DNA from: a virus
IMG/VR virus record: IMGVR_UViG_3300046011_003658
Coordinates: 1-21,716 of that record
Reading direction: 5' to 3' (one strand)
Length of the DNA stretch: 21,716 nt
Below are positions 1-21,716 of this stretch, piece by piece. The position numbers and the translations under genes were made by a program. The notes beneath the pieces were generated by a model. That model made no database searches, was not told where the DNA came from, and saw only the letters and a list, made by a program, of their open reading frames with translations. The stretch's first letter is position 1. Each line of letters begins with the position of its first letter.

Positions 1-68
1 GAGAAGAATTGAATGCGCGCATGGGTGATGATGCTTTTGATGCTTGGACGGATTCGTTAGGATGGTAG
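1..68 (+). CDS. 3' end of an unidentified gene (partial)
   Basis: An open frame enters from the left edge (first full codon at base 3) and ends at TAG 66-68. The visible 21 residues end in DDAFDAWTDSLGW, an acidic, aromatic tail that I do not recognise. The next gene starts inside this one (ATG at 62, 7-base overlap), and a third follows with an ATGA overlap. This coupling is the main reason to believe the frame is real. It is more AT-rich than the structural genes and runs on the opposite strand, so it probably ends an early-region operon that converges on the attachment site. The function cannot be judged from this fragment. Confidence 0.5.
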   Translation, partial: EELNARMGDDAFDAWTDSLGW

Positions 69-199
69 ATCATAAAAAAGAGGCGAAACGGTTAATCCGA
101 ATCGCCTATAAAACAGGCGGGACGGTTTCGTTTTCACTGTCCTACATGATTGACTTAGGCGTATCCCTAAAAATAATAAAAGCGGTATTAAGAAAATGA
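62..199 (+). CDS. small basic hypothetical protein (45 aa)
   Basis: ATG at 62 overlaps the upstream stop by 7 bases, and the frame closes with TGA 197-199, which overlaps the next start (ATGA at 196-199). The 45-residue product is basic: an N-terminal MVDHKKEAKRLIRIAYK segment, then a more hydrophobic half with SLSYMIDLGVSLKIIK. The second half could form a short helix-turn-helix, but this is only an impression. There is no clear Shine-Dalgarno, so translation is probably coupled to the gene before it. I do not recognise the family. Position and size fit a phage early-region accessory protein. An alternative is that the minus-strand reading of 57-335 is the gene, but that frame is Phe/Leu/Ser-rich and cuts across two coupled frames, so it looks like a shadow. 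Confidence 0.5.
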   Translation: MVDHKKEAKRLIRIAYKTGGTVSFSLSYMIDLGVSLKIIKAVLRK

Positions 200-366
200 A
201 TAAATCGGAAAAAAATAAACGCGGATTCCAAAAGCAAATGGAAGAAGGCAAGCGCGTTAACGTGTATCTTGACGCAAAGAGCTTGGAGATTGCCGCAAAG
301 CTTGGTGAAGGAAATGTAAGCGAAGGAATACGCAAAGCATTAGCGAAAAGTGGCGTCGTTAGTTAA
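196..366 (+). CDS. ribbon-helix-helix DNA-binding protein (56 aa)
   Basis: The start overlaps the previous stop as ATGA. The fold is readable from sequence: a basic N-terminus (residues 1-19), a beta strand RVNVYLD (20-26) with alternating polar and apolar residues, helix A AKSLEIAAKLG (27-37), a turn, and helix B NVSEGIRKALAK (40-51). This is the Arc/MetJ/CopG arrangement, in which two strands pair in a dimer and enter the DNA major groove. Known members are small repressors, antitoxins and phage regulators. It is the last gene before the attachment region, 22 bases upstream of the first arm-type repeat, so a role in lysogeny control, excision or transcription across attP is possible but inferred. 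No toxin partner is evident; the 45-aa neighbour does not resemble one. No terminator follows on the plus strand. Confidence 0.65.
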   Translation: MNKSEKNKRGFQKQMEEGKRVNVYLDAKSLEIAAKLGEGNVSEGIRKALAKSGVVS

Positions 367-388
367 TTAGACAACGATTTTATAAAAT

Positions 389-427
389 CATCTTCCGCAA
401 AAGTGCTTTTTATCTTCCGCAAAAATG
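389..427 (+). repeat. left pair of arm-type direct repeats of attP
   Basis: Two direct copies of the motif TCTTCCGCAAAAGTG lie here: 391-405 (exact, preceded by CA) and 413-427 (one base different, AAAAATG ending). The same motif recurs inverted at 550-562 and directly at 608-620, on the other side of the tRNA-derived core. Short repeats on both flanks of a core are the known layout of arm-type binding sites for lambda-family tyrosine integrases. That these are integrase sites is inferred. The second copy abuts the U-tract side of the terminator at 427-451. Confidence 0.65.
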
Positions 428-451
428 AAAAAGCCCACTCGAAAGTGGGCT
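427..451 (-). terminator. intrinsic terminator downstream of the tRNA-His segment
   Basis: Stem GCCCACT (433-439) pairs with AGTGGGC (444-450) over a 4-base loop, TTCG as read on the minus strand. It is followed on the minus strand by UUUUU (432-428). It has no T-run on the plus-strand side, so it works for leftward transcripts only. It lies 17 bases beyond the tRNA 3' end, so after integration it would terminate the rebuilt tRNA-His transcript. Confidence 0.8.
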
Positions 452-463
452 AAGTCATTGATT
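451..463 (-). promoter_or_regulatory. candidate IHF binding site
   Basis: Read on the minus strand, 463-451 is AATCAATGACTTA. This matches the IHF consensus WATCAANNNNTTR at every defined position. It lies between the core (468-515) and the left arm repeats (389-427), where lambda attP has its H' site that bends the arm back to the core. Binding is inferred from the match and the position. Confidence 0.6.
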
Positions 464-467
464 ATAT

Positions 468-515
468 TGGGGTGGACGATGGGGCTCGAACCCACGACAA
501 CAGGAATCACAATCC
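468..515 (-). other. attP core: 3' half of tRNA-His
   Basis: Read leftward from 515, the segment holds the anticodon loop TTGTGAT (anticodon GTG = His, 510-508), 3' anticodon stem TCCTG, variable TTGTC, T-stem GTGGG, T-loop TTCGAGC, T-stem CCCAT, acceptor strand CGTCCAC, base C73 (471) and CCA (470-468). C73 is a hallmark of tRNA-His. The 5' half is absent: the bases before GGA fail to pair (T-T and G-G clashes at the base of the anticodon stem). So this is not a tRNA gene but the piece of one that temperate phages carry to restore the tRNA after integration at its 3' end. Homology with the host gene probably runs 515-468, and the exchange point should lie within it. Confidence 0.85.
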
Positions 516-549
516 ACGGCGGGAAGTGATATAAAACAACGGCTTAAGA

Positions 550-562
550 CACTTTTGCGGAA
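550..562 (-). repeat. arm-type repeat, inverted copy
   Basis: The reverse complement of 550-562 is TTCCGCAAAAGTG, identical over 13 bases to the copy at 393-405. It lies 34 bases to the right of the tRNA-derived core and is the nearest arm-type motif on that side. Confidence 0.6.
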
Positions 563-607
563 TTTCACAAGTAGAAGCAAGCCCCACAAATTTAACCTAT
601 TTCGCCG

Positions 608-620
608 CATCTTCCGCAAA
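608..620 (+). repeat. arm-type repeat, right distal copy
   Basis: CATCTTCCGCAAA at 608-620 is identical to 389-401 over 13 bases. It ends two bases before the lysozyme stop codon (622-624 on the minus strand), so the right arm of the attachment site packs against the end of the lysis cassette. The rest of 516-607 shows no gene that I can support. Confidence 0.55.
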
Positions 621-621
621 T

Positions 622-1047
622 TTAGGGGATCAAAAACAAGTCGCGCTCGGCGGTGCGGCGGATCGTTAAGCCGCGAACCGCCCGCCCGCCCGCCTTGTTC
701 CAAAGCAAAAACTTTTCCGCCGCGGCGTTGAACTCGCCGCGCTTCGCGAGTCGGCAAACCGACGAAGCCCCGAACGCACCAAGCCCGATGTTATAGGCGA
801 GTGACACGCAAGCGACTAGGCGATTTCCTGAAAGCCCAGGGCAACGCGCCAAGACCCCCGACATAAAATAAATTAGTCGACGGCGCAAAGCGCTATCGGC
901 TTGTTCCTGCGTCCAGACCATGCCAGGCACGACGCCGAGCGTTTCGCCGTGCCCTATCGTCCAAACGCCGACGATGTCTTGATACGCCCGAAGGCGGCAC
1001 CCTTCGAACTTAGCGACGAAGGCGAACGCTTGGTCGAGGGTGTTCAT
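622..1047 (-). CDS. T4-type lysozyme (endolysin, GH24)
   Basis: This 141-residue muramidase would cut the MurNAc-GlcNAc bond of peptidoglycan at the end of infection. The catalytic triad of the T4 lysozyme family is visible with exact family spacing: E15 in KFEGCRLRAY, D24 in YQD, T30 in VWTIGHGE. The C-terminal GLTIRRTAERDLFL segment is also typical of phage GH24 enzymes. No signal peptide or N-terminal signal-anchor is seen, so it should need a holin to reach the wall. The ATG overlaps the upstream holin-candidate stop as ATGA (1047-1044). It is the last gene of the leftward late transcript. No Rz/Rz1 spanin gene follows: the next 150 bases are attachment-site DNA. Confidence 0.93.
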   Translation of the reverse strand: MNTLDQAFAFVAKFEGCRLRAYQDIVGVWTIGHGETLGVVPGMVWTQEQADSALRRRLIYFMSGVLARCPGLSGNRLVACVSLAYNIGLGAFGASSVCRLAKRGEFNAAAEKFLLWNKAGGRAVRGLTIRRTAERDLFLIP

Positions 1048-1520
1048 TTATTTACTTTGTCGAAAACGCGACCGACGAACCAAAACGCCAAGACGCCCGA
1101 GAGCAAAGCGAAATCGTCGGGTGAATAGATTTGCACGAACACCGACGACAACGACGAGCCCGTCGCGTAAAGCATTACCGCGCCGCCCAATTTGTGCAAC
1201 ACATAAAGGGAGAGCAAAACGTAAGTCACGACCGGACGAACGAGGAAATTTAACGCGTCGACGATACGAACACCCGTCTTTTGCATTTGCCCTTGAAGCG
1301 CGGTTTTTTGCGCTTCGAGTAAGGCGATTACCTGGTCGAAATTGCCTTGCACCTCGATTTCGCGCACCTTGTTGTCGCTGCGTAGCTGTTCGAGTTGAAA
1401 TTGCTTGTCGAGCATTTTTAGTTCGTGCGTGTTGTCCTCTTTCTTGTGTAGCAAGTTCAGAATTTCAGGCAACAAACGAAGAAGCCCGCCCCCGAGGGCG
1501 GATAAAATAGAAAGTAGCAT
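1044..1520 (-). CDS. holin candidate with coiled coil (GTA_holin_3TM-like)
   Basis: This 158-residue protein has a hydrophobic N-terminal stretch (2-24), a charged helical coiled coil (about 26-82), and two hydrophobic segments: 93-118 starting at FLVRPVVTYVLLSLYVLHKL, and 137-152 with FALLSGVLAFWFVG. Hydrophobic N-terminus, coiled coil, an RP motif before a membrane segment and a final helix are the pattern of the 3-TM holins described from gene transfer agents and many siphophages. The role would be to permeabilise the inner membrane and release the lysozyme encoded next, with which it overlaps by ATGA. Shine-Dalgarno AAAAGGA precedes the ATG. The long soluble middle part is unlike lambda S. 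I am fairly sure of the membrane topology and less sure of the function. Confidence 0.65.
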   Translation of the reverse strand: MLLSILSALGGGLLRLLPEILNLLHKKEDNTHELKMLDKQFQLEQLRSDNKVREIEVQGNFDQVIALLEAQKTALQGQMQKTGVRIVDALNFLVRPVVTYVLLSLYVLHKLGGAVMLYATGSSLSSVFVQIYSPDDFALLSGVLAFWFVGRVFDKVNK

Positions 1521-1570
1521 TTTGCGTTCCTTTTAGTGTCTTTCTTTTGGATCCAAAGACGGCGAAAGTA

Positions 1571-1813
1571 TCAAGGTTTAAAACCGTGCGCTTTCGCCCA
1601 TTCGAGCAAGACCGAACCCGCCCAGGCAAAAACAACGAGCACGAGCGCCGATAATGTTTTTTCGATGATCGCTTGGCGAAGCTTTACGCTTTGCGCTTCG
1701 CGCTTAATTGCGAGTTTTACCCATTGCATTTCGTCCTCGGACAGCGACGGGGTGTTCGCTCGGAGCGCTTGCGCGATGTCGGCGATAAATTCTTGGCGCT
1801 CTTTTGGTGTCAT
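1571..1813 (-). CDS. small membrane protein, possible second holin or antiholin
   Basis: This 80-residue protein has a soluble, charged, helical N-terminal half (LSEDEMQWVKLAIKREAQ at 24-41) and one C-terminal membrane helix (about 53-71, TLSALVLVVFAWAGSVLLEW). It ends in the basic tail AKAHGFKP. It sits directly upstream of the holin candidate and lysozyme, 50 bases before the next start. Small single-helix proteins next to phage holins are often antiholins or accessory holins, so that is the likely role, but nothing in the sequence proves it. Upstream spacing is 23 bases, with GGGGAT as a weak ribosome site. Confidence 0.6.
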   Translation of the reverse strand: MTPKERQEFIADIAQALRANTPSLSEDEMQWVKLAIKREAQSVKLRQAIIEKTLSALVLVVFAWAGSVLLEWAKAHGFKP

Positions 1814-1836
1814 GTTTAGTTATCCCCGTCGGCGGT

Positions 1837-2157
1837 TTAAGGTGCGATTAGTGCGTCGCGCTCTTGTGCTTTTTGAATATAAAGCGAGAACATTGCCGCA
1901 TAGACTTGCAAGCCCGTCATTGTCGCCCCTGGGATCACCTCGCCCGTTTCGGGGTTGCGCATTTGAATAACGATGTTTGGATCAAATTCGAAATGGATGC
2001 CGGGCAAAGACTCGGCGAACTCTTTGTCGCCAGCGACGACGATAACTTCTTCGCTTAGCCGCACCATTGGCGCGCCGTGTCGCGGGTTGCTAATTAGTAC
2101 CTGGTTGCAACGCTGCCAGCTTTTGCCCGAGACGTCGGTTTGGTTGTAATCTGCCAT
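1837..2157 (-). CDS. conserved phage protein of unknown function (106 aa)
   Basis: The start is supported by an AAAGGA ribosome site a few bases upstream. The product begins MADYNQTDVSGKSWQRC. It contains a central acidic/hydrophobic beta-like part (RLSEEVIVVAGDKEF) and ends in a helix (LQVYAAMFSLYIQKAQERDALI). Similar short proteins are, as I recall, found between tail fibre and lysis genes in other proteobacterial siphophages, with no established function. There is no signal peptide or membrane segment. A structural or fibre-associated role is a guess from position. Confidence 0.75.
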   Translation of the reverse strand: MADYNQTDVSGKSWQRCNQVLISNPRHGAPMVRLSEEVIVVAGDKEFAESLPGIHFEFDPNIVIQMRNPETGEVIPGATMTGLQVYAAMFSLYIQKAQERDALIAP

Positions 2158-2183
2158 GATTTTTTTTCCTTTATATCGTTAAA

Positions 2184-3881
2184 TTAAATCGCGACTTCGG
2201 ACGCATGCACCGCCGCGCTTACATACACGTTTGTCATTGCCGTGGCGCCCATATTAAAAACCAACGCAAGCCCTTGGTTTGTCGTGTCTGCTGTCGCGGT
2301 GAGCGTCCAACCTGTCGGCACCGTGCCGCCTAAACTTGTGACCGTTGGCGTACCAACAAACGCGACGTTTCCGGTATTACCGCGGCGAATTACGCCTTTC
2401 ACTTCCCACCCTGCCGACTCGGTTCCTAAAGTCGCGAGCCGACCCGCCGACACTGTCGCTGTGAAAGTAACCAAACGAGACAAAGGCACGTTAATAATGT
2501 TCGACGCCCCGACCGCGTTCCCGTCCGATGTTAGTGTGTAGTTTGTATTGATTGCCGTAGCACTTGCCGACAAAACGGTGCGAGCGTATTGCGACCAACC
2601 ACTACCCGCGCCCCTTGCGGAATAGGAACCGTGCGCAAATTTACCCGCGAAGTCCGCGAGTGCATAAGACCCGATTGCGAATGCCCGTTGCGCGTTTGCG
2701 GTGTTATTACCAATCGCAACCGATTCCATACCCGTAGCGTTAGAACCCACCCCAATAGCGACGGCGTTTGCCGCCGATGCGCTTTGCCCACCTACATTGA
2801 CCGAACTAAGCCCGCCCGCGGTGCCGTTGCCGATGCTAATCGCGTTTGAATTGCTCGCGGTGCCCGCGCCTATCGCGATAGCGCCAAGAGCCGACGCGGT
2901 CGCGGTGCTGCTTCCGCCGATTGCAATCGAGCCAGACCCCGACGCGACGCCCTGGTTAAGCGCAACGGAGTTTCCGCCGCTGCCCGTCGCGGAGCGGCTT
3001 AATATTTTCCATTTGCCCGACGCCGATGCGGTCGCGCACGTAATCGTCACAGAGGAGCCAGGCGGCACCGCAATCGAACTTTCGCCACCTTGAAATGTAT
3101 CAGTGCCAGCACGAATTACGTTTCGAACAACTGTCGTTTCATTGACGTAGTTGAAAATAAAGCCGACGCCCGCCGTTGCACTCGCAAGAAGCGTAATGTC
3201 GCCAGTACCCGACGTGGTGCGGATCGTTGTCGCGTGATCGCCCGCGACTAAAGTGTAAGCCGCTGTTTTGTCCGAAATTGCTTGTTTTGGGTATGTCGAA
3301 ACGCCCGCGGGGGCACTTAGCGAAACAGTCCAAGCCGCCAACGTGCCCGACCCGTTGATCGTCGTCACGTTGACGACTAGCGCACCCGTGCCACTGTTGT
3401 ACGCGGTGATGTCCCCGTGCATCCAAGTCGTCGGGGTCGCGGTGCTTGCAATCTTGACCGATGCGCCCACCGTTAGCATTTTTCCGGTTTCGACGGTCAG
3501 CGACTTAGACCCAAGACCGACCGCGACGCTAGTCGTGCTTGTTGCGCTAGTGCCTGGTGCGCTTACTGCTGTTAGCGCGCTCGCGGCGGCGTTCGTTTCA
3601 CTTATTAACGCGTTATCGGCGCTCGCGGCGGCGTTCGTTTCACTTATTAACGCGTTATCGGCGCTGGTTGCCGCTAGTGCAACTTGATCCGCTGCACTCG
3701 TAGCGCTCGCGGCGGCGTCGACCGCGTTGCCGTACACGTTCGCGGCAAGCCCGACAAGCTCGGTGCGGAAAGTCGGCAACGCGTTCGACCAATTATATGC
3801 AAGGGTGTTAAACGTTGCGCGGTTCGACGGGTCGGGTGCCGCTGGTAGCGTTGCGACGCTTGGGGGTGTTGTAACTGCCAT
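2184..3881 (-). CDS. tail fibre with YadA-like head repeats
   Basis: This 565-residue protein is modular. Residues 1-50 look like a tail-attachment segment (PDPSNRATFNTLAYNWSNAL). Residues 50-107 are an Ala/Ser/Asn-rich helical region with a perfect 14-residue duplication (SADNALISETNAAA). Residues 110-195 form a beta module seen in other phage fibres (TSVAVGLGSKSLTVETGK, then WMHGDITAYNSGTG). Residues 200-297 form another beta module. Residues 303-420 hold five or more repeats of the type AIGxxSxA (for example SIAIGGSSTATA, AIAIGAGTASNS, AVAIGVGSNATG, SVAIGNNTANAQ), the left-handed beta-roll motif of YadA and other trimeric adhesin heads. Residues 425-565 form a beta-rich tip. It is probably a trimer that contacts the host surface. 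AAAGGA lies before the ATG. Fibre identity is firm; receptor binding is inferred. Confidence 0.85.
   Translation of the reverse strand: MAVTTPPSVATLPAAPDPSNRATFNTLAYNWSNALPTFRTELVGLAANVYGNAVDAAASATSAADQVALAATSADNALISETNAAASADNALISETNAAASALTAVSAPGTSATSTTSVAVGLGSKSLTVETGKMLTVGASVKIASTATPTTWMHGDITAYNSGTGALVVNVTTINGSGTLAAWTVSLSAPAGVSTYPKQAISDKTAAYTLVAGDHATTIRTTSGTGDITLLASATAGVGFIFNYVNETTVVRNVIRAGTDTFQGGESSIAVPPGSSVTITCATASASGKWKILSRSATGSGGNSVALNQGVASGSGSIAIGGSSTATASALGAIAIGAGTASNSNAISIGNGTAGGLSSVNVGGQSASAANAVAIGVGSNATGMESVAIGNNTANAQRAFAIGSYALADFAGKFAHGSYSARGAGSGWSQYARTVLSASATAINTNYTLTSDGNAVGASNIINVPLSRLVTFTATVSAGRLATLGTESAGWEVKGVIRRGNTGNVAFVGTPTVTSLGGTVPTGWTLTATADTTNQGLALVFNMGATAMTNVYVSAAVHASEVAI
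3577..3660 (-). repeat. perfect 42-bp tandem duplication in the fibre gene
   Basis: Two identical 42-base units, 3577-3618 and 3619-3660, encode SADNALISETNAAA twice in frame. The first 15 bases of the unit recur at 3703-3717. Identity at every base, silent sites included, points to a recent duplication that lengthened the helical shaft by 14 residues (two heptads). Confidence 0.9.
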
Positions 3882-3894
3882 TTTTAAATTTCCT

Positions 3895-4818
3895 TTAAAT
3901 GAAGCCGCGAACGTTTAAATTTATGCTCGCATGATTAAAACCGTCGTACCCGACCGAAGCCGAGCAAATCCCAAACACGTTAAGCCCCGCGAAACCCGCG
4001 GCGTCGGACGCGATAAAACTTGCGGGAACATCGAGAACCGATTGCAATTTGAAAAGCGCTTGGTCGGCTTGGTCGCGGGGAATCGCGATAACTGCGCGCA
4101 TGTTCGTTCCGTTGTTTCGGCGGACGATTTCCGTCGTGCCGTCGGTGTTCGTTTTTATCGAGCTGTTCGAATAAGGTTCGGCACTCGTACCAGGTAACGC
4201 ACCGCCCCAAGTGCCTTCGCCCAAAAGCGAGGTGTAATCGCCGACGTTAATCATGCCGACACCCACGTCGGCACCGCCGCCCGCGGTGATTGTTAGTGTT
4301 AGCTCGGCGGTCGGGCGAATCGGCAAATCTTTGAGAATCACGCGGTCGATCACCTTGCGCGGCGAGAATAGATATTCGTACCAACCGACGGGCGGTTCGG
4401 TCAAATCGAAAGTGTTCGAATAAATCGTCGTGCCGCCTGGTGCGTCTTTGAGTGTCACCGTCAAAGTGTCACCCGTTAGCCCGTAAAGCGCGGCGGAATT
4501 GAAAAAGCCAGGCGACAAAACGAAGGACAGCGAGCCCGTCGCTTTCGCTGCGGTCGATTTGTAATAATCGAACGGCGCGAAACGCTGCGTCGGGGCTTTG
4601 TCTTTCCAATAGAGCGGATCGTTCTCGGGTAACGCGACGCGCCCCGTGTGTACTTGCACACACTCATAGACGCGGTGCGTCGTGGTGCGAATGCGCAAGT
4701 CACCCAAAGCATACGAACCCGCCGACACCCAAGCCGTTTCGCCCGCTGCTGGTTCGGCGATGGTCGTGCCCGCCCCAATCATCGCGCTTGTGATTTCAAT
4801 CGGTAAAATAATATTCAT
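3895..4818 (-). CDS. tail protein downstream of tape measure, likely tail tip or fibre base (307 aa)
   Basis: The ATG lies 7 bases after the tape-measure stop, and the next gene (fibre) starts 13 bases beyond its end, so all three are probably co-translated. An N-terminal part resembles a small carbohydrate-binding (CBM5/12-like) fold, with aromatic and Gly/Asp positions W30, Y36, G39-D40, Y51, C53, H57 and W71, as in WVSAGSYALGD and THRVYECVQVH. Residues about 75-220 are beta-rich with an FAPFDYYKST segment. The C-terminal half ends in INLNVRGFI. I recall proteins with this pattern in tail regions of other proteobacterial phages, without a proven role. No lambda J, L, K or I homologue is recognisable. 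The tail location is firm; sugar binding is inferred. Confidence 0.7.
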   Translation of the reverse strand: MNIILPIEITSAMIGAGTTIAEPAAGETAWVSAGSYALGDLRIRTTTHRVYECVQVHTGRVALPENDPLYWKDKAPTQRFAPFDYYKSTAAKATGSLSFVLSPGFFNSAALYGLTGDTLTVTLKDAPGGTTIYSNTFDLTEPPVGWYEYLFSPRKVIDRVILKDLPIRPTAELTLTITAGGGADVGVGMINVGDYTSLLGEGTWGGALPGTSAEPYSNSSIKTNTDGTTEIVRRNNGTNMRAVIAIPRDQADQALFKLQSVLDVPASFIASDAAGFAGLNVFGICSASVGYDGFNHASINLNVRGFI

Positions 4819-4824
4819 TCGTTT

Positions 4825-7800
4825 TTAGTCCTCGACTGTTACGCGCATTGGTGCGTCGGAGTTGCCGTTAACCGCGTCGCCGATGCGGCGGGTGTTTTGG
4901 TTGCCAATCGCGCCGATTTCTTGAAGGCGTTGAACTTCCGCGGTGAGCGATTCGACGAGCGATTCGAGTCGTGCGTTTTGCAAATTCAAGGTCGCCGTCA
5001 CGGGCGCGTCGAAAGATGTTGTCGTCGCTGGTGTTGCGGTGAGATTTGGCGACGCTGCGGGTGTTCGACCTTGGATTGCGGCGGCGAGGTTGTTTAATGC
5101 GGTTTGCACCGACAAAACGCTATTGTTCACGCCGTTAATCGCGTCGACTTGTTGCTTCGCAAGTGCTTCTTGCGCGTCGAGTGTTGCTAGTTGCTGGTTT
5201 GCGACCGCGAGCGCTTGTTCGGCGGCGTTTAGTTGCGGCACCGCGATTTCCTGCAATTGGCTTAACTTGCCCGCCATAACTAGCGCGGCGCGGTCGGCTT
5301 CGAATTGCGTCGTGTACTCTGTCGACGCGATGCCGTTGCGCACCGCTGCAATCGCGCTCGCGAGTTGGTTTTGTTCGGGTAGATAGCCCGTCGCTTTTGC
5401 GTTGGCGAGGGCGTTGTCTAAGAACGCATTGCCCGCAATCGCTTGCAAAGCTTTGGTGCTGTCGACCGAGTTGTAAATCGAATCGATTTGATCGCCCAAC
5501 ACCCCGAACACGCCTTTAATGCTGTTCACCGATTCTTGCGCGGCTTGCTTTATTACCGAAACGCGGGTGCGTTCTGTGTCAATCGCTTTTTGCACCGCGC
5601 CGAGCGCTTCTTGTGTTGCTTGCTTCGCGTCTTCGGCGGCTTGTTGCTGGTTGCGGATCGCGACGATTTGGTCGAAGATCGAACGATTCGATTCGTCGAG
5701 TGCGGCGCGTTGACGGGCAAGCGCTTGCACCGCCGAGTCGGTCAAGCCGTTAAGTTGGTCTTGGAGCCCCGCGCGTTCCTGTGCCACCTGGGCGGCTTTT
5801 TGCGCCGCTGCGGCTTCGGCTTGGCGTTGCGCGTTGATCGCTTGTATTTGATCGAAAATGCCTTGATTCGATGCGTCGAGCGCTTCACGTTGGCGGGTGA
5901 GGGCTTGCGCCGCGGTGTCGGTGAGCGCGTTAAGTTGCTCTTGCAATCCGGTGCGCTCTTGTGCGATTTGCGATGTGCGTTGCGCCGCCGCTTCCTCGGC
6001 TTGGCGCTGTGCGGTCAATGCCTGGATTTGGTCGAAAATGCCGCGGTTCGATTCGTCAAGTGCTGCGCGTTGGCGTTCTAGTGCTTGCGTCGACGAATCC
6101 GTCAAGCCGTTAAGTCTGTCTTGCAACCCCGTGCGTTCTTGCGCAACTTGGGCGGCTTTCTGCGCGGCGGCTTCCTCGGCTTGTTTCTGCGCACCGAGCG
6201 CTTGGATTTGGTCGAAAATGCCTTGATTCGACGCGTCCAGTGCTGCGCGTTGACGTGCGAGCGCGTCGACTGCGGTGTCGGTGAGTGCGTTAAGTTGATC
6301 TTGCAAAGCCGTGCGCTCTTGCGCGATTTGGGTCGCCTTTTGTGCCGCTTGTTGCGCTGCTGCGTCCTCGGCTTGTTTCTGTGCCGATAGCGCTTGGATT
6401 TGGTCGAATATCCCACGGTTAGAAGCGTCGAGCGCGTCGCGTTGACGTGCGAGCGCTTGCGCTGCGGTGTCAGTTAATCCGTTAAGTTGGTCTTGTAAGG
6501 TGCCGCGTTCTTGTGCCACCTGTGCCGCTTTTTGTGCTGCTGCTTCCTCGGCTTGGCGCTGTGCGCTTAGCGCTTGGATTTGGTCGAAGATACCGCGATT
6601 CGATGCGTCCAGTGCTTCACGTTGACGCGCAAGCGCTTCGGTCGCGGTGCCCGTCATGCCGTTAAGTTGGTCTTGTAAAGACAAACGTTCTTGCGCGACC
6701 TGGGCGGCTTTTTGCGTCGCGGCTTCCTCGGCTTGGCGCTGCGCGGTGAGCGCTTGCACTTGGTCGAATAGCCCTTGGTTAGAAGCGTCGAGCGCTGCGC
6801 GTTGGCGTTCTAGCGCTTGCGCTGCGGTGTCGGTCAGTCCGTTGATTCTGTCTTGCAACGCCGCCCGTTCCTGGGCGATTTGCGCCGCCCGTTGCGCGGC
6901 TTCCTCTTGCGCTTGTTTCTGCGCGGCGAGTGCTTGCTCTTGGGCTTGCTTTTGAGCCGATAGCGCTTGGATTTGGTCGAAAATCCCGCGGTTCGATGCG
7001 TCGAGCGCTTCGCGTTGACGGGCGAGCGCTTGCGCGGAATCACCTGTCAATGCGGCGAGTTGGTCTTGCAAATCGACGCGCTCTTGCGCCACCTGTGCCG
7101 CTCTTTGTGCCGCGGCTTCCTCGGCTTGGCGTTGCGCGCTTAGTGCTTGGATTTGATCGAAAATGCCTTGATTCGATGCGTCTAGGGCTTCGCGTTGACG
7201 TGCGAGCGCTTGGGTTGCGGTGTCGGTGAGTGCGTTAAGTTGGTCTTGCAATGCGCCGCGCTCTTGCGACACCTGGGCGGCGCGCTGTGCTGCGGCTTCC
7301 TCGGCGGCTTTCTGTGCCGATAGCGCTTGCACTTGGTCGAATATCCCGCGATTAGAAGCGTCGAGCGCTTCGCGTTGGCGCGATAACGCTTGCGCCGCGG
7401 TGTCGGTGAGCGCGTTAAGTTGGTCTTGAAGGGTGCCGCGTTCCTGGGCGATTTGCGCCGCCTTTTGTGTCGCGGCTTCCTCGGCTTGGCGTTGCGCGGT
7501 CAATGCCTGGATTTGGTCGAATATCGCGACGTTAGAAGCGTCGAGCGCTGCGCGTTGACGGTTCAGGGATTGCGCCGCGGTGTCGGTGATCGCGTTAAGT
7601 TGGTCTTGCAACGCGCCGCGTTCCTGGGCTACTTGCGCGGCTTTCTGCGTTGCGGCTTCCTGGGCTTGCTTTTGAGCCGATAGCGCTTGGATTTGGTCGA
7701 AAATACCTTGATTCGATGCGTCTAGGGCTTCGCGTTGACGTGCGAGCGCTTGCGCCGCGCTGTCGGTCAATGCGTTAAGTTGGTCTTGAAGTGCGATTCG

Positions 7801-10800
7801 CTCTTGGGCGATTTGGGTCGCCTTTTGCGTTGCCGCCGCGGCTTGTTGCGCTGCCGCTTCCTCGGCTTGTTTCTGCGCGACGAGGGCTTGCACTTGGTCG
7901 AAGATACCGCGGTTCGATGCGTCCAGGGCTTCGCGTTGGCGGTTCAGGGCTTGCGCTGCGGTGTCGGTGAGCGCGTTAAGTTGGTCTTGTAAGCTCGCGC
8001 GCTCTTGTGCCACCTGGGCGGATTTCTGCGCCGCTGCTTCCTCGGCTTGTTTCTGCGCACCGAGCGCTTGAATTTGGTCGAAAATCCCGCGGTTCGATTC
8101 GTCCAGGGCTTCGCGTTGGCGGTTCAGAGCTTGCGCTGCGGTGTCGGTCAATGTGTTTAGTTGCGCTTGGAGTGCTGCGCGTTCTTGTGACACCTGGGCA
8201 ATACGTTGCGCCGCGGCTTCCTCGGCGGCTTTTTGTGCCGATAGCGCTTGGATTTGGTCGAACAATGCCACGTTAGAAGCGTCGAGCGCCGCGCGTTGAC
8301 GTTCGAGTGATTGCGCGGCGGTGTCGGTGAGTGCGTTAAGTTGCTCTTGCAAGCCCGAACGTTGTTGCGCCACCTGGGCGGATTTTTGCGCCGCTGCTTC
8401 CTCGGCTTGTTTCTGTGCGCCGAGCGCTTGGATTTGGTCGAAGATACCGCGATTCGATTCGTCTAGCGCTTCGCGTTGGCGGTTTAGGGCTTGCGCGGCG
8501 GTGTCGGTCAATCCGTTAAGTTGGTCTTGCAATCCGGTGCGCTCTTGCGCGATTTGTGCCGCCCGTTGCGCTGCGGCTTCCTCGGCGGCTTTCTGCGCGG
8601 TCAATGCCTGGATTTGGTCGAAAATCGCGACGTTCGTTTGTTCGAGCGCGAAGCGTTGCGCTTGCAATCGCTGTTCGCTCGTCATCGTCAATTCGTTTAG
8701 TTGCGATGTCAAAGCCAAACGCTCGTCGCTCGCCGCTTTTTGAATTGCCGCGATTTGTTGTTCGGCGTCTTGCTTTTCTTTTAGTGCTTGGATTTGGTCG
8801 AAAATCCCGCGGTTCGATTCGTCAAGCGCTGCGCGTTGACGTTCGAGGGATTGCGCGGCGGTTTCGGTAAGCGCGTTAAATTGATCTTGCAAAGCCGTGC
8901 GCTCTTGCGCCACCTGTGCCGCTCTTTGCGCTGCCGCTTCCTCGGCTTGGCGTTGCATGGTGAGCGCTTGGATTTGGTCGAAAATGCCGCGATTCGATGC
9001 GTCCAGGGCTTCGCGTTGACGTGCAAGCGCTTGCGCACCTGTGTCGGTTAATGCGTTTAATTGTTCTTCGAGGTTTGCGCGTTCGCGAGCGACGTCCGCC
9101 GCTTGCTTGATCGTTGTTCCTGTTTCGACGAGAACACCGTTTAGGCTCGCGGTGTAGTCTGTCACCGCTTTAAATTGCGGCGCGATTGCGATAAGTTCCG
9201 CATACATTTTCGCACCGGACTCGGTCGACAAATCGAGCGATTGCACCAAGTTTTTAAACTCGGGCACGGTGTCGACGGTGGATTTGCCAAGTCGTGCCAT
9301 TGTTTCGGCGACGATGTCGACGGCGGGCTTCATCTTCTCGGCTTCCGACAAGAAGTTTTCAGCGAAGAACGACGCGCCCGATAAGAACTTATCAAAGCCG
9401 CCCGACAATTCGATTAAGCGTTGTGCATCACCCGCACCGACGACGCTAGTCGATAGTTTTTCGAGACCGATTGCGGAAATTGTCTGATTAACCCCGACAA
9501 GCCCCGTCGCTAGGCGAGCCATTGCCGCCGCCGATGTCTCGCCTTCTTTTCGTAGCGATGCGATATTCGGGATTAAATCCGCCGCGATTAAATCGGCAAT
9601 TCCCCCAAACACCCCCGCGAGGGCTTTCTCGGTTTCTTCTTGCGTTTTGCCGAGTGTTAAATTTATCGAGTCGTTACGCTTTGCGATTTCGTCCGCGTTC
9701 AATCCGAGGGATTTTGCGAAGTCCGCGGCGGCGGTTTTAACCGCGTCGTAGCTGCCGTTTAATAGCTTGAGAAGTTCCTTATCGCTGGTTAAGCTTGCGG
9801 TGTCGGTGTACGACTTGCCGTCGCGGGTCGTTGCGACGGAGTCTTTCAAGCCGTACGACCACACGTCGGAGCGGTCGGAGCGGAACAAACCGCCCTGCTG
9901 CGTCCACGGTTGATTGCGCATTAGGTTGTCGGTGCCGAGGGTGCCCGTTACGGTTTGCCCGCCGAACTCTTTTTCTTTCATGCCGAAAAGCCGCGGGGCG
10001 ATACCGAAGATCGCCGCGCCAGCGTCCGCCGACACCCCGTTAAGCCGATACTCGCCGTTGATCGCCTTCATACCCTGGAAAGCCGCAATCGCCGCGGCAA
10101 CGTAGGGCATTGCGCCCGCAATCGACGCACCTGTCGAACCCGCGCCCGTGAGTGCCACGGTGCCCGAAGATGCCGTGCCTAACGTGCTGCCCGTCAGCGC
10201 CGCCGCTTCCGCGGTTAATGCGCTCGCTGTCGTTGCGGAACTTAGACCGAGCGATTGCCCGAGCGAACTCATTGCAAACGACGTAAAAGTGCCCGACGAT
10301 GCCGCGCCCGCCGCCGCGAAACCTTCCCATAACGACTTGCCCGTCGAGATTGCGTTAAATGCTTGCCCTAGCGGGTTCGTCGCCGCGCTCGCGTTGCCCG
10401 CGATGCCACCAATAACGCCAGTCAAAACACCTTGAATTGCAAGTTTTAAAACGGTCGTTTTGAATAGATTTTTGATGCCGCCCCAAAAGCTTTCGAAAAA
10501 GCCTTTGCCCGCTTCGAAACCGCGATAAAGCGAGTCGCTTAAGCCGTTGTAAATATCGGTATAAAAATTAGTCCAGGTCTCTTGTTGCGCTTTGATGCCC
10601 GCGAGGTTCTTTGCGTCCGCGGCGATTTGTTCCGCTTTTAGCTTCGCTTCATTTGCACCCGCGCTAGAGATTTTGTTCAATGCGCGTTCGTTTTCGATTG
10701 CTGCGAGTTGCTTTTGCAATTCGAGTTCGATTTTGTATTGCGCAAGCGCCGTCGCGCGTTCGGTCGACGACTGCCCAAGCAAAGACAATTCGAGCTTTGC

Positions 10801-12570
10801 AAGTTCCGCGCTTTCCTGGTATCCACGCGCCCAATCGTCGAGCGACGATTTCAAGCGGTTTTCGGCTTGTAATTGGTCGGTAAAGCCCGTAATTATGTCT
10901 TTTGTGTTTTTCTTCACCGCGTCGGCGTAAGCCGTGTGTGATTTGGTGAGTTCTTCGTTTATCCGCTTTTCAGCGTCACCCATGGCTTTATATTCGGCTT
11001 TGCGAACTTGCCAGGCGAGCGATTGATCCTCGGCGGCTTTCAGTGCCTTTTCCACGCCGCTCTTGCGAATGATCGCGATTTGTTCTTCGATTTCTTTTTC
11101 GCCCACCCCCGCGGCGATACCCGCGGCGCGCACCTTGGCGATTTCGCGACGGAGTTTTTCCTCTTTGCTTAAGTTCTTTTCGACCACCCCGCCCCACTCG
11201 ATACCCGCTTGAACTTGCTTGTTCGCGGCTTCCTGGGCTTTCGCTTCCTCTTTTCTCGCGTCGACTTTCGAGCGCAAAATGCGGATCATTCGCTCGTTTT
11301 GGTCGAGCTCGACTTGATAACGGGCGGAGAGGGTCGTGTCGCCGTTCGCTTCCGCGTCTTTCTTAAGCTTCTCGAATTGCTCGCGTTGCTTGAATAGCTT
11401 TGCGATTTTTTGGTCGGCGGTCGGATCGTCGAAAACTCGCTTTGCTGCGTCGAGCGCGTCCGATGTCGCTGTTTTGATGCGAATCCATCCGCGTTCCCAA
11501 TCGGTGAGCGTTTCGCTTACTTTGCCCGCTTGGTTCACCAACGCGTTCGCGTAAGTCTCTTGCGCCAGGCGAGCGGCGTCCGCCTTCTTGCCTTGGTCTT
11601 CTAGTGCTTTGATTTGCTCGTAAATTTCGAGCGTTAAGAATCGATATTTTTCGTTGAGCGCTTCGATTGATTTTGTCGGGCTTTTGCCTAAGTCTGAAAA
11701 CGCCTTGACGGTGTCCTCGACCGCGAGCCCGAGAAGTTGTTGCCCTTTGATCGCTGCCCGCGCTGCATCGTCTAACACCGACATGGAGACCTTGCCCGAC
11801 GATACCAAGCCGTTTAACGCTTCCGCGGCGAGTGATTGCGAGCCGATGCCCACGTCGCTAATTCGCTGCGCGGCGGTCATAAGTTGGTCGGTTGTCGTGC
11901 CCGCTGCGTTGCCGCTTAAGATAATCGACTTCGCGAATGCTTGCGATTGTTCGTTCGATTGCGAATAGGCGTACCCAAGCGCGGCGACTGCTGCACCCGC
12001 CGCGGTAATCGGGTTGATTAAGCCGACGAGATAAGAACCCATTGCGCGGGCGGCGTTGCCTGCCCCGCCGAACATATCTTTTAACTGTCCGCCTTGTTGC
12101 AAAAATACAGTGAGGGGTTTTTGCCCGCCCTGAATGCTCGTCACAATGTCGGTAAATTGCGCGGGAACGTTGCGCATCGCGGCGGCGGTTTGTGCTGCTG
12201 ATATGCCGACGCTTTTTTGCGCACCTTCGACGGCTTTCAATTGTTCCAAGTACGGGCGGAGTACGTCGGCATTGATGCCGCGCTGTTGTGCCAATACTTC
12301 GAAATATTTTGCGCTCGACTTCGAACCCGATTCCATCGCCGCCGTCGTGCGTTGAATGGAGCCGATCATGTTGTTTGTTGCGCGGTCGATCTTCGTCGCC
12401 GCTGCGGCGCCCGCTTCGCCGACGTTGCCGAGGCTGTCGGCGGTTTCTTTATTCGCTCTTTTGGCTACTTGCGATAAGTTGTCGATTGTTCGCGCTATAG
12501 GTGCGACGCCTTCTTGCACCTTCGAGCCGTCGAGACCAACCTCAATCGTTGCGCTTAACTTATCGGACAT
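4825..12570 (-). CDS. tail length tape measure protein (lambda gpH type, 2581 aa)
   Basis: It spans the tail lumen during assembly and sets tail length. Residues 1-330 match the lambda-type N-terminal tape-measure domain (RNVPAQFTDIVTSIQGGQKP at 133-152, then QGGQLKDMFGG). A hydrophobic helix sits near 183-203. Helical segments run through 310-660. Residues about 669-725 look like the lambda gpH C-terminal domain (YNGLSDSLYRGFEAGKGFFE, then a hydrophobic stretch). A Gly/Ala/Ser-rich hydrophobic area (730-835) and a helical block (840-1162) follow. Residues 1163-2332 are 19 tandem units of about 60 residues (see repeat entry), and 2333-2581 a helical C-terminus ending in PMRVTVED. Lambda gpH has 853 residues, so this protein is about three times as long, and the repeats alone exceed all of gpH. 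Start: ATG with AAGG a few bases upstream, just after a terminator-like hairpin. Confidence 0.96.
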   Translation of the reverse strand: MSDKLSATIEVGLDGSKVQEGVAPIARTIDNLSQVAKRANKETADSLGNVGEAGAAAATKIDRATNNMIGSIQRTTAAMESGSKSSAKYFEVLAQQRGINADVLRPYLEQLKAVEGAQKSVGISAAQTAAAMRNVPAQFTDIVTSIQGGQKPLTVFLQQGGQLKDMFGGAGNAARAMGSYLVGLINPITAAGAAVAALGYAYSQSNEQSQAFAKSIILSGNAAGTTTDQLMTAAQRISDVGIGSQSLAAEALNGLVSSGKVSMSVLDDAARAAIKGQQLLGLAVEDTVKAFSDLGKSPTKSIEALNEKYRFLTLEIYEQIKALEDQGKKADAARLAQETYANALVNQAGKVSETLTDWERGWIRIKTATSDALDAAKRVFDDPTADQKIAKLFKQREQFEKLKKDAEANGDTTLSARYQVELDQNERMIRILRSKVDARKEEAKAQEAANKQVQAGIEWGGVVEKNLSKEEKLRREIAKVRAAGIAAGVGEKEIEEQIAIIRKSGVEKALKAAEDQSLAWQVRKAEYKAMGDAEKRINEELTKSHTAYADAVKKNTKDIITGFTDQLQAENRLKSSLDDWARGYQESAELAKLELSLLGQSSTERATALAQYKIELELQKQLAAIENERALNKISSAGANEAKLKAEQIAADAKNLAGIKAQQETWTNFYTDIYNGLSDSLYRGFEAGKGFFESFWGGIKNLFKTTVLKLAIQGVLTGVIGGIAGNASAATNPLGQAFNAISTGKSLWEGFAAAGAASSGTFTSFAMSSLGQSLGLSSATTASALTAEAAALTGSTLGTASSGTVALTGAGSTGASIAGAMPYVAAAIAAFQGMKAINGEYRLNGVSADAGAAIFGIAPRLFGMKEKEFGGQTVTGTLGTDNLMRNQPWTQQGGLFRSDRSDVWSYGLKDSVATTRDGKSYTDTASLTSDKELLKLLNGSYDAVKTAAADFAKSLGLNADEIAKRNDSINLTLGKTQEETEKALAGVFGGIADLIAADLIPNIASLRKEGETSAAAMARLATGLVGVNQTISAIGLEKLSTSVVGAGDAQRLIELSGGFDKFLSGASFFAENFLSEAEKMKPAVDIVAETMARLGKSTVDTVPEFKNLVQSLDLSTESGAKMYAELIAIAPQFKAVTDYTASLNGVLVETGTTIKQAADVARERANLEEQLNALTDTGAQALARQREALDASNRGIFDQIQALTMQRQAEEAAAQRAAQVAQERTALQDQFNALTETAAQSLERQRAALDESNRGIFDQIQALKEKQDAEQQIAAIQKAASDERLALTSQLNELTMTSEQRLQAQRFALEQTNVAIFDQIQALTAQKAAEEAAAQRAAQIAQERTGLQDQLNGLTDTAAQALNRQREALDESNRGIFDQIQALGAQKQAEEAAAQKSAQVAQQRSGLQEQLNALTDTAAQSLERQRAALDASNVALFDQIQALSAQKAAEEAAAQRIAQVSQERAALQAQLNTLTDTAAQALNRQREALDESNRGIFDQIQALGAQKQAEEAAAQKSAQVAQERASLQDQLNALTDTAAQALNRQREALDASNRGIFDQVQALVAQKQAEEAAAQQAAAATQKATQIAQERIALQDQLNALTDSAAQALARQREALDASNQGIFDQIQALSAQKQAQEAATQKAAQVAQERGALQDQLNAITDTAAQSLNRQRAALDASNVAIFDQIQALTAQRQAEEAATQKAAQIAQERGTLQDQLNALTDTAAQALSRQREALDASNRGIFDQVQALSAQKAAEEAAAQRAAQVSQERGALQDQLNALTDTATQALARQREALDASNQGIFDQIQALSAQRQAEEAAAQRAAQVAQERVDLQDQLAALTGDSAQALARQREALDASNRGIFDQIQALSAQKQAQEQALAAQKQAQEEAAQRAAQIAQERAALQDRINGLTDTAAQALERQRAALDASNQGLFDQVQALTAQRQAEEAATQKAAQVAQERLSLQDQLNGMTGTATEALARQREALDASNRGIFDQIQALSAQRQAEEAAAQKAAQVAQERGTLQDQLNGLTDTAAQALARQRDALDASNRGIFDQIQALSAQKQAEDAAAQQAAQKATQIAQERTALQDQLNALTDTAVDALARQRAALDASNQGIFDQIQALGAQKQAEEAAAQKAAQVAQERTGLQDRLNGLTDSSTQALERQRAALDESNRGIFDQIQALTAQRQAEEAAAQRTSQIAQERTGLQEQLNALTDTAAQALTRQREALDASNQGIFDQIQAINAQRQAEAAAAQKAAQVAQERAGLQDQLNGLTDSAVQALARQRAALDESNRSIFDQIVAIRNQQQAAEDAKQATQEALGAVQKAIDTERTRVSVIKQAAQESVNSIKGVFGVLGDQIDSIYNSVDSTKALQAIAGNAFLDNALANAKATGYLPEQNQLASAIAAVRNGIASTEYTTQFEADRAALVMAGKLSQLQEIAVPQLNAAEQALAVANQQLATLDAQEALAKQQVDAINGVNNSVLSVQTALNNLAAAIQGRTPAASPNLTATPATTTSFDAPVTATLNLQNARLESLVESLTAEVQRLQEIGAIGNQNTRRIGDAVNGNSDAPMRVTVED
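5575..9084 (-). repeat. 19 tandem ~60-residue repeats in the tape measure
   Basis: The 3510 bases encode 1170 residues (tape-measure residues 1163-2332) in 19 units. The consensus runs ERxxLQDQLNALTDTAAQAL, then xRQREALDASNRGIFDQIQAL, then xAQKQAEEAAAQKAAQVAQ. Fifteen units are exactly 60 residues. Unit 7 (8004-7804) has 67, unit 12 (7083-6871) 71, unit 15 (6510-6319) 64, and the last, unit 19 (5778-5575), 68. FDQ is present in all 19. Units 2, 3 and 19 are the most divergent. Related LDxSNRxxxDQI-type segments are known in other lambda-type tape measures; 19 in a row is far more than I recall. The DNA repeats are imperfect, with many silent differences. Confidence 0.95.
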
Positions 12571-12584
12571 GGTTAACCTTGAAT

Positions 12585-12613
12585 AAAGAAAAAGCCCGCT
12601 AGTCGGCGGGCTT
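12585..12613 (-). terminator. terminator-like hairpin before the tape measure gene
   Basis: AAGCCCGC (12592-12599) pairs with GCGGGCTT (12606-12613) over a six-base loop. On the minus strand a U-tract follows (12593-12589, then U-rich). The stop codon of the upstream frameshift product (12599-12601) lies in the stem-loop, and the tape measure ATG is about 20 bases after the stem. It should lower or gate transcription into the very long tape measure gene. Confidence 0.75.
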
Positions 12614-12916
12614 ATTTAAAAAATGAAGTGCTGCGCGTTCTAGTGTCGAAACATCGCTTTCGAGTTCGTTGCGCTCGTCCGCGTCTAGCTTCATGCGGTC
12701 GAGCCTTGCGAATAACACGTTGTAATCGAGTCCGATGTAACCTTGAAACGCTGTCCGCCATTGGGTAGAGAGCGAACAAAAAACCGAAAACGCTGTTTCG
12801 TTGTCGGGAAAAACTTCTAAAATCTCACTCGCGAAATCTTCACGCGTTAACCCCGCTTCGGCGAGTTCTGCGTCGGTGGGGTCTTTCGTGTAGAACTTTT
12901 CCGCGAGTGCTTCTAG
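12599..12916 (-). CDS. tail assembly chaperone, T-like extension made by -1 frameshift
   Basis: This frame is -1 relative to the upstream chaperone gene and is entered at the slippery heptamer 12922-12916. It adds 105 residues (LEALAEKFYTKDPTD onward, ending ALHFLNKPAD), giving a fusion of about 244 residues. The segment with PDNETAFSVFCSLSTQWR followed by GLDYNVLFARLD resembles the DUF1799 family, found at this place in other siphophages. By analogy with lambda gpGT, the minor fusion product would recruit the tail tube protein to the tape measure while the short form coats the tape measure. I see no ATG near the start of this segment, which argues against independent translation. An upstream ATG at 13039 exists in the same frame, but its product would read through the wrong frame of the first chaperone gene. 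Confidence 0.8.
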   Translation of the reverse strand, partial: LEALAEKFYTKDPTDAELAEAGLTREDFASEILEVFPDNETAFSVFCSLSTQWRTAFQGYIGLDYNVLFARLDRMKLDADERNELESDVSTLERAALHFLNKPAD

Positions 12917-13332
12917 TTTTTTATGCGTTCCTCGGCGACCGCGTTCGCGTAGGTGCTTGAAATTGCTTTCAGCGAGCCTGGGAACTCGTTTTCCAAACGC
13001 ATTAAGTTTTCTTTGCTTAAGTCGTCTTCGATGTCCCAACCCTTCGCGATTTTCAAAACGTGCTCGGCGCTGTTCTTGCCTGATTTCTCGTAGAGTTCAG
13101 ACCAAAACGAATCAGACATCGATTCGATAGAACTGTTATCGTCGCCGCGGCTTGCTTCGAAATCGGCTTTCGCGCGCTTGATGCCTTCGTCGGCGAGTTC
13201 TGCAAACTCTTTTTTGGTGCGGTATTGGTAAGTCACTTCGAGGTCGAGGGCTTTGTCGTCGACCGTGTGCAAAGTGATTGTGCGTTTGAAGTCTTTCGGT
13301 TGTGCGCCGAATTTAAATTTTTGATTTGCCAT
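12913..13332 (-). CDS. tail assembly chaperone, G-like short form
   Basis: This 139-residue protein starts MANQKFKFGAQPKDFKRTIT. It lies between the tail tube and tape measure genes, the fixed place of lambda gene G and its analogues. The product has a beta-rich N-terminal half (ITLHTVDDKALDLEVTYQYR) and a charged helical C-terminal half ending AEERIKN. I chose ATG 13332 rather than the upstream GTG at 13401, because the extra 23 residues overlap the hairpin at 13373-13406 and look non-coding. The stop TAG (12915-12913) comes directly after the slippery heptamer, so most ribosomes end here and a minority shift into the T-like frame. A terminator-like hairpin lies about 40 bases upstream of the start. 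Confidence 0.85.
   Translation of the reverse strand: MANQKFKFGAQPKDFKRTITLHTVDDKALDLEVTYQYRTKKEFAELADEGIKRAKADFEASRGDDNSSIESMSDSFWSELYEKSGKNSAEHVLKIAKGWDIEDDLSKENLMRLENEFPGSLKAISSTYANAVAEERIKN
12916..12922 (-). promoter_or_regulatory. -1 ribosomal frameshift slippery heptamer A AAA AAC
   Basis: On the minus strand the 0-frame codons are ATA AAA AAC TAG. The heptamer A AAA AAC fits X XXY YYZ and is followed at once by the 0-frame stop, where a pausing ribosome could slip. After slipping, the next codon is CTA (Leu), which opens the 105-residue T-like frame. I did not find an obvious strong stimulatory stem just downstream. Confidence 0.85.
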
Positions 13333-13357
13333 GGTATTTATCTTTCGCGAGATAGTT

Positions 13358-13406
13358 AAAAAAGCCTGTGCCCGTCGGTGCTTCCCGCGAAAGGAAGACA
13401 CCGACG
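13358..13406 (-). terminator. hairpin between tail tube and chaperone genes
   Basis: CGTCGGTG (13373-13380) plus CTTCC (13381-13385) pairs with GGAAG (13393-13397) and CACCGACG (13399-13406), with a single-base bulge. This gives a 13-bp stem. A U6 run follows on the minus strand (13363-13358), but nine bases separate it from the stem. So it may be a weak terminator or a 3'-end-protecting hairpin rather than a standard terminator. Confidence 0.6.
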
Positions 13407-13438
13407 AGTCAGTGCCAGGGTTGAGCGCTTAGCTCGGA

Positions 13439-14083
13439 TTAAGACGCGTAACGGTTCGGACGACCTTGCAACGCGATACCGGCTTTTACCGACATCAAAT
13501 TGCCTTTTGTCATCGACGGCGTTTCGTCGAATGCAAAAATGCCGTTGTACAAAATCACGCCGCCCGCGGGCATTGACGCGCGCAAAGCCGTCACCGCGCG
13601 AGATTGCGCGGTCGTTTTCAATGCTTGATAGCCCGCCAAAGTCGGATCGTCGGCAATTTCCAACGCCAGGGATTGCGCGCTAGTTGTTGTCGGGATTTGG
13701 CTATCAAAATTTTGTTCCAAGAACGAGAAAGTTTGATACTGCGGATCGCCACCGGAACTTGTGCAACCGATGATTTGAGTGATTTGCGTCCAAGTGTTGA
13801 TTTTGCGGATTGTTCCGGTGCCCGAACCTGTCGGGAACGAAACGACGTTCGTCGTGTCGAGACCTTCGGCGACGATGGTTGTGCCCGTCACTGATTTGGC
13901 GCGGAACACACGATTATTCGCGCTAGACCAACCGCTAACGAACTCGAAATAATCACCGTTCGCGAGGGTGTTCGTTACTGTTAAAACCGCTTCGGCGGCG
14001 TTCGACGCTGCGGTCACTGTGAGATTGCCAGCGTATGCGGTCGCGATTGCGAGCACAACGCCATTCGGTAATGAAACTGCCAT
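13439..14083 (-). CDS. major tail tube protein
   Basis: This 214-residue protein lies between the tail completion gene and the chaperone genes, the usual place of the tail tube gene. It starts MAVSLPNGVVLAIATAYAG. It is rich in Ala, Thr, Ser and Val, with predicted beta strands (NAAEAVLTVTNTLANGDYFE, GTIRKINTWTQI). A helical segment around LALEIADDPTLAGYQALK is followed by beta strands ending at ALQGRPNRYAS. Size and composition fit the lambda gpV N-domain type tube proteins, which stack as hexameric rings around the tape measure. A clear AAAGGA ribosome site precedes the ATG. Tandem terminator-like hairpins lie upstream and another hairpin downstream, as expected for a product needed in large amounts. 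Confidence 0.85.
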   Translation of the reverse strand: MAVSLPNGVVLAIATAYAGNLTVTAASNAAEAVLTVTNTLANGDYFEFVSGWSSANNRVFRAKSVTGTTIVAEGLDTTNVVSFPTGSGTGTIRKINTWTQITQIIGCTSSGGDPQYQTFSFLEQNFDSQIPTTTSAQSLALEIADDPTLAGYQALKTTAQSRAVTALRASMPAGGVILYNGIFAFDETPSMTKGNLMSVKAGIALQGRPNRYAS

Positions 14084-14104
14084 TTTTATTTCCTTTCAAG
14101 GAAT

Positions 14105-14126
14105 GAAAAAGCCGCCCGAAGGCGGC
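14105..14126 (-). terminator. terminator hairpin, proximal to the tail tube gene
   Basis: GCCGCC (14111-14116) pairs with GGCGGC (14121-14126). On the minus strand the loop is UUCG, followed by UUUUU (14110-14106). It lies about 27 bases before the tail tube ATG and just upstream of its ribosome site. A smaller GCCC-GAAA-GGGC hairpin without a U-tract sits next to it at 14137-14148. Confidence 0.75.
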
Positions 14127-14152
14127 AAGTTGTTGCGCCCGAAAGGGCAAAT

Positions 14153-14180
14153 AAAAAAGCCGCCCAAAAAAGGCGGCTTT
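14153..14180 (-). terminator. terminator hairpin after the tail completion gene
   Basis: AAAGCCGCC (14156-14164) pairs with GGCGGCTTT (14172-14180), a 9-bp stem with a 7-base loop, followed on the minus strand by a run of six U (14158-14153). It lies 18 bases beyond the stop of the DUF3168 gene. With the hairpin at 14105-14126 it makes a tandem pair between the completion and tube genes. Confidence 0.8.
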
Positions 14181-14197
14181 CGTAAATCGTTAAGCTG

Positions 14198-14542
14198 TTA
14201 AGACCACAAAGAAAAATCTTGAATCGTTCCGCGGGCGTTCGTTGTCTCGTCATAATCGGCGACGACGCCCGATTCAATTTTCGCGAGGAGCGGCGCGGCG
14301 ACCATGATGTTTTCGACCTGCCGCGCTAGTGTCGAAGCTTCCGCGCGGGTTGCCGCCCAAACTTTCACCATGAAACGGGCGTTTTTCTTATCTGAGAACT
14401 CGGCACCTACAAAATTGACGGGCTTCCCGCCTGTCTGTTGATAGGTGATGTAGGGCATTTGAGTGCCCTCGGGTGCCACGTCGGGGAACACTCGACTCGC
14501 CACCAAGCCCGAGAGCGCGGCGTAAATACTAGCTTCGACCAT
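14198..14542 (-). CDS. tail completion/terminator protein (DUF3168)
   Basis: This 114-residue protein starts MVEASIYAALSGLVASRVFP and carries the DUF3168 signature region (PEGTQMPYITYQQTGGKPVN), followed by a helical part (TRAEASTLARQVENIM) and a C-terminal beta strand. Family members cap the tail tube at the head-proximal end, like lambda gpU. The start lies inside the upstream gp10-like gene (14-base overlap), with GGAAGA as ribosome site. It is followed by a gap of about 115 bases with two terminators, so it closes the head-neck gene block. Confidence 0.85.
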   Translation of the reverse strand: MVEASIYAALSGLVASRVFPDVAPEGTQMPYITYQQTGGKPVNFVGAEFSDKKNARFMVKVWAATRAEASTLARQVENIMVAAPLLAKIESGVVADYDETTNARGTIQDFSLWS

Positions 14543-14927
14543 TTTTTATATCTTCCAATTTCTCGCCCAGGCGTTTACGTGCCGCGTCCATCGCTTCGAC
14601 GATCTTCGCGTCGTAAGTCGGCGCGATAAAAGGTTTCGCGGGTGTTCTTTTCGTGCCTAGCTCGGCAAAGTGCCAATGAGGGGCTTTTTTCTTATTCACG
14701 CCGATGGAGTACACCTGCGCGCCGTTAACCGATTGTTTTTCGTTGTGGTACTGGTAAAGCGCACTTTTTAAACGCCCCGTTTTAACCGGAACGCGCAAAT
14801 TTAATTCGCTGTAAATCACTTTTGACGCTGCGAACGCCGCGGGGCGCAACGCTTTGTCGACCACCTCGTCGGCGAACTTTTCGAGGTTCGCTTGCAAAGC
14901 CGCGGTGTCAAATTTGATCGTAATCAC
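14529..14927 (-). CDS. HK97 gp10-like neck/tail completion protein
   Basis: I place the start at GTG 14927, which overlaps the upstream stop as GTGA and has AAGGTGG four bases ahead; a TTG at 14942 would add five residues. The product has 132 residues. It has a helical N-terminus (FDTAALQANLEKFADEVVDK) and the family core VPVKTGRLKSALYQY. The late PHWHFAELGTKRTPAKPFIA motif is the best-conserved part of HK97 gp10-like proteins. They act at the head-tail junction or in tail completion. Gene order (gp6-like, joining protein, gp10-like, DUF3168) is that of HK97-type phages. Confidence 0.88.
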   Translation of the reverse strand: MITIKFDTAALQANLEKFADEVVDKALRPAAFAASKVIYSELNLRVPVKTGRLKSALYQYHNEKQSVNGAQVYSIGVNKKKAPHWHFAELGTKRTPAKPFIAPTYDAKIVEAMDAARKRLGEKLEDIKNGRS

Positions 14928-15247
14928 GCGACCACCTTGCAAACTAGATCGACATAAACTTTTCGACTGTCGGGCAATACCGCATCGATTTCGAACACCG
15001 TCGACCCGAAGACCGCGCGCATACCCGCTTCGATGTCGGTGCGATAGCGCAAGCGAATCGACACCTTCACGACCGACGTTTGCGCGTCTGCTTTGATCGT
15101 TTGCAAGCCGTTTAAATACTTAACATTCGCCCAAACGTCCGCATCGAGCGGCACCCAATCGCCGACAACTTCTTGCCCGAGCGCGTCGCGCGTCGTGCCT
15201 GGTTGCTGGATCGTTACCAGGTCGTTTAGGGTTTGCGCAAAGGTCAT
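14924..15247 (-). CDS. head-tail joining (head closure) protein
   Basis: This 107-residue protein of the phage head-tail joining family (SPP1 gp16-like) would close the portal channel and bind the tail. It shows the family pattern: N-terminal beta strands with LNDLVTIQQPGTTRDALGQE, then VWANVKYLNGLQ, then a middle strand VSIRLRYRTDIEAGMRAVFG and a final DLVCKVV strand. The start overlaps the gp6-like stop as ATGA, and the stop overlaps the next start as GTGA, so expression is tightly coupled with its neighbours. Confidence 0.87.
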   Translation of the reverse strand: MTFAQTLNDLVTIQQPGTTRDALGQEVVGDWVPLDADVWANVKYLNGLQTIKADAQTSVVKVSIRLRYRTDIEAGMRAVFGSTVFEIDAVLPDSRKVYVDLVCKVVA

Positions 15248-15792
15248 AATTCGGAAACCTTTAAACGCGCCAAAATGCCGTCGACAAAACTGTTTTTTAC
15301 TGCGGGCGGGTTGCTCGAGTCGAATACCTCGACCAACTTCGCTAAAATGTAAGCCTTCATCGCCGAGGGTGTCGCTGTGTCGCTGGTGCCATAGCCCGCA
15401 ACGTATTCAACGATCACCGCGTCGTCACGCTCAAAGGTCTCGGGAAACTCGCCGAAAGTGCGGATCGTCGCGAAATACTCGGTCGTATAAAGCGAATAAT
15501 TAGACGGGTCGAGGGTTTGCAAAGTGTTCGTCGTGTCGTAATAGCGCACGGACGACACCGAGACAATCGGCAAACGCGGGAGCCGACCGAGGTCGTCGAA
15601 CGACTCGCAAAGCGCTTGCCAGGTTTGCTGCATCACCGAACGCCCCGTCAAATGTTCGGCATGTTCGGTGATTGCGCGCACCCAGGCGTCGACTATCGAA
15701 TCAAGCGCCGAGCCGTTGACGCGCAAAGCGACTTTCGCGTCGGCGAGAGACACCGCGAGCGCGGTCGGTGCTGTGATTCGTTTCGTTAACAT
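15244..15792 (-). CDS. gp6-like head-tail connector protein
   Basis: This 182-residue protein has the HK97 gp6 pattern. An N-terminal helical part starts TAPTALAVSLADAKVALRV and continues AWVRAITEHAEHLTGRSVMQ. A beta-rich middle follows (LPRLPIVSVSSVRYYDTTN, then YFATIRTFGEFPETFERDDA, VIVEYVAGYG). The C-terminal helix is typical (SAMKAYILAKLVEVFDS). Such proteins form the ring below the portal. It overlaps both neighbours (TAATG at 15792 and ATGA at 15247). At 182 residues it is longer than HK97 gp6 but ordinary for the wider family. Confidence 0.88.
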   Translation of the reverse strand: MLTKRITAPTALAVSLADAKVALRVNGSALDSIVDAWVRAITEHAEHLTGRSVMQQTWQALCESFDDLGRLPRLPIVSVSSVRYYDTTNTLQTLDPSNYSLYTTEYFATIRTFGEFPETFERDDAVIVEYVAGYGTSDTATPSAMKAYILAKLVEVFDSSNPPAVKNSFVDGILARLKVSEL

Positions 15793-16118
15793 TATTCGCC
15801 TTTTGCTTCGATAGCTTTGCGAGCGTAAGCGACCGCGTCGTCGTGGTCGTCGATTGCGCCTTGCGCTTTGCCGACTTGGATTTCGCGGGCGGTCAATGCC
15901 ACCAATTCACCCGCCGAACCGAAATCGCAATCGCGCAAGCAAACCGCGTCGACTGTTTCGCCCGTGTCTTCGGCGCCTTCGCCTAGTGCGTTTTCTGCGT
16001 CGGCTTTAGTTGCGGCGGCGGTTAGTTCCGCGCTCGCCACTTGGGCGGCGGCGGCTTTCTCTGCTGCTGCTTGTTCTTGCGCGAGCTTCGCCGCGGCTTT
16101 TTGTGCTGTTGTTGCCAT
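15792..16118 (-). CDS. small Ala-rich head protein of unknown function (108 aa)
   Basis: Residues 1-45 are an Ala/Glu/Lys/Gln-rich helix, probably coiled coil (KLAQEQAAAEKAAAAQVA). Residues 56-105 form a small domain with VDAVCLRDCDFGSAGE, then ELVALTAREIQVGKAQGAID and DDAVAYARKAI. A small domain of this kind occurs, as I recall, in phage head modules between the capsid and connector genes. It may be a capsid-associated or assembly protein, but no function is established here. Ribosome site AAGGAT precedes the ATG. A strong terminator-like hairpin separates it from the capsid gene, while it overlaps the connector gene by one base. Confidence 0.75.
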   Translation of the reverse strand: MATTAQKAAAKLAQEQAAAEKAAAAQVASAELTAAATKADAENALGEGAEDTGETVDAVCLRDCDFGSAGELVALTAREIQVGKAQGAIDDHDDAVAYARKAIEAKGE

Positions 16119-16150
16119 GGTCTTTTTTATCCTTATTTCGCGGGATAGAA

Positions 16151-16185
16151 AAACAAAAAGCGGAACACCGAAGCGCCCCGCTTTT
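16151..16185 (-). terminator. terminator after the major capsid gene
   Basis: AAAAGCGG (16156-16163) pairs with CCGCTTTT (16178-16185). The inside can pair further (GGCGC with GTGTT, using G-U pairs) over a UUCG loop read on the minus strand. A U-rich run follows on the minus strand (16159-16151). It lies 18 bases after the capsid stop, so it can end most capsid transcripts. Confidence 0.8.
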
Positions 16186-16202
16186 CCTTTTTAGCTCGAC
16201 AA

Positions 16203-17399
16203 TTACGTCGCGCTGTTTGCGTAGTATTTCACGGCATGCACGTCGAGCAAATTACCGCCCGAACGTTGCCAACCGCAGAAACCGACTTGATTATTCAACG
16301 CGAACGCGGAGTCGTCGAAGCGGCGAATCTGCGTTGTGTTGTTCACGTCGCGAATGAAGTATTTCGAGAAGTCACCAAACGCAATAGATTTCGCGTTTGC
16401 TGCCATTGTCGCCATGTCATCATTAACCACCACGCCAAAGCCGAGCAACGTGTCGGGAGTACCTTGCACCAAGCTAGTTTCCCAAATCGGGCGCCCTGTC
16501 GTGTCTTTCAACTTAGAAACGACCGCAATTGACAAATCGTTCAGCATAAAGCGAGCATTGCCGCGATATGCACGATTGACGGAGTGTTTCAAGTCGACCA
16601 AGTCGTCATAAATCACCGTCGCCGTTTGCCCTGTCGTGCCTGTTTTGCCTAGGGTTGCGCGAGGTATTACGCCGTCGGGTTGTGTCGTGCCTGTGCCGAC
16701 TGTAAAGTGCGTATTTTGAATACGCGCGATACGTGTCGCCAAACGGTCTATCACATAAGCGACGATGTCGATGCCGCTGTCTTGGATCAATTCCAAAGGC
16801 AAAGCGATTTTGTTCGACGTGTAGAAAAACGGGTTCAAAGACACATTGCCGAACACGATGTCGGCGGCGTTAGCTGCTGCGTTCTGTGCAACAATCGCGC
16901 CTACGTCGGCGGTGCCGTCGGAGGTCGGGAACGTTAACGGGTTGCCGCCGTCAGTCGGCATTAACGTCGCCACGTCACGCATCGCGCCGTATGCCTTCAA
17001 ACGGTCGATCACCATTGACGCGATTAAACTTGGAACGGTAAAGCCGCCCTCGGTCGTGGTCGTCGTCGACATCGCATTGCGCACCGCTTGGAGCTTGTCG
17101 CCTTCCAAGTTGAAACCGTTGCGAATGTAAAGGGCAATCGCGTCTTTAACGTCGATCAAGCCTTCGGATTTCTTCGACGCTTGGTTTGTTGCGTCCTTGA
17201 AGAAATTGTCGGCTTCGATATGGCGTTGCTGCTCGATAGCTTTCATTTGAGAATTAGCGTTGCTAATTTGGTCGAGTAAGCCGTCGTAATTGGCTTGGTC
17301 TTCTTTCGTCCAAATTTGATCGCCCTTGTCGGCTAAAATATTTTTTGCTTGGCGCGCTAAATTTGCCACTTTCTCGCGCAGTGCTTGGAGATTATCCAT
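16203..17399 (-). CDS. HK97-family major capsid protein
   Basis: This 398-residue protein has the HK97 gp5 layout. Residues 1 to about 75 are a charged coiled-coil delta (scaffold) domain (LREKVANLARQAKN, LLDQISNANSQMKAIEQQ). A linker follows, then the capsid fold beginning around TTTTTEGGFTVPSLIASMVI (112-131). Conserved pieces include TLMPTDGGNPLTFPTSDG in the E-loop area, YTSNKIALPLELIQDSGID, ARFMLNDLSIAVVSKLKDT, LLGFGVVVNDDM and IAFGDFSKYFIRDV. The delta domain is presumably removed by the protease encoded just upstream. AGGA is well placed before the ATG. Terminator-like hairpins flank the gene on both sides, which sets it apart from the tightly overlapping genes around it. Confidence 0.95.
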   Translation of the reverse strand: MDNLQALREKVANLARQAKNILADKGDQIWTKEDQANYDGLLDQISNANSQMKAIEQQRHIEADNFFKDATNQASKKSEGLIDVKDAIALYIRNGFNLEGDKLQAVRNAMSTTTTTEGGFTVPSLIASMVIDRLKAYGAMRDVATLMPTDGGNPLTFPTSDGTADVGAIVAQNAAANAADIVFGNVSLNPFFYTSNKIALPLELIQDSGIDIVAYVIDRLATRIARIQNTHFTVGTGTTQPDGVIPRATLGKTGTTGQTATVIYDDLVDLKHSVNRAYRGNARFMLNDLSIAVVSKLKDTTGRPIWETSLVQGTPDTLLGFGVVVNDDMATMAANAKSIAFGDFSKYFIRDVNNTTQIRRFDDSAFALNNQVGFCGWQRSGGNLLDVHAVKYYANSAT

Positions 17400-17418
17400 T
17401 TTTCAGGTTCCTATTAAA

Positions 17419-17442
17419 TGAAAAAACCGCCTTGCGGCGGTT
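17419..17442 (-). terminator. terminator-like hairpin before the major capsid gene
   Basis: AACCGCC (17425-17431) pairs with GGCGGTT (17436-17442) over a 4-base loop. On the minus strand it is followed by UUUUUU. The capsid ATG is 20 bases further on, leaving room for a ribosome site but not a promoter. A second 6-bp hairpin (17449-17454 with 17460-17465) and a small GCGC-GAGA-GCGC hairpin (17478-17489) fill the rest of this 92-base gap. Confidence 0.78.
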
Positions 17443-17491
17443 CGTTTTGAAAGTGTCCGACTTTCGGCGGATTCGTTGCGCGAGAGCGCTT

Positions 17492-18241
17492 CTAAATTAG
17501 GGCTAGATGTAATCGATTTTGATTGTGTTGAGTCGCGCTTACTTGCTCGGGTGTCGGCACCTCGGGCGGTGTTGCTTTGTTCTCGGGGGATACCTCGGGC
17601 GCTTTCGGTGCGTTCTTGTACGCCGCCAAGTTCCACGCGTTCGCGGTGCCTTGCTTGCCTGTCGCAATCGAATCGACGAAACCGCCGTCGAGGGCTTCTT
17701 GTGCTGTCATCCAGGTTTCGGCGTCCATCATTGCGACGATTTCCTCGGCGGGTTTGCCTGTCTTGGTCGTGTAATCGTTCACGATTGCGAGTTCAATTTT
17801 TTCCAACAGGTCGGCGGTTTCGCGCAATTCTGTCTTATCACCCCAAGCGACCCCGCTTGCGTTGTGGATCATAAACATAGCGCCTTCGGACATTTCCACC
17901 GTGTCGCAAGCGAGCGCAATGCTCGTTCCCGCACTCGCGCAAAGCGAGTCGATATGTGCGGCGGTCTTGCCGTCAAAGCGTCGCAAAGCCGCCATAATCG
18001 CGCGGGCTTCGAATACGTCACCGCCTGGGGTGTTAATGTAGACGTGCAAGGTGTCGGCACCCTGGGCGCTGGTGATCGCTTCGGCGACCGTTTGCGCATT
18101 GACGCCCCAATAGGAATCGATCACGTCGTAAATGTAGAGCGACGCGTCGAACGATTTTTCGTTCGTTGCCGTCTTTGTGAAATTAAGCGGCTTGCCGATT
18201 AGGGCTTTATTGCTCGCATATAGCTTGTGCATTTGTTTCAT
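17492..18241 (-). CDS. ClpP-type prohead (head maturation) protease
   Basis: This 249-residue protein of the S14/ClpP superfamily cuts scaffold segments from capsid proteins inside the prohead. Visible features are the ClpP oxyanion-loop motif YINTPGGDVFEA (69-80), nucleophile S103 in LCASAGTSIA, general base H126 in MFMIHNAS, and the MMDAETWMTAQEALDGGFVD segment (171-190). D173 or E175 in that segment is the likely acidic residue. After about residue 205 comes a Pro/Glu-rich tail (PKAPEVSPENKATPPEVP), a probable flexible extension. Overlap with the portal gene is ATGA. The order portal, protease, capsid is classical for HK97-like phages. Confidence 0.93.
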   Translation of the reverse strand: MKQMHKLYASNKALIGKPLNFTKTATNEKSFDASLYIYDVIDSYWGVNAQTVAEAITSAQGADTLHVYINTPGGDVFEARAIMAALRRFDGKTAAHIDSLCASAGTSIALACDTVEMSEGAMFMIHNASGVAWGDKTELRETADLLEKIELAIVNDYTTKTGKPAEEIVAMMDAETWMTAQEALDGGFVDSIATGKQGTANAWNLAAYKNAPKAPEVSPENKATPPEVPTPEQVSATQHNQNRLHLALI

Positions 18242-19506
18242 TTTGTCGGGTTCCCGTTGTCTGGTTTCGCTGCCGCGACCGATTTAAAAAGGGTGTCGCC
18301 GCCGTCTTTCGGGGCTAGGCGTTTGCGGCGGCGTATTTCGTTTACCGTCATCCACCCGTCGCCCGCGCCGTTACCGCCGACCGCTTTGCGGAAATATTCA
18401 CCCTGGGCTTGCAAGTCGCCCTCGATCAAAGCGTCGCGGTCGAACTCGATAAACTTGCCCGTATCGCGCGGGTATAACTTGCGGTTAATTTCTTGCTCGA
18501 TCTTGATAAGCCACGGTTGCAAGGTGTATTGCACAAAGCCGCGACCGAGCGCTTCGAGACCGGAGCCCCAGGAAGTCGACCCGCTTGTCTCGCCGATAAG
18601 GTGAGGAGGAACGCCGAACGCGCGGCAAATATCCAAAACGGTAAATTTCTGCCCTTCGATCAATTGCGCGTCGTTCGCGTCAATGCTGATTTGATTTGCC
18701 TTTAATCCCTCGGTCAGTACCAGGGGCAAGCGATGCGCATTTGAAAGCCCCGCGTATTTATTCGCGAACGCTTGTTGCAATAATTTGATTTGGTCGGCGT
18801 CCATTTTCTCGGGTGCTTCGAGAATAATCGACGGATGCGCGCCGTTTTCGAAGAACTTGCCCGAGTATTCGGACATCGCAAGCGCGTTGCCGATTGAATT
18901 GCGCGCGCCGTATTGGATCACCGACATCGAGCGCAAGGTCGTATCGTCGAAGCCCAAGCCCGTAAAATGTAAAATTTCGGACGGTGAGAACCACGATTTG
19001 ATGTTATGCGTCGGCATGTTCACGTAATAGCGAACCTCGCCGTTCGTTCGAACTGGTGAAACGCTGCCCCAGGGTAAAAACAACAATTCGCGTATTTGCC
19101 CGCTCGCGGTGCGACGGATTAACGCGAACGCGTCGCCGCGCAATAACATCGAAATTAGGGTGCTTTCCCAAAACGCGGCGGCGGTGTAATTGCCCGACGG
19201 TTGTTCGTTTAGTTTGTACCAAAGATCATCGCGCGGGGCGATTTCGGGAACGTCGCCCCCGTTATGGCGGAACGTGTTAAGACGCATTGAGACAATCGCG
19301 CCCGAGATTTTAGCCACGCAAGCGGCGACCGTCGACACCCGCATCGCGGTCGTCGCTGTAACGGTTGTGCCGCTTGGCGAAATACCGAACGTTTCAAGCA
19401 TCGCTTGGGCGTCGTTATAGGACAAATTTCGGACGTTCGCGGCGTTCGGGCGTGTTTCGTCCCCGCGCCAGTGCTTAGTCGCGTTAATTACGTCGAAATA
19501 TTCCAT
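18238..19506 (-). CDS. HK97-family portal protein
   Basis: This 422-residue portal subunit would form the dodecameric ring for DNA entry and exit and for tail attachment. Family features are the N-terminal TTAMRVSTVAACVAKISGAI helix (about 53-72), NYTAAAFWESTLISMLLRGD (about 105-124), FLPWGSVSPVR, YGARNSIGNALAMSEYSGKF, and the conserved stretch TVLDICRAFGVPPHLIGETS with the later LQPWLIKIEQEINRKL. The start codon directly follows the terminase stop (TAA then ATG) and there is no strong ribosome site, so coupling is likely. The stop overlaps the protease start. Confidence 0.95.
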   Translation of the reverse strand: MEYFDVINATKHWRGDETRPNAANVRNLSYNDAQAMLETFGISPSGTTVTATTAMRVSTVAACVAKISGAIVSMRLNTFRHNGGDVPEIAPRDDLWYKLNEQPSGNYTAAAFWESTLISMLLRGDAFALIRRTASGQIRELLFLPWGSVSPVRTNGEVRYYVNMPTHNIKSWFSPSEILHFTGLGFDDTTLRSMSVIQYGARNSIGNALAMSEYSGKFFENGAHPSIILEAPEKMDADQIKLLQQAFANKYAGLSNAHRLPLVLTEGLKANQISIDANDAQLIEGQKFTVLDICRAFGVPPHLIGETSGSTSWGSGLEALGRGFVQYTLQPWLIKIEQEINRKLYPRDTGKFIEFDRDALIEGDLQAQGEYFRKAVGGNGAGDGWMTVNEIRRRKRLAPKDGGDTLFKSVAAAKPDNGNPTK

Positions 19507-21180
19507 TTAGTCCAATGTAACGAAAGTTTGTGTGTGCGCTTTTGCGTGCGGGTTTAGCGACATCAAAGTCACCGCGTTAAAAGTCGCCATTAGTGGGTCG
19601 ATTTTTGCCGAGCCCGAAACCTGTTTTGTGATCGTGATTGCGTTGCCTTGCGGTGTTGTCTTCGCATTGCCTACGCACCAAGACATAAGCCCCGTGCCGC
19701 CGTGCTGCAAAACACCCTCGGCGAGTTTTCGTTCGGTCGTCTTGATTGCGCCCGTCAATTTCCAACCCTGGGAAACCCCGATTATTTCGTCGTTTTCCTG
19801 GGTGATGTCTTCTTTTTCGAGCGCGTCGATAATGCCGCCGAGCCCGTGCGGATCGACGCCCACTTTGTCGAGTTTGCCCGCTTTCTTCACCTGGGCGGCG
19901 AGCGCTGCGAGTTCTGCCACGTCGTCGCCGACGTTCTCGACGAAGACCACTTCGCCCAATTTTTCGAAGTCGCTTAACTTGGCGACTTCGGATTTCCTAC
20001 GCTCTAAAACTGAAGGGTGAGCCCAAGCCCGCACCCAAAGCAACCACTTGCCCGTCGCCTTTTCCCGCCCGACCGCCGCAAAGCCCAATAAGTCATCGAG
20101 CCCGCCGCCGTCGACGCCAAGCGAAACGATTTCGGAACGCTCGATTAAATCTTCGAAGCTAAACGCGGGAATCGCTTGCGCTTCCCAAAAATCGGCACCC
20201 GCCCAACGGTTCGACCGTAAGTTCATGCCGATTTCGACGTTGCCATGCTTCGCCATGAACCCCCGCAAGGATTCGGCGCCCGCTTGCTCTGCTTTCCTAT
20301 ACTCGCGTTCTAGAAACGCCTGGTCTACCGAATAACCTATGTTCGGATTTGTCATCCACATATTTTCGAGCTTTAAACATTCGCCCGATGCGACCATATC
20401 GTCGGGGTGCTCAAATATCACAGGAAGAAACCCAGGATCGTGTATTTTTCCGTCGCGCACGTCTCTCGCGTACTGCAATTTCTGCTTAAAAACACCCTCG
20501 GGCGGTTCGTCGCTTTGCGTCGTCAGATAGATGATAAAACCCTCGGGGCGCGATGCAAGCCCCCCAAACGCTTCACGGAACATATTTTCGGCGGATGCAA
20601 CTTTGCCGAATAAATGCAACTCGTCCACTAACACCCCGACCGCTTTCAACCCGCCGACGGTGTTGCTATCCGCCGCTAAAACTTTTAATGTGGCGTTGCT
20701 TTCACGGTGCGTTATCGTCTTGATATGCCCTTGAACTAACATAAGGGTGTCTAGGTCTTCATCCTTAGACACCATGTCTCTCGCGGGCGTGAACGAGTTC
20801 GTCGCGACTTCTACCGTCGGGCTCAATATCGCAAATTGTGCCGATTGCCGCCAGTTTCTAACTAGCGCCGTAAGCATAATTGCCCCCGCGACCGTACTCT
20901 TCGAGTTTTTCTTGCTTACAAGTACGAAGACCTCTTTTATTAACCGCCGACCGCTTTGCGAGTCGTAAGACCCGAATATCGCCGCGGCTAGGTCGAAGAC
21001 CCAAGGGGCACATGCTTCGCCCATTGTCGGGCTTCCTGGGGCGTCAACTATTCGGAGTTCCCGCATTACAGAAATAGCGGCTTCCGCTTCGTCGGGGAAT
21101 ATCGGCGGGGGGATTATGCTTTGCCCGTTCCGAATCCTGTCCGCCCAATCAATGCACGCCGTACTATATTCAGTGAGCAT
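19507..21180 (-). CDS. terminase large subunit (HK97 type)
   Basis: This 557-residue ATP-driven packaging motor and headful or site-specific nuclease pumps DNA into proheads. The Walker A-like loop is VSKKNSKST (88-96), with Ser where many relatives have Gly before Lys; I recall a KKNSK variant in other terminases. Walker B is VGVLVDE (181-187, D186-E187). The coupling motif is probably LTTQSDE (219-225). The C-terminal RNase H-like nuclease shows D357 in LGVDGGG, D443 in GVDPHG and D528 in SAKIDPLMATFNAV. The length is usual for the family. It starts 2 bases after the small subunit stop. Confidence 0.95.
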   Translation of the reverse strand: MLTEYSTACIDWADRIRNGQSIIPPPIFPDEAEAAISVMRELRIVDAPGSPTMGEACAPWVFDLAAAIFGSYDSQSGRRLIKEVFVLVSKKNSKSTVAGAIMLTALVRNWRQSAQFAILSPTVEVATNSFTPARDMVSKDEDLDTLMLVQGHIKTITHRESNATLKVLAADSNTVGGLKAVGVLVDELHLFGKVASAENMFREAFGGLASRPEGFIIYLTTQSDEPPEGVFKQKLQYARDVRDGKIHDPGFLPVIFEHPDDMVASGECLKLENMWMTNPNIGYSVDQAFLEREYRKAEQAGAESLRGFMAKHGNVEIGMNLRSNRWAGADFWEAQAIPAFSFEDLIERSEIVSLGVDGGGLDDLLGFAAVGREKATGKWLLWVRAWAHPSVLERRKSEVAKLSDFEKLGEVVFVENVGDDVAELAALAAQVKKAGKLDKVGVDPHGLGGIIDALEKEDITQENDEIIGVSQGWKLTGAIKTTERKLAEGVLQHGGTGLMSWCVGNAKTTPQGNAITITKQVSGSAKIDPLMATFNAVTLMSLNPHAKAHTQTFVTLD

Positions 21181-21182
21181 TG

Positions 21183-21629
21183 CTATTTATTGCTTACTAC
21201 TAATTTAGGCGGCGCGGATGCCGCAAATTTGCTCGCCACCTTGCCCGCCGCTTCTTGCTTTTGTTCTTTCTTGCCTTGCTCGCCGACTTTCTTGTGTGTG
21301 TAAGGCATCAAAGCGACCGCCGCGGACACTCGCACCTTGCCGTCGGCGGTGGGGTTGTTCATCACCCAGGCGAGAAAATCTTTCGGGTCGGCGAATTGCT
21401 GCGAGTCGAAAGCGGGGTGCTGCGTGTCTGGTGCGCTTGGCGCTTCGACCTTCACCGCTTCGGCTTTCACAATGCTTTTCGCCACCCGTGCCGCGACCTT
21501 TGCGACTTGCGCATCGTTCGGGCTTGTCACGCGTTCAGGTCGTGCGGGCACGTCTTCGAGGGGCACTATTACGGCTTTGCGCCCTGCCCCTTCCCGCTTG
21601 CCACCGCTTCGCCCTTTTACGCCCGCCAT
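21183..21629 (-). CDS. terminase small subunit
   Basis: This 148-residue DNA-recognition subunit of the packaging motor starts MAGVKGRSGGKREGAGRK, the basic Gly-rich opening common in small terminases. The conserved part is DPKDFLAWVMNNPTADGKVR followed by AALMPY-type and YTHKKVGEQGKKEQK segments. The C-terminus (KVASKFAASAPP) is a flexible basic tail. It is the first gene of the visible late operon. AAAAGG lies ahead of the ATG, with a short CCCC-AAA-GGGG hairpin just upstream (about 21640-21655). It is adjacent to the large subunit, the normal gene order. Confidence 0.85.
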   Translation of the reverse strand: MAGVKGRSGGKREGAGRKAVIVPLEDVPARPERVTSPNDAQVAKVAARVAKSIVKAEAVKVEAPSAPDTQHPAFDSQQFADPKDFLAWVMNNPTADGKVRVSAAVALMPYTHKKVGEQGKKEQKQEAAGKVASKFAASAPPKLVVSNK

Positions 21630-21671
21630 TTGATTAACCTTTTGCCCCTTTGGGGTTCCATTTGATTGTTA

Positions 21672-21716
21672 CTAGGAGGGAATTTTTTCTGTACGTGAGG
21701 GAACGGTCGCCTCTTC
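21672..21716 (-). CDS. possible 3' end of a gene upstream of the small terminase (partial)
   Basis: A minus-strand frame enters from the right edge and ends at TAG 21674-21672, giving 14 residues that end in RTEKIPS. In HK97-like phages a HNH nuclease gene often sits here, but this fragment has no recognisable motif and may be non-coding. The bases between it and the small terminase (21630-21671) hold a ribosome site and a small hairpin. I see no convincing promoter. Confidence 0.2.
   Translation of the reverse strand, partial: EEATVPSRTEKIPS

Follow-up and report, generated by a model that had tools for sequence, protein, structure and literature searches.

Among the closest described systems are the tape measure proteins (TMPs) of the lactococcal phages TP901-1 and p2, which are helical rulers with tandem repeats. 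According to the part of the published work available, tail length follows TMP length, and removing the TP901-1 repeats shortens the tail, the lengths seen after deletion ranging between 118 and 65 nm, with 0.145 nm of tail for each residue (PMC5099701). Repeats of 11 and 18 residues are given for approximately 5% of TMP records, and one of 40 residues for p2, again in the available portions of the papers (PMC3271669, PMC5099701). The accessible text of Belcaid et al. 2011 describes families of 11-residue TMP repeats in Clostridium and Staphylococcus phages and reconstructs their duplication history (PMC3271669). For HFTV1, the available sections present residues 2-316 of the TMP as helical, forming a coiled coil aligned with 11 tube rings (PMC12494034), which by our own arithmetic is about 29 residues per ring.

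The window, by which is meant the whole stretch of DNA analysed, is a virus record of 21,716 bases with a siphovirus-type structural module on its minus strand. The module comprises genes for the large terminase, portal, head maturation protease, major head protein, connector, tube protein, chaperones, TMP, a 307-aa protein, a 565-aa protein and a lysozyme; the connector genes were assigned by match to phage VarioGold and the tip by position. The features that matter here are listed below.

13439..14083, minus strand: major tail (tube) protein (PHROG 584, E 2e-66)
12599..13401, minus strand: tail assembly chaperone pair, ORFs 12913-13401 and 12599-13039 (PHROG 569/680/17368; -1 frameshift site)
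4825..12570, minus strand: tape measure protein gene, 2581 aa (Pfam and PHROG matches)
11608..12219, minus strand, coordinates by arithmetic: TMP_2 domain, TMP residues 118-321 (Pfam PF06791, E 3.5e-68)
9091..10083, minus strand: conserved middle domain, TMP residues 830-1160 (matched by phmmer in 59 of 82 TMPs, including that of the window)
5605..9090, minus strand: 19-unit tandem array, TMP residues 1161-2322, about 60 residues per unit (FDQ spacing, TRF)
4828..5604, minus strand: conserved TMP C-terminal segment, residues 2323-2581 (identity to Aval, L049 and L047; PHROG 25966)
3895..4818, minus strand: 307-aa protein, likely tail tip (putative function), directly 3' of the TMP gene (PHROG 6278, a family of unknown function)
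2184..3881, minus strand: 565-aa probable tail fibre (YadA_head repeat, E 5e-6; N-terminal matches in L049 and L087)

The gene order, with tube protein, chaperones with a -1 frameshift site, TMP and putative tip in succession, fits a siphophage TMP of the lambda gpH / TMP_2 type. The preliminary description of gene 4825-12570 as a tape measure is upheld by the TMP_2 match and by PHROG, where six of the seven families matched are named tail length tape measure. The window record gave no hit to Pfam PF10145. The three PHROG families matched by ORFs 12913-13401 and 12599-13039 also carry a tape measure label in PHROGs. These two ORFs are probably chaperones, judging from their position, their overlap and the fact that their counterparts in Aval and VarioGold are annotated as chaperones. 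A slippery heptamer, A AAA AAC, is present at 12916-12922 on the minus strand, just before the stop of ORF 12913-13401, and the predicted -1 shift would lead into ORF 12599-13039 as a frameshift of the lambda G/GT type.

On the other side of the TMP gene, a Pfam search with the 307-aa protein gave no match. A PHROG search with the 565-aa probable fibre likewise gave none; its gene contains a perfect 42-bp tandem repeat at 3577-3665 (2.1 copies, 100%), corresponding to 14 residues or two heptads, and this is a very recent duplication. The ORFs at 1044-4818 have the appearance of a small tail tip. Within the TMP, the middle domain is modelled by AlphaFold as a helix-and-strand domain (mean pLDDT 82). 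It has no fold match in the PDB at E <= 0.001 and seven in BFVD at the same threshold, these being predicted phage proteins, with a single protein named tape measure accounting for two of the seven.

The motif FDQ occurs once in each of the 19 units (19 out of 19), in agreement with the invariant core described earlier, and its 18 spacings are 60 residues in 15 cases and 67, 71 and 64 in the others. TRF independently detects the array, with periods of 180 and 360 bp and scores up to 2149. The tandem array itself therefore stands, while its limits, first given as residues 1163-2332, move to 1161-2322, and the statement that the TMP is built mostly from these units is generous, since the 19 copies account for 1162 of 2581 residues (45%). 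Over 50-residue cores the units have a mean pairwise identity of 74% in protein and 73% in DNA, falling to 55% at codon position 3, and the median dN/dS is about 0.18 (NG86, 169 of 171 unit pairs). To judge from these values, the unit sequence has diverged under purifying selection. There is no proline in the 1162 residues of the array and no W, and F makes up 1.8% of them.

The TMP is very probably the tail ruler of a siphovirus-like phage, with the 19 units as a spacer segment of that ruler. Each unit would be about 60 residues of alpha-helix in mixed heptad and hendecad phase, and with each copy the rod that the polymerising tail tube surrounds would gain close to 9 nm, the array contributing approximately 170 nm of a predicted 330-410 nm tail. 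The array would lie inside the tube and set its length one for one; its position C-terminal to the folded domain, presumably on the tip-proximal side, makes this placing less certain. In distant relatives the module is found, usually as one copy, after the middle domain and before the C-terminus, and it is taken to be old. It would have been multiplied in the window lineage, most likely by unequal recombination between units, and the copies would then have diverged under purifying selection.

The value of 0.15 nm of tail per tape residue on which the first estimate was based agrees with the figure in the available part of the TP901-1 work (PMC5099701). Related phages give a broader range, 0.128-0.179 nm per residue. 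ValSw3-3, with a tail of 168 nm and a TMP of 1062 residues, gives 0.158; its TMP has the middle domain (24% identity over 254 columns, E 2e-11) and no detected unit. DC31 has a tail of 203 nm and a TMP of 1584 residues with the middle domain and one detected unit, giving 0.128. VarioGold, with a tail of about 170 nm and a TMP of 948 residues with neither middle domain nor detected unit, gives 0.179. The tail lengths of Me-ZS1 and Lsp-JY19 were not found in the literature searched. At 0.128 to 0.158 nm per residue the tail of the window phage is predicted to be 331-408 nm, or about 460 nm at the VarioGold value, and the predicted share of the array is 168-174 nm at 0.145-0.15 nm per residue. 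The window phage probably has an unusually long tail, with a length that can shift by whole modules.

The best-scoring named phage in the TMP search is the Acidovorax phage Aval, called a myovirus in the available part of its own paper, where no tail length was found. In its annotated stretch (L001) no feature carries the name sheath, and the tube proteins of Aval and the window share 51% identity. The Aval TMP aligns with window residues 7-189 at the N-terminus, 573-1136 in the middle and 2321-2499 at the C-terminus. Between the middle and C-terminal alignments there are 138 residues in Aval versus 1184 in the window; two degenerate units can be recognised by eye in this stretch, and the unit models detect none. 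The C-terminal segment is 39% identical to residues 1441-1633 of the Aval TMP and 55-56% identical to those of L049 and L047. In L049, which from its identifier is probably an isolate genome, one unit is followed by the C-terminus (55% identity) and then by a product 62.5% identical to the 307-aa putative tip protein. The match to the PHROG 25966 profile breaks off at position 1243, after the first 18 residues of unit 1, and restarts at the C-terminus at position 1246. This continuity across the array site in Aval, L049 and PHROG 25966 indicates that the array is the expansion of a module at one fixed place.

A different arrangement is seen in L010 (8510-12458), where the middle region of the TMP is 64% identical to that of the window and has no phmmer match to the window's first 400 residues. 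This suggests a mosaic ruler with a putatively exchanged N-terminal half. The missing half of the L010 array was sought via the C-terminus and not found. Searches of named phages with the window array, the L128 units and the L111 units gave no match. DC31, with its one detected unit, was also missed, so the BLAST low-complexity filter may explain the lack of named-phage matches. Among genomes of the order that includes Undibacterium (Burkholderiales), 2 of 399 gave a unit match at E <= 1e-5. The search used a 240-position model resembling the window units, which has little power for lone divergent copies and found none in three of four bacterial genomes. The scan of genome contigs gave 6 relatives.

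To compare copy number, TMP-like proteins were taken from an IMG/VR middle-domain scan (best 80 of 98 relatives) and a unit scan (best 80 of 115, as 78 loci), with Aval, the genome contig loci and L103/L104, for a total of 154 non-redundant proteins of which 113 are complete. The tally of units in related phages, proposed at the outset as a check, shows copy number varying from 0 to 19 in these complete TMPs from best-scoring relatives: 50 have no detected unit, 40 have one, 10 have two, 7 have three, 3 have four, and there is a single protein each with five, eight and nineteen, the last being that of the window. These counts are descriptive and are not frequencies, the sample having been found by pattern, half of it via the unit itself, and degenerate units such as those of Aval being missed. 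Incomplete TMPs add 9 hits in L114 (seven in tandem and two elsewhere), 6 in L126, 5 in L132 and 4 in L010.

Total TMP length tracks array span only through the window. For the 63 complete unit-bearing TMPs the correlation is 0.18 by Spearman (P 0.15) and 0.38 by Pearson (P 0.002), and when the window is left out these become 0.13 (P 0.30) and 0.11 (P 0.41). The correlation is weak because the rest of the protein varies too, the non-array length having an SD of 216 residues over a set of 53 complete unit-bearing TMPs.

A tree of unit cores, built on 50 residues per unit and with modest support, pairs unit 3 of the window with unit 3 of L010 (0.93) and clusters the other three L010 units (0.96). 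This suggests that the common ancestor of the two may have had at least three units, followed by separate expansion or homogenisation. A more recent change is found between L126, with 6 units, and L128, with 8. Their TMP genes align over 3114 bases with no mismatch and a single clean 402-bp gap, which is two 67-residue units, and the next 5577 bases are 99.98% identical; the start of the L126 TMP gene is off its contig. The 8-unit form is base-identical in four contigs (L128-L131). The longest exact repeat in that array is 104 bp, so this may be a natural copy-number pair or an assembly collapse of L126. With that proviso, the difference of exactly two units supports the suggestion that copy number changes in whole units. 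In L114, TMP residues 2027-2430 hold seven tandem units, the last six near-identical at 60-residue spacing; there is an exact 206-bp repeat in the array, and the contig stops just after it. On this pattern the L114 run is a recent amplification.

Copy number may drift as units recombine, at little cost or gain in fitness, in which case the tail-length steps would be real and not a selected dial; this is given a chance only a little short of even. The scatter of unit counts from 0 to 19 is in keeping with it, as are the near identity of L126 and L128 over their otherwise shared sequence and the recent amplification in L114. The purifying selection on the units speaks against drift, though it constrains sequence and not number, as does the identity of the 19-copy array in four records: the same 7746-bp gene, with no differences, is present in three more IMG/VR contigs of about 38.4 kb (3300046007, -09 and -10). 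These four records have close sample numbers and may share one project or population, so that they may not be biologically independent. It is suggested more tentatively that tail length in this lineage is an evolvable dial, in which phages that are otherwise identical gain and lose a helix-phase-locked module by recombination and virions in one population differ by steps of approximately 9-10 nm, the 19-unit phage being the extreme.

Units 3-6 are modelled by AlphaFold, from a 5-row alignment, as one helix of 238 residues (mean pLDDT 90). Structure models of repetitive helical sequence tend toward straight helices, and the four-unit model taken alone would be weak evidence. A second model, of the middle domain with unit 1 (21 rows), has a long helix after the domain, broken at residues 1176-1177 and 1189-1190, with both breaks in the conserved LTDT and LDxSN motifs. 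The structure prediction of several units that had been called for is thus divided, a straight helix in the first model and a kinked unit 1 in the second. From these breaks the units might kink, and the reading that they lie within the ruler kinked or folded back, each adding clearly less than 9 nm, has to be weighed. It is unlikely, in view of the 238-residue single helix and of the helix phase kept both by insertions between units, of 7, 11 and 4 residues in the window and 11 in L010, and by the spacings across lineages. Independently of the models, the array shows a hydrophobic period of 3.53, and values of 3.53-3.54 hold for residues 1-760, the array and the C-terminus. The TMP is predicted to be mostly alpha-helical and coiled-coil-like, the middle domain having strands as well.

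The spacing test drew on the 79 anchor-bearing proteins among the 154, with 87 of 93 spacings retained and six of more than 85 residues dropped. Across lineages ten anchor-to-anchor spacings occur, namely 42, 49, 59, 60, 63, 64, 67, 71, 74 and 78. They cluster in helix phase, with R 0.80 (P 0.0004) for 3.6 residues per turn and R 0.66 (P 0.009) for 3.5, the P values serving as a guide only, as the range of 40-85 and the anchor pattern were picked after viewing the data. Nine of the ten can be written as 7a + 11b with b from 0 to 2, compared with 20 of the 46 possible values.

The idea that a unit corresponds to about two tail-tube rings fared less well. The spacings hold helix phase but show no clustering at ring repeats of 26 to 29 residues (P about 0.7, again a guide only), and a two-ring lock per unit was rejected. 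At about 29 residues per ring our own arithmetic gives 2.1 rings for a unit of 60 residues, 1.7 for one of 49 and 2.7 for one of 78; on these figures the two-ring match looks coincidental and tied to the spacing of 60 alone. This suggests that the constraint on the evolution of the ruler may be helix phase rather than a match to the tube rings.

It is improbable, more so than kinking, that the array lies outside the tube and contributes to the tail tip or to a central fibre, the phage lacking the usual tip genes; part of the C-terminal half may still have a role in the tip. The five ORFs between the TMP gene and the lysozyme gene (1044-4818) do have no Pfam or PHROG match to M, L, NlpC or J tip genes, unlike VarioGold, where all four are present after the TMP and the head and tube proteins are related to those of the window, and the array is C-terminal to the folded middle domain. 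However, Aval keeps the C-terminus and the tip gene with 138 residues replacing the array, and L049 does so with one unit, which speaks for a spacer. The whole protein also seems to count toward length, as the ValSw3-3 TMP, with the middle domain present, gives 0.158 nm per residue, and the array shares its helical period with residues 1-760.

The length of the 19-unit array is hardly conceivable as an assembly artefact, even with the array-bearing L010, L114 and L132 ending within or just after their arrays, because its units differ by approximately 27% at the DNA level, its longest exact DNA repeat is 47 bp, where a common short-read length is 150 bases, and three other contigs carry the base-identical gene.

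The putative spacer segment of the ruler can be set against the known proteins at its own site. The Aval TMP (gp34, 1850 aa) shares the order of an N-terminal TMP_2-type region, the middle domain and the C-terminal segment, together with a homologous next gene, and differs in having 138 residues in place of the array. The TMP of the Limnohabitans phage DC31 (1584 aa) shares the middle domain and has one unit versus 19. PHROG 25966 (TMP, 1651 positions) covers the N-terminus, the end of the middle domain and the C-terminus of the window protein, and has no array. To our knowledge, how tail length changes in nature is poorly known. This family provides a natural series, in which one module at a single site is present in 0 to 19 copies, plus a near-isogenic pair two copies apart, and not much engineering would be needed to check the 0.15 nm per residue rule with these.

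The window TMP is like those of TP901-1 and p2 in being a helical ruler with tandem units, with copy number varying among the relatives met here (0 to 19 units). It differs in the unit: in the lactococcal proteins W or F marks repeats 11 and 18 residues long (40 noted for p2), while the window has units of about 60 residues with FDQ once per unit, and no W or F every 11 or 18 residues, W being absent and FDQ occurring once per 60-71 residues. The families of Belcaid et al. 2011 are similar in showing natural unit duplication in TMPs and different in their 11-residue units, and the available part of that paper has no sign of the module of about 60 residues (PMC3271669). No description of this module was found in the literature searched, judged mostly by title or abstract opening. 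It is this module, as far as that search extends, and the comparative copy-number results that are new. Repeat-bearing rulers are already known, and the window is an extreme member of a known ruler class.
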